A stretch of DNA of 64,000 nucleotides from Candidatus Tectimicrobiota bacterium (GCA_026005175.1 BPKO01000001.1:434001-498000); one strand, 5' to 3'; numbered from the stretch's first letter, positions 1 through 64,000 are shown. The notes: generated from the sequence alone by a model not told the origin. Translations and numbers: made by a program.

Positions 1-333
1 ACTTGCCGCTCTAGCAGGGCGTGCGCCAGCTCGGGCGCCGCCGCCAAGTGCAAAAACGCATATAAAATCTGACCGGGCCGCAGCAAGGGCCACTCTTGCG
101 GCAGCGGCTCTTTGACTTTCATGATCAGCTCGCTGTTGCCGAACACCTCCTCACGGGGGCACAGCACGGCACCCGCGGCGCGGAAGTCTTCGTCGCGGAT
201 GCCGCTGCCTACCCCGGCGCCTTCCTCGATCAGGACTTGGTGTCCGGCCCCGCACCAAGGTGCGAACCCCACTTGGAACAATAGCAACCCGGTACTCGTC
301 GGGTTTGATTTCCTTGGGCACACCGATGCGCAT
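1..333 (-). CDS. ald: Alanine dehydrogenase, N-terminal part (cut by window edge, one frameshift)
   Basis: Oxidative deamination of L-alanine to pyruvate with NAD+. The reading frame begins MRIGVPKEIKPDEYRVA, the usual N terminus of alanine dehydrogenase and transhydrogenase alpha subunits, after an AGAGGA ribosome site. The frame then breaks. After VPSGVRTLVR the homologous text continues in another frame (AGHQVLIEEGAG, then IMKVKEPL and ILYAFLHLA, all typical of the family). One extra C in the CCCC run at 248-251 explains this. The protein runs off the left edge, so the NAD-binding domain is not visible. Family identity is firm; whether the break is real is uncertain. Confidence 0.85.
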
Positions 334-374
334 AGGCTGTCCTCTGCGGACGCGTACCCCTCTCGTGCCGCGGT

Positions 375-773
375 TCAGGGAAGCTTGAAAAACGTCCCCG
401 TAGCTTCTACGACACGCGTCCCTTCTGGAGTCGTGATCCATCCCTCTGCCACCGCCACCCGCCCGCGTTCGTGCAGCACTCGCCCGTATGCCCGCAAGCG
501 TGTGCCCACGAGGACGGGCTGGCGATAGCGGAGCGCCATTTTGGCCGTCACTACCGGAATGCCCCGGAGCCAGAGACAGTTGGCCATGGCATCGTCCACC
601 AGCGCAGCAAGGATGCCCCCGTGCACCACGCCGTCGTACCCCTGATGGCGGGGCTGGGGGACAAACTCCGCGGTGGCCATGCCGTCTTCAAGCCGAAAGG
701 TGAGCTGGAGCCCTAGCGGATTGCGTTTCCCGCAAACAAAACAGCCGTCCTCACGATAGCGATGCAGCGCCAC
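375..773 (-). CDS. PaaI/YbgC-like hotdog-fold thioesterase
   Basis: Predicted acyl-CoA thioesterase of 132 residues, the usual size of a single hotdog domain. The central motif VVHGGILAALVDDAM matches the HGG motif that starts the hotdog helix in PaaI-type enzymes, and a CFVCG pair near the N terminus is common in this subgroup. The start is GTG, preceded by AGAGGAG. It sits just upstream of alanine dehydrogenase on the same strand, and downstream of the etf genes. The natural substrate cannot be read from sequence. Confidence 0.85.
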   Translation of the reverse strand: MALHRYREDGCFVCGKRNPLGLQLTFRLEDGMATAEFVPQPRHQGYDGVVHGGILAALVDDAMANCLWLRGIPVVTAKMALRYRQPVLVGTRLRAYGRVLHERGRVAVAEGWITTPEGTRVVEATGTFFKLP

Positions 774-860
774 TTCTCCTCTGCCAGGGCGTATCGTGGC
801 AATTGTAGCACGTGCTGCAGCGGCCTGCCCACCGGCAGCAACCAGGGGGTTGGGTGCTCC

Positions 861-1859
861 TTACTTCTTCAACAGTTCCTCGCACTTCTTGTGGAAGGCT
901 GGGATAACCTTTTTGTAGTCTCCCACCACCCCGAGGTGGGCTCGCTGGAAAATCGGCGCATCGGGGTCGCGGTTGATCGCCACGATGGTCTTGGCATATC
1001 CGCACCCGGCCATATGCTGGGCAGCGCCAGAAATGGCGCAGGCGATGTAGAGCTTGGGGCTAATGATTTTCCCGGTCAGGCCAATCTGCATCTGCGTGGG
1101 TACCCAGCCCTCGTCCACCGCAGCCCGCGAGGCGCCCACCGCACCGCCCAGCAGCTTGGCACAGGGCTCCAGGAGGGCGTAGAAGTCTTCAGGGCCTTTG
1201 AGGCCACGGCCGCCGGCAATGACGATTTCGGCGTCTTCGAGGCGGACGCCCTCGGCTTTGGCCTTGACCCGCTCGATCACCCGCGCCGGCAGCGTCGCCG
1301 GGTCGAGGGTAACTTCCACCGGCACCAGGGTCCCTTGCCGAGAAGGATCGCGTACCGCCGGCTCCATAGTCTTGGCCCGCACCGTTGCCATCTGCGGTCG
1401 CGTCTTTTCGATCACCACCGTGGCCATGGCATTGCCACCGGAGACGGGCCGAGTGGCTTCTAGCAGCTTGGTCTCCGGATTGATCGCCAAGTCCACGCAG
1501 TCCGAAGCCAGTCCGGTACCGAGGCGAAACGCCAGCCGCGGCGCGAGGTCGCGCCCGTTGTCGCTCATGCCGATAAGCAAGATGCTGGGCTGGGCTTGGG
1601 CCACGATCTGGGCCATCACCGCCGTGTACGACGCCGTCTGGTACGTCTCCAACACCGGGGCATCGGCCACGTACACAGTGTCAGCCCCGTGATACACGGC
1701 TTCCTGAGCGGCTTCCTGCACCCCGTGCCCTAGCACAGCAGCCAGCAGCGGTTCGCCCAGCGCGTCGGCCAGCTTGCGGCCGGCGCCCAGCAGCTCTTTG
1801 GCAATGGAAGCGAGCGTACCTCCAGTGGTTTCGGCAAACACCATCACCCCTTGCGTCAT
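861..1859 (-). CDS. etfA: Electron transfer flavoprotein alpha subunit
   Basis: FAD-carrying subunit of the soluble ETF heterodimer, which passes electrons from acyl-CoA and related dehydrogenases to the quinone pool. It has 332 residues. The C-terminal FAD domain (about 205-330) has the family signature: [13 protein letters not shown], then [14 protein letters not shown] and [12 protein letters not shown] strong AAAGGAGAG site precedes the ATG. It lies 31 bases downstream of etfB in the same operon. No fused ferredoxin domain is present. Nearby acyl-CoA ligase, enoyl-CoA hydratase and thioesterase genes fit fatty or aromatic acid oxidation, but the partner dehydrogenase is not in the window. 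Confidence 0.96.
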
Positions 1860-1890
1860 CGGTTGGCTCTCCTTTGCCGTGCTCGTATGG

Positions 1891-2691
1891 CTAGATGATT
1901 TTCAGCTCGCGCAAGCGCAGTGCCAGCTTTTCTCCCATCTCCTCCGGGGTTTCCCCTTCGATGAATTCGCAGCTCCCTTCAAACCGCGGAATGTAAAGCT
2001 TGACGACGCGGGTCAGAGACCCGGCGCGGCCCACGCGCGCGGGATCGACCTCTAGCGCCGCGGCATTCCAGACAGGAATCTGCTTTTTACCTGCCGCCAT
2101 GATGCCCTTGAGGGTGGGATAGCGCGGCCGGTTCGCTTCGTTGCTGACCGTCACCAGACACGGCATGGGCAGCTCGATCACCTCGTAACCGTCTTCGAGA
2201 ATTCTCTCCACGCGGACGGTGCCGTCGCGCACCTCGACTTTTTGCACCGCCGTCACGCTGGGCAGGTCGAGGTACTCGGCAATGCCAGAGGGGACTTGCG
2301 CCTGGTCCCAGTCCGAGGCCTGGCGTCCACACAGGATCAGATCGTACTTGCCGAGCTTGCGAATGGCCGCTGCCAGCACATACGCGGTGGCGGTGGCGTC
2401 GGCATCGGCAAAGGCGGGGTCGTGCAGCAAAATCGCTTCGTCGACTCCCATTGCCAGGGCCTGCTTCAGGGCCCGCGTGGCGCTCTCCTCGCCCATGCAC
2501 AGCGCCGTTACTTTTCCGCCTACTGCTTCTTTGAGCTGCAGCGCGGCCTCAATGGCGTTTTCGTCGTAGCCGTTGATCACCGGATCGACGTTGGCCGGAT
2601 TCAAAATGCGCTTGGCTTCTTCATCGATGCGAAAGCTCTCCTTAGGCGCTTCCGGATCGGGAACCTGCTTGATGGTCACGATGATGTCCAC
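1891..2691 (-). CDS. etfB: Electron transfer flavoprotein beta subunit
   Basis: AMP-binding subunit of ETF, 266 residues. The N terminus MDIIVTIKQVPDPE and the beta-subunit signature VTVSNEANRPRYPTLKGIMAA followed by KK are diagnostic. It is the first gene of an etfBA pair; a plausible sigma-70 promoter lies upstream at 2825-2854. The bifurcating and non-bifurcating types cannot be told apart confidently by eye. No butyryl-CoA dehydrogenase or FixCX partner is adjacent. Confidence 0.96.
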   Translation of the reverse strand: MDIIVTIKQVPDPEAPKESFRIDEEAKRILNPANVDPVINGYDENAIEAALQLKEAVGGKVTALCMGEESATRALKQALAMGVDEAILLHDPAFADADATATAYVLAAAIRKLGKYDLILCGRQASDWDQAQVPSGIAEYLDLPSVTAVQKVEVRDGTVRVERILEDGYEVIELPMPCLVTVSNEANRPRYPTLKGIMAAGKKQIPVWNAAALEVDPARVGRAGSLTRVVKLYIPRFEGSCEFIEGETPEEMGEKLALRLRELKII

Positions 2692-2824
2692 CGTCTCCTC
2701 CTTGTCTCACTCCCTGCTCGAGATCAGAGCCCGCCGGCCAAGGCGTTACTCGCCGCATCGGCGTGACCCACGGCGGTGCGCAGCGCACTCCCCGGGTTTG
2801 TGGTGTCGAGGGAAAGGCACCCAA

Positions 2825-2854
2825 ACCATAGAAAACACATCCCGGGCCTGTCAA
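2825..2854 (-). promoter_or_regulatory. Candidate sigma-70 promoter for etfBA
   Basis: On the minus strand a perfect -35 TTGACA (2854-2849) is followed after 18 bases by TATGGT (2830-2825). It is correctly oriented about 130 bases ahead of etfB. The -10 is imperfect. Confidence 0.5.
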
Positions 2855-2862
2855 GCACCCCC

Positions 2863-3881
2863 TTATGCCAAGCCATAGAGGCGACAGGCGTTGTCGGCCA
2901 GCAGCTTGGCTTTCTGGGCTTCGGTTACGTCCGGGCGCCGCTGCAGCTGGGCAATCGACGCCGGATATTCGCAATCCCAGTGCGGATAGTCCGAGGCGTA
3001 GACCACTTGGTCCTCTCCTACCACGGCGAGGGTGGGGCCGAGGAGGGTTTCTCCTGCCTCCAGCGAGAAGTAGACGGTGCCGCCGCGGATGACCTCGCTG
3101 GGCTTGCGGCTCAGGGCCGGGGCCTCTGCAGCGCCGCGTTTTTCGTACTCCTCATCCATGCGGTCCATCCAGAAAGGCACCCAAGTAACCCCGGCCTCGA
3201 GAAAGGCCAGGCGCAGATTGGGAAATCGCTCCGGGACGCCTTCAAAGACGATGCTGGTTAGCTGTCGCATGATGCCGAAGGGATGCGACACGGTGTGCGC
3301 TTGGATAAAGCGCGGAAAGCGCTCCACCCCGGCGCCGCCCAAGTGCGAACCGCTGGCGTGTACTGCCAGGGGACAGCCAAGCCGCTCCGCTTCCTCGTAC
3401 AGCGGCCAGTAACAGCGCTGGCCCAGCAGGGGATGTCCGCCGTCGGCCGCCAGCATGGCGGCAACCAGCCGCAGCTCGGTCACCGCACGCCTCAGTTCTT
3501 TGACCGCTTCGTCGACGTCTTGGACCGGCAGCAAGGCCACCGGGAGCAGGCGACCCGCGGCGTCCGGTAGTGCTCGGCAACGTAGGTGTTGTACGCCCGA
3601 CTGACGGCCACCGCCACGTCAGGGTCGCGAATAAAGCTGTGGAACAGGCCAAAGGTGGGAAAAAGCACGGCCCGCTCCATGCCGCCCTGCGCCATGGCGC
3701 GTAGCCAAGCGGCTGCGTCCGGAACGTCAATCCACAGGCGTCCCTGGAGATGGCGGTCCCAGCCGTCCGAGGGGAACAGCTCGCGCAGCGACGCCCGCCG
3801 GTAGGGTGGCTCCACGTAGTCCAGCAAGACGTCGGTTTCACGGATGTGGCCGTCGGCGTCGATCACCCGGGTAGTTTTCAT
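2863..3881 (-). CDS. Amidohydrolase 2 (ACMSD-like) family protein, one frameshift
   Basis: Metal-dependent hydrolase or decarboxylase of the amidohydrolase-2 superfamily. The first part starts MKTTRVIDADGHIRE, where the DxDxH-like motif supplies metal ligands. The second part has AVHASGSHLGG, a family HxH region, and VYASDYPHWD near the C terminus with the conserved Asp. The two parts are in different frames and join at about 3563-3567, where one C appears to be missing from a CC run. Restoring it gives a continuous EHYRDAAGRLLPVALLPVQD. The whole would be about 340 residues, normal for the family. The substrate is unknown; related enzymes act on aromatic or cyclic acids. Confidence 0.82.
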
Positions 3882-4008
3882 GGCCCTCTTCCCTCCACAA
3901 GGTATCCCGCCTCCCTTTGTAATGCGTGCCACCGGAAATTGCAAGCACCTTTGGCAGCGCGCGCGGGCCACATCCCGCAGCCCACCTCCACAATGGACCA
4001 TGCCCGCC

Positions 4009-4037
4009 TTGACGTGCCGGGATCTCGAACCTACCAT
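4009..4037 (+). promoter_or_regulatory. Candidate promoter for the inositol monophosphatase-family gene
   Basis: TTGACG at 4009-4014, a 17-base spacer, then TACCAT at 4032-4037, about 60 bases before the start codon at 4097. The -35 is good and the -10 weak. Confidence 0.35.
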
Positions 4038-4096
4038 AGTAACGAGAGAGGGAAGCGAAGAAGAACCCTTGCGGCTCGCGACAGGAAGCTACCGCC

Positions 4097-4924
4097 ATGG
4101 CAACCTCCTCATCACCGCCGGATTGGGATGCCATTCTCGAGTTGGCTATTGCCCTTGCCCGTGAGGCGGGAGCAGAGCTGCGCTATCGCTTTGGTCGACA
4201 GGTAGCCATCACGATGAAGGGCGATCGCGACCCGGTAAGCGAAGCCGATTATGCCGCAGAAACCATCATTCGGGAGGGAATTCAGGCCCACTATCCCCGC
4301 CATGCCATTTTGGGTGAAGAGCAAGGCGAAAGCCTGCCTTGCGGGCCGATTCGCTGGCTCATCGATCCGCTCGACGGCACCGTGAATTATCTTCACCGGT
4401 TTCCCCATTTTGCCGTGAGCATTGGCGTTGCTGACGCCCAAGGGGTGCAGGTGGGGGTCGTGTACGATCCGCTGCGCGACGAGCTCTTTACTGCCCGGCG
4501 CGGCGTGGGGGCATTCTGCAACGGCGTTCGTTGTCAGGTCAGTACCACCGCCGACTTGCGACAAGCGCTTCTGGCCACGGGCTTTCCTTACGATCGCCAT
4601 CGCAGAGGCGACAACAACCACCGTGAGTTCATGATGTTCAACCTTGCTGCGCAAGGCGTGCGGCGCAGCGGGGCTGCGGCGCTTGACCTGGCCTATGTGG
4701 CGTGTGGGCGCTTAGACGGTTACTGGGAACAGCACCTTGGCCCCTGGGACGTGGCGGCAGGCGCCTTGCTGGTGGAATGTGCGGGCGGCAAAGTGACCAC
4801 GTACAGTGGGGATCCCTTTGACGGGCTGGGACACCAGCTTGTGGCCTCAAACGGCCATTTGCACGCCGCCATGCTGGCCAAGCTTGCTGGCGTGCGCCGC
4901 CGCGCCTGGGCTTCTCCTCTCTAG
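4097..4924 (+). CDS. suhB: Inositol monophosphatase family protein (SuhB/HisN-like)
   Basis: Mg2+-dependent, Li+-sensitive-type phosphatase of 275 residues. All metal-site motifs are present: ILGEEQGES (metal Glu), WLIDPLDGTVNYLH (the DPxDGTxN signature) and GPWDVAAGALLVECAGG (the WDxAA motif). An AGGAAG site precedes the ATG. Substrate could be inositol-1-phosphate, 3'(2')-PAP or histidinol phosphate; no neighbour decides this. It is followed 49 bases later by an alpha/beta hydrolase on the same strand. Confidence 0.92.
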   Translation: MATSSSPPDWDAILELAIALAREAGAELRYRFGRQVAITMKGDRDPVSEADYAAETIIREGIQAHYPRHAILGEEQGESLPCGPIRWLIDPLDGTVNYLHRFPHFAVSIGVADAQGVQVGVVYDPLRDELFTARRGVGAFCNGVRCQVSTTADLRQALLATGFPYDRHRRGDNNHREFMMFNLAAQGVRRSGAAALDLAYVACGRLDGYWEQHLGPWDVAAGALLVECAGGKVTTYSGDPFDGLGHQLVASNGHLHAAMLAKLAGVRRRAWASPL

Positions 4925-4972
4925 CCGCCGCAGCAGCATCTCCAGATTCCCTGCCTGAGGGAGGCAAGTGCG

Positions 4973-5758
4973 GTGCCTTTTATGCAGCAAGGCCGTTTTC
5001 GTCTTTACTTCGAAGACACCGGCGGCGACGGGCCGGCGGTGGTGTTCCTGCACGGCGCCGGCGGCAACCACCTCAGCTGGTGGCAACAGGTGCCGGCTTT
5101 CCGCGCCACCTACCGCTGTATCACCGTCGACCAGCGCGGCTTTGGCCAGTCCCCTGACCTTCCCGATGGCCCCGGCTGTTCTGCCTTGGCCGCCGATCTC
5201 CTGGCCCTTCTCGATCACCTGGGGCTTGCGCGTGCCGCCGTGGTAGCCCAGTCCATGGGGGGCTGGGCAGCGGTAGGCGCCGCGGTCCAGCAACCCCAGC
5301 GCTTCTGGGCCATCGTGCTGGCCAACACCATTGGTAACTTGAGCGACCCCGACCTTGAGGCGCTGCGCCGCCAGCTGCAAGCCACCCGCCCGCCGCGGCC
5401 ACCGGTGCCGTGGCAAGGGGCCCTGGGCGTCTCTTTTCAGCAGCGGGATGCTGCCAGAACGTTCCTTTACGCCCAGATCAGCGGGCTCAATGCCCCGCGC
5501 AGCGAGGCCTTCTACGAACAGCTCTACCGGCTCACCACGCCGCTTGAACGCTATCGGGCTACCGGCATCCCTACGCTGCTTATTACCGGCGATGAGGATA
5601 TCCTCATCTGGCCCGAGCTCTCCCTCCTGGTGCACGCCAAGCTCCCCGGATCGCAGCTGGTGCGCGTTTCTGGGGCGGGCCACTCGGTCTACTTCGAAGC
5701 GCCGGAGCGCTTCAACCAGGAAGTGCTGGCTTTTCTGGAAGCACACCGTCCTGCGTAG
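4973..5758 (+). CDS. Alpha/beta-fold hydrolase
   Basis: Predicted serine hydrolase of 261 residues. It has the oxyanion loop HGAGGNHLSW, the nucleophile elbow AQSMGGW with Ser94, an acid in TGDEDIL and the catalytic His in GAGHSVYFEAP. The start is taken as GTG 4973 because GGGAGG lies 8 bases upstream; an in-frame ATG at 4982 is spaced less well. It is convergent with a second hydrolase whose stop is 13 bases away. Substrate unknown; the short cap resembles carboxylesterases and beta-ketoadipate enol-lactone hydrolases. Confidence 0.85.
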   Translation: MPFMQQGRFRLYFEDTGGDGPAVVFLHGAGGNHLSWWQQVPAFRATYRCITVDQRGFGQSPDLPDGPGCSALAADLLALLDHLGLARAAVVAQSMGGWAAVGAAVQQPQRFWAIVLANTIGNLSDPDLEALRRQLQATRPPRPPVPWQGALGVSFQQRDAARTFLYAQISGLNAPRSEAFYEQLYRLTTPLERYRATGIPTLLITGDEDILIWPELSLLVHAKLPGSQLVRVSGAGHSVYFEAPERFNQEVLAFLEAHRPA

Positions 5759-5770
5759 GCGACGCTTCGC

Positions 5771-6667
5771 TCATGCCTTTTCTGCTTCGGTTGGGGGCAG
5801 CAGCGCCGAGGGGCCCAAGGAAGCCGGATTGCGCGGTCCCCAGCGGCCGGCTTCGACCAAGCTGAAAAAGTCGCTCAGCGCGCGGTTAAAAGCGTCGGGC
5901 TCTTCGAGGTTGATGGTGTGTCCGCTCTTGGGGAGAATCACCAGTCCCGCGGTGGGAATGGTGCGCTTCATGAATAGCGCCGGCTCCAGACACGGCTCGT
6001 CCTCGTCACCGGTGACGATGAGCGTCGGGACGTGGAGCTGGCGAAGGCGGGCTTCTAGCTCGTAGACCGACGGCCGTCGCGCCTGAACGCCGCGCAGCGT
6101 CAGGGCTGCCCCCAGGGCCGAGTGCTCGGCCAGCTGCGCCACAAACTCTTGCCAGCCCCGGGGATCCTTGTCGGCAAACTGAACGCGGGCCGGGCCACGG
6201 GCATACACCTCGGCCATGGCGCGCATCCCCTCACGGAGGATCCGCTCTGCCGTGGCCTCGGCTTCCCGCTGGAACCGCTCTCGCTCCCTGGCCACCGATC
6301 CATAGCCACAGCCGGCCACGACCAGCGAGCGGGCCAGGTGCGGGTAAGTGAGTCCAAAGTGCAGCACGGCATAGCCACCCATCGACAACCCCACCAGGTG
6401 CGCCCGCGGCAAGGCAAGATGCCGCATGAGCCCGGCAATGTCCTCTACCGCTTGCTCCTGAGAGTATGCCTCGAGGGTCTCAGGGACGTCTGAGGGGGGA
6501 TAGCCGCGGGCATTGTACGTGATGACTTGGTAACGCCGGGAAAAATAGCGCACTTGCGGTTCCCAGCTGCGGTAGTCGCCAGCGAACTCGTGACAAAAAA
6601 GAAGCGGCTCGCCGCTTCCCGTCACCTCGTAGTAAAGCCGAATGCCGTTTACCGGTGCCAGTGGCAT
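5771..6667 (-). CDS. Alpha/beta-fold hydrolase
   Basis: Serine hydrolase of 298 residues, distinct from the convergent neighbour. It has CHEFAGDYRSWEPQ at the oxyanion region, the elbow GLSMGGY with Ser95, TGDEDEPC for the acid and KSGHTINLEEP for the His. The helical cap is longer than in the upstream paralogue. GAGGAGG precedes the ATG. It may share a transcript with the CPBP protease gene upstream on the minus strand. Substrate unknown. Confidence 0.85.
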   Translation of the reverse strand: MPLAPVNGIRLYYEVTGSGEPLLFCHEFAGDYRSWEPQVRYFSRRYQVITYNARGYPPSDVPETLEAYSQEQAVEDIAGLMRHLALPRAHLVGLSMGGYAVLHFGLTYPHLARSLVVAGCGYGSVARERERFQREAEATAERILREGMRAMAEVYARGPARVQFADKDPRGWQEFVAQLAEHSALGAALTLRGVQARRPSVYELEARLRQLHVPTLIVTGDEDEPCLEPALFMKRTIPTAGLVILPKSGHTINLEEPDAFNRALSDFFSLVEAGRWGPRNPASLGPSALLPPTEAEKA

Positions 6668-6719
6668 CGTGCCCCTCCTCGTATGGAAGCGTCATGTGTG
6701 CCCGGTGCGGCCCCTCGCG

Positions 6720-7232
6720 TCAGATGGGCACGCCGGTCAGCAGGAAATAACCAGCATTGTACACCATGTGCAGCACCACGGCTGGGGTTATCCTGGCATA
6801 GACATCCCGAAACCAGCCAAACAGCAGAGAGGGAAAGAAGACAGCGACCGCCCATTCCCATGGATGCTGCCAACCATGACCAAACACAAAGAGAAGTGAA
6901 GTCAAGACGTTGGCAACACTAATGCCCCAGAGTGAACGCTTGCCCCACGGAAAACGAAGAAATAACCCTTGCAGTATACCGCGAAAGAGAATTTCTTCGA
7001 CAACAGGCTGCCACAGAACCAGAGAAAGAAATGGCCACGAGGCGACTTGACACCAGGGAAGAGGGGTCAGCGAGGTGGTCAGTCCCAGGAGCAGCCAAAA
7101 CCCCCCACCCGCCAGGAGCGCCACGAGAAACGGCATCTTCCCGCCGAGGGGGCCGTGCCCGGCGTGCCCCTGTGCCGGCACACGCCTGCCGGCCACGGCG
7201 AGGGCAGGAGACGGTCCTTGCTCAGAACCCAT
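6720..7232 (-). CDS. CPBP family intramembrane glutamic endopeptidase
   Basis: Predicted membrane protease of the Rce1/CPBP (Abi) family, about 170 residues. Motif 1 is VVEEILFRGILQG (the EExxxR glutamates), motif 2 FVFGHGWQHP (FxxxH) and motif 3 LHMVYNAGYF (HxxxN-like). Hydrophobic stretches flank them. The frame is open further upstream but overlaps khpA there, so I start at the ATG at 7232 (MGSEQGP); another ATG at 7136 would remove 32 residues. It lies about 80 bases after khpA on the same strand. Its substrate is unknown. Confidence 0.8.
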   Translation of the reverse strand: MGSEQGPSPALAVAGRRVPAQGHAGHGPLGGKMPFLVALLAGGGFWLLLGLTTSLTPLPWCQVASWPFLSLVLWQPVVEEILFRGILQGLFLRFPWGKRSLWGISVANVLTSLLFVFGHGWQHPWEWAVAVFFPSLLFGWFRDVYARITPAVVLHMVYNAGYFLLTGVPI

Positions 7233-7314
7233 GTCGGCGACCTCGTTGTGCCTGCCGGGCGTGGCGCAAGCGTGGAAACCCGCTCCTTGGGAAGGCCCCC
7301 GTTCACCGCGTTGC

Positions 7315-7578
7315 TCAGGACAAATAGCGGCGTGATCCAGAGGGGTGATCCTCCAGGACTTCCAGCAGCACGTGCTTGCGCTCTTTGGCGCCAATGGCGT
7401 GGAGCAGGGTACGCAAGGCCGCAATGTTGCGCCCCTGGCGGCCGATGACTTTGCCAATGTCCTGCGGTGCCACACGGATCTCGAGAATGCACGTGGTTTC
7501 ACCTTCCACTTGTCGCACTTCCACTGCCTCGGGAGAATCGACGAGTGCCGTGATGATCTCGTACACCAGTTTCTGCAT
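7315..7578 (-). CDS. khpA: KH-domain RNA-binding protein KhpA
   Basis: Small RNA-binding protein of 87 residues with a single type-II KH domain. DIGKVIGRQGRNIAALRTLL carries the GxxG loop, and the overall pattern from MQKLVYEIITALVD onward matches KhpA (YlqC). An AAAAGGAGAGG site precedes the ATG. KhpA is often encoded near rpsP and rimM, but here it stands with a CPBP protease and no KhpB partner is visible. A well spaced promoter lies directly upstream. Confidence 0.9.
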   Translation of the reverse strand: MQKLVYEIITALVDSPEAVEVRQVEGETTCILEIRVAPQDIGKVIGRQGRNIAALRTLLHAIGAKERKHVLLEVLEDHPSGSRRYLS

Positions 7579-7641
7579 GCAGCCTCTCCTTTTCCCGCCT
7601 TACCTCTATAGCAACCGCTGGCAACCGTTTGTGAGTCGGCA

Positions 7642-7670
7642 ATCGTAAGCAAGGTGCCACGCGAAGTCAA
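7642..7670 (-). promoter_or_regulatory. Candidate sigma-70 promoter for khpA
   Basis: On the minus strand TTGACT (7670-7665), a 17-base spacer, then TACGAT (7647-7642), about 65 bases ahead of khpA and divergent from the trp operon promoter. Confidence 0.5.
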
Positions 7671-7719
7671 GCAACCAAACAGTCACCCAAATCGATCCCA
7701 TCACTGCGGCTCATGGCGC

Positions 7720-7748
7720 TTGACAGGCGGGACGGCTTCGGGTACAGT
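7720..7748 (+). promoter_or_regulatory. Candidate sigma-70 promoter of the trp operon
   Basis: A perfect -35 TTGACA at 7720-7725, a 17-base spacer and TACAGT at 7743-7748. Transcription would begin near 7755, about 30 bases before the leader peptide, as expected for a leader-attenuated amino acid operon. Confidence 0.65.
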
Positions 7749-7784
7749 GTGGACCTGCATGACCCCGTTGAGAGGAGAGAGCCC

Positions 7785-7898
7785 ATGGGTCGCTATCGAT
7801 CCAGTCTGTCGGTACGGCGTCCCGCGAGGTCTGTGTCACGGCTTCTCGCCCCCGCGGCTTGCTGGCGATGGTTCCCTTCCTCCTGGCAGCGATGGTAA
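7785..7898 (+). CDS. trpL: trp operon leader peptide (Trp-rich)
   Basis: A 37-codon reading frame ending in ACWRWFPSSWQRW and stop: four tryptophan codons among the last 12. A strong AGAGGAGAGA site lies 4-14 bases before the ATG. Trp is otherwise rare, so this clustering just ahead of trpE is the classical sign of a regulatory leader peptide whose ribosome stalls when charged tRNA-Trp is scarce. The final Trp codon and the stop lie in the 5' arm and loop of a hairpin (7886-7909). The peptide itself is expected to have no function after synthesis. Not verified by homology. Confidence 0.75.
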   Translation: MGRYRSSLSVRRPARSVSRLLAPAACWRWFPSSWQRW

Positions 7899-7965
7899 CG
7901 CCATCCTGCGTCTAAGCGTTTCTGCGCCCCTTTCGCTTCCAGAGTTTTCTAGACGCTAAACGCTT
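7886..7965 (+). promoter_or_regulatory. Putative trp attenuator region with competing RNA pairings
   Basis: A hairpin overlaps the end of trpL: 7886-7895 pairs with 7901-7909 (nine pairs, one bulged C). Downstream, GCGTCTA (7908-7914) is complementary to TAGACGC (7950-7956), and AAGCGTTT (7914-7921) to AAACGCTT (7958-7965). Because the first long-range pairing uses bases in the 3' arm of the first hairpin, these are mutually exclusive or pseudoknotted alternatives, as attenuation needs. A long T-run is missing after 7966, so a standard intrinsic terminator is not evident; control could instead act on trpE translation. Confidence 0.55.
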
Positions 7966-8001
7966 TGGTGTTGGTGTATCTCTTGGCATGGAGAGACAGC
8001 C

Positions 8002-9638
8002 ATGGCCTTTGCTGCTGCAGTATCTACCCCTGACCTCGATGCCCTGCTGGCCCAGTCGCCTGCCGAGGCGCAGCTGACTTACGGCGGTGGACGCGGGCCA
8101 GCTCCGCCGCTTGACCCTTCCCCTTCCCTATGAGCAGGCAGCCTATGCGCCGCTGCCCCTTTTTGAGCGCCTCAACGCGGCGGCGCCCGGCGTCCTTTTC
8201 GAATCGGTGGACATTTCACGCGTGTATGGCCGCTTTTCGCTGGCGGTGATTGATCCCCCCGTCCTCGTCGAGGGCAAAGACGAAGCCTTCCAGATTCGCG
8301 CCCTCAATGCCCGTGGGCCTGGCCATCGTGGCGGGCCTTGCGCCGGCAGACTTTCCCTGCAGCTGCGACGTGCAGCGCACCCCAGATGGGCTGCAGGGAA
8401 CGGTGCCCTGCGAGCGGCGCCCGGTGGCTGAGGACGAGCGGCTGCAGCTCAACAACATCGCACAGGTGATCCGTCACCTGCTGCGCATTTTTCGCTGCGA
8501 GGACCGCTTCCTTGGCCTCTACGGCGCCTTTGCCTACGACTTCGTGCGCCTTTTCGAGCCGCTCCCCAACGTGCTGCCACCCATTCCCACCCCGGACTTT
8601 CGGCTCTTTATCCCCGACACGCTGCTGTTTTACGACCACCTGCGGGAGCGAGCCTATCTGTATGTATACGACTTTCTCCCCACCCCTGCTCCCGGCTGCC
8701 AAGTGATCCAGGAGCGGCTGGCTCCCTTGCTGGCTGCCCCGCTTGCCGCTACGCCGGCGCGGGCCACGCACGCCCTGGTGTCGGACATGGGACGCGAGGC
8801 CTTTATGGCCGCAGTGGAAGAAGCCCGCGAGCAGATGCGCCTGGGGGAATTCTTCGAGGTGGTGCTTTCGCACACCTACAAAGGCACCTACCACGGCCAT
8901 CCCTTGGCGCTGTACCGGCGCTTCCGCGCCCTCAATCCTTCGCCCTACCAGTTCTACGTCCACTTTGGCGACGAGGCCCTGGTGGGCGCCTCGCCCGAGA
9001 TGTTCGTGCGCGTGGAAAACGGCATTGTCCAGACCCGTCCCATCTCTGGCACCGTGCCCCGCGGCAGCGACAGCCTCACCGACTACCACAACATGATGCG
9101 CCTGCTCAACTCGGAGAAAGAAAAGGCAGAGCTCGACATGCTTATCGATTTGGCCCGCAACGACCTCAGCCGTGTCTGCGAACCCGGGGTTACGGTAAGC
9201 GATTACCGCTACGTGGAAAAGTATTCCCGGGTGATGCACACCGTGGCCCACGTCGAGGGACGGCTGGCACCGGGCCTGACGGCCCTCGACGCCTTTATTG
9301 CCTGCCTCAACGCCGGCACCCTCACCGGCGCGCCCAAGGCGGCGGCCATGGCCTACATCGAGGCCAAGGAACGCACCCGCCGCGGCTACTACGGCGGCAA
9401 CGTGGGCTACCTGACGTTTTCTGGCCAGCTCGACACCGGCATCATCATTCGCACCGCCCATCTGGTGCGGCAGCCGCAGGCAAGCGAGGAGGCCTACGAC
9501 GTGCAGGTGCGCGCCGGGGCAACGATTCTTTACGACTCCGACCCCGCCGCCGAGTATGCCGAGACCGAAGCCAAGGCAAAAGCCCTGCTGGAAGCCCTGG
9601 CCAGCGTGGGAGAGGAGGAGGCCCCATGCGCCGCGTGA
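8002..9638 (+). CDS. trpE: Anthranilate synthase component I (two frameshifts)
   Basis: Makes anthranilate from chorismate, the first committed step of tryptophan synthesis. The C-terminal chorismate domain is intact, with GASPEMFVR, RPISGTVPRG, ARNDLSRVCEPG and TLTGAPKAAAM. The N-terminal part has VLFESVD, matching the LLES-like element that binds feedback Trp. The N terminus is split by two single-base insertions, in the GG run near 8086 and in GGG at 8314-8316; removing one G from each gives about 545 residues. The Trp leader peptide upstream and the overlapping trpG favour TrpE over PabB. The start is ATG 8002 at the front of the first frame. Confidence 0.9.
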
Positions 9639-10210
9639 CGGTGATCGACAACTTCGACTCGTTTACCTTCAACCTGGTTGATTACTTGCGGCGCCTGGGC
9701 TGTGCCGTGCGCGTCTTTCGCAACGACATTCCGGTGGAGATGGTGGCGGCATCGCAGCCCGAGCTGCTGGTGCTCTCGCCGGGCCCCTCGACGCCGGCCA
9801 AGGCCGGCTACCTCATGGCCTACATCGATGCGTTTCACCGCACGGTGCCGATTTTCGGCGTTTGCCTTGGGCACCAGGCTCTGATCGAGTACTTCGGCGG
9901 CTCGCTGCGCGTGCTGCCGCGTCCTTACCACGGCAAGCAAAGCCTCATCGAGCACTGCGGCACCGGCATCTACCGCGGCTTGCCCTCCCCCTTGCCGGTG
10001 GGGCGCTACCACTCGCTCGTCGGCGACCGCATCCCCGAGGTGCTTGCCGTCACCGCCTGGTACGGCGATGTGGTCATGGGCGTGCGCCACCGCCAGCTGC
10101 CCATCGAAGGGGTGCAGTTTCATCCGGAGTCTATCCTGACGATGGAGAACAACCACGGCCTGCGCTTGCTCGACAACCTGCTGGCGTCCTTGCCTGCCCG
10201 CGAGCGCTGA
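9626..10210 (+). CDS. trpG: Anthranilate synthase component II (glutamine amidotransferase)
   Basis: Class I glutamine amidotransferase of 194 residues that feeds ammonia to TrpE. It has SPGPSTP, GVCLGHQAL with the nucleophile Cys80, and VQFHPESI with the catalytic His and Glu. The start overlaps the end of trpE by 13 bases, indicating translational coupling. In many bacteria this subunit also serves PabB; no pabB is visible here. Confidence 0.94.
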   Translation: MRRVTVIDNFDSFTFNLVDYLRRLGCAVRVFRNDIPVEMVAASQPELLVLSPGPSTPAKAGYLMAYIDAFHRTVPIFGVCLGHQALIEYFGGSLRVLPRPYHGKQSLIEHCGTGIYRGLPSPLPVGRYHSLVGDRIPEVLAVTAWYGDVVMGVRHRQLPIEGVQFHPESILTMENNHGLRLLDNLLASLPARER

Positions 10211-10289
10211 AAGGGCTTGCCTGCCAAAGCCGTTTGCGCTACGCTCCCTGGCAAGCAAGGAAAGCGCCCCCGGGCGACAGGGAACCCCC

Positions 10290-10721
10290 ATGCGAGCCGT
10301 CTTGACCCACCTGGCCATGCACGTGCGCGACTTGGAAGCGTGCGTGGCGTTTTACCGTGACTTTTGCGGGCTGCGCGTGGTGCACGAGCGCCACGACGGC
10401 GCGCGCCGCGTCGTATGGCTGGCCGAGCCCGGACGCGAGCGGGAGTTCATCCTGGTCTTGGTGCCTGGCGGGGTGGGAAAAGACCAGGCGCCTGGCGATT
10501 ACAGCCACCTGGGCTTCGCTCTGGAAAGCCGGGAAGCGGTCGATGCCACCGCGGCCAAGGCGCGCGCTGCCGGCTTGCTGATCTGGGAGCCCCGCGAAGA
10601 GCCTTATCCGGTTGGCTATTACTGCGGCGTGCGCGACCCCAACGGCACCGTCGTGGAGTTTAGCTACGGGCAACCCCTGGGCCCAGGCGCGCCACCGTCT
10701 CCGCCGTCCTCTGAGGAATAG
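10290..10721 (+). CDS. VOC family (glyoxalase/bleomycin resistance-like) protein
   Basis: A 143-residue vicinal oxygen chelate protein with two beta-alpha-beta-beta-beta modules. The first starts THLAMHVRDLEACVAFYRDFCGL, with a candidate metal His. The second has SHLGFALES and ends VRDPNGTVVEFSY, with the conserved Glu. This fits glyoxalase I-like lyases, though the family also includes dioxygenases and epimerases. The C-terminal tail is Pro-rich. Its stop overlaps the region just before the nitrile hydratase-like genes, suggesting co-transcription. Confidence 0.82.
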   Translation: MRAVLTHLAMHVRDLEACVAFYRDFCGLRVVHERHDGARRVVWLAEPGREREFILVLVPGGVGKDQAPGDYSHLGFALESREAVDATAAKARAAGLLIWEPREEPYPVGYYCGVRDPNGTVVEFSYGQPLGPGAPPSPPSSEE

Positions 10722-10726
10722 TGCCG

Positions 10727-11035
10727 ATGCGACGTGTCCACGACCGCGGCGGCTGGCCGGATGCCGGCTCCATCGACCGCAGCGAGCACGACTTGGCCAT
10801 GTGGGAGAAGCAGACCGACGCCTTGCTGCGCTTGCTTGCCAGTCGCGACAAGCGCATTTTGCGTGTCGACGAGCTTCGCCGTGCCATCGAGGACCTCGAC
10901 CCCGCGGCTTACGAGCGCATGAACTACTACGAGCGCTGGCTGACGGCCATCGAGAACCTGCTGGTCGAAAAAGGCATCCTCACCCGGGAAGCCATTGCCC
11001 AGCGGCTGGCCGAGCTGGCCGCACAAAGCGGCTAA
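10727..11035 (+). CDS. Nitrile hydratase beta subunit, N-terminal half (separate gene)
   Basis: A 102-residue protein matching the helical N-terminal domain of nitrile hydratase beta subunits: NYYERWLTAIENLLVEKGILT is the family's characteristic text. The start is ATG 10727 with GAGGA 9 bases upstream; a GTG at 10721 is too close to that site. It is followed 10 bases later by a second gene for the SH3-like half of the beta subunit. Two-gene beta subunits are known in thiocyanate hydrolase (ScnB and ScnA) and toyocamycin nitrile hydratase (ToyJKL). Confidence 0.8.
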   Translation: MRRVHDRGGWPDAGSIDRSEHDLAMWEKQTDALLRLLASRDKRILRVDELRRAIEDLDPAAYERMNYYERWLTAIENLLVEKGILTREAIAQRLAELAAQSG

Positions 11036-11045
11036 GGAGAGCCCG

Positions 11046-11330
11046 ATGGCGCCAAAGTTCAAGCCGGGAGACCGCGTGCGGGTGCGGGTCGCTTATCCTC
11101 CGCACCACTTCCGCACCCCGGGCTACATCCAGGGCAAAACGGGCACCGTGGAGGTGGTCCATGGGGCCTTTCGCAATCCCGAATCCCTGGCTTACGGAGG
11201 CGACGGCTTGCCCAAGCAGTACCTCTACCTGGTGCGCTTTGCCCAGACCGAGGTGTGGGAAGGATATCCGGCAGGATCGCAGGATCAGCTCCTCCTCGAT
11301 CTCTACGAGCACTGGCTGGAGCCGGCTTGA
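11046..11330 (+). CDS. Nitrile hydratase beta subunit, C-terminal SH3-like half (separate gene)
   Basis: A 94-residue beta-barrel domain. FKPGDRVRVRVAYPPHHFRTPGYIQG and GTVEVVHGAFRNPE, with a later YLYLVRFAQTEVW, match the C-terminal domain of nitrile hydratase beta. AAGGAGA precedes the ATG. Together with the preceding gene it would rebuild a full beta subunit of about 196 residues to pair with the alpha subunit 22 bases downstream. It could alternatively be a free-standing SH3-like activator, but the order and spacing favour a structural subunit. Confidence 0.82.
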   Translation: MAPKFKPGDRVRVRVAYPPHHFRTPGYIQGKTGTVEVVHGAFRNPESLAYGGDGLPKQYLYLVRFAQTEVWEGYPAGSQDQLLLDLYEHWLEPA

Positions 11331-11352
11331 CCCAGCGCACAGGAGAATCGCC

Positions 11353-11976
11353 ATGCACGACCACGAGCACGGCGTCCACGCGGCGCAAACCGAGACCACC
11401 AGCCCGCACGAACTGCGGGTGCGGGCCATTATCACGCTTCTGATGGACAAGGGATTGCTCAGCGCCGAGGAGCTGCGACGCACCATTGAGGACATGGAAG
11501 CCCGCACCCCGGCCCTGGGCGCCAAAGTCGTGGCCCGTGCCTGGGTGGACCCGGCCTTCAAGGCCCGCCTGCTTGCCGATGCCAAGGCGGCCATTGCTGA
11601 GTTGGGCATTGACACCAGTGCCTTCATCACCCTGAAGGTGGTCGAGAACACCGAGAAAGTCCACAACGTCGTCGTCTGTACCTTGTGCTCGTGCTACCCT
11701 CGCGACTTGCTGGGCGTTCCGCCCGCCTGGTACAAAAGCCTCAACTATCGCGCCCGGGTGGTTGTTGATCCCCGCGGCGTACTCAAGGAGTTCGGCTTGG
11801 AGCTGGCACCGGACGTGGAAGTGCGCGTCTACGACAGCACGGCCGACGTCCGCTACTTGGTCCTGCCCCAGCGCCCTCCAGGCAGCGAGGGACTGAGCGA
11901 AGAGGCGCTCGCCAGCCTGGTCACCCGGGACAGCATGATCGGGGTGGCGCGTGCCCGCACGCCGGCAGCGGACTAA
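11353..11976 (+). CDS. nthA: Nitrile hydratase alpha subunit, cobalt type (or thiocyanate hydrolase gamma-like)
   Basis: Catalytic subunit of 207 residues. The metal-claw motif VCTLCSCYPRDLLG places the ligands at Cys109, Cys112 and Cys114; Thr in the second position is typical of the cobalt enzymes (Ser in iron ones). Two of the cysteines are normally oxidised after translation. An AGGAGA site precedes the ATG; the frame is open upstream but that region is the preceding genes. Possible reactions are nitrile to amide or thiocyanate to carbonyl sulfide. No amidase is adjacent. It ends by overlapping a convergent gene by four bases. Confidence 0.9.
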   Translation: MHDHEHGVHAAQTETTSPHELRVRAIITLLMDKGLLSAEELRRTIEDMEARTPALGAKVVARAWVDPAFKARLLADAKAAIAELGIDTSAFITLKVVENTEKVHNVVVCTLCSCYPRDLLGVPPAWYKSLNYRARVVVDPRGVLKEFGLELAPDVEVRVYDSTADVRYLVLPQRPPGSEGLSEEALASLVTRDSMIGVARARTPAAD

Positions 11977-12750
11977 TCGGCTTGCCACAGCCCTTGCCGC
12001 CAGTCAGGATAGCGGGGTGCCGGCAGCAGATCGCGACGCAAGCGCGTGACGTCGTAGGCCGCTGGAGGGTGGCCCAAGGGCAAATCAAAGGCGGGTGGCG
12101 GGAGTCCCAGCCAGCGGCAGGCCAGCTCGTAAAACGCGCGGCGCGTGGGACAGGGGGGAACGACGACGTGGTACGTCGGCTGTGGCGCCGGGTGACAGAG
12201 CGCGGCAATCACGGCGGTCGCCGCATCCGCATAATGGACCAGGGGCAGGATGCGATCCGGCGGCCCGGGCGGCGGTGCCCCGCGCCGCCGCAGCGCGGCC
12301 AGCGGTCCGCGGTGATGGCAGTAGAGGCCGCCCAGGCGCAGCACCACACCCCGCTCTCCCGCCCAGGCCCAGAAAGCCCGTTCCGTAGCGGCGACTTCCT
12401 GCGCGTGGGGGTCGCTTCCCGCGGGCGTGTCCTCAGTGGACCCTTCCTTGCGGCGTTCCGTAGTACCCCCCACGGAGCTCAGCAGCACGGCGCGGGCCCA
12501 CCGGAGGCATGCCGGTAAGCAGGGCAAGGGCTTCCCGCTGCCGGGCGCTGCCGGGTAAGGCCAACAGCAAGGCGTCGTGCGGGGCAAGGGCGGCCAGCGG
12601 CGTGCCTACCTGCGGCACGAGGCCTTGGCGGCGGAGCGTCTCATGCCGTGCCGTGCTGCGGGTAAAGCCCAGCACCGGCTTGCCTCTGGCTGCCCAGAGC
12701 GCCCCCACACGGCCGCCCAATTCTCCCGCGCCCCAGATGAGCAGCCGCAT
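11973..12750 (-). CDS. NAD(P)-dependent epimerase/dehydratase-like (extended SDR), one frameshift
   Basis: N terminus MRLLIWGAGELGGRVGALW has the GxGxxG dinucleotide site. The second half contains LRLGGLYCHHRGP, followed by VHYADAATAVIAAL, which are the substrate-side texts of sugar epimerase-like SDRs (GIYGPGR and VHVDDAA in relatives). The halves are in different frames and join at CCC 12497-12499, where removing one C gives a continuous PPVARAVLLSSVGG. The rebuilt protein is about 258 residues. The usual YxxxK is not obvious, so it may be an atypical NmrA/YeeZ-like member. Confidence 0.72.
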
Positions 12751-12762
12751 TCCGCTTTCCGC

Positions 12763-13825
12763 TCAGGTACAGGCCAGCGCATAGACATCCTCGACCCCCG
12801 GCGGCAGCGGATACGCCTGCCAGGTGGCGCCACCGTCGGTGGTCGCAAAGACCTCCCCGTCCCGCGTGACACAGAAAAGCTGTTTCGGGTCCTGGCGGCT
12901 GACGGCCACCGCCATCATGGTGCTGCGGGGCCGTCACCCCGCGGTCAAAGCGCTCCCAAGTCTGGCCCAGATCCGGACTGCGGTAGAGCGCCCCGGCGTC
13001 GCTGCGCGCCGCTTTGCTCAGACAGGCGTAGAGCACCTGGGGCGTGTGGGCGTCGACGCAGACGTCGCGGGCATAGGTGAGCGAAGAAAAGCGCCGGATA
13101 GGCAATTCTTCCCAGGTATCGCCCGCGATCGTGGCTGCAAAACAGCCCCATGCGCGTGGCCAGGATCACCGTTTGCGGCTGCGCCGGGCTGATGGCCAAA
13201 GCGTGGGTGTCCATCATGCCTTCGGTGTCGGTGTCGCTGAGAATCCGGCTTTTGAGGTGGGCCTGCTGCGCCAGCCGCAGCAAGTCGCGGCAGCAGTCCT
13301 GCCAGGGGTCGCCCCGCCGTCGAGGCTACGCATGACGCCGCCCACTTCGAGGCCCGCGTACAGCTCGTTTGGGCGCTGCGGATGAAAGACCAGGCGCACC
13401 ACGCGGGTGGGAAAGTCCATCGTCACCACGGCGCTGCTGTGGAGCACCGCCAAGCGCTGCCAGCGCTCGCCGCCATCGTCGCTGCAGTAGACCGCCGCCG
13501 GGGCCGTGCCCAAGTATAGCCGCTTTGGCTCGGTGGGGTGAAAACACAAGGACCACACCACGGCATTGGCATCGGGAAAGGGGAGCTTTTCCCAGTGGTC
13601 GCCCCCGTCCTGGCTGCGGTACGGGCCGTACTGGGTGCCGGCAAAGACCAGGCGGGGGTCGCGGGGGTGAACCGCGATGGCGCGCACTTCTGCGTCTTGC
13701 GGCAGCCCCGCTAAGGGTTGCCACGGCGCTTCAGCGGCCGCCTTGCGAAACAAGCCGCATCTTCTGGTGGCGCCCGAGTTCCACCGCGCTGCCCCGGCAT
13801 ATACGGAGACGGAGTGGGAAGTCAT
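12763..13825 (-). pseudogene. BNR/Asp-box repeat (beta-propeller) protein with three frameshifts
   Basis: Reading across frames gives six Asp-box repeats (SxDxGxxW): SQDGGDHW, SDDGGERW, SLDGGATPW, SHDRGDTW, SPDLGQTW and TTDGGATW, which suggest a beta-propeller of about 353 residues. This family includes sialidase-like and photosystem assembly (Ycf48)-like propellers; here it is probably a scaffold of unknown role. The breaks are a missing base in the G-run 13305-13308, an extra C in 13122-13124 and an extra G in 12927-12930. The start is ATG 13825 with AAGGAGGG upstream. It has no signal peptide. It may be intact in the living cell, given similar errors in other genes. Confidence 0.7.
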
Positions 13826-13866
13826 TGCCGCCCTCCTTGCCATTCATGCTGCTGCACCAACTGCAA

Positions 13867-13884
13867 AGGCATGGTACCATGCCT
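13867..13884. promoter_or_regulatory. 18-bp perfect palindrome, candidate operator
   Basis: AGGCATGGTACCATGCCT is a perfect inverted repeat located between the divergent BNR gene and the 2-hydroxyacid dehydrogenase gene, ending 44 bases before the latter's ATG. The lack of a loop and the position suggest a binding site for a dimeric repressor rather than a terminator. Confidence 0.5.
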
Positions 13885-13927
13885 GCGGCACCAACACCAG
13901 AGACGTCGCCAGAATGAGGAAAAGCCC

Positions 13928-14896
13928 ATGCCGCGCATCGCTGCCACAGAGCTTACCATTGGAGTCTGCCACGTGGCGTATCAGATTGCTCCCCTGCTTC
14001 AGGCCCGCTTGCCCGCAACGCGGGTCTTTCAGGAGTATAGCACCGAGGCCATGCGGCCGCGCATGCCAGAGGTGGACGTGCTGGTCATCTCGGGCGCCTG
14101 GCACGACTCCTTGCTCGAGCAAGCAGCCAAGCTGAAGTGGATCCAGGCCATCGGAGCGGGATACGACCAGTTTCCGCTTGCGGAACTGCGGCGCCGCGGC
14201 ATTCGCCTGACCAACGCCGCTGGCGTCAACACCAATGCGGTGAGTGAGCACGCCATAGCCCTCATGCTGGCTTTGACCCGGCGCTTGCCGGAAGCGCGCG
14301 ACAACCAGCACCGCCAGTACTGGCGGCCGATGATCAGCGATCCGCAGGCACGCGAGGACGAGCTGGCCGGTAAGACACTTGGCATCGTCGGCCTGGGCGC
14401 CATCGGCAATCGTCTGGCCAGTTTGGCCAAAGCCTTTGGCATGCGCGTCATTGGCACCAAGGCCCGTCCGGAAACGTACCGCGGCCTTGCCGACCAGGTG
14501 TGGCCGCCGGACCGTCTGGGCGACCTGCTGCGGGAAGCCGACTTCGTGGTGCTGTGCTGTCCGCTGACGCCTGCCACCAGGGGCCTCATCGGGGCGGCAG
14601 CGCTCAAGCAGATGCGCCCCTCGGCTTACCTCATCAACGTCGCCCGCGGCCCGGTGGTCGACGAAGACGCCCTCATTGCTGCCCTGCAGGCCGGCGACAT
14701 TGCCGGCGCCGCCCTCGACGTGACCACCACGGAGCCCCTGCCGCCAGAGAGTCCGCTGTGGCGCATGGCCAACGTCCTCATCACTCCGCACACGGCGGGC
14801 GAAACCGCTCAGTACGAGAAACGGCTCGTCGACCTCATCGTCGAGAACGTGCACCGGTGGGAACGCGACGAGCCGTTTCTCAATCAGGTGGTGTGA
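13928..14896 (+). CDS. D-isomer-specific 2-hydroxyacid dehydrogenase
   Basis: NAD(P)-dependent reduction of a 2-keto acid or oxidation of a D-2-hydroxy acid. It has 322 residues. The Rossmann motif is GIVGLGAIGNRLA (about 155-167); INVARGPVVDEDAL holds the catalytic Arg region, and ITPHTAG the catalytic His. The N-terminal domain is divergent from phosphoglycerate dehydrogenase and there is no ACT domain, so a serine-pathway role is unlikely; glyoxylate/hydroxypyruvate reductase-like is closest. The ATG at 13928 follows a GAGGAAAA site. Confidence 0.9.
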   Translation: MPRIAATELTIGVCHVAYQIAPLLQARLPATRVFQEYSTEAMRPRMPEVDVLVISGAWHDSLLEQAAKLKWIQAIGAGYDQFPLAELRRRGIRLTNAAGVNTNAVSEHAIALMLALTRRLPEARDNQHRQYWRPMISDPQAREDELAGKTLGIVGLGAIGNRLASLAKAFGMRVIGTKARPETYRGLADQVWPPDRLGDLLREADFVVLCCPLTPATRGLIGAAALKQMRPSAYLINVARGPVVDEDALIAALQAGDIAGAALDVTTTEPLPPESPLWRMANVLITPHTAGETAQYEKRLVDLIVENVHRWERDEPFLNQVV

Positions 14897-15357
14897 GGCT
14901 GCGGGCGTGACAGCCCGAAGTGATCTGTCGGGTCGAGGTCGAGGAGAAACTGCCGCGTGCGCACCGCTTCGGCGGTCTCCCCGATGGCCGTGGCGGCCTG
15001 CATGAGCCCGTAAAGGCAGCGCAAGAAGCCGCGGTTGCTGTCGTACGTCCAGGGGATGTGTTGCGACCCGTTCCACCCCGAGGCACGGGCGCGGTCCAGG
15101 CCGCGGTGGTAGCCGGTGCGGAAGAAGGCATAAGCGGCCACCACGTCTTCAGGCAACACCAGCTCTCCCAGAGCGGCCCAGACGCTGAGGGCGGTGGGAT
15201 ACTGCCGCGCCAGGTCGTTGAGACGCTGGCGGCAGGCCTGGACGGTCAGGGTGCCCTGCTGCCATGCCGCCAGGACCTCCTCGGCCCGCTGGGCGCTGTT
15301 GGCGGGGTCGGCCGGCAGCGCCAGCGCCTCTCGCGCCAAGGGAATATCAAGCGCCAT
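14884..15357 (-). CDS. DUF3151-like protein
   Basis: A 157-residue soluble protein of unknown function. AAYAFFRTGYHRGLDRARASGW, read as two pieces, then NRGFLRCLYGLMQAATAIGE, matches what I recall of DUF3151, a family best known from Actinobacteria, including the closing FLLDLDP. The sequence is mostly helical with no membrane segment or cofactor motif. It ends inside the convergent dehydrogenase gene (13-base overlap). Function cannot be inferred. Confidence 0.6.
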   Translation of the reverse strand: MALDIPLAREALALPADPANSAQRAEEVLAAWQQGTLTVQACRQRLNDLARQYPTALSVWAALGELVLPEDVVAAYAFFRTGYHRGLDRARASGWNGSQHIPWTYDSNRGFLRCLYGLMQAATAIGETAEAVRTRQFLLDLDPTDHFGLSRPQPHTT

Positions 15358-15406
15358 TCCTGTCTCCCGGGGGCACAGCGCTTCGCCGCGCCCCCACGCT
15401 GCGCGC

Positions 15407-15826
15407 TTAGCGGATGGTAATCGTGCCTACCATGCCCGCCTCGCGGTGGCCAGGGCGGTGGCAGTAGAGCTCAAACGTGCCTGCCTGCACCGGCACGAAG
15501 TACCACTCCGCCTTGCCACCCGGAAGCAACTCGATTTCGCGAATTGCCCCTTTGATCTCGGCGTCTGGCGTCTCTACTTTGCGCGTCCAGACGGCTGCGG
15601 CAAACCCCAGCGAAGTAAAGTAGTGCTTCTGCGGGCTGGGGTTGCGCAGCACAAGTTTATACAGCTTGCCGGTCTCGAAGGTCAAGGTGCCGGGTACAAA
15701 CCGCAGGGCGTTGTCCGCGGTGCCAAGCTGCACCTCGACCACCACCGGCTCCTGCTGGCTCAGATCCCCGGCTGCCCACCCCAGAGCGGGCAGCAACAGC
15801 AGCAAGAGGCAGGCGAGTCGGCGCAT
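15407..15826 (-). CDS. Cupredoxin-like periplasmic copper protein
   Basis: A 139-residue secreted protein. The signal peptide is MRRLACLLLLLLPALGWAAG. The C terminus, ELYCHRPGHREAGMVGTITI, gives the type-1 copper ligands Cys, His and Met, and HYFTSLGF supplies the first His, as in plastocyanin/azurin-like cupredoxins. GAGGAGAAG precedes the ATG at 15826. It is the last gene of an operon with an anti-sigma factor and an ECF sigma factor. It may carry electrons or bind copper in the periplasm; the partner is not visible. Confidence 0.85.
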   Translation of the reverse strand: MRRLACLLLLLLPALGWAAGDLSQQEPVVVEVQLGTADNALRFVPGTLTFETGKLYKLVLRNPSPQKHYFTSLGFAAAVWTRKVETPDAEIKGAIREIELLPGGKAEWYFVPVQAGTFELYCHRPGHREAGMVGTITIR

Positions 15827-15890
15827 CGTCTTCTCCTCCCTTGCAAAAGCCATCAACCCGAAAGTGCAAAGTCTGCCGGCGCAGCGGCCG

Positions 15891-16688
15891 TCAAGAGGGG
15901 CCCTCCGGCGGCGCCAGCTGCAAGCACAGGGCGGCATACTCGAGAAACTCTGGCTCGGGCAGCGCGGCAATCAGGGCATGCAGGCGCTGCGCCACCTGCC
16001 AAAAGGCGAGGGTGTATCCCCCGCGCTGCTGAAGCACCAGGGTGTGCGGGCCAAGCCGCATCCGTTTCCCCTGCGGCAGGGGCGCGGCCCGCAGCACCAC
16101 GTATGCCAGGTGCTGGTGGGCGCGGCGAAACAGGACGTAGACGCCTTCTCCTGCCGGCAGCGCAACCGGCGTTGCGCCCACCAGCCCAAAGCCGGCCAGA
16201 GACGCCTGCGGCAGCGACACGGGCAGGGCGAAGCGCTGGCGGCTCCACGCCATGACGCGCTGCGCATCGGCGGTGCGCAGGAGCAAATTGCCCTGGCGCA
16301 GCACGGCCTGATGCTGCGCCAGGAGCGCCGCAGCAAGGTCGGCACGCCGATGGTGCAGCAGGGAGACGGCGGCAAGCAGCACGAGAACGGCGGCCGCAGC
16401 CAGCACCAGAGGCCGAGGTCGCGACCACCGCTGCCACCTCCTCCCTTGCGCAGTGCGCTTGAGGCGGCGCACGCGCTGCTCGAGCTCTGCAGGGGGAAGC
16501 AGTTGGGTCGCCTCGGCGCGCAGCAGCGCGCGCACGTTGAGCAGCAACTGGTAGCGCTGGAAGCAGGCCGCGCAAGACTCGAGGTGTGCCTGCACTTGCA
16601 ACGTGGCCTGGATGTCGAGGGCATCGTCGACAAACGCGTACAGCTGGTCGCCGAGCGCCTCACACGCCCGCTGGTCCATGGCCCTCAT
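15891..16688 (-). CDS. Anti-sigma factor-like membrane protein with zf-HC2 zinc finger
   Basis: A 265-residue protein. The N-terminal zinc-finger motif HLESCAACFQ (HxxxCxxC) is that of ZAS-type anti-sigma factors. One membrane segment (PLVLAAAAVLVLLAAVSLL, about residues 93-112) follows, and then a periplasmic domain of about 150 residues. Its start overlaps the end of the ECF sigma gene by 29 bases. The expected job is to hold that sigma factor at the membrane until a periplasmic signal, possibly copper or redox stress given the cupredoxin next door. Confidence 0.85.
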   Translation of the reverse strand: MRAMDQRACEALGDQLYAFVDDALDIQATLQVQAHLESCAACFQRYQLLLNVRALLRAEATQLLPPAELEQRVRRLKRTAQGRRWQRWSRPRPLVLAAAAVLVLLAAVSLLHHRRADLAAALLAQHQAVLRQGNLLLRTADAQRVMAWSRQRFALPVSLPQASLAGFGLVGATPVALPAGEGVYVLFRRAHQHLAYVVLRAAPLPQGKRMRLGPHTLVLQQRGGYTLAFWQVAQRLHALIAALPEPEFLEYAALCLQLAPPEGPS

Positions 16689-17244
16689 TCTCCGGTTTGT
16701 CGGCCTCGCCGCGCAGCTGCCGCTCCAGCAAGCGGCGCGCCCGGTACAGCCGCGACATTACCGTGCCGCGGGGGACGTCGAGGATCTTGGCGCTCTCGTC
16801 GTAGGTGAACCCCTGAAGATCTACGAGCAAAACGACGGCGCGCAGGGGGTCGGGCAAGGCCTGCAGCGCGGCGTTGAGCTCGCCGAGCATCTCTTTCTTG
16901 AGCAGCGCCTCTTCGGGACTCAGTGGCAGAACCCAGGCCTGGCGGCAAGCCAGGCGCTCTTGCCTTGCCGCCAGCTGCTCGTGGGCAAGGGGGAGGGGCA
17001 AGCGGCCCGCACGCGCCCGCTGGTCGGCCCAGGTGTTAAGCAGGATGCGAAAGAGCCAGGCCTTGCCCTGCTGCGGCGCTTCCAGGTGCGCCAGGGCACG
17101 GTAGGCCTTCAGGTAGGTCTCTTGCACCAGATCCGCGGCCGCTGCCGTCTCCCCGGTCAGCTTGCAGGCAGTGGCAAACAGCGCCTGCAAGTGGACCAGC
17201 AAGCAGTCGCCGGTATCGCTTGTCCCCGCCTTCCTGCGTTCCAT
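16660..17244 (-). CDS. ECF RNA polymerase sigma factor (RpoE-like)
   Basis: A 194-residue sigma factor with only regions 2 and 4. Region 2 is seen in DLVQETYLKAYRAL and KAWLFRILLNTWADQRA; region 4 in LPDPLRAVVLLVDLQGFTYDE, split as helix one, then SAKILDVPRGTVMSRLYRARR, the helix-turn-helix. The start is taken at ATG 17244, which has GAGGAG 9 bases upstream, rather than the GTG ten codons earlier. Such factors usually transcribe their own operon. No clear ECF promoter was recognised ahead of it. Confidence 0.92.
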   Translation of the reverse strand: MERRKAGTSDTGDCLLVHLQALFATACKLTGETAAAADLVQETYLKAYRALAHLEAPQQGKAWLFRILLNTWADQRARAGRLPLPLAHEQLAARQERLACRQAWVLPLSPEEALLKKEMLGELNAALQALPDPLRAVVLLVDLQGFTYDESAKILDVPRGTVMSRLYRARRLLERQLRGEADKPENEGHGPAGV

Positions 17245-17340
17245 ACCGGCAGGCTCCTCGCACGTATCTCCCACCGGTATAGACGGAGAAGGGGCCGCAA
17301 ATATTCTGCCAGCGGGGACGAAATCAGGAGGGCAGGCGTC

Positions 17341-18339
17341 TCAGGCCCGAGAGGCCCACTGCTGCCACAGGGCCTGCAGGTGCGGCCAGGCGGCCTCGGG
17401 CAGCGGGCCTTTGGCCACTGCGGCCGCCGCCGCTTCCAGGTGGTCGAGGCTGGAGACGCCAACCAGCACCGTAGCCATGGCCGGGGCGTCCAGGGCAAAG
17501 CGCAGCGCCGCTTCTGTCAAGTCTTGTACCACCCCTTCCTGCACCAGCACGCGCAGCTGCTGCGCTCGCTGCACATCGGTGGCATAGTCGGGACCCGTGC
17601 CGAGGGGCTCGACGTGGGGAGCGGCCAGCGGATGGCGAGAGGCGCTCCCGCTCAGGGCCCCGGCCGCCAGCACGCGGATGCCGATCGCCCCCATTTGCCG
17701 TGCCTGGGCGTGCCGCAGCAGGCCGTCAAAGTCCTGCGCCGGAAAGCCAGGCGGCACCGCATGGGCGGCACTGGGATTGAGGAGGTTGTAGCAGACCTGC
17801 ACGGTGTGAAACGTCCCGGCCTCCACCACCCGCCGCAGCGCCGCGGTGTCGCCCAGACCGGTAAAGCCATAAAAACGCACCTTGCCTTGCTGTTGCAAGC
17901 GCTGGAAAGCTGCCAGGACGTCCTCGAGCACCTCCTCCACCGACAGCGTATCGGCGTCGGCACTGCGCGCTAGCCCCACCCGGTTGTGGAGTTGGAAGAG
18001 CTCAACCTGCTCCCTGCCCAGCCGCTGCAAGCTGGCCTCCAGCGAGCGCGCAATGGCGCCACGCAAATCGCCGACCTCAGCAAGCGACAGGCGGCATTTG
18101 GTCCCTACGTAGGCCTGGGCGCGCAGGGTCCGCAGGGCCTGGCCCAAGTGGACTTCTGACTGCCCGGCGCCGTACAGCGGCGCCGTGTCGAAGTAGTTGA
18201 TTCCCAGCTCGAGCGCGCGGGCCACGGCGCGCTCCCGCAGTGCCGGCGTGCCGCGGACCATGAGCCCGCCCACGTTGCCACAGCCAAAGCCCAGCACCGA
18301 AACGTGCAGGCCAGTCGTGCCCAGGGGGCGATAGTCCAT
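17341..18339 (-). CDS. Aldo/keto reductase
   Basis: NAD(P)H-dependent oxidoreductase of 332 residues. The AKR tetrad is visible: Asp and Tyr in NYFDTAPLYGAGQSE, Lys in YVGTKCRL and His in LFQLHNRVG. The N terminus DYRPLGTTGLHVSVLGFGCG resembles the L-glyceraldehyde 3-phosphate reductase/YdbC-like AKRs. It lies 22 bases downstream of livM on the same strand and may be co-transcribed with the transporter. Substrate unknown. Confidence 0.9.
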   Translation of the reverse strand: MDYRPLGTTGLHVSVLGFGCGNVGGLMVRGTPALRERAVARALELGINYFDTAPLYGAGQSEVHLGQALRTLRAQAYVGTKCRLSLAEVGDLRGAIARSLEASLQRLGREQVELFQLHNRVGLARSADADTLSVEEVLEDVLAAFQRLQQQGKVRFYGFTGLGDTAALRRVVEAGTFHTVQVCYNLLNPSAAHAVPPGFPAQDFDGLLRHAQARQMGAIGIRVLAAGALSGSASRHPLAAPHVEPLGTGPDYATDVQRAQQLRVLVQEGVVQDLTEAALRFALDAPAMATVLVGVSSLDHLEAAAAAVAKGPLPEAAWPHLQALWQQWASRA

Positions 18340-18361
18340 GGGAAGTACTCCTCTGGTCTCC

Positions 18362-19303
18362 TTACTGGCGCGGGGCAGGCGAGCGCCGCAGGCGCTGTAC
18401 AAACCCCAAGAGACCGCCAGGGAAGAAAAAGAGCAGCAGCAGCAGGATCACGCCCAGGATAACGGACCAGTACTCGGTGTACTCGGTCACGATTTTGTCG
18501 AGGTAAATGAGCACCGCCGCTCCCAGCAACGGACCGAAAAAAGTGTATATTCCCCCCAGAATCGCCATGAGAATGACCTCGGCCGATTTGGTCCAGAAGA
18601 TGAAATCCGGATAAACCCCGCGCTGCAGTACGGTAAACAGTCCGCCTGCCAATCCCGAGAAAAATCCCGAAATCGCAAAGGCCAGCAGCTCGTAGCCGCG
18701 CACGTTAATGCCAATGAACTCGGCGCGCTCGGGATTCTCACGGATGGCTTGCAAGACGCGACCAAACGGCGAGACGGTGAGGCAATACAGCACGAGCAAG
18801 GACACTCCCACCAGAGCCAGCGTGAAGTAATAAAATGCCGTATACGACATCGCCCAAGCCGGGAAGGGAATGCGGGTGATGCCGTTGTCGCCTCCGGTAA
18901 AATCGTACCATTTGAAGGCCGCAGCCCATACAATCTGGGAAAAGGCCAGGGTCAGCATGGAAAAGTAAATCGCCGTCAGCCGAATACAGAAGTATCCAAT
19001 GATCAAGGCCGCCACCGCTGCCAGCAGCGGGGCGGCCAGCAGGCTGAGGGCAAAGCTGGCGCCGGCCTTCTTGAGCAGCAAGGCAACGGTATAGCCTCCT
19101 ATGCCAAAGTAGGCTGCATGGCCAAAGCTGACCATCCCGGCATAGCCAAGCATAAGATTAAACGCCACAGCAAACAGTCCCATGACGAGAATCTCTGTGG
19201 CAACAAACACGCTCATCTCTGAAAACAGAGAAGGCCACACCAATGCCAAACCCATCGCCAAAGCCAGCAGTGCTCCTTGCCACCACCTGCTACGTTGGTC
19301 CAT
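18362..19303 (-). CDS. livM: Branched-chain amino acid-type ABC transporter permease (LivM-like)
   Basis: Inner-membrane permease of 313 residues with about eight to ten hydrophobic segments. The text NLMLGYAGMVSFGHAAYFGIGGY is the LivM permease signature, and GGDNGI in the middle is also conserved. It follows livH by 3 bases. Many such systems move amides, urea, aromatic acids or other small carboxylates rather than branched-chain amino acids, so the name denotes the family only. Confidence 0.93.
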   Translation of the reverse strand: MDQRSRWWQGALLALAMGLALVWPSLFSEMSVFVATEILVMGLFAVAFNLMLGYAGMVSFGHAAYFGIGGYTVALLLKKAGASFALSLLAAPLLAAVAALIIGYFCIRLTAIYFSMLTLAFSQIVWAAAFKWYDFTGGDNGITRIPFPAWAMSYTAFYYFTLALVGVSLLVLYCLTVSPFGRVLQAIRENPERAEFIGINVRGYELLAFAISGFFSGLAGGLFTVLQRGVYPDFIFWTKSAEVILMAILGGIYTFFGPLLGAAVLIYLDKIVTEYTEYWSVILGVILLLLLFFFPGGLLGFVQRLRRSPAPRQ

Positions 19304-19306
19304 TGC

Positions 19307-20200
19307 TCACCTCGCCTGCACCAGCGGTTTGCCCAGCAGTCCCCAGGGACGGGTGATGAGGACAATGGCCATTAACGCATAGATGAAGACCATGGCAAAA
19401 CGCGGCAGCAGCAAAATGCCAAAGGCATTTACTTGACCAAGAACGAATGCCCCCAGTACTGTGCCCCACAGGTTCCCTATGCCGCCGATGACCACGACGA
19501 TGAAGCTCTCGACGATGATTTCCACGTCCATGCCTGGGTAGAGCGAGGCGCGTGGCGCGGCCAGGGCGCCGCCCAGTCCCCCCAGCCAGGCGCCAAACAC
19601 AAACACGGTAGTAAACAGCCTGGGCACGTTGACCCCGAGCGCCGCCAGCATTTCGCGGTCCACGGCGGCAGCGCGGATGGTCTTTCCCCAGTGCGTGTGG
19701 GTCAGCAGCAGCCACAACCCCAGCGCAATACACGGTCCAGCGATCAGCAAGAACACGTCGTACGTGGCAAAGTAGCGAGTGAAGAGCCTGACGGCCCCGG
19801 CCAGCACCGCAGGCCGCGACACCGAGAGGTTGTCCGTTCCCCAAGCAAACTTGACAAAGTCAGAAATAATGAGCACGATGGCGTAAGTAAACAGTAGCTG
19901 GTAGAGGTGCTCGCGGGCGTAGAGCCGGCGCAGGAGCAGCCATTCGATGGCGCCGCTCACCAGTGCCACCGCCACCGGGGCGATCAGGACGGCGAGCCAA
20001 AAAGCGGCTGCGTCTTCCTGAAAAAGGCGCACCACGGTGAACGTGAAATAGGCCCCGAGCATGTAGAGCGACCCGTGGGCGAAGTTGAGAATCCCCAGGA
20101 CCCCGAAGATGAGCGAGAGGCCGGCAGCGATCAAAAACAGAGTCATGGCCTGACTCAGGCCGTTGAGGAACTGCACGAGCAGAAAGCTGAAGTCCGGCAT
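19307..20200 (-). CDS. livH: Branched-chain amino acid-type ABC transporter permease (LivH-like)
   Basis: Second permease of the HAAT-type importer, 297 residues. LSLIFGVLGILNFAHGSLYMLGAYF near the N terminus is the LivH signature (read in two parts around GVLG). Multiple membrane segments continue to the C terminus. It lies between the binding protein gene and livM. The ATP-binding LivG and LivF are not encoded here. Confidence 0.93.
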   Translation of the reverse strand: MPDFSFLLVQFLNGLSQAMTLFLIAAGLSLIFGVLGILNFAHGSLYMLGAYFTFTVVRLFQEDAAAFWLAVLIAPVAVALVSGAIEWLLLRRLYAREHLYQLLFTYAIVLIISDFVKFAWGTDNLSVSRPAVLAGAVRLFTRYFATYDVFLLIAGPCIALGLWLLLTHTHWGKTIRAAAVDREMLAALGVNVPRLFTTVFVFGAWLGGLGGALAAPRASLYPGMDVEIIVESFIVVVIGGIGNLWGTVLGAFVLGQVNAFGILLLPRFAMVFIYALMAIVLITRPWGLLGKPLVQAR

Positions 20201-20257
20201 GGCTTCTCTATCCTTGCCAGGGGGCAGCAGACAAAGCCCGCTGCCCCCGAGATCGCT

Positions 20258-21478
20258 TTACTGGGACTGGGCGCGCAACCGCTTAATCTCTTCCACCGAA
20301 TTCCACAGCCCTTCGGCGCCGATGTACTCGACGTGGTCGAGCTTGCACGGGGGATCCCCACCCCCACAGGTGATCACGCCCCAGACCTGACCGCGCGAGG
20401 CCTGATGGTCGAAAGCCCGAATGGTCTGCGGGCCAATCGGGGTATCGATGGTGAGGCCTTCGAAGGCGTCGATCACTTTTTCGGTGTCCGTCGTTCCCGC
20501 CTTCTCGATGGCGGCGGCCAGGAAGTACGTTGCAATATAGCCCTGAATGCCCCAGGAAGCGTACGGGGCCCGCTTGGTATAGGCTTCCACGTAGCGGCGG
20601 TGTGCCGGTGTATCCGGAAACTCCGGTACGTCGTAGGCATTGGAAATGATCCCCGCCGGCATTTCTTCGCCAAGCGTGCGGCACACCTCTACTGACCCTG
20701 CTTCGGCCACGTTGAGGTGGCGGAGGCGCTGGAAGTAGCCCAAGGGATTAGCCTGCTTGACAAAAGCCACGAAGTGTCCACCCCAGAGGGAGCTGTAAAC
20801 CAAATCGGGCTGCGCTTCCAAAATGGCGGTGATAAAGTTGGTGTACTGCGTCTCTCCCAGCCGCGGCCAAGCCTGGCCAACGATTTCCACGGCGGGATTG
20901 AGCCGCCGCAGGTGCTCGATGAAAGCCTCGGTGACTTTGTGGCCGTATTCGTAGTCGAGGCTGATCGTGTAAATCCGCCGGTTTTGGGGATTCTTGGCGG
21001 CCAGGACGGCAGCGGCCCGCCCTTCGATGACGGTGTTGGAGGCCGTCCGCACCACGTAGCGATGGCCGCGCTCCTCGGTGATTGCCGACGACTTGGGAAT
21101 GGGCTGCACGATGAGCACTCGATGCTCGCGGGCGACTTCTGAAATCGCCAGCCCGACGGCGCTAGACAGGCCGCCCATGAGGAAGTCGACCCGGTCTTTG
21201 AGCACAAGGGCGCGCGCTTCGCGCACAGCCACGTCGGGCTTGACTTTGGTATCGCGCACCAGAAACTCCAGCGGCCGCCCCAAAACACCGCCTTCGGCGT
21301 TGATTTCGTCGCGGGCCAGCTCGTGGCCCACCAGAGCCGGCTTGCTGTAGATGGCAGCCGGCCCGCCCAAGGGATAAAGCACCCCGATGCGGATCGGCTC
21401 GCTTTGCGCCAGGCTACTCGCGGCGTATCCCAGGGGCAACAGAATGATCACCCACAGGAGGTTGGCTAGTCGGCGCAT
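20258..21478 (-). CDS. Periplasmic substrate-binding protein of a Liv-type ABC transporter
   Basis: A 406-residue type-I periplasmic binding protein. The signal peptide MRRLANLLWVIILLPLGYAA precedes the mature region, which opens with IRIGVLYPLGGPAA, the usual first strand of this family. GGLSSAVGLAISEVA and the following Rossmann-like lobes support it. It is the first gene of the livKHM-like operon and has its own promoter upstream. The ligand cannot be assigned; relatives include amide and aromatic-acid binders. Confidence 0.9.
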   Translation of the reverse strand: MRRLANLLWVIILLPLGYAASSLAQSEPIRIGVLYPLGGPAAIYSKPALVGHELARDEINAEGGVLGRPLEFLVRDTKVKPDVAVREARALVLKDRVDFLMGGLSSAVGLAISEVAREHRVLIVQPIPKSSAITEERGHRYVVRTASNTVIEGRAAAVLAAKNPQNRRIYTISLDYEYGHKVTEAFIEHLRRLNPAVEIVGQAWPRLGETQYTNFITAILEAQPDLVYSSLWGGHFVAFVKQANPLGYFQRLRHLNVAEAGSVEVCRTLGEEMPAGIISNAYDVPEFPDTPAHRRYVEAYTKRAPYASWGIQGYIATYFLAAAIEKAGTTDTEKVIDAFEGLTIDTPIGPQTIRAFDHQASRGQVWGVITCGGGDPPCKLDHVEYIGAEGLWNSVEEIKRLRAQSQ

Positions 21479-21535
21479 AATTGTCCCCTCTTAATACACG
21501 GTGCACTCCAGACTGCCGCGCCAAAGACCGCGGGC

Positions 21536-21564
21536 AGGATAGCAGGGTTTCTGGGCCCTGTCAA
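21536..21564 (-). promoter_or_regulatory. Candidate sigma-70 promoter of the Liv-type transporter operon
   Basis: On the minus strand TTGACA (21564-21559), a 17-base spacer and TATCCT (21541-21536), about 58 bases ahead of the binding protein start. Confidence 0.6.
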
Positions 21565-21571
21565 AAGCGGC

Positions 21572-22561
21572 TTATTCGGCCGCGCGCAGGTGATCGGCGA
21601 GCTGCCCAACGGCAAGGGCAAAGTAGATGGAGCGGTTCCAGCGCAGCAGCACGTGGAAGTTGTCGTAGACCAGAAACGCCGGGCCGTTTTTTCCCTCGGG
21701 CATCACCAGGGATGCCGCCTGCGCGGGCGCTGGCCACGGCTGGCCGTCGGCACGCTGCACCCCCAAGCGCTGCCAGACCGACAGCGGCTGTGGCGCCTGA
21801 GCTCCCCCCTGCTGGGGATCAAAGCCGGGAGGAAGCCGGACGGCGTGCCCCCACGTCTGCTCCTGGCGCCAGCCCGCGCCCTGCAAGTAATTGGCGATCG
21901 AAGCAAAAATGTCGGGGAGCGAGCGCCAAACATCGCGACGGCCGTCGCCGTCGTAATCGACGGCAAAGCGGCGAAAGCTGGAAGGCAGAAACTGCACCTG
22001 TCCCATGGCGCCTGCCCAGGAGCCAACCATGGCTTCGAGCGACACTTCGCCGGCATCAAGCAGGTGCAACGCTTCGAGCAGCTCGCGGCGAAACAGCGCT
22101 GCGCGGCGCCCGTCGTAGGCCAGGGTCGCCAAGGCGGCAATGACCGGAAAGCTCCCCGTATGGCGGCCATAATCGCTTTCAATCCCCCACAGCGCCACCA
22201 CGAACCGCGGCTGGACGCCGTAGGCGGCGGCGATCACCCGCAGTAGCTCGCGGTGGCGGCGCAGCAACTGCTGGCCCCGCGCGATGCGAGCCGGAGGGAC
22301 TGCCCGCTGCAGATAAGCCGAAAAGGTCAGGACGGTTTCGGGCTGGGCGCGGTCGAGCGCGAGCACTTGCGGCAGTGGCGTCAAGTCGTTGAGCGCAGCG
22401 TGCAGAGTTTCGGCGCGGATGCCACGTTGCAGGGCCTCGGCCCATACGCCTTGCAGCCAGGTGCGGAAGTCGACCGCTTGTCCCCACAGCGGCAGCGCGG
22501 CTGTCAGCAGTACCCCGGCAAGCGCCCATAGGATTGGTTGGGTGCCGCATCGCCGGCGCAT
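21572..22561 (-). CDS. mltB: Membrane/periplasmic lytic murein transglycosylase (MltB family)
   Basis: Cleaves peptidoglycan glycan strands with formation of 1,6-anhydromuramic ends. It has 329 residues with an N-terminal signal sequence (no lipobox seen). WGIESDYGRHTGSFPVI contains the catalytic Glu, and GAMGQVQFLPSSF plus VDYDGDGRRDVW are the family's other conserved texts. It lies 8 bases after the TonB-family gene, in one operon with the TPR gene. Confidence 0.93.
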   Translation of the reverse strand: MRRRCGTQPILWALAGVLLTAALPLWGQAVDFRTWLQGVWAEALQRGIRAETLHAALNDLTPLPQVLALDRAQPETVLTFSAYLQRAVPPARIARGQQLLRRHRELLRVIAAAYGVQPRFVVALWGIESDYGRHTGSFPVIAALATLAYDGRRAALFRRELLEALHLLDAGEVSLEAMVGSWAGAMGQVQFLPSSFRRFAVDYDGDGRRDVWRSLPDIFASIANYLQGAGWRQEQTWGHAVRLPPGFDPQQGGAQAPQPLSVWQRLGVQRADGQPWPAPAQAASLVMPEGKNGPAFLVYDNFHVLLRWNRSIYFALAVGQLADHLRAAE

Positions 22562-22568
22562 TGTCCTG

Positions 22569-23879
22569 TCACTCCAGCGTGAAGCGCACCGGCAGCAGGG
22601 CCTTGCGGGTGACGGCCACGCCGTTTTGCGTTGCCGGCACGTGCCGCCACTGCTTCACGGCCTGCTGCGCCACGTCGTCAAGCAGCGGATACCCCGAGGA
22701 GCGAGCCACGGTGACGTTGCCCACCGTCCCGTCGGCAAGCAGCTCTACTTCTAGTGTCACCGTGCCCTGCCAGCCACGCTCCCGTGCCAGGCGAGGGTAA
22801 GGCGGGGTCGGCTGGTAAATAAAGCGCGGCGGCGTCTCTACCGTCGGGGCAGCCCGCGCGGTGGTCGCCGAAGCCGCTGGCGAAAACGAGGGGCCGGCAG
22901 CAGGCCGAGCCAGCTCGGGTGTGGGAACGAGCTGGTACGGCACGAGGGCGTCCACGGCAGGCGGCGGCGTGGGGATGGGCGAGGCGGGCACCGCGGGCAG
23001 CGCTGCTGAAACGGGGGAGACCGGAGGGGGGGCGGGCCGCTGGGGCTGGAGTAGCGGGGGGGGCTGAGGGGCGGCCGCTCCCTGCGAGAGAGGCGCTGCC
23101 GGAGGCGCCGGGAGTGCCCATTGCGGGCGGGGCACGAGAAGCGTGGTGGGGCTAGGAGCCGCCACCGGCGGCAACGCCTGCGCAGGCGGCGCCGTCACCG
23201 GGGCATTGACAGCGGGGGGTGGTGCAGGCATGGCAGCCTGGGGCGCCGGCGCGGGTGGGATGTCAACGGAGGGCATGGCTGCAACAGGCAGGGATGCCAC
23301 GGCGGCCTCCAGCCGCGGCACGGGTGCCGCAAGGCGCGCCACGTTCGCCTGTGGCAGCGGCGGGGACGGCGATTCCGGCGGCAGCGAGGGCAGGGGGGCA
23401 GCGGGCTCCGAGGCCATGGGTAGCTCCGGAGCGGGCGCGGCAGCAGGCACCGCCGGCGTCGTCTCTGGGATTCTTGGAGGGGACGGCAAGGGCGGTGCAG
23501 AAGCATGGAGGGGTATCGGCAGCGGCGGGGCTAGCACAGAAAGCGCCGGCGGGGGCAAAGGGGGCGGCGACGGTGGCGGCGTCTTCGTCACCGGCGGCGG
23601 GATCGTCGCAGGCAGCACCGGAGCGGAGGCCACTTGCAGAGGCGGCGGCGCTACAGCAGGCGCAGGGGGTAAAGCGCCCTCTGCCGCCGTATCCGGCACC
23701 TCCAGAAGAGCCGGGGCCACGACCCGCACGCGGACGGGCACGGCCTCTGGCAAGCCCAGGGGCATGCTCCGCAGCAGCCGCAGTACCCCAGCGAGAACCA
23801 GCGCGTGCACCAGGAGAGACAGCGCGAGATAGGGCCCCAGGCGCGAGAAGGAAACGCCTGGGGTGGCTTTGACCCTCAT
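22569..23879 (-). CDS. TonB family energy-transducing protein with long proline-rich linker
   Basis: A 436-residue protein. There is one N-terminal membrane anchor (YLALSLLVHALVLAGVLRLL, about 16-35), then a very Pro/Ala-rich stretch of about 280 residues that can span the periplasm. The C-terminal TonB domain (about 350-436) has PPYPRLARERGWQGTVTLEV and GYPLLDDVAQQAVKQWRHVPA. The linker is longer than in E. coli TonB. No ExbB, ExbD or TonB-dependent receptor is adjacent. Its start overlaps the TPR gene stop by 4 bases. Confidence 0.9.
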   Translation of the reverse strand: MRVKATPGVSFSRLGPYLALSLLVHALVLAGVLRLLRSMPLGLPEAVPVRVRVVAPALLEVPDTAAEGALPPAPAVAPPPLQVASAPVLPATIPPPVTKTPPPSPPPLPPPALSVLAPPLPIPLHASAPPLPSPPRIPETTPAVPAAAPAPELPMASEPAAPLPSLPPESPSPPLPQANVARLAAPVPRLEAAVASLPVAAMPSVDIPPAPAPQAAMPAPPPAVNAPVTAPPAQALPPVAAPSPTTLLVPRPQWALPAPPAAPLSQGAAAPQPPPLLQPQRPAPPPVSPVSAALPAVPASPIPTPPPAVDALVPYQLVPTPELARPAAGPSFSPAASATTARAAPTVETPPRFIYQPTPPYPRLARERGWQGTVTLEVELLADGTVGNVTVARSSGYPLLDDVAQQAVKQWRHVPATQNGVAVTRKALLPVRFTLE

Positions 23880-25114
23880 CGCGGTTGCGCTCCGCTGTAC
23901 TCGACGAGTTGCTGGACGCGGGCGTCTTGGCCCCCCAGGGCGAGAAACTGCCGGTAGTGCGCAAGCGCCTTGGCAATATCCGGGAGGTAAAACTCATAGC
24001 ACACGCCAAGGTTGTAGTGGGCCTCGCGGAAATCCGGGCGCGCTGCCAGCGCCGCCTCGAAGGCGGCCACCGCCTCGCGGTACTGCTGCTGTGCGACGTA
24101 AAGCAAGCCCATGGCGTAGTGGGCTTCGGCATAGTCCGGCCGCAGCCGCAACGCCCGCTCCAGCGCCTGGCGTGCTTCTGCCAAGCGTCCCCCTTTGTGA
24201 TACAGCACCCCAAGCTGGTAAGCCGCTTCGGCATAGTCGGGCCGGCCGTCCAGAGCCTGCTTCAGAGCCTGCTCGGCCGCCTCCTCTTGCCCTTCCTTGG
24301 CCAGCAAGACGCCCAGCGCCAAAGCGGCCTCGGCGTGCTGGGGGCGCCGGTGCAGGAGGCGCTGGAGCAAGGGAATCGCCTGCCCTGTTTCCCCCTGCTT
24401 GGCCAGCAGAAGGGCCAGCCGGTAGAGCGCCTCGGGGTGCTCGGGCTGCTGCGCCAGCACTTTCCGGTAAGCCGCGATGGCTTCTTGCGGCTGGGAGTCC
24501 TCTGCCAGCACGGCCAGGCGCAGGCGTGCTTCGACCTGCTTGGGGTCTTGCGCCAGCACTTGCGTATAGACAAGGCGGGCCTCGGCGGGCTGCCCTAGCT
24601 TTTCCAGGACCACCCCGAGGCGCAGCAGCGCCTCCAGGCGTCGGGGGTTAAGCTGGCCCACTTGCCGGTACGCCTGCATGGCCCGCGGCAGGTCGTGGCG
24701 CACTTCGGCCAGCGTGGCCAGCAGCAAGAGGGCCTCTTCGTATCGCGGATAGAGCCGTACTGCCGTTTGCACCGCCTGCATGGCCGCCTCAAGCTCCCCG
24801 AGCCGGTAGAGCGTCGACGCCAGCATGTAGTGGGCCTCAGCGTAACGGGGATAGCTGGCAATTGCCCGCTCAAAGGCCTCGCGGGCTTGGGCGTATTCTT
24901 GCAGCTGGTAATAGGCGCTGCCCAGCAGGAAGCGCGCCGGGGCATAGTCGGGATAACTAGACAAGGCCCGCTGCACGTGAGCAATGGCGCGCCGGTATTC
25001 TCCCTGCTGGAACGCCTTCAGGGCGGCTTCGTAGGCCTCTTCTGCCTCATGGGCCCACGGCGCTGCCGCCCAGAGCAAAAGCGCCAGTCCCACGATGAGG
25101 CGCCGCGTTTTCAT
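23876..25114 (-). CDS. Secreted tetratricopeptide repeat (TPR) protein
   Basis: A 412-residue protein with an N-terminal signal peptide (RRLIVGLALLLWAAAPWAHE) followed almost wholly by 34-residue TPR units, about eleven of them, with repeated patterns such as YAEAHYMLASTLYRLGELEAA and EAHYNLGVCYEF. Such solenoids bind partner proteins in the periplasm. It is the first gene of the TPR-tonB-mltB operon, so a role in assembling a cell-envelope machine is plausible but unproved. Confidence 0.9.
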   Translation of the reverse strand: MKTRRLIVGLALLLWAAAPWAHEAEEAYEAALKAFQQGEYRRAIAHVQRALSSYPDYAPARFLLGSAYYQLQEYAQAREAFERAIASYPRYAEAHYMLASTLYRLGELEAAMQAVQTAVRLYPRYEEALLLLATLAEVRHDLPRAMQAYRQVGQLNPRRLEALLRLGVVLEKLGQPAEARLVYTQVLAQDPKQVEARLRLAVLAEDSQPQEAIAAYRKVLAQQPEHPEALYRLALLLAKQGETGQAIPLLQRLLHRRPQHAEAALALGVLLAKEGQEEAAEQALKQALDGRPDYAEAAYQLGVLYHKGGRLAEARQALERALRLRPDYAEAHYAMGLLYVAQQQYREAVAAFEAALAARPDFREAHYNLGVCYEFYLPDIAKALAHYRQFLALGGQDARVQQLVEYSGAQPR

Positions 25115-25186
25115 CCCTTACTCCCCGTAGGCCAGCCTATCGGCCCGGCGTTGGGTTGTCAACGGCCGGCGAGGCGTGGCGTCCGA

Positions 25187-25215
25187 TTGACTTTTACCGC
25201 TGTACATAGCATATT
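25187..25215 (+). promoter_or_regulatory. Candidate promoter of the aor operon
   Basis: TTGACT at 25187-25192, a 17-base spacer and CATATT at 25210-25215, about 42 bases before the first aor gene. Confidence 0.45.
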
Positions 25216-25256
25216 TCCTTCCTGACGGCCTGACAATCCCAGCACGAGGAGAGCGT

Positions 25257-25733
25257 ATGAAGGTGCTGCGCATCACTCCCGACCGCTGTACCGGCTGTAT
25301 GCGCTGCGAACTTGCCTGCTCGTACATGCAGACCGGAACGTTTCAGCCTGCCAAGTCGGTCATCCGGGTTTCCCCTTTTGAAGCCTATGCCAGCTATGCC
25401 CCCTACACCTGCCCGCAGTGCGCCGAGGCGTGGTGTCTCACCGCCTGCCCGGTCGAAGCCATTACCGTTTCGCCGGTGGGGGCGAAAGTCGTCCTAGATG
25501 ACGTCTGCGTTGGGTGCAAGCTCTGCACCATCGCCTGTCCATACGGGACGATTTTCTACAACGCCGAAACGGGCAAAGCCTTTAAGTGCAACCTCTGCGA
25601 TGGGCAGCCGGCCTGTGCCGAAGCGTGCCCCACGCAGGCCATCGAGTACGTCGAGGCGGAAACGCACGACTGGCTTGGCGCGTTTGCTGCCGAACGTGCC
25701 GCACGCCATTTGACGACTCTTGCCAGCGCCTAG
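25257..25733 (+). CDS. aorA: Four-cluster ferredoxin subunit of aldehyde oxidoreductase (AorA-like)
   Basis: A 158-residue polyferredoxin with four cysteine groups: CTGCMRCELAC, CPQCAEAWCLTAC, CVGCKLCTIAC and CNLCDGQPACAEAC, enough for four [4Fe-4S] clusters. The spacing is that of DmsB/HycB-like electron-transfer subunits. It lies 10 bases before an FAD oxidoreductase, a tungsten-type AOR and a MoaD-like gene. That matches the AorABC enzyme described in Aromatoleum, where the Fe-S subunit links the catalytic and FAD subunits. No twin-arginine signal is present, so it is cytoplasmic. Confidence 0.88.
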   Translation: MKVLRITPDRCTGCMRCELACSYMQTGTFQPAKSVIRVSPFEAYASYAPYTCPQCAEAWCLTACPVEAITVSPVGAKVVLDDVCVGCKLCTIACPYGTIFYNAETGKAFKCNLCDGQPACAEACPTQAIEYVEAETHDWLGAFAAERAARHLTTLASA

Positions 25734-25743
25734 GGAGACGTGT

Positions 25744-27072
25744 ATGGTGCGCCACGTCATTGTCGGGGGTGGAACGGCGGGGATGAACGCCATTACCACC
25801 ATCCGCCAGTACGACAAGGGGGCATCGGAGATTGTGCTTGTGGCCTCCGAGCGTCCCTATGCTCGCATGGTGTTGCCTTACTACCTCAAAGGGGACATCA
25901 GCGAGGCCCACGTGTACACAGCCACGCCGGCCCGCCTGCGGGCCCTCGACGTGCAGACGTATATCGGCCGCCGCGCGGTGGGACTCGACCCGCAGGCCGG
26001 GACGGTGACGCTCGACGACGGCACCCAGCTGGCTTACGACGACTTGCTTATTGCCACGGGCTCTTCCCCGGTGCGGCCGCCAGTTCCCGGTGCCGACGCG
26101 GCGGACGTTTACAGCTTCTGGACGCTGGAGCAGGCGCAGGCGGTACTGCACCGCCTGCGGCCGGGGTGCCATGTGGCCATGGTGGGGGCAGGATTTATCG
26201 CCTTTACCATCCTCAACGCCATTCTTGCCCGACAAGCCCGCCTCACGGTGGTCGAGATCGCCCCTCAGGTGTTGCCCCGCATGATCGATGCGCAGGGAGC
26301 AAAGCTGGTGGAGGAATGGCTGCGCCAGCGCGGCGTGCACCTCCGGACGGGGGCGAACCTTACCGCCATTGAACCCGCAGACGGCCGCAAGCGCCTGCGC
26401 TTCCAGGAAGGCGAGGACGTGGTGGCCGACGTGGTCATCCTGGCCACCGGGATTCGGCCCAACCTTGAATGGCTCGAGGGCACGGGGCTAGCCATCAACC
26501 GGGGTGTCTTGGTCGACGAGCACCTGCGCAGCAACGTGCCCAATGTGTATGCCGCCGGCGACATCGCCGAAGGCCGGGACCTGGTGCGCGGGGAAGCGGC
26601 GGTGCACGCCATCGAACCCACCGCCATGGAGCACGGCCGCGTGGTGGGCGCCAACATGGCGGGCCAGCCCGTTGCCTACCGCGGCAGCTTGCTGATGAAC
26701 ATCGTCGAGGTCCTCGATCTTGAAATTGCCAGCTTCGGAGCCTGGGACGATCCCCAGGCCGAGGTGTCGCAAGCCCTTGTCCCCGAGCGCTTTGCCTACC
26801 GCAAGCTGCTCTGGCGGGGCGACCGCCTCGTGGGCGCCATGCTCATAGGCCCCTCGCGCGAGGTGTGGACGAGTAATGATCTAGGCATGCTTAAAGGACT
26901 GGTCCAGTCCGGGATCCGCCTGGGGGCGTGGAAGAGCTACCTCCACCACCACCCCTTTGACGTCAAACGCGCCTTCATCGCCGCGGGCACCACTGCCAGG
27001 CTGCTGCCGCAAACCGTCCTGGGCAGTCCCTCGGTGCCGGCGGCAGCCGTCGCCGTACGTCGAGGCGTCTGA
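25744..27072 (+). CDS. aorC: FAD/NAD(P)-binding oxidoreductase subunit (AorC-like)
   Basis: A 442-residue flavoprotein of the pyridine nucleotide-disulfide class. It has HVIVGGGTAGMNA (FAD Rossmann), LLIATGSSPVRPP, a second NAD site around VAMVGAGFIAFTILNAILARQ, and VYAAGDIAEGRDL for the FAD ribityl. The redox-active CxxxxC of disulfide reductases is absent, as in NADH:rubredoxin or nitrite reductase-like enzymes. In the AorABC complex this subunit exchanges electrons with NAD+. The true start is ATG 25744. Confidence 0.88.
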   Translation: MVRHVIVGGGTAGMNAITTIRQYDKGASEIVLVASERPYARMVLPYYLKGDISEAHVYTATPARLRALDVQTYIGRRAVGLDPQAGTVTLDDGTQLAYDDLLIATGSSPVRPPVPGADAADVYSFWTLEQAQAVLHRLRPGCHVAMVGAGFIAFTILNAILARQARLTVVEIAPQVLPRMIDAQGAKLVEEWLRQRGVHLRTGANLTAIEPADGRKRLRFQEGEDVVADVVILATGIRPNLEWLEGTGLAINRGVLVDEHLRSNVPNVYAAGDIAEGRDLVRGEAAVHAIEPTAMEHGRVVGANMAGQPVAYRGSLLMNIVEVLDLEIASFGAWDDPQAEVSQALVPERFAYRKLLWRGDRLVGAMLIGPSREVWTSNDLGMLKGLVQSGIRLGAWKSYLHHHPFDVKRAFIAAGTTARLLPQTVLGSPSVPAAAVAVRRGV

Positions 27073-27092
27073 GAGGCAAAGGAGGCAAGAAG

Positions 27093-28991
27093 ATGGGAAG
27101 CACCGTGCCAGGAGGCTATGCCGGCAAGATCTTGCGAGTGGATCTGAGCACCGAGCGCATCTGGACCGAGGAGCTGACGCCGGAGGTGTGCCGCACGTAC
27201 GTGGGCGGCGCCGGACTGGGAGCCAAGATCCTATGGGAAGAAGTGCCGCCCGAGGTCGGCTGGGACCATCCCGATAACCGGCTGATCATGGCCACCGGGC
27301 CGTTTGCCGGATTGCCCATCTGGGGTACAGGAGGCCTGACGGTGGTAACGCGTGGCGCCATGACCAACGGCGCCACCAACACACAGGCCAACGGCTTTTT
27401 CGGCGCCAACCTGAAGCACTCGGGCTACGACGCCATCGTTATTCAGGGGCGGGCATCGCGCTGGGTGTACCTCTACATTTACGACGACACCGTCGAGCTG
27501 CGTGACGCCACTCCGCTGCTGGGCAAGGATACCTGGGAAACGCAGCAGGCGCTGGAACAGCTGCTGCACCTGAGCGGCCATCAGCTCAGCGTCTACAGCA
27601 GCGGCGTGGCGGGCGAGAACCAGGTGCGCTTTGCGGCCATTGCCGGGGACTACGGCCACGTGGCGAGCAAAAACGGCTGTGGGGCGGTGATGGGCAACAA
27701 GCGCCTCAAAGCGGTGGCCATCGTGCGCGGCACCAAAGGGCTGCGGGTCGCCGACCCGCGCGGGCTCATGCTGGCTGCCGAAGAGATCGCCGATGACCTG
27801 AAGTACGACCCCTCAACCCGCTCGCTCTACGAATACGGCACGCTGCCTGGGGTGATGAACCTGCTGCGTCTGGGCGCGCTGCCGATCAAGAACTACACCA
27901 CCAACGTCGCGCCCCCGGGCGTCGACCTGGACAAGTGGACGGCGCCGGGCTTGCGCAATGGCTTTCCGCATCGTGGCTACCAGTGCAATGCCTGTGGCAT
28001 GCACCACTGCCACACGCAGGTGCTGCCAGCCGGGCCACACCAGGGTGAGCTCGTCGACGAGCCCGAATACGAGGGGTGGTCGGCCGGGTGGGCCATGGGC
28101 TGCACCGATCCCGTGGCTGTGGCCTGGCTCAACACCCAGATCGACCGCGCGTGTGTCGACGTCAACGAGTTCGGCTGGCTGGCGGGCTGGGTCATGGAGT
28201 GCCAGGAAAAAGGGTACATCACCAAGGAGCAGCTCGGTGGCCTGGAGCTGCGCTGGGGAGATGTGGAAGCCGCCAACCGGCTGCTGCAGATGATCATCCG
28301 CCGTGAGGGCTTTGGCGACCTCTTGGCCGAAGGGGTGAAGCGCGCCGCCGAGCGGCTGGGCGGCCCGGCGGCCGAGTGCGCCATATACACCTTGGTGGGC
28401 AACACGCCACGCGGACACGACCATCGCGCCCGCTGGGAAGAGCTGCTCGATACCTGCACCGGCAGCAGTGGCACGCTCGACAGCGGCCCGCCGGTGCGCC
28501 ACACCGAGTGGGGCCTGCCGGCGCGCTTCAGCACCTTTGACCCAGAAGCGGTGGCCCGGGTGGTGGGGGTTACCCGTGGCCGGCGTCACTTTGAAGATTC
28601 GCTGGGCGCTTGCATTTTCACCACCCGCACTTATATGGCCACGCTGTGCCGCGCCCTCAATGCGGTAACCGGCTGGGATTTCACCAAGGAAGAGGCGATG
28701 CGCTGTGGCCGGCGCACCGCTGCCTTGCTGCGTGCCTTTAACGTGCGCTGCGGCATCACCCCCGACCTGGAGCGACCCTCTAAACGCTACGGCTCGGTGC
28801 CTGTAGACGGCCCCGCCAAAGGCCAGGACATCAGCAAGCACTGGGAGCACATGCTCGACGTCTGGTACGAGACCGTGGGGTATGATCGCCGCACGGGCAA
28901 GCCGCTGCCGGCCACGCTCCGCGAGCTGGGTCTGGAGCACCTCATCCCTGCCTTGTGGGGCAGCGAGGAGGCCGCGCATGCCCGACGCTGA
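27093..28991 (+). CDS. aorB: Tungsten-dependent aldehyde:ferredoxin oxidoreductase, catalytic subunit (AorB-like)
   Basis: Oxidises aldehydes to acids (and can run in reverse) using a tungsten bis-pyranopterin. It has 632 residues, normal for the family. The N terminus GGYAGKILRVDLSTERI and the pterin-site text GGLTVVTRGAMTNGATNTQA are typical. The cluster cysteines appear to be Cys298, Cys301, Cys306 and Cys507 (GACIFTT); CX2CX4C is one residue wider than the CX2CX3C I recall for Pyrococcus AOR. The neighbours supply the Fe-S and FAD subunits and a MoaD-like protein. An AAGGAGGCAAG site precedes the ATG. Confidence 0.93.
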   Translation: MGSTVPGGYAGKILRVDLSTERIWTEELTPEVCRTYVGGAGLGAKILWEEVPPEVGWDHPDNRLIMATGPFAGLPIWGTGGLTVVTRGAMTNGATNTQANGFFGANLKHSGYDAIVIQGRASRWVYLYIYDDTVELRDATPLLGKDTWETQQALEQLLHLSGHQLSVYSSGVAGENQVRFAAIAGDYGHVASKNGCGAVMGNKRLKAVAIVRGTKGLRVADPRGLMLAAEEIADDLKYDPSTRSLYEYGTLPGVMNLLRLGALPIKNYTTNVAPPGVDLDKWTAPGLRNGFPHRGYQCNACGMHHCHTQVLPAGPHQGELVDEPEYEGWSAGWAMGCTDPVAVAWLNTQIDRACVDVNEFGWLAGWVMECQEKGYITKEQLGGLELRWGDVEAANRLLQMIIRREGFGDLLAEGVKRAAERLGGPAAECAIYTLVGNTPRGHDHRARWEELLDTCTGSSGTLDSGPPVRHTEWGLPARFSTFDPEAVARVVGVTRGRRHFEDSLGACIFTTRTYMATLCRALNAVTGWDFTKEEAMRCGRRTAALLRAFNVRCGITPDLERPSKRYGSVPVDGPAKGQDISKHWEHMLDVWYETVGYDRRTGKPLPATLRELGLEHLIPALWGSEEAAHARR

Positions 28992-29310
28992 ACCGCGTAC
29001 CCCTGTGACCGGTGAGGTGGAAATCGAAGCCGTTGCCTGGATCAGCCGCTTTGTCGGCGGCGACGGCAGCAGCCGCAAAGTGTTCCGCGAGCCCTGGCAG
29101 CCCGGCGATACGGTGCGCAGCGTCCTTCAGCGCTTCAGCGCCCGCTATCCCGAGCTGCACCGGGCGCTCTGGGACGCCAGTGGCAACAACCTCGGAGAGC
29201 ACATCGAGGTGCTGGTCAACGACGCTGTCTTGGGGATTCACCACACCCTGGACAGCCCCGTACAGGCCGGGGACCGGCTTTCCCTCATTGGCCAATACAT
29301 GGGGGGCTAG
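28978..29310 (+). CDS. MoaD/ThiS-family sulfur-carrier protein
   Basis: A 110-residue ubiquitin-fold protein ending in QYMGG. The C-terminal Gly-Gly is the thiocarboxylation site used to insert sulfur into molybdopterin. VLVNDAVLGIHHTLDSPVQAGDRL is the usual text before that tail. Its start overlaps the end of aorB by 14 bases, so it is probably dedicated to the tungsten cofactor of this enzyme. The N terminus is longer than in housekeeping MoaD (about 80 residues). Confidence 0.85.
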   Translation: MPDAEPRTPVTGEVEIEAVAWISRFVGGDGSSRKVFREPWQPGDTVRSVLQRFSARYPELHRALWDASGNNLGEHIEVLVNDAVLGIHHTLDSPVQAGDRLSLIGQYMGG

Positions 29311-29317
29311 CTGACCA

Positions 29318-29344
29318 GGCGGGACGCCCGCAGGGCATCCCGCC
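29318..29344. terminator. Strong hairpin between convergent genes, candidate terminator
   Basis: GGCGGGA at 29318-29324 and GCCC at 29326-29329 pair with GGGC at 29333-29336 and TCCCGCC at 29338-29344: eleven pairs, one C/A mismatch and a three-base loop. It lies 8 bases after the aor operon and before a convergent gene. It has no T-run, so it may be Rho-assisted or simply protect the 3' end. Confidence 0.4.
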
Positions 29345-29396
29345 CAGGGTCCTCCCCCCGCAGGAGACCTTACTCCTTCACGCCACGGCCTTTTGG

Positions 29397-29735
29397 TTAA
29401 AACAGCAACATCCGCCACAAGCCGTTGAGAATGGTCAGCAACACGGCAACCACCAGAGTGCGCGGCAGGCTGTCGATGTGGAAGTCTGCCAACAGCTTGT
29501 CGGTGAGAAAAAGCAGAAAGGCGTTAATGACGAACACGAACAGCCCGAAGGTCAGCAGCATGGGGATAAAAGCGATGATCACCAGGAGCTTATAAAGCAG
29601 CACGTGCAAGATCCCGTAAACGGCGGCGGCGGCCAGGGCGGTGCCGAAGTGCTTCACGTGAACCCCTGGCACCAGCCGCGCCACCAGCATCAAAGAGAGG
29701 GCCGACAGCCCCCATTGCAGCAACAGTCGAAACAT
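29397..29735 (-). CDS. Phage holin family 4 / YvlD-like small membrane protein
   Basis: A 112-residue protein made almost entirely of four hydrophobic segments, for example LLVIIAFIPMLLTFGLFVFV. The pattern WGLSALSLMLVARLVPGVHV at the N terminus matches the Phage_holin_4_2 (YvlD) family. These are chromosomal and usually unrelated to active phage. The ATG at 29735 is preferred to the TTG one codon earlier. Function unknown. Confidence 0.78.
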   Translation of the reverse strand: MFRLLLQWGLSALSLMLVARLVPGVHVKHFGTALAAAAVYGILHVLLYKLLVIIAFIPMLLTFGLFVFVINAFLLFLTDKLLADFHIDSLPRTLVVAVLLTILNGLWRMLLF

Positions 29736-29786
29736 CAAAGGCGCCTCCGTGACGACGTGCGTGGTCCCATGCCTGAGGTTTTTGGC

Positions 29787-30293
29787 TTAGCGCGGGCTTC
29801 CCGCCGGCGGCCAGGGCACCGACACCCACAGCGGCACGGGATAGAGGACAGGAGTACAGGCGTACGGGCGTGACTGCGGGCCGCGGGCATTGGTGTTACG
29901 CAGGACCACGGCCGGACGCGAGGCCGGGGGCGTCGAGACGCTGGCGAGCAGCTGGCTCAAAGGCACCGGCTGCGGGCTGTCGGGCGGCAGCACAAACAGC
30001 ATCGCTCCCCGTGCCGCCATGATCCCGTGCAGCAACCGCAGCGCTTGCAGCAAGGGGATCTTCTCCGGGGTGGCGATGGTCACGTTGCCTTGTACCGACG
30101 CCGGATCGTAGAAGAACGCCCAGCCGGTGAGCTGGGCGAGGCGGTCCACCACCTCGCGCACTGCAGCCTCGTGAAACCGGAACGCGACCGCACGGGTGGT
30201 GAGGTCTTCGAGCCACACGGCCTGGGCAATACTCGCTCCTGGCACGGCGGCCACGGTGTACCACAGCAGCAAGCCTCCGTATAAGCCGCGCAT
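29787..30293 (-). CDS. Secreted protein with a secretin/TonB short N-terminal (STN)-like domain
   Basis: A 168-residue protein with a signal peptide (MRGLYGGLLLWYTVAAVPGA). The mature part has FRFHEAAVREVVDRLAQLTGW, then FFYDPASVQGNVTIATPEKIPLLQALRLL, the pattern of STN/N0 domains found at the start of secretins such as GspD and PilQ and of FecA-type receptors. Here it is solitary: no secretin channel or receptor barrel follows. The C terminus is Pro-rich. GGAGGG lies 7 bases before the ATG at 30293. Function unknown. Confidence 0.65.
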   Translation of the reverse strand: MRGLYGGLLLWYTVAAVPGASIAQAVWLEDLTTRAVAFRFHEAAVREVVDRLAQLTGWAFFYDPASVQGNVTIATPEKIPLLQALRLLHGIMAARGAMLFVLPPDSPQPVPLSQLLASVSTPPASRPAVVLRNTNARGPQSRPYACTPVLYPVPLWVSVPWPPAGSPR

Positions 30294-30319
30294 CTTTCTT
30301 CCCTCCGCGGGCAGTGACG

Positions 30320-30688
30320 TCATGCCGCTTCAAGGGTCACTTGCCGCTGGTGCATGACGGTTTTGAATTGCGCAGCATCGCCAAGCACGCGGCCCACCAC
30401 GTTCACGGCGCTGGCCGGCCTGATCTCTCCTGGCCGGCTCACCGGTGTGGGCCCAAAAAAGATGCAAAAGGCCTCTCCGGGCGGCCAGTAACCCAGGTCC
30501 CCCATGGCCACGACCTCTTGCGCACGGTCATCGAGGGCTGCGGTGACTGGAATGGGGAAGTAAATTTCGTCACCCCAGGTGCTGAAGGTGGCCGTGATCG
30601 GAAGAACAGCGGCGATTTGCCGGGCCGTGGGCGTCTCGTACAGCTCGGCTTCCATGCTCAAGGTGCCAATGCGAATCCGGATGCGCAT
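30320..30688 (-). CDS. Cyclophilin-like fold protein (TM1367/DUF-like family)
   Basis: A 122-residue protein. MRIRIRIGTLSMEAELYETPTA and the later WGDEIYFPIPV, GDLGYWPPGEAFCIFFGPTP match the small cyclophilin-like family typified by Thermotoga TM1367. The fold is shared with prolyl isomerases but catalytic residues are not conserved, so enzymatic activity is doubtful. AAGGAGGAG precedes the ATG at 30688; the frame's earlier ATG lacks such a site. Function unknown. Confidence 0.75.
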   Translation of the reverse strand: MRIRIRIGTLSMEAELYETPTARQIAAVLPITATFSTWGDEIYFPIPVTAALDDRAQEVVAMGDLGYWPPGEAFCIFFGPTPVSRPGEIRPASAVNVVGRVLGDAAQFKTVMHQRQVTLEAA

Positions 30689-30882
30689 CCCCGAAGCCTC
30701 CTCCTTGACAGCGCCAACCGAGTCCAAGCATACTGCGCTGCGCGGCCAGGGCTGTCAAGAGCGCCAGCCCTTTCTGGCAAGCCCTGCGTGCCCGTCACCG
30801 CTCCCACACCGAGCGTCAACAAGAGGACGCGGACTGCCCGCTCGGCTGTGGTGCCACCTGAGGTCTTCGGCAGGGGTCGCAC

Positions 30883-30899
30883 TTGGCACGCCTCTTGCA
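30883..30899 (+). promoter_or_regulatory. Sigma-54 (RpoN) promoter
   Basis: TTGGCACG at 30883-30890, four bases, then TTGCA at 30895-30899 (followed by T). This is the consensus -24/-12 element with GG and GC exactly spaced. Transcription should start about 11-12 bases downstream, giving a leader of roughly 30 bases before the ATG at 30942. An activator binding site upstream was not recognised. Confidence 0.75.
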
Positions 30900-30941
30900 T
30901 TCTTCTCCCGCAAGGTCGTTCTCTATCCCGAGGGCAATTCC

Positions 30942-31280
30942 ATGAGGTTGCGCCACCTCGTTAGTGTGGCCTGTGGGATGCTGCTGTGCGCCTCCCTGGT
31001 CAGAGCCGAGCCCAAGCGCTTCACGCTGCAGCTGTTTGCGCCGCTTGCCCCCGCAGCAGGGGGGGCCACACCGTTATCCGGCAAAGCGGCCTCTCTGGCG
31101 GAGGAGCTGGCAGCAGCGCTGGAAGTCGAAGCGGTGTGGCAACCTCACCTGCCCTTTCTGCCCGGGCTGAAGCTCTGGCAACGCAAGCATCACAAGTTTC
31201 CCCTCCTTTCAGGCTTTGGCGGAAAGGTGATTCTGGAAATCGGCCTTAAAGGCTACATTGGCATTCGCTGCCCTTTTTGA
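30942..31280 (+). CDS. Small secreted protein of unknown function under a sigma-54 promoter
   Basis: A 112-residue protein I do not recognise. MRLRHLVSVACGMLLCASLV with a following RA is a good signal peptide. The mature part is about 90 residues, with an Ala/Glu-rich helix (SLAEELAAALEVEA), a basic LWQRKHHK patch and a C-terminal GGKVILEIGLKGYIGIRCPF. The start is the ATG nearest the sigma-54 promoter; the frame is open upstream but unsupported, and the ribosome site is weak. The sigma-54 promoter is the best evidence that it is real. Confidence 0.6.
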   Translation: MRLRHLVSVACGMLLCASLVRAEPKRFTLQLFAPLAPAAGGATPLSGKAASLAEELAAALEVEAVWQPHLPFLPGLKLWQRKHHKFPLLSGFGGKVILEIGLKGYIGIRCPF

Positions 31281-31381
31281 TTGTTAAGAAACTCTTGTCA
31301 GCGACGAGTGCAGCAAGCCTTGTGCCTCGGCCGCACTTCTGTCACAATGGCTGCAGTCTGTGTGGGGTCCAAGGAGGTGGG

Positions 31382-32263
31382 GTGCGCTGGTTTCACGAAG
31401 GCGTCGATCGCCTGCACGTGGCCCTGGCGCGGCTGCTTCTTCCTCCGGTGTTTCGCCACGGCACCGCCTCGCCGCCCCTGGCAGAGCACCTGGCGGCCGT
31501 GGCCTACGAGCTGCCGCCCCTCACTGCGGCGGGCCGCCATACCCTGGTGGTGCAGAGCCTGGTGGGCCCGCTGAGCGCCGGCTTCCGGGTGCGGCTTGCG
31601 GCGCAGCGCAGCGCGCCGGTGGTGGTATATCACCACGGCATTGCCGAGATGCCCTACGACAAGAGCTTCCGGGGAATTTTTCGCCCGCGACACCCCATTG
31701 CCGCGCACCTGGTGGCCGTCCGTGCCCCCTTCCACCGCTCCTGGCGCGAGCTGATCCCTGGGCTGGCCACCCTGGGCAATTTCCTGGCCATGTGCGCCGT
31801 GGCCCTACGCCTGGGAGAGGCGGTGCGCGCGGCGCTGGTGGCTGCCGGGGCACGCGGCAGCCTGGTTGCCGGCACCAGTCTGGGTGGGTTTCTCACCCTG
31901 CTGCACCACCTCTTCTGGGGCACGGCCGACGCCTACGTGCCGCTTTTGGCCGGCCCGGATCTTGCCCACGTGCTTCTGGCCACCCACTACCGGCGGCTGC
32001 TGGCGCCCCATGCCCGCGCCGACCACATTCGGTCGCGGCTCGACTTCCGCCAGGCCTTCCTGGCCAGCAACCCGCAGCGGGTTTTTCCCCTCCTCGCCCG
32101 CTACGACTGCGACATGGACTACGCCTATCAGGCTGCCTGCTACGCGGCGGCGGGCGTCCCCGTGACGACGATTGATCGCGGCCACCTCACCGGAGCGCTG
32201 GCCTTTGCCGCGCTCCGCAGCCACCTGCAGCGGTGCCTGCAGCGCCTCTGGGCAGCGGCTTAA
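31382..32263 (+). CDS. Alpha/beta hydrolase-like protein
   Basis: A 293-residue protein. VVVYHHGIAEMPYDKSF resembles an oxyanion region, LVAGTSLGGFLTLLHH the Gx[ST]xGG nucleophile elbow, and TIDRGHLTGAL could hold the catalytic His. The start is GTG 31382, six bases after AAGGAGG. The frame is open upstream to 31277 but without a site. It is convergent with astA. No specific family is recognised beyond the fold. Confidence 0.65.
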   Translation: MRWFHEGVDRLHVALARLLLPPVFRHGTASPPLAEHLAAVAYELPPLTAAGRHTLVVQSLVGPLSAGFRVRLAAQRSAPVVVYHHGIAEMPYDKSFRGIFRPRHPIAAHLVAVRAPFHRSWRELIPGLATLGNFLAMCAVALRLGEAVRAALVAAGARGSLVAGTSLGGFLTLLHHLFWGTADAYVPLLAGPDLAHVLLATHYRRLLAPHARADHIRSRLDFRQAFLASNPQRVFPLLARYDCDMDYAYQAACYAAAGVPVTTIDRGHLTGALAFAALRSHLQRCLQRLWAAA

Positions 32264-32267
32264 AGCA

Positions 32268-33305
32268 CTACCAGTCGAGCGGCAGCGTCCAGACCGGATC
32301 GCCAGGACGCAGGCCCAGTTGCTCGCTGGTGGCGGGGGCAAGGCGCAGGCCATGGCCGCAGATCTGGGCCGGGGCAACGAGGAAACAGTGGGACTGCGGG
32401 TGGCCCAGCAAGAGGGGCACCCCGGCCTCGCTCAGCGGCAAGTCGAGGCAGACCAGGCAGCGGCTCTGGCGCAGGGGCAGCACCTCTTCCAGGGCGGCGC
32501 CGTAGTGCGGTCCGCCGTCAAAGGGGTCGATGCTTTCTAGATAGCGGAAGCCGGCTCGCTCCAGGAGCTTGCGCACCGGCAGCGTCGCCGGCCCTACTTG
32601 GGCGGTGACCGCTTGCGCTTCGAGGGGCAAGAGCTCGAGAATCAAGTCGCTTTTGGGAAAGAGCGCCTCGATGAACTCCTTGCCTTGCCGGCAGAGGTGG
32701 TCGGCGCGGGGCAAATCGAGGCCGGTGAGGGGCGCGCCAATGGCATCCCAGAAGGCGCTGCTGCCGTCGCCGCGGCGCGGCGGCATCAGCTCGGCAATGA
32801 GCCGCCGGCAGAAGGCGTCTGGATGCATGGCCACCAGGAGAAGGCGCGCCGCCACCAGCAGCTTACCCACCCCTTGTCCGCGTGCCTGCGGATGCACCAC
32901 CAGTCCGCCCAGTTCGGTCCAGGGCTGGACGTCGCGGCGCAAGCGCAGGAGGTGGACGGTGCGGGTGAGGTTGAGCTGCACGCTGTGGCGCGTCTCTTCC
33001 CGCACCTCGAAGTAGTAGTGTGGGCTGGCCGGCGTCCCATGGTGCGAAAAGAGCGAGGCCGTGCCCACCAGGCGCTCGCCTTGCACGGCCACCAGCGTAT
33101 AAGTGCCCTGCGGCCATCCGCCGCGGTGGGCCGCGGGGCCGGTAGCCAAACGGGCAAAGCTCTCCTGGCTCTCGGCAATCAGCGCAGCAATGGCCGCGGC
33201 GTCTTGTGGCAGGTTCATCGTGTTAAGGAGCCCGGCCAGGGCCAACAGGGCCTCGGCGTCCTGTGGCGCCACCGGACGGATGAAAACCGAAGCAGCGGAC
33301 GTCAT
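32268..33305 (-). CDS. astA: Arginine N-succinyltransferase
   Basis: First step of the AST arginine catabolic pathway: succinyl-CoA plus L-arginine gives N2-succinylarginine. It has 345 residues with the AstA text FIRPVAPQDAEALLALA, PPRGDGSSAFWDAIG-like PRRGDGSSAFWDAIGA, and ESIDPFDGGPHYGA. The start at 33305 overlaps the stop of astB by 4 bases, so they are translated together. The other pathway genes astC, astD and astE are not in the window. Confidence 0.93.
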   Translation of the reverse strand: MTSAASVFIRPVAPQDAEALLALAGLLNTMNLPQDAAAIAALIAESQESFARLATGPAAHRGGWPQGTYTLVAVQGERLVGTASLFSHHGTPASPHYYFEVREETRHSVQLNLTRTVHLLRLRRDVQPWTELGGLVVHPQARGQGVGKLLVAARLLLVAMHPDAFCRRLIAELMPPRRGDGSSAFWDAIGAPLTGLDLPRADHLCRQGKEFIEALFPKSDLILELLPLEAQAVTAQVGPATLPVRKLLERAGFRYLESIDPFDGGPHYGAALEEVLPLRQSRCLVCLDLPLSEAGVPLLLGHPQSHCFLVAPAQICGHGLRLAPATSEQLGLRPGDPVWTLPLDW

Positions 33306-34633
33306 ACCCCCTCCCGCTGAAAGGCGTAGAGGCACCCCAGTTGCAGCAGCTGCGTCAGGGCGTCAAGCGCCTGACGTGACTCTTCTAGGAGCTGCGGATC
33401 GGCCAAGTCGTGGGGAGTCAGCTCTTCGCGGTAATAGCGGTCTACCCAGGCTTCCAGGGCCTGAAGCTTGTCCTCGGTCAGCAGCACGCCGGAATGCATA
33501 CTGGCCAGCTCGGCTTGCGTCAAGGGAAGCCGCAGGCGCAGGCAGGCCGGACCGCCGCCTCCCCACATGCTTTGCTCTAGATCCTGAAACAGAACCCGGT
33601 CGACAAAACCGTCGTCAAGCAGGCGTTGCACCACGCGTGCCGCCGGCCCCTGCTGGCATTCGGCGGGGGCCAGCAAGACCCAGCCCTGGGGCGTGTGCAA
33701 GAGTTGGCTGTTAAAAAGATAGCTGCGCACCGCTTGCTTGAGGCTGAGCTCCCGCGCTGGCACTTCGTACACCCAGAGCTCGGGCAGACGCTGCCGGCAC
33801 CAGGCTAGAACCGCTGCCTGCTCCTCTAGACAGCACTCGTGGAGCAACAGGCGATTGCCGCTGCCAACCATCACCACGTCGTTGTGGAAAGCTCCGGCGT
33901 CGATGGCCCTCGGGTGCTGGCGGACAAAGCGGGCGTGCCCGGGCCGCAAGCGCCCCACGCGCGCCACCGCCTCACTGGCCTCGCGGCTTTGCCGGGGGGG
34001 AAACCGGCGAGGCAGAGAGGCTTCGGGCGCAGCGGCCGTGGCGCCGTAAACAAAGAGGTGCCATCCGGCGGCTTCCGGCTCGCTGCTCAGGCGGGAGTGG
34101 TTGGCGGCCCCCTCGTCACGCAAGGCTGGGCTCGGCGGCAAGGGGTCGTGCACTTCCACGTACCGCGTGTCGGGAAAAAGGACCCGCAACATGGCCGTAC
34201 GCCTCGGAGCCTCCAGGGCGCGGTGGGGGGTAGCAATGAGGTTGGCCATCACCACGTGGCACTTGCCGTCCTCGCTGTCGTGGCTGGGGATGACCGTGGC
34301 CATATTGGCCGCCCACATAAACGCGCTGCTCGTCGCCAGGTTCAAGAGATACGGGGCCTCTTGGGCGGTTTTGGCCAGCACTTCGGCGTCGGAACCCCGA
34401 AACCCAAGACGCCGCAAAAAGTCGAGATCCGGACGCTCTAGCGGTGGCAACACAGCCTGCACTAGACCCAGCGCCAGCACCTGCCGCATCTTGGCCAGCC
34501 CTTGTCGTGCGGCCTGTCGCGGCCGGCTGCGCCAGCCGGCATGGGCCATGCTGGCCAGGTTACCAAAGCTCAGCCCGCCAAAGTGGTGCGTGGGGCCCAC
34601 CAGCCCGTCGAGTTGCACTTCGCGGACGGTCAT
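33302..34633 (-). CDS. astB: N-succinylarginine dihydrolase
   Basis: Second AST step: succinylarginine to succinylornithine, two ammonia and CO2. It has 443 residues. The N terminus VQLDGLVGPTHHFGGLSFGN and ATSSAFMWAANMATVIPS are family hallmarks, and GGGGPACLRLRLPLT carries the catalytic Cys near position 370. ATG 34633 (MTVREVQ) is preferred over an upstream Met six codons earlier. It is the first gene of an astBA pair, divergent from the PBP5-type gene. Confidence 0.94.
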   Translation of the reverse strand: MTVREVQLDGLVGPTHHFGGLSFGNLASMAHAGWRSRPRQAARQGLAKMRQVLALGLVQAVLPPLERPDLDFLRRLGFRGSDAEVLAKTAQEAPYLLNLATSSAFMWAANMATVIPSHDSEDGKCHVVMANLIATPHRALEAPRRTAMLRVLFPDTRYVEVHDPLPPSPALRDEGAANHSRLSSEPEAAGWHLFVYGATAAAPEASLPRRFPPRQSREASEAVARVGRLRPGHARFVRQHPRAIDAGAFHNDVVMVGSGNRLLLHECCLEEQAAVLAWCRQRLPELWVYEVPARELSLKQAVRSYLFNSQLLHTPQGWVLLAPAECQQGPAARVVQRLLDDGFVDRVLFQDLEQSMWGGGGPACLRLRLPLTQAELASMHSGVLLTEDKLQALEAWVDRYYREELTPHDLADPQLLEESRQALDALTQLLQLGCLYAFQREGV

Positions 34634-34691
34634 ACCTTTCAGTGTACTCAACGGTAAGCTGTGCTTGCCAGCGCCGCAGCTAAGAAAACCG

Positions 34692-34720
34692 TTGACAGCT
34701 CAAGTCCCTGCCGTTATATC
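34692..34720 (+). promoter_or_regulatory. Candidate sigma-70 promoter of the D,D-carboxypeptidase gene
   Basis: TTGACA at 34692-34697, a 17-base spacer and TATATC at 34715-34720, 86 bases before the GTG start. Confidence 0.65.
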
Positions 34721-34805
34721 TTGTCTGAGTCTCCTCCTGCCGGGGTTGCCGGCGCCTTGTCAAGCCAACCGCAAATGCGACCCCACTCGCCCTAAGGAGT
34801 ACGTT

Positions 34806-36128
34806 GTGATTGCTCACACACCGCGCCTGGGTAAAGTCGTTGCCGCGGGCCTGGGAGGCCTGCTCCTCGTGCTGGTGCTAGGGCTGCCCTGGGCGGCGGC
34901 TCGCGTGTCTGCCTCCCCTTCTTCGCCCCAGGAATCCCCTCCTCCCTTGCCGCCACACCAGTTGCCCATCAATGCCAAAAGCGCGGTGCTGATGGATGCT
35001 CACACCGGGCAGGTCCTGGTGGCCTATCGGGAAACCTTGCGGCTGCCGCCAGCGTCTTTTGCCAAGTTGCTGACGCTCTATTTGGTCTTTGACACGCTGC
35101 GGCACGGCAAACTGCGGCTGGACGACGAGATCTACGTGAGCAAAAAAGCCTGGCGGACCGGCGGGTCACGCATGTTCATCGAGGTCGGCTCGAAAGTGCC
35201 GCTGCGCGAGCTCATCAAAGGCATTGCCGTCGTTTCTGGCAACGACGCCTGTGTGGCGGTGGCAGAGCATCTTTACGGAAGTACCGAGCTCTTTGCCCAG
35301 GCGATGAACACCCTGGCAGCGTCGATTGGCATGCGCCACAGCCACTTTACCAACCCTCACGGGCTGCCAGATGAGAACCAGTACACGACGGCGCTCGACA
35401 TGGCGCTGCTGGCCCGTAGCTACCTCGCCAACTTTCCCGAGGCCTTGCAGTTTCATTCCATGCAAGAGTATACGTATGCCGGCATCCGGCAGCACAACCG
35501 CAACGGACTGTTGCGCAAGGATCCGTCGGTAGACGGTTTGAAGACAGGCTACATTGCCGAAGCCGGGTACCATTTGCTGGCCACGGCAAAGCGCGACGGC
35601 TGGCGGCTCATTGCCGTGGTGATGGGAGCTGAAAGCCCTTCGATTCGTGAAACGGAAGCGTTGAAGCTACTCAACTACGGCTATCGCCACTTTGTGCGAC
35701 TCATGCCCTTGCGGGCCGGAGAGCCCCTGGCCACGCTGCCGGTATGGAAAGGCAAGCGGGGGCAGGTGCAAGTGGTGGCCGGCCACGATGCCCCGGTGGT
35801 GGTGCCGAGAGAGGACAGCCCGCAAGTCAGAAAAATCCTCGTTCTGCCTACCGAGGTCACGGCCCCGCTACGCCAGGGGCAGCCGCTGGGTCATGCCGAG
35901 ATCCGGCTTGGCACCGCCCTGCTCCACACCGTGCCGCTGCAGGCGGCCGAGGTCGTGCCTCGCGCCGGGCTTCCGACTGTCCTGGCGCATCATCTCTATT
36001 TGCTCGGGCGCGACCACACCACGCTGCTGCTCTTGCTAAGTGGGAGCATGCTTCCCCTCGTTGCCCTCTTTGCCCTGCTTTCCATGCGCGGGCGCCGTCG
36101 GCGACGCTCGACTCGCTTCACGCTCTAA
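34806..36128 (+). CDS. dacA: D-alanyl-D-alanine carboxypeptidase (PBP5/DacA-like)
   Basis: Trims the terminal D-Ala from peptidoglycan stem peptides. It has 440 residues. The serine-enzyme motifs are complete: SFAK at 84-87, SGN at 144-146 and KTG at 246-248. An N-terminal hydrophobic segment (about 12-32) precedes a short Pro-rich linker. The C-terminal PBP5 domain is followed by a true membrane helix and an Arg-rich tail (MRGRRRRRS), unlike the amphipathic anchor of E. coli PBP5. The start is GTG 34806 after TAAGGAG. It overlaps the convergent exonuclease gene by 4 bases. Confidence 0.93.
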   Translation: MIAHTPRLGKVVAAGLGGLLLVLVLGLPWAAARVSASPSSPQESPPPLPPHQLPINAKSAVLMDAHTGQVLVAYRETLRLPPASFAKLLTLYLVFDTLRHGKLRLDDEIYVSKKAWRTGGSRMFIEVGSKVPLRELIKGIAVVSGNDACVAVAEHLYGSTELFAQAMNTLAASIGMRHSHFTNPHGLPDENQYTTALDMALLARSYLANFPEALQFHSMQEYTYAGIRQHNRNGLLRKDPSVDGLKTGYIAEAGYHLLATAKRDGWRLIAVVMGAESPSIRETEALKLLNYGYRHFVRLMPLRAGEPLATLPVWKGKRGQVQVVAGHDAPVVVPREDSPQVRKILVLPTEVTAPLRQGQPLGHAEIRLGTALLHTVPLQAAEVVPRAGLPTVLAHHLYLLGRDHTTLLLLLSGSMLPLVALFALLSMRGRRRRRSTRFTL

Positions 36129-37327
36129 TTTCCCGCTGCACGGTGGCGGGCCAGCTTGCGGGAGAGGCGCTGTCGGCGCTGTTGATGGGCCTCTGTGGTA
36201 TCTGCGACCTGCAACAGCCGCTCGGTATAGTGCAAAGCGAGCGGGTAATCCCGCCGTACGTGCTCGTAGTACTTGGCCAGGCACAGCAAGGCAGCAGGAT
36301 CGTCCTCCCTGGCCAGCGCCTCCCAGATGGCCACCGCCGCCTCCCACTGCCGGCGGCGACGGTAGAGGTGGGCCAGCTCGTGTAAGCCCGTCTGGTCTAG
36401 GTGCTGGCGGTGTCGCTGCAGCGTGGCCACGGCGGCTTGCTCATCGCCGCGGCGCCACCAGAAACGCGCGGCGGCCACAGGGTCAGCCCCGCTTTCGCCT
36501 GGAGCCATGAACGCCTCCCCTAGGGAAGGCAACAGGGTCACCAACGAGAGGAGGTCCCAGCGATTGTGGCGCAGGATGGCGGGAAGCAGGTGTGTCGTCC
36601 CGTGGCGTACGAAGGCAAACCAGGCTTCGGGAATAGCCGCCGCCGGCAGGTCCTGCGCGCGGGCGAATCCGAGAAGCCGCTGCTCTGCCGTCAGGAGTCG
36701 GCAGTCGGGCCAGCGGCGCGCAAAGGCCTGGCGCAGAAGGGGTAAAAGGTCAAGGTGCTGCATGCTGGCAAAGGGATCGTCTTGCCGGCTCAGCCGGTAA
36801 CGGGTGGCAATAAGCGGCACGTCAAAGCACTTGCCATTAAACGTCACCAAGTAACGCCGGCCGGCGCACGCCGCCGCGGCTTCCTGCAGCAGGGCCGCTT
36901 CCCCGCGAAACCCGGTCAGCAGCAGCTGCTGCAGCCGCAGGCTCTCGCCTTCGAGGCGCCCCAGCCCCAGGAGAAAGACCAGCGTGCCGGTTCCTCCAGC
37001 CAGCCCGGTGGTTTCGGTATCTAGAAAGAGGAGTTCTTCTGGCCGCACGGGTTCCCCGAGCAGGGGTGCCAGGCGTTCCAGGGTGGTTGCGGCCGCCAGC
37101 GGCCAGCGCCCGTGCCGGTACGTGAGGGGGAGGCGCTGCTCGATAACGATCAGCCCGGGGGTGACGCGGCGGCCCTGGAGCGCGCGGGCGACCTGCTGCT
37201 CGCGCTGCTCGGCCGCTGCCGCACTGCGTATCCGGTGCAGCCACGGCAGCAGGCCTTCCGGGGCAGAGGCGGGGCGCGTGGCGCCGGCTTGCTGCCGCAA
37301 GGTCGCCAGGCGTGCTTTAGGCGTCAC
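36125..37327 (-). CDS. mrfB: RNase H-like 3'-5' exonuclease (YprB/MrfB-like) with TPR tail
   Basis: A 400-residue protein. LLFLDTETTGLAGGTGTLVFL opens a DEDD-type exonuclease (ExoI motif); YLVTFNGKCFDVPLI is ExoII-like and RHNRWDLLSLVTLL ExoIII-like. The last 130 residues form helical TPR-like repeats. It matches Bacillus YprB (MrfB), which pairs with helicase YprA (MrfA) in repair of mitomycin C damage. Start GTG 37327 overlaps the helicase stop by 11 bases; the longer frame upstream overlaps the helicase and is rejected. Confidence 0.88.
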   Translation of the reverse strand: MTPKARLATLRQQAGATRPASAPEGLLPWLHRIRSAAAAEQREQQVARALQGRRVTPGLIVIEQRLPLTYRHGRWPLAAATTLERLAPLLGEPVRPEELLFLDTETTGLAGGTGTLVFLLGLGRLEGESLRLQQLLLTGFRGEAALLQEAAAACAGRRYLVTFNGKCFDVPLIATRYRLSRQDDPFASMQHLDLLPLLRQAFARRWPDCRLLTAEQRLLGFARAQDLPAAAIPEAWFAFVRHGTTHLLPAILRHNRWDLLSLVTLLPSLGEAFMAPGESGADPVAAARFWWRRGDEQAAVATLQRHRQHLDQTGLHELAHLYRRRRQWEAAVAIWEALAREDDPAALLCLAKYYEHVRRDYPLALHYTERLLQVADTTEAHQQRRQRLSRKLARHRAAGN

Positions 37328-39698
37328 GCGCGGCGTCTCCTGCCAGGAGGGCGAGAACACGCAAGGCTGCGGCTTTGGAGTCGTTGCCCGTGTCGGTGAG
37401 GACCGGACCGATACAGGCCGGACACCCGCCCCGGCAGGCACAGTCGCCCACCAGCTCCTGAGCCCGCCGCACGATCTCATGGCGGCGGTCGTAGAGAAGG
37501 GGCGAGAGTCCAATCCCTCCCGGGTAGTTGTCGTAGAGAAACACCGTGGGGGCAAAGTGTGGCAGTGCGGTGGCAGCCCGGCCATCGGCCAGCAGCGCCT
37601 GAGGGCGGCCGCGGCCGGTAGGGCTGACGGTGACGAACCAGGTGGCGTCGCTGCTGCCCACGGCCCGGCCCAAATCGTAAGGTTCGGCCATGGCCACCAG
37701 CGCCGCCATGCAGTGCATGGCGTAGGCCGCTCCCAGAAAGCCGTCGAGGGCCTGCCAGGGGTGGGGAAACGCCTGGCGCAGCGCCGCGGCCGGCACCTGC
37801 CACCACACGGCGGTGGTGTGCAGTTCCTGATCGGGCAGGTTGACTTGCCCGTAGCCGACGTTTTCGTGCGTGTGGTAGCGGATCTTCTTGTAGCCGGCCA
37901 CCCGGCGCACCAAGTGCACTTCGCCCCAGGCCTCCTGCACGGTGGCGGCTGCTGTCGTGGCAAAGTGGTCGAGCACTTTAAGGCGCGTGTAGTCCACGGC
38001 CTCGGTGTAGTAATCGGCCTGGGTGCGCCGCACGAAAGCCTTGCGGCCCTCCCAATCGAGCTGTTCCACTTGCCAGGGCTGCGCCTGAAGGAGGTAAATC
38101 GCCCCTTCGTACAGGGTGAGCGGCGCGCTGGTGTAGTCCACTTCGGCAATGACGTCCTGCTTGCCGGCGGTGCGGTCAATGACCACGAAGTTGCCTTCGG
38201 CCACGCTGCGCAAGCTAACGCTATTGGCCGGGTAGCTCTCGGCCATCCAGTGCCAGCGTCCTGCTTCGTGATGCAGGACCTGCTGCGCCTCGAGGTAAGC
38301 CAGGACCTCGGGCAGGTGCGGGCCGCCGAAGCGCTCGCCATCGGCAAAAGGCAGCTCGAAGGCAGCGCAGCGCACGTGGTCAGAAAAAATCAGCAGCTGG
38401 TCGGGGTCGAGGCGTGCCTGCTCAGGAGAGGCAGCAAAGAAGCACTCCGGATGGCGAACAATGTACTGGTCGAGCGGGGCGCTGGTGGCGACCAGAATGC
38501 CCAGGGAAGGTTGCCCGCGTCGCCCCACCCGCCCCAGGCGCTGCCAGGTGGCGGCAATGGTGCCAGGATAGCCGTTAAGAATACAGACGTCCAGAGCGCC
38601 GATGTCCACGCCGAGCTCGAGGGCGGAGGTGGTCACCACGCAATCGACGGCGCCGGCGCGCAGCTGGCGCTCGGTGGTGCGCCGCTGGCGGGGAAGATAA
38701 CCGCCGCGGTACGCGGCGACCCGCGCCGGCCGGCGCGGATCGCGGTCGAACGCCTCTTTCAGGTACTTGGTGAGAATCTCGACCATCAGGCGGCTTTGGG
38801 CAAAGACCAGCGTTTTGAGGCCCTGGGAGACGGCCAGGCGCGCCAGGGCGACCGTCTGGGAGCGGGCCGACTGGCGAATCCCGAGCTCGGGGTGCACTAA
38901 GGGGGGATTCCACAGCAGAATGGTTTTTTCCCCTTGGGGGGCGCCGCTGTCGGTGATGGCCACCACCTCGGCTTCCACCAGCTGGCGGGCCAGCTCGACG
39001 GGGTTGGCGAGGGTGGCCGAGCAGAGAATGTAGACAGGCTGGCAGCCGTAGAAGCTACAGACCCGCCGCAGGCGGCGCAGCACGTTGGCCATGTGGGCGC
39101 CGAAGACGCCGCGGTAAGTGTGCATTTCGTCGATGACGACGTACTGCAAGCGGTCGAAGAACTGGGCCCACTTGGTGTGGTGCGGCAAGATGCCCTGGTG
39201 CAGCATGTCGGGGTTAGACACCACGATGTCGCCGTAAAGGCGAATGGCCCGGCGGGCGTCGGCTGGCGTATCGCCGTCAAAGGTGTAAGCGCGCACGCCA
39301 AGCTGTCCTGCCTCGTTGAGGGCCAGGAGCTCGGCCACCTGGTCCTGGGACAGCGCCTTGGTGGGAAAGAGGTACAGGGCCTTGGCTTGCTCGGTCAGGA
39401 TGGCGTGCAGCACCGGCAAGTTGTAGCAGAGGGTTTTGCCCGAGGCGGTGGGGGTGACAAGGAGGGTGTGGTGCCCGGCGCGGATGGCATCCCAGGCCTG
39501 CCGCTGGTGGCAGTAGAGGCGCGTGATGCCGTGGGCGGCCAGTGCGGCGCGCAGACGCGGCGCGAGCTCGGCGGGAAAGGGGGCATAACGGGCGGCGCGT
39601 GCCGGCAAGGTGACCGCGCCGGTGATACAATGAGGTGCGGTGGCACGCAGGTGAGCCAGCAGGGCCGCCACGCTCCCTGCGGTGGGGGAGGGCTCCAT
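37317..39698 (-). CDS. mrfA: DEAD/DEAH-box helicase with DUF1998 zinc domain (YprA/MrfA-like)
   Basis: Superfamily 2 helicase of 793 residues. Motif I is TPTASGKTLCYN, motif II VIDEMHTY, motif III CSATLANP, and motif VI text is TWQRLGRVGRRGQ. The C-terminal DUF1998/MZB domain holds the zinc cysteines CACRGGCPACIG. This is the architecture of YprA (MrfA), which with YprB performs a UvrABC-independent excision repair in Bacillus. ATG 39698 is chosen; GTG and TTG codons just upstream are alternatives. Confidence 0.92.
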   Translation of the reverse strand: MEPSPTAGSVAALLAHLRATAPHCITGAVTLPARAARYAPFPAELAPRLRAALAAHGITRLYCHQRQAWDAIRAGHHTLLVTPTASGKTLCYNLPVLHAILTEQAKALYLFPTKALSQDQVAELLALNEAGQLGVRAYTFDGDTPADARRAIRLYGDIVVSNPDMLHQGILPHHTKWAQFFDRLQYVVIDEMHTYRGVFGAHMANVLRRLRRVCSFYGCQPVYILCSATLANPVELARQLVEAEVVAITDSGAPQGEKTILLWNPPLVHPELGIRQSARSQTVALARLAVSQGLKTLVFAQSRLMVEILTKYLKEAFDRDPRRPARVAAYRGGYLPRQRRTTERQLRAGAVDCVVTTSALELGVDIGALDVCILNGYPGTIAATWQRLGRVGRRGQPSLGILVATSAPLDQYIVRHPECFFAASPEQARLDPDQLLIFSDHVRCAAFELPFADGERFGGPHLPEVLAYLEAQQVLHHEAGRWHWMAESYPANSVSLRSVAEGNFVVIDRTAGKQDVIAEVDYTSAPLTLYEGAIYLLQAQPWQVEQLDWEGRKAFVRRTQADYYTEAVDYTRLKVLDHFATTAAATVQEAWGEVHLVRRVAGYKKIRYHTHENVGYGQVNLPDQELHTTAVWWQVPAAALRQAFPHPWQALDGFLGAAYAMHCMAALVAMAEPYDLGRAVGSSDATWFVTVSPTGRGRPQALLADGRAATALPHFAPTVFLYDNYPGGIGLSPLLYDRRHEIVRRAQELVGDCACRGGCPACIGPVLTDTGNDSKAAALRVLALLAGDAARDA

Positions 39699-39824
39699 CA
39701 CGTGCGCGTCCTTTTGCCGCAAGGCCAGCGGCGGTGCGACCAGGGAGATGATAAGGAAGCGCCGCCGCTAATGCAAGGGCGGCGACGCCGGCTGCCTGCG
39801 CTCTAGGTTTTGCGCAACGCCCCC

Positions 39825-39853
39825 TTGACAGGCAGGAGAGGCAGGACTATATT
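39825..39853 (+). promoter_or_regulatory. Candidate sigma-70 promoter of the fur-rubrerythrin operon
   Basis: TTGACA at 39825-39830, a 17-base spacer and TATATT at 39848-39853, 28 bases before the Fur-family start. Among the best promoters in the window. A clear PerR or Fur box was not recognised. Confidence 0.7.
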
Positions 39854-39881
39854 TCAGAGCAGCTAGTTGATCGGAGAAATT

Positions 39882-40355
39882 ATGAAAAAGGCAGCGAGCA
39901 TGCACGAGCAGGTGGCGCGGTTACGGCGGGCAGGGCTGCGGGTGACGGGCCCACGGCTGGCCATTCTGGCGGCCTTGGAGCAGGACCCCAGCCACCCCAC
40001 AGCGGAGCGGCTCTACGAACGGCTGCGCCCGCACCACCCCTCGCTGTCGCTGTCGACCGTCTACGAAACCCTGGAAACCTTCATTCGCACTGGCCTCTGC
40101 CGCCGGGTTCACGATGGCAGTGGCCGCCTGCGGGTCGATGGCACCACCGCAGACCACGACCATGCCGTGTGCCGCGAGTGCGGGACGATTTTCGACGTCA
40201 GCCGGGAGGTGTTCCCGCTGCCCGCCCCGCCCACCCGGCTGCCCGACGGGCTAGAGGTCACGGCAGTGCGTGTGGAGTATGAAGTCATCTGTGCCGCTTG
40301 CCGCCGCCAGGCCCCGCAGGCCAGGCGGCGTGGTGGCACCAAAACCGCCTCGTAG
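39882..40355 (+). CDS. Fur/PerR family transcriptional regulator
   Basis: A 157-residue metal-dependent repressor. RAGLRVTGPRLAILAALEQD and SLSLSTVYETLETFIRTGL form the winged helix. The dimer domain has DHDHAVCRECG and a later CAAC, two CxxC pairs for structural zinc. Its place in front of rubrerythrin favours a peroxide-sensing PerR role, where a regulatory His would be oxidised. ATG 39882 follows CGGAGA; a TTG at 39867 is an alternative. It probably controls its own operon. Confidence 0.9.
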   Translation: MKKAASMHEQVARLRRAGLRVTGPRLAILAALEQDPSHPTAERLYERLRPHHPSLSLSTVYETLETFIRTGLCRRVHDGSGRLRVDGTTADHDHAVCRECGTIFDVSREVFPLPAPPTRLPDGLEVTAVRVEYEVICAACRRQAPQARRRGGTKTAS

Positions 40356-40368
40356 AGGAGAGCAAGCC

Positions 40369-40788
40369 ATGCCTGAACTGAAAGGCACCAAAACCCACGA
40401 GAACCTGAAGCACGCCTTTGCCGGGGAGTCCCAGGCCAACCGGCGTTACCTCTACTTTGCCAAGCAGGCCGACATCGAGGGCTACCCGGAAATTGCTGGC
40501 CTTTTCCGTGACACGGCCGAAGGCGAAACCGGCCATGCCCACGGCCACCTCGACTACCTCAAGAAAGTGGGCGACCCGGCCACTGACCTGCCTTTCTCGG
40601 ACGTGCAGGAGATGCTCAAGTCGGCGATTGCCGGGGAAACCTACGAGTACACCAACATGTACCCCAGCATGGCCAAGACTGCCCGCGAAGAGGGCTTTCC
40701 CGAAATCGCCGACTGGTTCGAAACCCTGGCCAAGGCGGAGCGCTCGCACGCCGGGAAGTTCCAGAAGGCCCTAGAGAGCATTAGCTAA
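40369..40788 (+). CDS. Rubrerythrin (diiron domain only)
   Basis: Peroxide-reducing diiron protein of 139 residues. [22 protein letters not shown] gives the first Glu ligands, and [14 protein letters not shown], then [16 protein letters not shown] and [13 protein letters not shown], the rest (ExxH motifs). The C-terminal rubredoxin domain of classical rubrerythrin is absent, so electrons must come from another protein; the Fe-S protein downstream is a candidate. GAGGAGAG precedes the ATG, 13 bases after the regulator. Confidence 0.94.
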
Positions 40789-40797
40789 TGGCCTAAT

Positions 40798-40821
40798 CCC
40801 GGGGCCCCTGCCGGCCCCGGG
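40798..40821 (+). repeat. GC-rich hairpin between rubrerythrin and the Fe-S gene
   Basis: CCCGGGGCC (40798-40806) and GGCCCCGGG (40813-40821) form a nine-pair stem with a six-base loop. There is no T-run. Lying inside an apparent operon, it may stabilise the upstream rubrerythrin message or partly terminate, giving more rubrerythrin than downstream products. Confidence 0.5.
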
Positions 40822-40857
40822 AGCCCGTCCACCTTTCAAGATCCGACCAGGCGCACG

Positions 40858-42253
40858 ATGAGCGAGCACGAAACGCCACAACCGCATATCCGCTATGCCC
40901 CGACGACGGGCCTGACCTATAACCCAAACGACCCCAAGTACTGGGACCGACAGGCCCTGGAGGGAGAGCTCGTCCGCACTTTCGATTTATGTCATAGCTG
41001 TCGCCTTTGTTTTCGCTACTGCCAGGCCTTCCCTACCCTCTTTCGTGCGGTGGACACGCACGGGGACGTGCGTCGCATCCCCGAAAGCGAACGGCTGCAG
41101 GTCATCGATCAGTGCTTTCAGTGTAAGCTCTGCTACGTGAACTGTCCCTATACCGAGCGGGAAGGGCACGAGTTCAAGATCGATTTTCCACGCCTTATCC
41201 TGCGGGCCAATGCGGTGCGGCGGCGCGACAGCGGCCTGCCGCTGCGCGAGCGCCTGCTAAGTGATCCCGACCGCTTGGGCAAACTCGGGACGATTTGGCC
41301 AGGGGCTGGTCAACTGGCTCAACACTCTGCGGCCCCACCGCCTGCTGCTGGAAAACGTCCTGGGGATCCACCGCGACAAGCGGCTTCCTCCCTTTGCCAG
41401 GCCGACGTTTACTGCCTGGTTCCGCCAGCAGACCGGCGGCGCCGAAGAAACGCCCGATGGCACCCATCCCGTGGTGTTGTTTGCTACTTGTTATGCCACT
41501 TACAACAAGCCGGCGCTTGCCCAGGCCGCCTATGAGGTCTTGCGCCACAACGATTGCCGTATCGCCTGTCCTTCGCTTCACTGCTGTGGCATGCCCGCGC
41601 TGGATGGCGGCAACGTGGCTTTTGCCCAGCAGCAGGCCCGCCACAATGTCGAACGCCTGCTGCCCTTTGTCAGCCGCGGTTACCCCATCGCGGTGATCAA
41701 TCCCACGTGCAGCCTCATGCTCAAGCAGGAGTATCCCGAGTTGCTCGACGTCCCGGATAATCCGCAGCTTGCTACGGCGGCCCGGCAAGTGGCGGCCGCC
41801 ACGCGCGACATCTGCGAGTTTCTTTTCGAGCTGCGCCAGGCCGGCCATTTCAAAGAAGATTTTCGCAGTACCCCGGGAGGCCCGGTGGCGTACCACGCCC
41901 CGTGCCACTTGCGCATGCAAAATATCGGCTTCCGAGGCCGCGACCTGATGCGCCGCATTCCCCAGGTGCAGCCGCGGCTGGTGGCCGAATGCTCAGGGCA
42001 CGACGGCACCTGGTCGATGAAGCGCGAGTACTTTGCCTGGTCCCTGCAAAACGGACAGAAAGCCTTCGACGGCATGCGCCAGAGCGGCGCCGAGCTGTGG
42101 ACCACCGACTGCCCGCTGGCCGCCCTGCACTTTGAACAAGCCTGTGGCAAGCCGGCCCTGCATCCCATTGAGGTCCTGGCGCGCGCCTACCGTCCCGACG
42201 GCTTCCCGCATCCCTTGACGCCACAATCGAATCCCCCAGAATCTGCGGCGTGA
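40858..42253 (+). CDS. CCG-domain Fe-S oxidoreductase (GlpC/HdrD-like), one frameshift
   Basis: The N-terminal part has two [4Fe-4S] motifs, CHSCRLCFRYC and CFQCKLCYVNC. The C-terminal part has two cysteine-rich CCG domains: the first with SLHCCGMPAL, the second with APCHLRM and ECSGHDGTWSMK, where CCG is replaced by CSG. The halves are in different frames and join at GGG 41287-41289; dropping one G gives a continuous KLGRFGQGLVNW. The rebuilt protein has about 464 residues. This family is regularly found beside rubrerythrin and DUF3501 and is a plausible electron donor to rubrerythrin. The quinone or other partner is unknown. Confidence 0.87.
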
Positions 42254-42294
42254 AAAAGGCCCCTGCGGGGCCCCCAGTGTGGTGGAGGAGACCC

Positions 42295-42876
42295 ATGCAA
42301 CTTCTGCGAAAAGAAGACATTTACCCCAAAGAGGTTTACGAGCGCCTGCGCCCCGAGTGGCGGCGGCGCATCATGGTCGAGAAGCAAAAGCGGCGCGTCA
42401 GCGTCGGTGACCACTGCACGGTCCACTTTGAAAACCGCGACACCATGCACTACCAGGTGCAAGAAATGCTGCGGGCGGAAAACAGCTGGGACAAACCGGG
42501 AGCCATCGAGGCAGAACTCGAGGCCTATAACCCGATTATCCCGCGCCGCGGCGAACTTTCGGCCACCTTGATGTTTGAGTATGAAGACCGCGCCGAGCGC
42601 GACGCCGCCTTGCGTAAGCTGGTAGGGATCGAAGACCACGTGTGGCTACAGATCGACGACACGCCGCCGATCCGGGCGCAGTTTGACCGCCTGCAGCTCG
42701 ACCCCCAACGCATTTCCTCCGTACAGTACATCAAGTGGCATCTCAGCGACGAGCAGCGCCGCCTGCTCAAGCAGGAGGGCACCGTGGTGCGTATCCGCAT
42801 CGACCATCCTGCCTACAGCGCCCAGGCCGTGCTCTCTGAAGAGACCCGCCGCGCGATCATGAACGATCCTGACTAA
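42295..42876 (+). CDS. DUF3501 family protein
   Basis: A 193-residue protein of unknown function. LLRKEDIYPKEVYERLRPEWR at the N terminus, VHFENRDTMHYQVQEMLRAE in the middle and FDRLQLDPQRISSVQYIKWHL match DUF3501 as I know it. It is consistently the last gene after rubrerythrin and a CCG Fe-S protein in other genomes. No cofactor motif is visible. GGAGGAGA lies before the ATG at 42295. Confidence 0.87.
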   Translation: MQLLRKEDIYPKEVYERLRPEWRRRIMVEKQKRRVSVGDHCTVHFENRDTMHYQVQEMLRAENSWDKPGAIEAELEAYNPIIPRRGELSATLMFEYEDRAERDAALRKLVGIEDHVWLQIDDTPPIRAQFDRLQLDPQRISSVQYIKWHLSDEQRRLLKQEGTVVRIRIDHPAYSAQAVLSEETRRAIMNDPD

Positions 42877-43169
42877 CGCCTGCCGCTACACCAAAGGCGC
42901 CTTCCGCCCGCCAGGGGCACGGCCACGCCCCGGCATGCCTGCAAACAGGTCCCGAGAGGCAGCGGGGCGCCGCTGTGTGCTCCGCACTCAAGGATTTTCC
43001 CGCTTAGCCGATGAAACCCATGCGCAGGCCAGGCGTCGGGTGCCGGCCACGCCAAGCCCCCTGCGCGCTGCGTGAGCACCCGCACGCCACAGGAGTGACG
43101 GGCCTCACAGCCATAAGATGCGGTGCCATGCATATTTAACGTGGCTGCTTTAAGGGAGGACCACGCCGC
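42877..43169. other. Non-coding gap with small inverted repeats
   Basis: A 293-base gap before the L,D-transpeptidase gene. It contains CAGCGG/CCGCTG (around 42960-42977) and AAGGCGCCTT near 42895, but neither has a T-run, and I recognise no known riboswitch. The last 40 bases hold AAGGGAGGA, the ribosome site of the next gene. Confidence 0.4.
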
Positions 43170-44870
43170 ATGCGGCTCCGCTTTGTCCTGGCTCTGGCGC
43201 TTGGGGCCCTCCTCGGGCTGGCGACGCGGGTACCCAACGCCGCCACTTCCCCCGTGGCCATGCCCGTACGCGAGGCCCTACAAACCCTCTTAGACAACGT
43301 GACCTCTGAGCTTCCACTGATCGAAGGCGCCACGTTGCGCATGCCGGACCTCGTGCAGCGCTTCTACGCCGCACGTGCCTACCGGCCTGCGTGGGGCGAC
43401 GCTGCCGGTCCCAACGCCCAGGCCGAGGCGCTCCTCAAGGTGCTGGCCGCTGCCGCCGACGAGGGCCTAGAACCGGAGGACTACCACTTCTCGCAACTTG
43501 CCACCATGATGGCCGCGGTGCAGCAGAATCCGTTCCTTCCTGCCGAGCGCCTTGCGGCGCTCGACGTGCTGCTTAGCGATGCCTTTTTCACCTATGGCCA
43601 GCACCTGGTCCAAGGCCGGCTGGCTCTGGCGCCGGCCGAAACCGCCTATTTGGCCTCAGTGCCTCAGCCCGACCTGGTTGGCCTTCTGGAAAAGGCCCTG
43701 GCCGCAGGGGACGTCACTGCAGCGCTGGCCAGCTTGGCGCCTACCCACTCTGCCTACCGGCGCCTGCGTCAGGCCCTGGCGCGCTACCGCGCCATTGCTG
43801 CTGCCGGCGGCTGGCCCGCCGTGCCCCCCGGCCCTGCCTTGCGCCGGGGCGACCGCGGGGCGCGGGTGGCCCTCTTGCGCGCCCGGCTGGCAGCCAGCGG
43901 GGATCTCCTTGGGCCCCTGCTTCCTGACGAGGCGCTCAGCGAGCAGCCCTTGCCTTTGGACGACACCTTTTTCGACGCTGCCCTCGAACAGGCAGTGCGG
44001 CGTTTCCAGCAGCGCCATAGCCTGGAAGTGGACGGCATTGTGGGGCCTGCGACCCTGGCCGCCCTCAACGTCCCCGTGGCACAACGTCTTGAGCAGCTGC
44101 GGCTCAACCTCGACCGCTGGCGCCGCCTGCCGCGGCAGCTGGGAAGCCAATATCTCTTGGTGAACATTCCTGCGTTTACCCTTGACGTGATGCATGACGA
44201 CGCCTCCGTCTTGCACATGCGCGTCGTGGTGGGACAGCCCCACCGGCGCACGCCGGTATTCAACGCCACCCTGCGCTATCTGGTCTTCAACCCCTACTGG
44301 CAGGTCCCCAGAAGCATTGCCACGCGCGAAATTCTGCCGCGCTTGCGCGAGGATCCGGCTTACCTGCGCAGCCACAACTTCACGGTGCTCGAAGGCTGGG
44401 AAGAAGCCCGGGTGATCGATCCGGAGAGCATTGACTGGGCCACACTAACCCCCCACACCTTTCGCTACCGCCTGCGGCAAGAGCCCGGCCCACAAAACGC
44501 TCTCGGGCGTGTCAAGTTCATGTTTCCCAACCGCTTCCACGTCTACCTGCACGACACGCCGGCAAAAGACCTTTTTGCCAAAGCACGACGCGCCTTCAGC
44601 CACGGCTGCGTGCGCCTGGAAAGGCCACGGGAGCTGGCCGTGCACCTCCTGCGCGATCATCCTGCCTGGAACGAAGAACGCGTCTTGGCCGCCATCGCCA
44701 GCGGCACGCGCCGCGTCGTCCCCCTTCCCTACCCCCTCCCCATTTACTTGGTCTACCACACCGCGTGGGTCGACCCCGACGGCACCGTGCATTTCGCCCC
44801 TGACCTTTACGGCTACGACGCCCGTGCTCAGGAGCCCGGATGCGCCCGCACCGCTCAGGCCTGCGGCTAG
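43170..44870 (+). CDS. ldtD: L,D-transpeptidase, YcbB (LdtD)-like
   Basis: Makes 3-3 cross-links in peptidoglycan. It has 566 residues with an N-terminal signal sequence, a scaffold domain, a peptidoglycan-binding domain (LEVDGIVGPATLAALNVP) and a YkuD catalytic domain. The catalytic text is FMFPNRFHVYLHDTP, then AFSHGCVRLERP, with the nucleophile near Cys480. The domain order and size match E. coli YcbB. The next gene is YcbK-like, the same order as in E. coli. Confidence 0.92.
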   Translation: MRLRFVLALALGALLGLATRVPNAATSPVAMPVREALQTLLDNVTSELPLIEGATLRMPDLVQRFYAARAYRPAWGDAAGPNAQAEALLKVLAAAADEGLEPEDYHFSQLATMMAAVQQNPFLPAERLAALDVLLSDAFFTYGQHLVQGRLALAPAETAYLASVPQPDLVGLLEKALAAGDVTAALASLAPTHSAYRRLRQALARYRAIAAAGGWPAVPPGPALRRGDRGARVALLRARLAASGDLLGPLLPDEALSEQPLPLDDTFFDAALEQAVRRFQQRHSLEVDGIVGPATLAALNVPVAQRLEQLRLNLDRWRRLPRQLGSQYLLVNIPAFTLDVMHDDASVLHMRVVVGQPHRRTPVFNATLRYLVFNPYWQVPRSIATREILPRLREDPAYLRSHNFTVLEGWEEARVIDPESIDWATLTPHTFRYRLRQEPGPQNALGRVKFMFPNRFHVYLHDTPAKDLFAKARRAFSHGCVRLERPRELAVHLLRDHPAWNEERVLAAIASGTRRVVPLPYPLPIYLVYHTAWVDPDGTVHFAPDLYGYDARAQEPGCARTAQACG

Positions 44871-45005
44871 CCTGGCATCGCCTGCTTCCGGCAGGAACAC
44901 CCTGCGCCGCCGTGTACGACTGGCGCCCGCTCGCCGTCATCCCCTGAGCGTGCCGCGCCCTCGATTACGATTTTCCTTGCCCCAAGGCACAAAAAGAAAA
45001 ACCGC

Positions 45006-45033
45006 TTGACAGCTGCGCCTGCCTCGCTATCCT
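45006..45033 (+). promoter_or_regulatory. Candidate sigma-70 promoter ahead of the YcbK-like gene
   Basis: TTGACA at 45006-45011, a 16-base spacer and TATCCT at 45028-45033, 64 bases before the start. Confidence 0.55.
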
Positions 45034-45096
45034 AGACGCGCTGAGGACCATGCACACTGTCTGCTGCTGGGTTAGAGCCGTCGAAGGAGGTGAGCC

Positions 45097-45678
45097 ATGA
45101 CGCAGCCGTTTTCGTCTGGGGCTCTGGTGCATGTGCCGAGGCTGAGCCGCCGTCAGTTCCTGAGGCTGGGAGGACTGGCAGTGGCCACCTGGCTGGTGCC
45201 CGGCCGTGCGCTGGCCCACCGCAGCGGGACCGTTTCGGAAAAAGCGCTGGCGCTTTACAACTTGCACACCGGCGAACGCCTGCGCACGGTCTACTGGTTC
45301 AAGGGGAATTATCTCCCCGAAGCTCTGCAGGAGATCTCCTACCTCCTGCGCGACTACCGCGCCGAAGCCGTGCGGCCGATCGATCCCGAGCTGATTGACC
45401 TCCTCCATGCGCTGAGTGTCAAGCTGGAAGCGCGGCAGCCCTTCCACGTCATCTCCGGGTATCGTACCCCCGCCACCAATGCCATGCTGCGCCGTTACCA
45501 TGGAGGGGTGGCCAAGCGCAGCTTCCACATGTATGGCAAAGCGGTCGACTTTCGCCTGCCGGGACGGAGTCTCGCTGCGCTGCGGCGTGCAGCCATCTCC
45601 CTGCACCGGGGTGGGGTGGGTTACTACCCGCGCTCGGGCTTCATCCACGTCGATACGGGTCCGGTGCGCTACTGGTAA
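45097..45678 (+). CDS. mepK: Murein endopeptidase YcbK/MepK-like (DUF882, M15 fold), Tat-exported
   Basis: A 193-residue protein. The N terminus has LSRRQFLRLGGLAVATWLVPG, a twin-arginine export signal. The M15-type zinc site is visible in VISGYRTPATNAML, SFHMYGKAVDFR (HxxxxxxxD) and GFIHVDTGPVRYW. E. coli YcbK cleaves the 3-3 cross-links made by L,D-transpeptidases, so a partnership with the preceding LdtD-like enzyme is likely. GAAGGAGG precedes the ATG. The acyl-CoA ligase start follows after 6 bases. Confidence 0.92.
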   Translation: MTQPFSSGALVHVPRLSRRQFLRLGGLAVATWLVPGRALAHRSGTVSEKALALYNLHTGERLRTVYWFKGNYLPEALQEISYLLRDYRAEAVRPIDPELIDLLHALSVKLEARQPFHVISGYRTPATNAMLRRYHGGVAKRSFHMYGKAVDFRLPGRSLAALRRAAISLHRGGVGYYPRSGFIHVDTGPVRYW

Positions 45679-45684
45679 GCGGCT

Positions 45685-47292
45685 ATGGCTCAGACGCTGG
45701 CGCGTCTCGTCCAGGCCAGAGCCGAGCGGCTTGCGGGCAGGCTCGCGCTCACCTTTGCCGGCACCGGCGGTGCCGACGAGCGCATCAGTTACGACCAGCT
45801 CTACAGCAGGGCACAGCAGCTCGCCGTTTTCCTGCACCGGCGCGGCATCGGGCGCGGTGACGCCTTGGCGGTGATGATGCACAATCACCCGGTTTTCGTT
45901 TACGCTCTGGTTGCCGCCTCCATGCTGGGCGCTGTCATCGTGCCTCTCGATCCGCGGGCTCGCGGGCCGCTACTGCACGGGCCGCTGCGCGACACTGGCT
46001 GTTGCGCTCTGCTGACCACCGATGACCTCCTGCCGCAGCTTGCTGGCTCTCCTGCTTTGCCGCCGCTCTACGTCTGGGTTACGGCGGCTGCTGGCGCGCT
46101 CCCACAGGGGGCTACCGCGCTCAACGAGGCCTTTGCCGGCTCGCTGCGCCCCCTACCGGCCCTGGCCGACGCTCCCGAGCAGCCCCTAGAGGTTCTCTAC
46201 ACTTCGGGAACCACGGGAAAGCCCAAAGGCGTGGTCTTGGACAACCGCCGGGTGGTGGGCTTTGGTGCCTTAGGGCGGCTTTTTGGCTATCGCCCCGACG
46301 ATCGCCTCTACACGGGACTCTCGCTGGCGCACGGCAACGCGCAAGCGGTCACCCTCCTAAGCGCCTTGACGATAGGGATCGACGCGGTGTTTACCCCGCG
46401 GTTCACCAAAAGCCGCCTCTGGGAGCTCACCCGCACTTACGGAATTACTTCTTTCTCGCTGTTGGGCGGCATGGCCACGGCCATTTACAGCGAGCCGCCC
46501 CGCGCCGACGACGGCGACAACCCGGTGCGCCTGGTGGTAAGTGCCGGCATGCCGGCTGCCCTCTGGGAGGCCTTTGAGCGGCGCTTCCAGGTGCGCATCC
46601 TCGAGTGGTATGGAGCCGTCGAAGGCGGCTTTGTCTACAAGCCGGTCGGCGAAGGACCCGTGGGCTCGTTTGGCCGCCGCAGCCCCGGCTATGCGGTGCG
46701 CGTCGTCGACGAGCACGACCGGGACTGCCCGCCGGGGGTGATCGGCGAGCTTCTCTTCCGGCCCCTCGAGGGGCCGGCGCAGGTCACGTACTGGCGCGAT
46801 GCGGCGGCGGCCGCAGCAAAAGTGCGCGACGGCTGGCTGCGCAGCGGGGATATGGTTTACCGCGATGCCCAAGGGTACCTGTTTTTTGCCTACCGCAAAG
46901 GGGAAGCCATCCGCCGCAACGGCGAGTTCATCGACCCTGCCCTGGTCGCCAAAGTCCTCGCCGAGCATCCTGACGTCAGCGACGTCTTCGTCTACGGCGT
47001 CCCGGCAGCCTCCGGGGCGCCGGGGGAACAGGACTTGGTGGCCGCGGTGGTCCCCGCCGATGCGGCGTGCTTCCGGGCGGCCGACATTTTTGCCGCCTGC
47101 CGCCGCGCCCTGCCGGGCAATGCCGTGCCCACGTACTTGCAAGTGGTAACCGCGCTTCCCAAAACCCTTTCGGAAAAGCCTCAGCGGCAGCGCCTCGCTG
47201 CCCGCTTCTCGCCGCAGGCGGCCAACGTGGTGACCGAAGCGGCGGCGCGCGCTGCTGCCGCACCCGTGCCGGCAGCGGCCTTGGAGGTCTAG
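45685..47292 (+). CDS. AMP-binding acyl-CoA ligase (ANL superfamily)
   Basis: Activates a carboxylic acid through an acyl-adenylate to its CoA thioester. It has 535 residues. The P-loop motif VLYTSGTTGKPKGVVLDN is complete; WYGAVEGGF corresponds to the YGxTE motif (Val for Thr). LRSGDMVYRDAQGYLFFAYR is the A7/A8 hinge and IRRNGEFI the A8 text. It resembles CaiC/short-chain ligases rather than very long chain enzymes. Substrate unknown. It is convergent with an LLM gene, overlapping by 4 bases. Confidence 0.9.
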   Translation: MAQTLARLVQARAERLAGRLALTFAGTGGADERISYDQLYSRAQQLAVFLHRRGIGRGDALAVMMHNHPVFVYALVAASMLGAVIVPLDPRARGPLLHGPLRDTGCCALLTTDDLLPQLAGSPALPPLYVWVTAAAGALPQGATALNEAFAGSLRPLPALADAPEQPLEVLYTSGTTGKPKGVVLDNRRVVGFGALGRLFGYRPDDRLYTGLSLAHGNAQAVTLLSALTIGIDAVFTPRFTKSRLWELTRTYGITSFSLLGGMATAIYSEPPRADDGDNPVRLVVSAGMPAALWEAFERRFQVRILEWYGAVEGGFVYKPVGEGPVGSFGRRSPGYAVRVVDEHDRDCPPGVIGELLFRPLEGPAQVTYWRDAAAAAAKVRDGWLRSGDMVYRDAQGYLFFAYRKGEAIRRNGEFIDPALVAKVLAEHPDVSDVFVYGVPAASGAPGEQDLVAAVVPADAACFRAADIFAACRRALPGNAVPTYLQVVTALPKTLSEKPQRQRLAARFSPQAANVVTEAAARAAAAPVPAAALEV

Positions 47293-48287
47293 CCCTTGGG
47301 TGCCATGGCGCGCATGGCGCGCAGCAGGGCTTCCTGATTCGGCTCGTTGAACACCAGGCGGATTTCGTGGACGCCGGCGGCAAAAAAGCGTTCCATCTGC
47401 TCGCGGCACTGCCGGGGCGTACCGAGGAGGGTCATGGCGTCGACCATTTCGTCGGGGACCAGCTGCGCCGCATGGGCCCGCTCGCCGGCCAGGTAAGCCT
47501 CGCGGATGCGGTCGGCTTCGGCGCCAAAGCCGATGCGGTGCATGTACTGGTGGTAAAACACCCCCATGCCGCCGATGTAAAAGGCCAGGTGCTGGCGTTC
47601 GCGGTCACGGGCGGCTGCGACATCGTCGGTGACGTAAATCGAGACCTGCGGCGAGATGCGAAGGTCGGCCAGGGAGCGTCCGGCAGCGGCGGCGCCCGCT
47701 TCGAGCTCGGCCAGCGCCGCCTGCATGCGGGAAGGAACCAGGAAAATGGGCAGCCAGCCGTCAGCCAGCTCGCCGGTCAGGCGCAGGCTAGGCGGAGACA
47801 GCGCGGCAATGTAAATGGGCAAGTGTGGCCGGTATGGCTCAAGGCGCAGGCGAAAGCGCCGGGTGTGAAAGAAAGTGCCGTCGTAATCCAGCCGTTCGCC
47901 GCGGGCGGCCTTGCGGATGAGGGCAATGTACTCGCGCAGGCGCGTCAGGGGCCGGGTAAACCGCTCGCCGTGCAGGTCTTCCACCACCAGCCGGCCGCTG
48001 GTGCCCAGACCCAGGAAAAACCGCCCCTCCGACATGCGATCCAGATTCAGCGCCGCCATGGCCAGGTTGGCCGGTGAGCGCCCAAACACCGGTACGATGC
48101 TGGTGCCGAGGCGAATGCGGGAGGTGACGGCGGCCAGCTGGGCCAGCGAGGTGAGGGCGTCTGGCCCCCACGCCTCTCCCATCGTCAGAGAGCTATAGCC
48201 CAGTTCTTCGGCCAGCTGGGCTGCCGCGCGCACCTCGCGCCAGCTCATCCCCGGCGCCCCCAGCCCCATGATGCCCACTTCTGCCAT
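47289..48287 (-). CDS. LLM class flavin/F420-dependent oxidoreductase
   Basis: Bacterial luciferase-like TIM-barrel protein of 332 residues. AQLAEELGYSSLTMGEAWG, then RIRLGTSIVPVFGRSPANLAMAA and GRFFLGLGTSG are family texts. MER-like members use F420 and others FMN; the cofactor cannot be settled by eye. The start at ATG 48287 follows GGAGACGC. It is one of three LLM genes in the window. Substrate unknown. Confidence 0.88.
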   Translation of the reverse strand: MAEVGIMGLGAPGMSWREVRAAAQLAEELGYSSLTMGEAWGPDALTSLAQLAAVTSRIRLGTSIVPVFGRSPANLAMAALNLDRMSEGRFFLGLGTSGRLVVEDLHGERFTRPLTRLREYIALIRKAARGERLDYDGTFFHTRRFRLRLEPYRPHLPIYIAALSPPSLRLTGELADGWLPIFLVPSRMQAALAELEAGAAAAGRSLADLRISPQVSIYVTDDVAAARDRERQHLAFYIGGMGVFYHQYMHRIGFGAEADRIREAYLAGERAHAAQLVPDEMVDAMTLLGTPRQCREQMERFFAAGVHEIRLVFNEPNQEALLRAMRAMAPKG

Positions 48288-48370
48288 GGCAGCGTCTCCT
48301 CTATCCCCTGGATTCCCCAAACAGACTCTGCCGGTGAGACGGCGCTCTGCAGCGGCGGCTCCTGCCCTGT

Positions 48371-48399
48371 TTTTAGCCGAGGGGGTCTGCGGCGGTCAA
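48371..48399 (-). promoter_or_regulatory. Candidate promoter of the LLM gene
   Basis: On the minus strand TTGACC (48399-48394), a 17-base spacer and CTAAAA (48376-48371), about 85 bases ahead of the gene. Confidence 0.4.
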
Positions 48400-48491
48400 G
48401 TCGCCAAGATGCCCTACGGCGGGCAAGCTCAGATGGCCTGTGGTATATGTTAAGCGACACAGACCCTGGGTTTCAGAGGAGGAATGGCCCT

Positions 48492-49289
<798 letters not shown>

Positions 49290-49341
49290 GGGAGCAGTGG
49301 GCGCGGTGGCCGGCCCGGCCGCCGCGCTGCGCCGCGTTCCC

Positions 49342-49731
49342 CTACGGCGTGGGCAGGCCCGCCACCGCTTCGATTTCCACTTTCATGCCGGGAACCGCCA
49401 GGCGACTCACTTCGATAAGGGTGCTGGCAGGCCGGGCGGAGCCAAAGAACTCCTGACGCACAGGATTGATCTTGGCCCGATCGTCGATGTTGGTCAGGTA
49501 GACGGTCACCTTGAGCACGTCGGCAAACGTGGCGCCGGCGGCACGCAGGATCTTTTCCAGGTTGCGAAAGACCTGGCGTGTCTGCTCGACCACATCGTCA
49601 CCGCCCACCAGGTTGAGGTGCTCGTCCAAAGGACCACACCCTGAGATGAACAGCAGGTTGCCGAAGCGCACCGCGTCGGTGTAGTGGCTAATCGGCTCGT
49701 GAAGCCCGGGAGCCCGGATCTCTTGCCGCAT
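49342..49731 (-). CDS. RidA (YjgF/UK114) family protein
   Basis: A 129-residue enamine/imine deaminase-like protein. DAVRFGNLLFISGCGPLDE, QVFRNLEKILRAAGATFADVLK (in two pieces) and RPASTLIEVSRLAVPGMKVEIEA are family texts, with the catalytic Arg in RPAST. The start is ATG 49731 with GGAGAGAC before it. Members protect against reactive 2-aminoacrylate or act in catabolic pathways; the neighbouring acyl-CoA genes suggest the latter but do not prove it. Confidence 0.88.
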   Translation of the reverse strand: MRQEIRAPGLHEPISHYTDAVRFGNLLFISGCGPLDEHLNLVGGDDVVEQTRQVFRNLEKILRAAGATFADVLKVTVYLTNIDDRAKINPVRQEFFGSARPASTLIEVSRLAVPGMKVEIEAVAGLPTP

Positions 49732-49811
49732 GCTTGTCTCTCCTCCACGTGAGATACCCTGGGTGTGGAGAGACTGTAGCACAGCGGCGCCGCGGGCCCA
49801 AACGGGCGGCT

Positions 49812-50762
49812 TCAGAGCGAGCGGATCTCTTGCCGCATGAAGGCCGTATACGAGACGCCAAAACAGACGCAGGTGAGCGCCACCAGGGTGATGATATAGG
49901 GCAAAACAACGAGCAGGCTCTGATCCAACGGCAGCGGCCCGGAAAAGCGCGTCAGCGAGAGCTGCTCCAGCACGCCCACTTGGACCAGGGAGCGCGTCGT
50001 ACGCCGCAGCGGGTCAATTACCGCCACGGTGCCGTGCGAGTAGAGCTCCATGGGCGAGATGAGGGACAGAGCGCGCTCGAGTTGCGCCCGCCGCACGAGG
50101 GCTGCCGCTTCGGCCGTGGAGGGCGCCAGGACGTTGGCCACGGCGCTGGCCCCCAGGGGCACGAAGAACGAGAAGAAAAGCCATACTGCCAGCGCCGCCA
50201 GCGCCGAAGTGGCCATGCTGCGAAAGAGAATCGAAAAGAGCATCGCCACGCCAAGCCAGAAAGCGACGTAAATGATGCTGATGACGAGGTAGAGGGCCAC
50301 CCGCCCCAACTCCTCCAGCCCCGGCACCACGCCCACAATGAGCAACCCCAGTCCTGTAATCATCAGGACAATAGAAACCATCATCACCGCGATGACCGCC
50401 ACCCCGGCGAGAAACTTGCCGTTGATCACCGCGTCTCGGTAAATGGGCTGGGAGAGCAGCTGCACCAGGGTGCCCTCGTTGCGCTCGCGGTTGATGCTGT
50501 CAAACCCCAGCACCAGCCCCACCAGGGGGCCAAACAGCGCCACAAACTGGGTCAGCGAGATGCGGATGCCAGCGGACGTAAACAGCATGAGAAATACGTG
50601 CCGGGGCTTGGCAATGCCTTCGAGCTCCTTGCTCAGATTTACCCCCGCCATGTAAGCGGTCACCAGGCTCACCATGGCGATGAGGGCAAAGAGGATCAGG
50701 AAGCGGTAGCTGCTCAAGTGGTCGGCCAGCTCCTTTTTCATGATGGTCTTGAGGCCGTGCAT
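49812..50762 (-). CDS. ABC-2 type transporter permease
   Basis: A 316-residue membrane protein with six predicted helices. MKKELADHLSSYRFLILFALIAMVS near the start (in two parts), FDSINRERNEGTLVQLLSQPI and the long periplasmic loop between helices 1 and 2 mark the NosY/NatB-like ABC-2 subfamily. It follows the ATPase gene by 1 base. Together with the NEW3-domain protein it forms an export or regulatory complex of unknown substrate. Confidence 0.88.
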   Translation of the reverse strand: MHGLKTIMKKELADHLSSYRFLILFALIAMVSLVTAYMAGVNLSKELEGIAKPRHVFLMLFTSAGIRISLTQFVALFGPLVGLVLGFDSINRERNEGTLVQLLSQPIYRDAVINGKFLAGVAVIAVMMVSIVLMITGLGLLIVGVVPGLEELGRVALYLVISIIYVAFWLGVAMLFSILFRSMATSALAALAVWLFFSFFVPLGASAVANVLAPSTAEAAALVRRAQLERALSLISPMELYSHGTVAVIDPLRRTTRSLVQVGVLEQLSLTRFSGPLPLDQSLLVVLPYIITLVALTCVCFGVSYTAFMRQEIRSL

Positions 50763-50763
50763 G

Positions 50764-51516
50764 TCACGCCTCCTGGAAGTACTTCATGTAAATCTCCTCC
50801 AGCGTGTGCTGCTCCCCCTCGATGCCGAACTTCTCCGCCGCCAGGCGCTCCATGGGCCCCTGGGCCACCATGCGGCCGCGGATCATGATGCCAATGCGGT
50901 GGCAGATACGCTGCACCTGGTAGAGCTGGTGGGAGGAGAGCAAAATGGTCATCTGCCGCTCTTGGCTGAGCTGCTGAATGAGCTCCACCATGCGGTTGGT
51001 GGCGTCCGGGTCGAGCCCGATGGTAGGCTCGTCCAGAAACGCCACTTTGGGCTCCTTGACCAGGAGCTCGGCGATGCCCAGCCGCTGCCGCATGCCGCGG
51101 GAATAGGCGTCGATTTTCTTGTCCGCCTCCTGCGCCAAGCCCACAATGTCCAGCGCGCGGGCAATGCGCGCCTCGGCTTCCGCCGCCGGAATGGCGTTGA
51201 GCTCGGCGATGTAGCGCAGCATCTGCCTAGCGTTGAGGTCGCGGTAAAAGCCCACGTGCTCCGGCAAGTAGCCCACCACGCGCTTGACTTTCACCGGCTC
51301 GCGCGTGGGGTCGATGCCGACCACCGTCGCTTTGCCGCTGGTGGGCTCGGTGAGGCCCAGCAGCATCAGCAGCGTCGTCGTCTTGCCGGCCCCGTTGGGG
51401 CCAAGAAAGCCGAAAATCTCCCCCTCGTATACCGAAAACGTGAGGTGATCCACCGCCACCTGGCCGTTGTAGACTTTGGTCAAGCCTTCGGTAACAATGA
51501 CCGCTTCGGCTGCCAT
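50764..51516 (-). CDS. ABC transporter ATP-binding protein
   Basis: A 250-residue ATPase. Walker A is GPNGAGKTTTL, the signature is YSRGMRQRLG, Walker B is KVAFLDEPTIGLD and the switch His is in LSSHQLYQ. This is the CcmA/NatA/NosF-like class that pairs with ABC-2 permeases. It begins 1 base after the NEW3-domain gene stop, so the three genes are one operon. Confidence 0.94.
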   Translation of the reverse strand: MAAEAVIVTEGLTKVYNGQVAVDHLTFSVYEGEIFGFLGPNGAGKTTTLLMLLGLTEPTSGKATVVGIDPTREPVKVKRVVGYLPEHVGFYRDLNARQMLRYIAELNAIPAAEAEARIARALDIVGLAQEADKKIDAYSRGMRQRLGIAELLVKEPKVAFLDEPTIGLDPDATNRMVELIQQLSQERQMTILLSSHQLYQVQRICHRIGIMIRGRMVAQGPMERLAAEKFGIEGEQHTLEEIYMKYFQEA

Positions 51517-51517
51517 A

Positions 51518-52723
51518 TTAGCGCCTTCCGAACTTGCGAAAGAGGGCCGTCAGCCCGCCAATGACCCCGGCGATGATGAGCACCCCCACCCAGCCCCAGG
51601 CCGCCGAGGCGCGTACCGTGGTGCGAAACTCCAGCGTCTTGGAGGCCCGCTCGCCACGCACTTCCACGGCCACCGAGTAGTCGCCGATCAAGGCGTCTTC
51701 GTATGGCGTGATGGTCACTTCCACTTGCTTGACTTCGCCGGGCTCAAGGGCCTCGATTTTCTCCGGGTTAAACTCCACCTTCCAGTTCTCGGGCTTGAAC
51801 GACAGGAAGGTAATGTTGCGATTCACCGCCGAGCCGGTGTTCTTGACGTAAATAGAGACGTTGGCCGGCTTGCCGGGCTGGGTTTCCAGCGATAGCAGCC
51901 CGCTGGGCGTGCCGGCGTCGAGCTTGTAGGTGCCGGTAAGCACCACCATCAAGTCGAGCTCGGCTTTGGCTTTCCCGGCGCTTACCCGCATCTTGATGGG
52001 ATACTCGCCAGGCCGGGCAAGAAAGGAGGGCTTGACTTCCACCGAGACGGTGCGGCTCTGGTTGGCTTTGACTTGCAGGCTAGAGATGTACTTGGACTCG
52101 TAAGCCGGCTTGAAGTTGATCTCCCAGCCCCTGGGCCCTTCGGCAAAGAGATCAAAGACCGTGTCCTCGTCAAGGTCGCTGTTCACTTCCACGGAAAACT
52201 CAAACGTGGCGTCCGTGGGACCGCGTAGCACGGGGTAGGTGGTGGTGAGCGTCACGTCTTCGTACGAAGCTTTCTCTTCTTGAGGCCCTGTCACTTTTAC
52301 CACGATGGGTTCGCTGAAGCGGAACTGTCCGTCGCGCGTCTGCGCCGCCACGCGAAAGGTGTACTCTCCGGGGGCGACGTCTTTGGGCGGATCGGCTTTG
52401 AACGTCACGCGCTTGTCGCTGTCAGCCGGCACGTGCACGCCGGTAATCGTGTAGCGGTAAGTCTTGAGGCGCGCCTGCCACCCCTCGGGCTGCTCTTCGA
52501 TCCACACGCGCACCGTTTCGTCAGAGCGCCCTTTGTTGTGGAAAATGAGGTCCATCTCCACGTTTTCCCCCGCAGAGACTTCCACGCCAGGGTATTCGGC
52601 CGCCATGGTGAGGAGGCGTTCTGGCTTTGGCGCCTTCTCTTCCTGGGCCATGCCCGCTCCTGGCATGAGCATCAGCCCCACCACGAACCCCGCCACGAGC
52701 ACCAGACGCACCGACGCGCTCAT
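51518..52723 (-). CDS. Secreted, membrane-anchored NEW3-domain protein
   Basis: A 401-residue protein with a signal peptide (MSASVRLVLVAGFVVGLMLM) and a C-terminal membrane helix (WGWVGVLIIAGVIGGLTALF) ending in RKFGRR. Between them are three beta-sandwich repeats. The last is NEW3 (alpha-galactosidase-associated): ANVSIYVKNTGSAVNRNITF, then PENWKVEFNPEKIEALEPGE. Such proteins are often next to ABC-2 exporters. It is probably the periplasmic partner. The start at 52723 is the Met that begins the signal peptide. Confidence 0.88.
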   Translation of the reverse strand: MSASVRLVLVAGFVVGLMLMPGAGMAQEEKAPKPERLLTMAAEYPGVEVSAGENVEMDLIFHNKGRSDETVRVWIEEQPEGWQARLKTYRYTITGVHVPADSDKRVTFKADPPKDVAPGEYTFRVAAQTRDGQFRFSEPIVVKVTGPQEEKASYEDVTLTTTYPVLRGPTDATFEFSVEVNSDLDEDTVFDLFAEGPRGWEINFKPAYESKYISSLQVKANQSRTVSVEVKPSFLARPGEYPIKMRVSAGKAKAELDLMVVLTGTYKLDAGTPSGLLSLETQPGKPANVSIYVKNTGSAVNRNITFLSFKPENWKVEFNPEKIEALEPGEVKQVEVTITPYEDALIGDYSVAVEVRGERASKTLEFRTTVRASAAWGWVGVLIIAGVIGGLTALFRKFGRR

Positions 52724-52838
52724 TGTCTCCCTCCCTCCTCTTTCGCCTCCGGCGTCCCCGCCTGTCATGCGGGCCACTGGAGGCGGCAGCGGACACGCCT
52801 TTTCGTGTTTTCCGCACTAAGCCGGAAATACCCTTCAT

Positions 52839-52866
52839 TAATTTAGGGATTGCGGCCGGCACGTCA
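52839..52866 (-). promoter_or_regulatory. Candidate promoter of the NEW3-ABC operon
   Basis: On the minus strand TTGACG (52866-52861), a 16-base spacer and TAAATT (52844-52839). Confidence 0.45.
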
Positions 52867-52896
52867 AGAGGTCTGGCGGCCGGCAGCCACTTTGCC

Positions 52897-52925
52897 CTTG
52901 ACAGCAGCGGGCGGCGGTGGTGTAA
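52897..52925 (+). promoter_or_regulatory. Candidate promoter of the LLM/decarboxylase/enolase-superfamily operon
   Basis: TTGACA at 52897-52902, a 17-base spacer and TGTAAA at 52920-52925, 47 bases before the first gene. It is divergent from the NEW3-ABC promoter 31 bases away. Confidence 0.5.
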
Positions 52926-52971
52926 AGTGAGCAGCCACCTGAGCCTTTATCCAGCCAAAGGAGAGCAGCGC

Positions 52972-54097
52972 ATGCAGTTTGGCCTTTTCTTCGAGTTGTC
53001 GGTGCCGCGCCCATGGACGCGCGACGCCGAGCGCACCGTGTACACCAACGCGCTGGAGCAAGTGAAGCTGGCCGACGAGCTAGGCTTTGACCAGGTGTGG
53101 GCCGTGGAGCACCACTTCCTGGAGGAGTATTCGCACTGCTCGGCCCCAGAGCTGTTTCTCACCGCCTGCGCCATGATCACCAAGCGCATTCGCGTGGGAC
53201 ACGGCATCATCGTCTGCGTCCCCGAGTTCAACCACCCCATCAAGATCGCCGAGCGCACCGCCACCCTCGACATCCTTTCCGGCGGGCGCCTGGAAGTGGG
53301 CACCGGCCGCTCCGCCACTTGGACAGAGCTGGGCGGCTTCCGTGCCAATCCCGATCTCACCAAGAAGACGTGGGACGAATTTGTGCGCTGCCTGCCCAAG
53401 ATGTGGACCACAGAGACATACAGCTACGAAGGCGAATTTTGGTCCATGCCGCCGCGCACCATCTTGCCCAAGCCCTACCAGCGGCCGCATCCGCCGCTGT
53501 GGGTGGCGGTGACCACGCCGGGAACGGAGCTCGACGCCGCCGACCGCGGTCTGGGAAGTCTGGGGCTGACGTTTGGCTATTTTGCCGAGCAAGAAAAGCG
53601 CATCAAGGAATACCGCCGGCGCATCCAGCAGTGCACGCCGGTGGGCGCCTTTGTCAACGAGCAGGTGAGCACGGTGAACTTTCTTTTCTGCCACGAGGAT
53701 GACGAGGAAGGGGTGCGCATCGGGCGCCAGCTGGGCACCACCTTCAACTACCTTGCTTCCCAGCTGGTTTCGGTGCGCGAAGCCTACCCGTCTAAGTCTT
53801 ACAAGTCGCTTGGCTTGCTGCCCCAGCTGCGCCGCCAGGCCACCGGGGCCGGACAGCCACGGCACCGTGGGGGAAGGGCTGGGCATCGGCAACCCGGAAC
53901 GGGTGCTGCGGGCGATGAAGAAGTGGGAAGAAGTGGGCGTCGACCGCGTCAACTTCATCCTCAACTGCATGGAAATCATCCCGCAGGAGCACGTGCTGCG
54001 CAGCCTGCGCCTTTTTGCGCAGGAAGTGATGCCCCACTTCCGCCCCCGGCCAGCGCGTGAAGCCCGCCTCGAGCCGGCGGCCAGTGCCACGCCGTGA
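52972..54097 (+). CDS. LLM class flavin/F420-dependent oxidoreductase (one frameshift)
   Basis: Luciferase-like monooxygenase or reductase. MQFGLFFELSVPRPW, FDQVWAVEHHFLEEYSH and GRLEVGTGRSATWTELGGF are typical of the alkanal monooxygenase-like subgroup. The frame breaks at GGGG 53845-53848; dropping one G joins RRQATG to PDSHGTVGEGLGIGNPE and gives about 374 residues. AAAGGAGAG precedes the ATG. It starts a four-gene operon with a decarboxylase-fold, an enolase-superfamily and another LLM protein, which looks catabolic. Substrate unknown. Confidence 0.87.
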
Positions 54098-54109
54098 GGA
54101 GGAGGCGCC

Positions 54110-54865
54110 ATGCCGCTTTTTGGCCAGCTCGACGCCGCCACGGTGCGCGACCGCTTGCCGCGCATGCGCGACTTTGATACCGAAGCCTGGGAGCTGCCCA
54201 ACGCCGACATGCTCTACCTGGCTTTGGAAGTTGAGATCCCCGATGCCGATGCCCTCTTGCCCAAGGCGATGCACCCGGCGGTGCCGCGCTACGTCACCAT
54301 TGTGGTGAGCCGCTTTTCGCAGTCCCCGGTGGGCCCCTTTGGCCTGGCGCAGCTGCGCCTGATGGGCCGCGCCGGCGTCCACCCGCGCGGCTACGTCCTG
54401 CAGGCCTATACCGACAGCGAAGCGGCCACCGAAGCGCTGCGCCAGCGCTGGGGCTTTCCCGCCGCTACCGCTGACCGCATCGCCCTTCAAGTGTACTACG
54501 ACCACATCTTCGCGGCGGTCAGCGTCGCGGGGGAAACGATCCTCGACGTGGGCCTCAGCCACTACGAGGCCATCGCCGGCACGGACATCAACTATATCGC
54601 CAGCGTCCACCTGGCCGAGGTGACCGAGATTGCCGATCCCGGCCCGCGCCTGGTGCAGGTCGACCCGCGCTACACGCTGCACCGCGCTGAGCGCGGCCGG
54701 CCGGTGCTGCGCGCCATTGCCCCAAGCGCTTGGGGCTGCCCGGGCTTCAAGGTGGTCAATCCCATCGTCGGAACTTTTGCTACGGTAGATACGGACTTCC
54801 CCCAGATCCGCTTTGTGATGGACCCGTGGCGGCCGGTGACCGAGGGGACGACGCGGCTGCGCTAG
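54110..54865 (+). CDS. Acetoacetate decarboxylase-fold protein
   Basis: A 251-residue protein. The pattern of strands, FGLAQLRLMGRAGVHPRGY, then ILDVGLSHYEAIAGTDINYIA (split around GL), suggests the ADC-like beta-cone fold, whose members decarboxylate or act as aldolase-dehydratases. The catalytic Lys of true acetoacetate decarboxylase was not located, so activity is doubtful. GAGGAGGAGG precedes the ATG, 12 bases after the LLM gene. Confidence 0.62.
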   Translation: MPLFGQLDAATVRDRLPRMRDFDTEAWELPNADMLYLALEVEIPDADALLPKAMHPAVPRYVTIVVSRFSQSPVGPFGLAQLRLMGRAGVHPRGYVLQAYTDSEAATEALRQRWGFPAATADRIALQVYYDHIFAAVSVAGETILDVGLSHYEAIAGTDINYIASVHLAEVTEIADPGPRLVQVDPRYTLHRAERGRPVLRAIAPSAWGCPGFKVVNPIVGTFATVDTDFPQIRFVMDPWRPVTEGTTRLR

Positions 54866-54913
54866 CCAAGGCGTACGGCGGTGAGGGGATAGGCTTGGAG
54901 AGGACGACCGCGC

Positions 54914-56086
54914 ATGCGCATTGCCGACGTGCGTGCCACCTGGTTGCGCTGTCCCATTCCGGAAGCCAGCCAGCACGTGAGCGACTTTGGCCGCCTTACC
55001 ACGTTTGATATGACCCTGGTGGAAGTGGTCGCCGACAGCGGTCTTTGTGGCTACGGCGAAGCCAAGGCGCAGGTGGGCAGCGCCAGCGACAATCACGCTT
55101 TGGTGGCCCTGATCAACCACGAGCTGCGGCCGCTGCTGCTGGGGCGCGATCCGCGCCAGATCAGTGCCCTGTGGGAAACGATGTACAGCGGCACGCGTGC
55201 CCACTACGCCTTGCGCCGCGGCCGCAGCTTTCCCGTCTTGGGGCGGCGTGGGCTGACCATTGCCGCGATCAGCGGGGTGGACATGGCCCTGTGGGACCTC
55301 CTGGGAAAGGCGTTGCAGGTGCCGGTCTACCAGCTCCTGGGGGGAAAATGCCGCGACGCCTTGCCCGCTTACGCCAGCGGCGGCTGGGCCGATGCCGAGG
55401 GCATCGGCGCCCAGCTGCAAAGCTACATCGAGCGCGGCGGCTTCCGCGCCGTAAAGATGCGCGTGGGGGCAATGGACGGCAACGTGGCCACCTCGGTGGC
55501 CCGCGTGCGCGCTGCCCGCGCCGCCCTGGGCCCCGATATTGCCCTCATGGTCGATGCCCACGGCACCTTCAGCGTGCGCGAAGCGCAGCGCTTTGCCCGG
55601 CAAGTGGAGGACTGCGACCTTGCCTGGTTTGAAGAACCGGTGAGCGCCGACGACAAGGCCGGGCAGGCCGCCGTGCGTGCCAGCACCACCATCCCTATCG
55701 CCAGTGGCGAGAGCGAGTTTACCCGCTTTGACTTTCGCGACCTCATCACCCTGGGGGCCGTGGACATCCTGCAGCCTGACTTGGCCATCATGGGCGGCCT
55801 CACCGAGGGCCTGCGCGTGGCTGCCCTGGCCAGTGCGTTTCAGCTTACCGTTGCGCCTCACTTGTGGGGCTCGGCCTTGCTCTTTGCCGCCGGCCTTCAG
55901 CTGGCGGCGGCGGTGCCCAACTGCACCATTCTTGAGTACTCGTTGGGGTTCAACCCCCTGCTGCACGAGCTCGCCCTCGAGCCGCCTGTGGTGCGCGACG
56001 GGCACATCATTATTCCTGACCGGCCGGGTCTCGGGGTAACCCCGCGGCCCGAATTCGTGGCGCAGTACCGCATGCCTCCTGACTGA
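54914..56086 (+). CDS. Mandelate racemase/muconate lactonizing enzyme family protein
   Basis: Enolase-superfamily enzyme of 390 residues. Metal ligands appear in LMVDAHGTF (Asp), LAWFEEPVSADD (Glu) and IPIASGESEF (Glu). The catalytic Lys lies in AVKMRVG and a candidate His base in VAPHLWGSA, the mandelate racemase pattern; dehydration of an acid sugar or racemisation is likely. The neighbours (ADC-fold, two LLM enzymes) suggest a pathway for an unknown hydroxy acid. Start ATG 54914. Confidence 0.9.
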   Translation: MRIADVRATWLRCPIPEASQHVSDFGRLTTFDMTLVEVVADSGLCGYGEAKAQVGSASDNHALVALINHELRPLLLGRDPRQISALWETMYSGTRAHYALRRGRSFPVLGRRGLTIAAISGVDMALWDLLGKALQVPVYQLLGGKCRDALPAYASGGWADAEGIGAQLQSYIERGGFRAVKMRVGAMDGNVATSVARVRAARAALGPDIALMVDAHGTFSVREAQRFARQVEDCDLAWFEEPVSADDKAGQAAVRASTTIPIASGESEFTRFDFRDLITLGAVDILQPDLAIMGGLTEGLRVAALASAFQLTVAPHLWGSALLFAAGLQLAAAVPNCTILEYSLGFNPLLHELALEPPVVRDGHIIIPDRPGLGVTPRPEFVAQYRMPPD

Positions 56087-56096
56087 GGAGAACACG

Positions 56097-57155
56097 ATGG
56101 CCACTGCCGTCCGCATCGCCTTGCGCATTCCGGGTACCGCCCCGCTGTCGGAGCTCGTCCCCCTCATCCAGCAGGTGGAAGCCGCCGGCTTTGACGGCGC
56201 CGGTATCCTCGACAGCCAGCTGCTGTGCCGGGACACTTTTGTCACCCTGGCCCTGGCCGCCACGCAGACCTCGCGGCTGCAGCTGTTTCCGGCGGTGACC
56301 AACCCGCTGACCCGTCACCCCTCGGTGCTGGCAGGGGCCATGCAGACGCTGGCCGAGCTGGCGCCCGGGCGCCTGCGCTGTATCATCGGCTCGGGATATA
56401 CGTCGGCCACCACCATCGGGCGCAAGCCGGCCACCCTGGCACAGATGCGTGCCTGCATCACCACCGTCAAGGCGCTGCTGGCCGGCGAGACGGTCGACTT
56501 TGACGGCACGCCGGGACGCCTGCAGTACGCCAGCGGGCCACGCATCCCCGTTCTCATGGCCGCTTCTGGCCCTAAAGCGATTGCCCTGGCCGGCGAAATT
56601 GCCGACGGCGTGCTCTTGCTGGTAGGCTACACGCCGGGCATCGTCGAGGCGGTCCTCGCTTGCCTTGAAGAAGGCGCGCGGCGCAGCGGCCGGCGGCTGG
56701 AGGACTTGGAGATTATCTGGGCAGTGCGCACCGGCACCGCCAGTACCATGGAAGAAGCGCGACGCCAGGCCCGCCCCATCGCCGTGCACTGGGGCATCTT
56801 GCGCTGGGGGGCCCACTGGCTCAAGCACGCCGGCCTGCAGCTGCCTTCCCTGACCATCCCCCAGGAAGTGTGGAACATTTATCCCGACCTGTCGCACGCC
56901 CACGACTGGGAAGCGGCGATTGCCGCTACCGCCTTTGTTCCCGATGAGGTGGTGGCCCAGCTGTGCGACGCCCTGGGCTTGATCGGCACCCCAGAGCACT
57001 GCGCCCAGCGCATTGCCGAGATGGCGGCCTGCGGGGTCACCAACCTTTACCTCATGCCTTTCCAAACCTTTGCCCCACCCACCCAGGACCTTGAAGCATT
57101 CCGCACCGTCGTCTTCCCACGGCTGCAGGCTGCCGGGCTGCGCCCGCCGGCGTGA
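56097..57155 (+). CDS. LLM class F420-dependent oxidoreductase (MER-like)
   Basis: A 352-residue TIM-barrel protein closer to methylene-tetrahydromethanopterin reductase than to luciferase: IQQVEAAGFDGAGILDSQL, QLFPAVTNPLTRHPSVLAGAM (in two parts) and RLRCIIGSGYTSATTIG. This group commonly uses F420. It follows the enolase-superfamily gene by 10 bases and ends the operon. Substrate unknown. F420 biosynthesis genes are not in the window. Confidence 0.88.
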   Translation: MATAVRIALRIPGTAPLSELVPLIQQVEAAGFDGAGILDSQLLCRDTFVTLALAATQTSRLQLFPAVTNPLTRHPSVLAGAMQTLAELAPGRLRCIIGSGYTSATTIGRKPATLAQMRACITTVKALLAGETVDFDGTPGRLQYASGPRIPVLMAASGPKAIALAGEIADGVLLLVGYTPGIVEAVLACLEEGARRSGRRLEDLEIIWAVRTGTASTMEEARRQARPIAVHWGILRWGAHWLKHAGLQLPSLTIPQEVWNIYPDLSHAHDWEAAIAATAFVPDEVVAQLCDALGLIGTPEHCAQRIAEMAACGVTNLYLMPFQTFAPPTQDLEAFRTVVFPRLQAAGLRPPA

Positions 57156-57236
57156 GGGTTGACAGGGCCGCGACCGACGTGCCAAGCTTCACTTAGACCG
57201 CTCGCCGCGAGACGATGCCGTGTGGATGGGTAAGGG

Positions 57237-58568
57237 ATGCCGACCTCAGCATACCGCGACCAGGTGCGTCGCCTCTATGGTTTGCTCAGCGAGCAGCTGT
57301 ATCTTGGCCGCCCCGACTTCCACCTCGAGGGCGAAGCGGCCAACTCTACGCTGTTGTTTGCCCTGCTCACGGCACTGGTAGGCGGCAAGGCGCTGATTAT
57401 CGGCGAGCCGGGGTTGGGCAAAACCACCGCCGCCGAATACGTGGGCGCCCTGGTGTACGGCTTGCCCTTAGGGGTGATTTGGAGCGGCGAAGTGGCAGGC
57501 CATCCCGAGCAAACCGAGGAAAAAATCGTTGGCCGGCCGCACCTGGGCAAGCTCAACCAGGGCGAAGAAGCGGTGGTGTGGAGCTGTTTTGCCCGCCTGC
57601 CGGTGAAAATCGTCGACGAGATCAACCGCCTGCCCGAAACCAAGCAGAGCCTCGTGCTCGACGGGCTGGATCGCGGCAAGTGGGAGTACCTAAACCAGAC
57701 GCTGGTCAACGACGAGTACTGCCTCTTTGCCACCGCAAACTACCAGGACCAGGGGACCAACACGCTCATTCCCCCCTTGCTGGATCGCTTCGACGTGCTC
57801 GTTGAAGCGAAGCATCCGGGAGCCAACCTGGCGTTTGTCATCGGGCAGTGGGGCTCGCGGGCCGAGCTGCTGCGTCACGCCGCCAGCGAGGCGGCCTTCA
57901 TGGCGGCCCTGCACCGCTCTGCCGACGGCCTTGAAACGGTGCTGGAGCAAACCCGGCGCCGCTTTGCCGCAGTCCTGAGGCAGCGCTGCGGCCTGAGTCC
58001 CCTCAGCCGGCGGCAGCGTCAGGCCATCCGCGCCGAAATCCAGAGCCTGCCACTTGACTTGGAGGCTAACGCCTTTGTGCGCGCCGTGCTGGCGGAGCTC
58101 TCCTTTTGCTGCAAGTACGGCCAGAAGCGCTCCATCGACGTGTGTGAGGAAGGCTGCCACTACACTGGCTATCTCTGCTACGAAGTGCGCAACTGCGCCT
58201 CCAATCGCCTGCCGAGTTCGATTTACCGCTACGCGCAGGCTCTGGCCTGGTGGCTGGGCCGCTCCCAGGTGGCGGTCGAGCACGTGCGGGCCGTGTTGCC
58301 CTATACCCTGGCGCACCGCCTGCAGTGGCGCGAGGCGTACCTGGCGGCGCGCGAGCGCGAGCGGCGCCAGGAGCCTCTGCTCCTGCATGCCGCCCGGCAG
58401 GCCACGGCCGCCGTGTTCCGGCGCTTTTACGAGCAGCGCCACGCCCTGTTGCAGGCCCTAAGTACGGCGGCCCGCATTTACGACGGCGAGGACCTGCCGC
58501 TACCGCAGGGAGACCATCCGCTGTACGCCGAGATCCGGCGTGACCTGGGACAGGACGAGCCATGGTGA
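57237..58568 (+). CDS. MoxR-like AAA+ ATPase with cysteine-rich C-terminal region
   Basis: A 443-residue ATPase. Walker A is GEPGLGKTTAAEYVG (about 58-72), Walker B is KIVDEINRLPETKQSL, and the sensor region is LFATANYQDQGTNTLIPPLLDRFDV. This is the MoxR/RavA class, which acts as a remodelling chaperone with a vWA protein. After residue 285 comes FCCKYGQKRSIDVCEEGC and then CYEVRNC: seven cysteines in about 40 residues, unusual for MoxR and suggesting a zinc or Fe-S site. It overlaps the next gene by 7 bases. Confidence 0.87.
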   Translation: MPTSAYRDQVRRLYGLLSEQLYLGRPDFHLEGEAANSTLLFALLTALVGGKALIIGEPGLGKTTAAEYVGALVYGLPLGVIWSGEVAGHPEQTEEKIVGRPHLGKLNQGEEAVVWSCFARLPVKIVDEINRLPETKQSLVLDGLDRGKWEYLNQTLVNDEYCLFATANYQDQGTNTLIPPLLDRFDVLVEAKHPGANLAFVIGQWGSRAELLRHAASEAAFMAALHRSADGLETVLEQTRRRFAAVLRQRCGLSPLSRRQRQAIRAEIQSLPLDLEANAFVRAVLAELSFCCKYGQKRSIDVCEEGCHYTGYLCYEVRNCASNRLPSSIYRYAQALAWWLGRSQVAVEHVRAVLPYTLAHRLQWREAYLAARERERRQEPLLLHAARQATAAVFRRFYEQRHALLQALSTAARIYDGEDLPLPQGDHPLYAEIRRDLGQDEPW

Positions 58569-59245
58569 ACCCCTTCCGCGAGTTCCGCGCCTATACGCCG
58601 CCGCGCCCCCTCCCCCTTGATACGATCCTCGCGCAGCGCAACGCCGCCTTGCAGCGGCTGCGGCAGAGCTACGAAGCGCTCATTGCCGAAGAAAGCAAGC
58701 AGCTCGTCTGGGTTATCGAACAAGGCGCGCTGTCGCGGGCCTACACGGTGGCTGTCGAGGCCCTACGCGGTGTCGACTTTACGGTGGAAGACCTGGAGGA
58801 CATGTGCCTCGAGCTCGACACCGCCGACGGCGCGGCTGCTTCCCTGGGCGTCCCTTCAGGGCTCTTCATTGCGGCGATGTGCAACCAGGTGCAGGCGACA
58901 GACATCGTGCTCGACCTGCGTGCGTTTAAGCGGCGTTGGCCGTTTCTGGGATTTCGCTTGCCCCGCGGGCGGCGCCTTCGCCTGGAAGGCGACGCCGGCG
59001 ATTTCGTAGGGGCGCTGCTGGCCGGCGGCGAGGTGGTGGTCAACGGCAATGTCGGCAGTTATGCCGGCCTGGGCATGCGCGCCGGCTTGCTGCACATCGC
59101 TTACAGCAGCGGCAAGTACACGGGGGAAGGCATGCGCGGCGGCACCATCCGCGTACAGGGGCGCATCGGTAGCCTGGGTAAGGCCAAGCAGGGCTTCATT
59201 TACGAAGGCGGCCAGCAGGTTTTCCCTGCGCGGAGCGAGGAATGA
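58562..59245 (+). CDS. GXGXG beta-helix protein (glutamate synthase C-terminal / FwdC-like domain)
   Basis: A 227-residue protein. The first 120 residues are helical and unrecognised. The rest is a Gly-rich right-handed beta-helix: EVVVNGNVGSYAGLGMRAGLL, KYTGEGMRGGTIRVQGRIGSLG, the repeat found at the C terminus of GltB and in formylmethanofuran dehydrogenase subunit C. It has no catalytic residues of those enzymes. Its start overlaps the ATPase stop and its stop overlaps the vWA start (ATGA), so the three are tightly coupled. It is probably a scaffold or substrate. Function unknown. Confidence 0.72.
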   Translation: MVNPFREFRAYTPPRPLPLDTILAQRNAALQRLRQSYEALIAEESKQLVWVIEQGALSRAYTVAVEALRGVDFTVEDLEDMCLELDTADGAAASLGVPSGLFIAAMCNQVQATDIVLDLRAFKRRWPFLGFRLPRGRRLRLEGDAGDFVGALLAGGEVVVNGNVGSYAGLGMRAGLLHIAYSSGKYTGEGMRGGTIRVQGRIGSLGKAKQGFIYEGGQQVFPARSEE

Positions 59246-60813
59246 ACTGGCAGCGGCTGGTGGGAGAGCTCTGGCCCCAGGTGCGCCAGAAGCACCTGTG
59301 GCCAGAGCTGCCCATGCCCCGCGTGGCAGCGCTTTCCCGGCCGGTGGCCTTGGAGATGCGCGACAAGCGGCTGACGCTCAACCTGAGCACTTGCGAGGCA
59401 CTGGCTCGCTGGCTGCCGCCCCGCACCGTGGTTGAGGCGCTGCTGGACCACGGCATCAGCCACTACACGCGCTGCCCCTGGGATTTGGCCACCCACTTGC
59501 ACCTTTACGCCGTGGCGAAAGCCGAGCTCGGGTGTCCTTCCCTGGCCAGGGCGGCAACCGATGCCTTTATCGATGTGGTGGCCAACACTTACTGCGTCAA
59601 GGACTACCAGACACCGCTGCCGCAAGTATGCCGCTACTTTCAGGACGACCCCTTACAGCGTACCCTAGTGGCCCTTTACGGCCGCATCTGGGGCGTTGAC
59701 ATGCAGGCCGAAGCGGACGAGGCGCTGGTGCGCCGCCTGGCGCGCCTTCCCTACCTCGACCGCCGGCAGTGGCCGCAGAGCTTGCGCCGCTTCGCCCAGC
59801 TCCTGCGTCCCCTGCTGGAGGCCAGTGGCCGCCTCGCACCCCCGCCGCTGGGACAGCACGGCTTGGGGAACTACTCACGCGAGGAAGTCGAGAAGGCCCT
59901 AGCCACCTTCGCCCAGCAAGCCCCGGACATCGAGGCCTTTCGCAACACCGTCGCGGATTTTGCCGACGAGCTGCTGGCCCTTGGCTACGGCGGAGGGGAA
60001 GGAGAAGGGCGGCGGGTGGACGCCGATGCCCTCTACTACATGGCGCTCGCCCAAAACTATCGCCTCCCGGTGTGTAGCCTCCCCGCCACCGGCAGCGGCA
60101 CGCTCGATCCATACAGCCACGCGCCCTGGGAAGCCAGCAAGCCAGTGCAGGATCTCGACGTATGGACCAGCTTTGGCAAGCTGCTGCCCGGCTTGTCCCA
60201 GCTCTGGGTGCGCCGCCAGGGGACGGTGTTTGGGCAACGCCAGCGGACGCCGGACTGCCTCATCGTCCTCGACTCCTCTGGCAGCATGCCCAACCCGCGC
60301 CAGCAGCTTTCTTACGCCGTGTTGGGGGCTGCCTGCGCTGCTGACGCCTATCTGCGTCGAGGGGCCCGCGTGGCCGTTTACAACTTCAGCGATGCACGGC
60401 TGGCCGGCAAGACGGTGCTCGCCTTCACCGCCGATCGCACGGCCATTTTTCGCTGCCTTTGCGTCTACCACGGCGGCGGCACCGCGTTGGCTCTGCGCGA
60501 TCTGGAAGCCCTGCGGCGCACGGCACCTCAGGGGACGCCCGACCTGGTGCTGATTACCGATATGCAGATTACCAACCTGGAAGAGGTGCTTGCCTATCTG
60601 GCGGGTGTCGAGGGCCGCATTACCGTGGTGCACCTAGGAGACAACGCGGCCACCGAGCGCCTGCGCCACGCCACCGCCACGCACCCCCGGCTGCGCCTTT
60701 TTGCTGTTACTGCCGGCGCCGATATCCCGGCGATTATTCTGGGGCAGGTGCGACACGACTTTGCCCTGGCCCTGGGCCGGCGTGCCTCTGCCGCGGCGGG
60801 CCTTGGACTCTGA
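59242..60813 (+). CDS. von Willebrand factor A (vWA) domain protein
   Basis: A 523-residue protein. The C-terminal vWA domain (about 335-510) has the MIDAS motif IVLDSSGSMPNP (DxSxS), a Thr in HGGGTALALRD and the Asp in LVLITDMQITN, so metal binding is complete. The N-terminal 330 residues are helical and resemble the ViaA/CoxE-type partner of MoxR ATPases. There is no signal peptide, so it works in the cytoplasm. It is translationally coupled to the beta-helix gene. The target of this trio is unknown. Confidence 0.87.
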   Translation: MNWQRLVGELWPQVRQKHLWPELPMPRVAALSRPVALEMRDKRLTLNLSTCEALARWLPPRTVVEALLDHGISHYTRCPWDLATHLHLYAVAKAELGCPSLARAATDAFIDVVANTYCVKDYQTPLPQVCRYFQDDPLQRTLVALYGRIWGVDMQAEADEALVRRLARLPYLDRRQWPQSLRRFAQLLRPLLEASGRLAPPPLGQHGLGNYSREEVEKALATFAQQAPDIEAFRNTVADFADELLALGYGGGEGEGRRVDADALYYMALAQNYRLPVCSLPATGSGTLDPYSHAPWEASKPVQDLDVWTSFGKLLPGLSQLWVRRQGTVFGQRQRTPDCLIVLDSSGSMPNPRQQLSYAVLGAACAADAYLRRGARVAVYNFSDARLAGKTVLAFTADRTAIFRCLCVYHGGGTALALRDLEALRRTAPQGTPDLVLITDMQITNLEEVLAYLAGVEGRITVVHLGDNAATERLRHATATHPRLRLFAVTAGADIPAIILGQVRHDFALALGRRASAAAGLGL

Positions 60814-60820
60814 GGCCTGC

Positions 60821-61444
60821 TTACAGCTCCTTGCCCAACTGCGCACACACCTCTTCGTAGACCCGATAGAGGCGGGCCTGTGCCGCCAGCGCCTGCCGCA
60901 ACACCGGCAGCGCAGAGGCCAGCTCGGCGCTGTTGAGGCTCAGCTCCACCCCGTGCTCGTAAGCGCGCAAGGCATCGGCGGTGGTGACCTCAGGGGCGCA
61001 CAAGACGGCGAACAGGTGGCGGCGGCGCTCCATGGGCAGCTTGCCCAGCCATGCCGCCACCGGGTTGTCTGGCGCCGTGCCGTCAAACACCACCAGCGCG
61101 TAAGGGCGGCGCTCGAGCTCGGCCACGGCCTGGGTGGCGTCGGCGACCAGCTGGGGCACGTAGCCAAGCGCCGTCAGCAGCCGGCTACAGGCCTCGCGCG
61201 CCGCGGCCTCGGCCAGGCAGACGAGGGCCGGCTTGCCCCTGGGCGGGGCAGCCACCGCCGTGCCTGCCTCCAGGGCTTCCGCCACGGGTGGTTCGGGGGG
61301 AGAGGAAGCAGGAGGTTCTGGCGGGAGTTCTACGGTGAAGCGCTCCTGGCACGCCGGGCAGCGCACCCGCATGGGGCGGTGTGGCGGCAGGGCATGCTCG
61401 GCAAGCTGCAAGCGCTTGCCGCAGGCAGGACAGGTAAGATACAT
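60821..61444 (-). CDS. MJ0042-type zinc ribbon plus receiver-like domain protein
   Basis: A 207-residue protein. The N terminus YLTCPACGKRLQLAE, then VRCPACQERFTVEL, is the MJ0042 zinc ribbon. After a Pro-rich linker (about 43-68), KPALVCLAEAAAREACSRLL and ALVVFDGTAPDNPV resemble a CheY-like receiver, with the Asp in VVFD a possible phosphoacceptor. The acidic pocket at its start is not clear, so it may be a pseudo-receiver. It lies 16 bases after the second pilT-like gene and may influence twitching. Confidence 0.65.
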   Translation of the reverse strand: MYLTCPACGKRLQLAEHALPPHRPMRVRCPACQERFTVELPPEPPASSPPEPPVAEALEAGTAVAAPPRGKPALVCLAEAAAREACSRLLTALGYVPQLVADATQAVAELERRPYALVVFDGTAPDNPVAAWLGKLPMERRRHLFAVLCAPEVTTADALRAYEHGVELSLNSAELASALPVLRQALAAQARLYRVYEEVCAQLGKEL

Positions 61445-61460
61445 TCCCGCTTCCTTCTGG

Positions 61461-62636
61461 CTACGGGCGGCCCAGGATGCGCCGCTCGTACTCGGTGTCC
61501 AAGGTAAGGCCTTCCAAGTCGGTGGTGCGCTCGCCGCGCGCGCTCTTGCGCTGGTCGATGCCGCGGCGCACCACAGCCCGCTGCGAGGCGTACGCCAGCG
61601 CCGTCGTCTCGCTGATCAGCCCCTTTTCGTAAGCGGCCAGCAGCGCCTGGTCAAACGTCTGCATGCCGGCGGCATGGCCGGCGCTGAGGATGTCGTAAAA
61701 CGTGGCACCCTCGCGTTCGCCGTGCAAAATCGCCTCCTGCACCCGCAGCGAGGTGCGCAGAATTTCCACCACCGCCAGGCGTCCCCCGCCCACTTTGGGC
61801 ACCAGCCGCTGGCTGATCACCCAGCGCAGCAGGGCCGCCAGGCGCGTGCGCAAGAGCGTCGCTTCCTCTGCCGACACCATGCCCAGCAGCCGCTGGATGC
61901 TCTGCCCGGCGTCGATGGTGTGCAGGGTGCTCAGCACCAAGTGCCCGGTTTCGGCGGCGTGCAAGGCAATGTCCACCGTCTCGCGGTCGCGCATCTCCCC
62001 TACCAGGATAATTTTGGGCGCCTGGCGCAGGGCGGCGCGCAACCCCTCGGCAAAGCTTGGGAAGTCACGTCCCAGCTCGCGCTGGTTGAAAGTGGCCCGC
62101 TCGTGGGGATGGAGAAACTCGATGGGGTCTTCCAGGGTCACCACGTGCACGGCGCGCGTGCGGTTCACTTCGTGCAGGATGGCGGCCAGGGTCGAAGACT
62201 TGCCGCTGCCCGTGGCGCCAGTCACCAGCACCAGCCCGTTGGGCTCGCGGGCCACTTCGGCCAGCACCGGCGGCAGCCCCAGCTCGGCCAGGGTGGGCAC
62301 GCGCGTGGCCAGCCGGCGCAGCACCAGGGCCAGCGCCCCGCGGCTCCAGAAGACGTTGACGCGCAGCCGGCCGACGCCCGACACGCTATAGGCCACGTCG
62401 GCAGCGCCCGTCTCCAAGAGCTGGCGCCAAGCACGCCGGTCCTGCCCCAGCACCTCCAGCGCCAGCCGCTCGGTGTGCCACGGGGTTAGCACCGGCCCGC
62501 CTACGGGGCGCAGCTCCCCGTCCACCTCGGCCTGCAAGGGGCGGCCCGGGGTGCAGTTGAGGTCCGAAGTGGTGGGGAACTGCGTCAGGGCTTGCTGTAC
62601 CAGCGTTGCCAGCACTCCCATGGCCCGCCCTCCCAT
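61461..62636 (-). CDS. pilU: PilT/PilU-family twitching motility ATPase (second copy)
   Basis: Retraction-type secretion ATPase of 391 residues. Walker A is TGATGSGKSSTLAA, Walker B is IILVGEMRDRETVD, and the His box is HLVLSTLHTIDAG. Compared with the upstream copy it has a longer C terminus and a less PilT-like N terminus, as PilU does. An alternative start (MGVLATL) lies a few codons in. It overlaps the end of pilT by one base (TGATG). Confidence 0.88.
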   Translation of the reverse strand: MGGRAMGVLATLVQQALTQFPTTSDLNCTPGRPLQAEVDGELRPVGGPVLTPWHTERLALEVLGQDRRAWRQLLETGAADVAYSVSGVGRLRVNVFWSRGALALVLRRLATRVPTLAELGLPPVLAEVAREPNGLVLVTGATGSGKSSTLAAILHEVNRTRAVHVVTLEDPIEFLHPHERATFNQRELGRDFPSFAEGLRAALRQAPKIILVGEMRDRETVDIALHAAETGHLVLSTLHTIDAGQSIQRLLGMVSAEEATLLRTRLAALLRWVISQRLVPKVGGGRLAVVEILRTSLRVQEAILHGEREGATFYDILSAGHAAGMQTFDQALLAAYEKGLISETTALAYASQRAVVRRGIDQRKSARGERTTDLEGLTLDTEYERRILGRP

Positions 62637-63712
62637 CAGCTAAAAAGTTCGTCAGCCTGCGCCACCAGCGGCCGGAAGCGCGCTTTGTCCACGCTGTGCA
62701 CGTAGGCCTCCTCGGGCCGCACCCAGCCGCGCTGCACGAGCTCCCACAGGGCGTCGTCAAGGGCCTGCATGCCGTACTTCTTGCCCGTCTGCAGCACGGT
62801 GGCCAGCTGAAACGTCTTGCCATCGCGAATGAGGTTGCGCACTGCCGGGGTGGCCAGCAGCACTTCCACCGCCGCCACCCGCCCGCGCCGGTCACAGCGC
62901 TTAAGCAGCGTCTGGGCCACCACCGCCTGAAGGGTATCGGCCAGGGTGGCCCGCACCTGCTCTTGCTGGTCGGCAGGGAAGACGTCGATGATGCGGTCGA
63001 CCGTTTTCATGGCGTTTTGCGTGTGCAAGGTGGCAAACACCAGGTGTCCCGTGGCTGCCGCCTCCAGCGCCAGGGCCATGGTTTCCAAGTCGCGCATTTC
63101 CCCCACCATGATGATGTCGGGGTCCTCGCGCAGGGCAGCACGCAGCGCCGCGGCAAAGGAGCGTGTGTGGACGCCCACCTCGCGGTGGTTGACCAGGCAA
63201 TTCTTGCTTGCGTGCACGAACTCCACCGGGTCTTCGATGGTCAGGATGTGGTCGCGGCGGTGGGTGTTGGCATAGTCGATGAGTGCCGCCAGGGTCGTCG
63301 ACTTGCCGCTGCCCGTGGGGCCGGTCACCAGCACCAGACCCTTGCGCAGCATCGGCAGCTGCGCCAGCACCGGTGGCAGCCCCAGCTGCTCCAGCGACAG
63401 GATGGTGTCGGGGATCTGGCGAAACACCGCGCCGATGCCGCCGCGGTGGCGGAAGTAGTTGGCGCGGTAGCGCCCCAGGCCGGGCACCTCGTAAGCAAAG
63501 TCGACGTCGCCGGTTTCCTCGAAAAGCTTGAGCTTGTACTCCGGGGCCACCTCGTAGAGCATGGCGGTGAGCTCCTCGTTGCTCAGCACGCCGTAGCGCA
63601 CCCGCTGCAGGTCGCCGTGCACGCGGACGATGGGCTGCGCTCCGGCGACCAGGTGCAAGTCGCTCGCCCCGTGGTCCACCATGAGCTTGAAAAAGGCGTC
63701 TAGCTTTGCCAT
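62636..63712 (-). CDS. pilT: Type IV pilus retraction ATPase PilT
   Basis: Powers pilus retraction in twitching motility and DNA uptake. It has 358 residues. The N terminus DAFFKLMVDHGASDLHLVAGAQ (in parts) is the PilT dimer motif; Walker A is TGPTGSGKSTTLAA, the Asp box EDPVEFVH, Walker B IIMVGEMRDLETM and the His box HLVFATLHTQNA. It is the first gene of pilT-pilU-zinc ribbon. No other pilus genes are in the window. Confidence 0.95.
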   Translation of the reverse strand: MAKLDAFFKLMVDHGASDLHLVAGAQPIVRVHGDLQRVRYGVLSNEELTAMLYEVAPEYKLKLFEETGDVDFAYEVPGLGRYRANYFRHRGGIGAVFRQIPDTILSLEQLGLPPVLAQLPMLRKGLVLVTGPTGSGKSTTLAALIDYANTHRRDHILTIEDPVEFVHASKNCLVNHREVGVHTRSFAAALRAALREDPDIIMVGEMRDLETMALALEAAATGHLVFATLHTQNAMKTVDRIIDVFPADQQEQVRATLADTLQAVVAQTLLKRCDRRGRVAAVEVLLATPAVRNLIRDGKTFQLATVLQTGKKYGMQALDDALWELVQRGWVRPEEAYVHSVDKARFRPLVAQADELFS

Positions 63713-63810
63713 ACCGAGCTACCCCACCTCATTGACCAGCACCCGCCTCGTTATCGGCAGGGCCCCACGGACACTTTACCCTCGTGCGTGGCGCCCAGCC
63801 GACGGCCGTG

Positions 63811-63819
63811 TGCTATAAT
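63811..63819 (+). promoter_or_regulatory. Extended -10 promoter
   Basis: TGCTATAAT, a perfect TATAAT at 63814-63819 with an extended TG. The -35 region 17 bases upstream is poor, consistent with extended -10 promoters. It faces the gene that begins at the window end. Confidence 0.6.
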
Positions 63820-63825
63820 GACTCA

Positions 63826-63987
63826 CCTCTCCTCGGGAGACAAGAGAAGTCTCCTTGACCCTTGTACGGCAGCGTGTGACGGCTGCGCAGGAGAAGACCC
63901 TTGAGGCGGTGCGCCACCATGCCGATAAGATAGCCAGTTGCGATAAGGGACGGGCGGCCCGGAGCCCGGCGAGAAAGGAGGGCGGCA
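63826..63987 (+). other. Structured 5' leader of a gene at the window end
   Basis: About 160 bases between the promoter and the start codon. GGAGA/TCTCC (63834-63854) and GCAGC/GCTGC (63870-63888) can form hairpins, followed by GGTG/CACC and a GGGC/GCCC pairing near 63952-63966. I could not match it to any riboswitch class I know. There is no long reading frame. Confidence 0.4.
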
Positions 63988-64000
63988 GTGCACATCAGCG
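63988..64000 (+). CDS. Start of a gene cut by the window edge
   Basis: GTG at 63988 encodes (M)HIS and then runs off. AAAGGAGG lies six bases upstream (63974-63981), and a promoter and leader precede it. Four residues cannot identify the product; proteins such as transcription terminator Rho can begin similarly, but this is only a guess. Confidence 0.4.

Follow-up and report, generated by a model that had tools for sequence, protein, structure and literature searches.

A conserved three-gene unit encoding a MoxR-clade ATPase, a FwdC/GltB-type β-helix protein and a vWA protein

The three genes and their products

Three overlapping genes on the plus strand of the window, the whole 64,000-nucleotide stretch of DNA analysed here, encode a MoxR-clade AAA+ ATPase, a β-helix protein and a vWA protein:

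57237-58568, plus strand: MoxR-clade AAA+ ATPase gene, 443 aa
58107-58196, plus strand: Cys cluster of the ATPase, residues 291-320
58562-59245, plus strand: β-helix protein gene, 227 aa
59242-60813, plus strand: vWA protein gene, 523 aa, vWA domain C-terminal
59449-59586, plus strand: degenerate zincin-like site in the N-terminus of the vWA protein (H70-G71-x-x-H74, C78-PWD81, D111-x-x-x-N115)

The ATPase gene shares 7 bases with the β-helix gene, which in turn shares 4 (ATGA) with the vWA gene. Open reading frames and domain matches agree with an earlier note on this DNA, which had described a MoxR ATPase, a GXGXG β-helix and a vWA protein joined at two overlapping junctions. In the sister genome G001 the gene order is the same, and its proteins are 72% (ATPase), 66% (β-helix protein) and 64% (vWA protein) identical to those of the window. 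With G001 as the reference, differences at codon positions 1/2/3 amount to 0.22/0.15/0.56 for the ATPase gene, 0.23/0.20/0.61 for the β-helix gene and 0.27/0.20/0.55 for the vWA gene, indicating that all three are real genes under purifying selection.

The ATPase matches AAA_lid_2 (1.6e-8, 34.6 bits; cut-off 22.7) and AAA_5 (2.6e-6, 27.9 bits; cut-off 22) in Pfam. Walker A (GEPGLGKTT, residues 56-64) and Walker B (KIVDEINR, residues 124-131) are followed by the ATANYQD sensor-1 region, LLDRFD and lid 2 at 328-373; among aligned members the Walker motifs are invariant and the LLDRFD region is conserved. Walker A/B, the Arg-finger region and a MoxR/chelatase-type lid place the protein in the MoxR clade. 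The Cys-rich stretch reported in the earlier note exists and is conserved (consensus FCCKYGQKRxxxxCxEGCHYxGYLCYExxxCxSNR), but it separates the AAA core from the lid-2 match and is not located at the very C-terminus. C291, C303, C307, H308 and C320 are kept in 13 aligned ATPases and in G400, G402 and G416. C292 and C314 are kept in most members; G400 and G402 have Tyr in place of the former, and L021 and L029 have lost the latter. In the alignment, the remote L036 ATPase retains C291, C303, C307 and C314, and the L017 and L035 ATPases have none of the cluster positions. The simplest reading of this pattern is that the cluster is probably a structural zinc site, although it may hold an Fe–S cluster instead.

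The β-helix protein consists of a helical N-terminal domain (~1-110) and a GXGXG/FwdC-type right-handed β-helix (~114-222). It matches GXGXG in Pfam (4.1e-6, 26.9 bits) below the curated cut-off of 32.5; the β-helix proteins of all 11 members match this family (PF01493) at up to 0.01. The β-helix part also matches formylmethanofuran dehydrogenase subunit C in NCBIfam (1.2e-13). Assignment as an equivalog of that subunit was rejected, with 50.9 bits against a cut-off of 130.65 and FwdA/B/D neighbours absent. Against solved chains, the family profile matches FwdC/FmdC (9sw6_K, 1.6e-21; 5t5i_C, 5.6e-18) and glutamate synthase (1.8e-5). These matches cover the C-terminal half only, and the N-terminal domain is without a match in FwdC/GltB-type enzymes. 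The structure predicted for the 227-residue protein alone (mean pLDDT 84, pTM 0.79), a check suggested in the earlier note, shows four helices (18-109) followed by β strands whose pLDDT is mostly >92. Foldseek ranks FhcC and FwdC chains first (probability 1.00, E ~0.1), the E-value reflecting the shortness of the β-helix. Profile matches and predicted structure thus agree on a FwdC/GltB-type β-helix. The conserved positions are structural glycines, an invariant NPFxxF at residues 3-8 and an invariant C107-N108, with no obvious cofactor or catalytic set among them. Several Latescibacterota proteins carry a second NPFxxF ~30 residues upstream, and the motif looks like a docking motif.

In the vWA protein, which matches VWA_2 in Pfam (5.4e-5, 24.2 bits; below the cut-off of 27), the MIDAS is complete (DSSGS 344-348, T414, D440) and invariant in 10 aligned proteins. 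A CoxE-like VWA match at 0.028 was found in one member, and a search against solved sequences gave nothing convincing. The predicted structure, of moderate confidence (mean pLDDT 71, pTM 0.53), ends shortly after the vWA domain; its C-terminal fold matches vWA domains in Foldseek, and among the matches listed only this part is covered, so that the comparison weighs neither for nor against a zincin fold of residues 1-195. An ATPase of this clade next to a MIDAS-bearing vWA protein constitutes a MoxR–vWA couple.

The vWA protein has a further N-terminal domain (residues 1-195, pLDDT mostly 74-96) without a match in Pfam or NCBIfam. This domain, absent from the earlier note, aligns with the HExxH zincin-like domain of remote relatives in G032, G263 and G122, which have HEIGHH followed by an (E/D)xxxN-like motif and share ~20-24% identity over the whole vWA protein. 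HEIGHH is confined to L035, L036 and L092, and L036 alone among the relatives has a peptidase match (M48 in Pfam, 5.5e-4, at M48's own threshold). Every vWA protein of the β-helix type that we read has HGxxH, or HAxxH in L021, followed by CPWD and, further downstream, an Asp. All of them have thus exchanged the catalytic Glu for Gly or Ala but retain both His and the Asp, and assignment as an M48-like zincin metallopeptidase was rejected on this ground. Since the catalytic Glu is missing from all of these proteins but the probable metal ligands are preserved, the domain is probably a metal-binding pseudopeptidase (pseudo-zincin), a reading from sequence patterns in which we have moderate confidence.

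Distribution and genomic context

Scanning the contigs of GTDB genomes with the ATPases of the window and G001 yielded 12 loci. By title, these are G001's contig, ten contigs of Latescibacteria or Gemmatimonadetes/Gemmatimonadota and one named 'bacterium' only; all but G001's (11 of the 12) belong to one phylum, Latescibacterota. A profile search added G400, G402, G416 and G423-G425. Sixteen loci, the window among them, have the complete order ATPase–β-helix–vWA, which is found wherever the contig is long enough, except in one split case. The earlier note had allowed for the β-helix gene being adjacent only here; on the contrary, the composition holds, with its order kept, far beyond the window genome. 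Each of the 12 genomes picked up by the ATPase scan carries one copy of the β-helix gene, and 11 carry the vWA gene, the contig of the twelfth ending inside the β-helix gene.

The ATPase and β-helix genes also co-occur across 64 Latescibacterota genomes (both in 17, ATPase alone in 1, β-helix alone in 1, neither in 45; Fisher p 2e-13, kinship not corrected for). The lone ATPase (G401) is cut by the contig end, and the contig of the lone β-helix gene (G422) starts 157 bases upstream in a short tandem repeat. The split case is G388, a complete Latescibacteria chromosome with the ATPase at 3.785 Mb and the β-helix–vWA pair at 0.785 Mb; here, the operon is split and all three genes are kept. The G388 ATPase gene is followed by what we take, from sequence, to be tandem toxin–antitoxin-type gene pairs.

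A broad sample of 386 genomes around the window contains a handful of ATPase or vWA relatives only; apart from the window genome itself, G001 is the one genome there with a close ATPase relative, and G226 has a remote one. The other two genomes of the window's family (G002, G003) are without the unit, and no ATPase relatives were found on viral contigs or plasmids. So far, the three-gene unit has been found in Latescibacterota and the window's small phylum.

The flanking genes differ between lineages. In the window, a luciferase-like monooxygenase lies upstream and a zinc-ribbon protein and PilT-like ATPases lie downstream (Pfam). The G001 unit has genes upstream that we take to be hydrolase and MltA-like, and is followed by a presumed cysteine desulfurase-like gene. 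Members of the main Latescibacterota clade have what read as ABC transporter genes upstream and an FKBP lipoprotein gene downstream, product names that we assume from sequence; this FKBP-type lipoprotein gene lies 3' of the vWA gene in 11 loci, and genes for a pseudouridine synthase and for ABC permeases belong to the surroundings there too. The flanks of G400 and G402 are different once more. Neither the window nor G001 has the FKBP lipoprotein, pseudouridine synthase or ABC permeases beside the unit, and those parts of G400 and G402 that could be read showed none of them. The FKBP lipoprotein was rejected on this basis as a fourth recurrent gene, and all of these genes were attributed to lineage synteny. 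A recurring fourth gene, as the earlier note had envisaged, did not emerge, since no flanking gene is common to all lineages. This suggests that the unit is self-contained and that the β-helix protein is part of the machine and not the tail of a metabolic operon.

A possible remodelling machine and its alternatives

MoxR–vWA machines act in the maturation of respiratory and metal enzymes, and how they choose their clients is poorly understood. On balance, we lean towards the three genes encoding one ATP-driven remodelling machine of the MoxR–vWA type with a dedicated third subunit. The ATPase would form a hexameric ring, its lid region held by the Cys-rich zinc site. The vWA protein would dock on this ring and use the MIDAS metal to grip the client by an acidic side chain or a peptide. 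Its N-terminal pseudo-zincin domain might help to hold the client and, with metal ligands present and the catalytic Glu gone, would bind without cutting. The β-helix protein would act as a constitutive adaptor or scaffold whose helical N-terminus, with NPFxxF, docks to the ATPase–vWA pair and whose β-helix makes the complex multimeric or serves to hold or present the client. Through ATP hydrolysis, the vWA-bound client would be pulled on, so that assembly is completed or metal inserted. The analysis itself establishes the gene order, the co-occurrence, the domain content, the intactness of the nucleotide-binding and MIDAS motifs, the loss of the catalytic Glu and, as a predicted model, the β-helix fold, whereas we infer ring formation, metal content, subunit contacts and the client. 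Conservation and context favour the β-helix protein as a constitutive subunit: it is always present, in one copy, never exchanged and not accompanied by a recurring enzyme operon, which argues for a fixed third component. However, a client role of the β-helix protein would lead one to expect a conserved operon structure as well, and a related ATPase–vWA pair (G226, L017), which has no β-helix gene in between, counts against an adaptor or scaffold. For the uncultured Latescibacterota, the unit provides a testable single-copy machine.

The main rival, to which we assign a minor though appreciable chance, holds that the β-helix protein is itself the client, matured or remodelled by the MoxR–vWA pair and acting elsewhere once assembled. 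NorQD acts in this way on cNOR and CbbQO on Rubisco, and clients of such pairs are often encoded beside them. Moreover, the β-helices of FwdC and GltB belong to large enzymes, which makes an orphan enzyme subunit possible, and the split in G388 separates the β-helix gene from the ATPase gene and leaves it beside the vWA gene, whose product presumably binds the client. However, the conserved positions of the β-helix protein (glycines of the fold, NPFxxF and C107-N108) include no obvious cofactor or catalytic set, its N-terminal domain is unmatched in enzymes, and enzyme genes do not recur beside its gene across lineages. That the three genes are mere neighbours or a lineage relic with no joint function we consider scarcely credible. 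Long flanking synteny inside one Latescibacterota clade means that adjacency there says little, but the order persists in the window, G001, G400 and G402, whose flanks are all different, G388 keeps all three genes after the split, and all three are under purifying selection.

Two further readings differ in what the machine would do. A biological-conflict (immunity-like) MoxR–vWA ternary system such as Kaur et al. (2020) described, in which the β-helix protein would be a novel effector or third component, would be built from the same three parts (ATPase, third protein and vWA protein); in addition, the distant relative L035 shows a weak bpMoxR match (23.1 bits against a cut-off of 27) in a MoxR protein fused to an FGE-sulfatase-like domain. 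We regard this reading as unlikely because the unit is present in a single copy per genome, its third component is conserved and never swapped among members, no effector domains were found, and ATPase relatives were not found on viral contigs or plasmids. Furthermore, the only PADLOC match, IetA at 0.06, was discarded, and the P-loop is canonical and not the GXXXTAKS variant frequent in the β-propeller class. An ATP-dependent proteolytic system, in which the zincin-like domain cuts substrates brought by the ATPase and a β-helix adaptor, would fit the HEIGHH of distant relatives, one of them with the M48 match (0.00056). Such a system is very improbable given the Gly or Ala at the position of the catalytic Glu in all β-helix-type members read.

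Relation to known MoxR–vWA systems

The pairs NorQ/NorD, CbbQ/CbbO, RavA/ViaA and CoxD/CoxE resemble the unit in combining an ATPase and a vWA protein with Walker motifs and MIDAS intact. To our knowledge, none of these pairs has a β-helix third gene. They also differ from the unit in that the client gene is usually adjacent or known, and none such lies beside the unit. NorQ/NorD forms a hexameric ring plugged by the vWA domain, and surface carboxylates of the client are needed (PMC9976466). By analogy, the unit probably shares this ring-and-plug mechanism. The β-helix repeats align with, and structurally match, those of FwdC/FmdC/FhcC and the GltB C-terminal domain (E to 1.6e-21), but the unit's β-helix is shorter and joined to a different helical N-terminal domain, and no formylmethanofuran dehydrogenase or glutamate synthase genes lie beside it.

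Closer in the vWA protein are the zincin–vWA proteins with a MoxR partner (L035 and L036; for L092 the vWA protein), which are alignable over both the N-terminal and vWA domains and for which we found no name in the libraries searched. The L036 ATPase shares four Cys positions with that of the unit. Unlike the unit, L035 and L036 have HExxH intact and no β-helix gene; L035 has the MoxR–FGE-sulfatase fusion, and the middle protein of L036 is unrelated, homology to the β-helix protein being rejected at an hhalign probability of 0.1. G178 (L093), whose MoxR–vWA pair does not include the zincin part, was set aside. Comparing the unit with its HExxH-bearing relatives allows one to ask whether a third component and a dead protease recognise the client.

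The survey of Kaur et al. (2020; PMC7159879) defines four MoxR–vWA ternary classes (VMAP, iSTAND, FtsH and β-propeller), none of them with a β-helix, and its text contains none of the terms bpX, GXGXG and beta-helix. Those systems likewise combine a MoxR ATPase, a vWA protein and a conserved third protein in one operon. Here, however, the third component is in all members a GXGXG β-helix with a helical N-terminus and not a VMAP, iSTAND, double FtsH or β-propeller/TPR protein, and assignment to these classes was therefore rejected. The vWA protein lacks effector and β-propeller domains and bears a degenerate zincin-like N-terminus, no variable effector modules were found in the unit, which is single-copy with a conserved third gene, and the P-loop is canonical, the GXXXTAKS variant being frequent in the β-propeller class (PMC7159879). 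The bpMoxR subclass was likewise rejected, as none of 13 ATPases matches PF20030 at 0.01 and no β-propeller follows the vWA domain. Nothing in the open-access literature searched joins MoxR with GXGXG or formylmethanofuran. Hence, the suspicion in the earlier note that this composition had not been described is borne out within that literature, and the unit is not an ordinary member of an operon characterised in the ternary survey. It belongs to the broad MoxR–vWA kind and to none of the named ternary classes. Tentatively, and with somewhat less confidence than in the machine itself, we suggest that, in Latescibacterota and the window's phylum, it might represent a fifth ternary class, in which a FwdC/GltB-type β-helix, known elsewhere from metabolic enzymes, serves as scaffold, a zincin peptidase has become a metal-holding peptide receptor and a formerly proteolytic AAA+ system has turned into a non-cutting assembly chaperone.

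Genes downstream of the unit

Following the vWA gene in the window are:
60821-61444, - strand: 207-aa protein; zinc ribbon at the N-terminus, C-terminus weakly receiver-like
61461-63712, - strand: two PilT/PilU-like T2SSE ATPase genes, side by side (391 and 358 aa)

The C-terminus of the 207-aa protein matches a response regulator only weakly (0.11).

Surroundings of related operons

In one Latescibacterota clade, the vWA gene is followed directly 3' by an FKBP-type lipoprotein gene (loci L022, L023, L025-L028, L057, L058, L062-L064). This neighbour is retained in the complete Latescibacteria chromosome G388 after the division of its operon between L020 (9971-13900) and L057 (8687-11269). Immediately 3' of the G388 ATPase, pairs of small genes that look like toxin-antitoxin modules of the HigB/HigA type occur repeatedly. 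Several of these pairs end in similar short sequences (GCCCCGCTTACTGGGG-ATTGA). In G422, the beta-helix gene is located just 3' of a short tandem repeat at the contig start (L062, 1-110), whose 27-base unit reads LDVKNTVPA in one frame.

Variants with an HExxH zincin-vWA protein

Two distant relatives encode an HExxH zincin-vWA protein:
L035 (G263), 4785-9270: MoxR ATPase fusion and HExxH zincin-vWA gene
L036 (G032, a 9-Mb genome), 7449-11466: MoxR, middle protein, HExxH zincin-vWA protein

In L035, an FGE-sulfatase-like domain is joined to the MoxR ATPase and the zincin-vWA protein comes next; this arrangement is a separate variant within the family. The middle protein of L036 (about 240-275 aa) has no Pfam match and is unrelated to the beta-helix protein. 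L036 is another three-gene variant, the third component of which differs from the beta-helix type.
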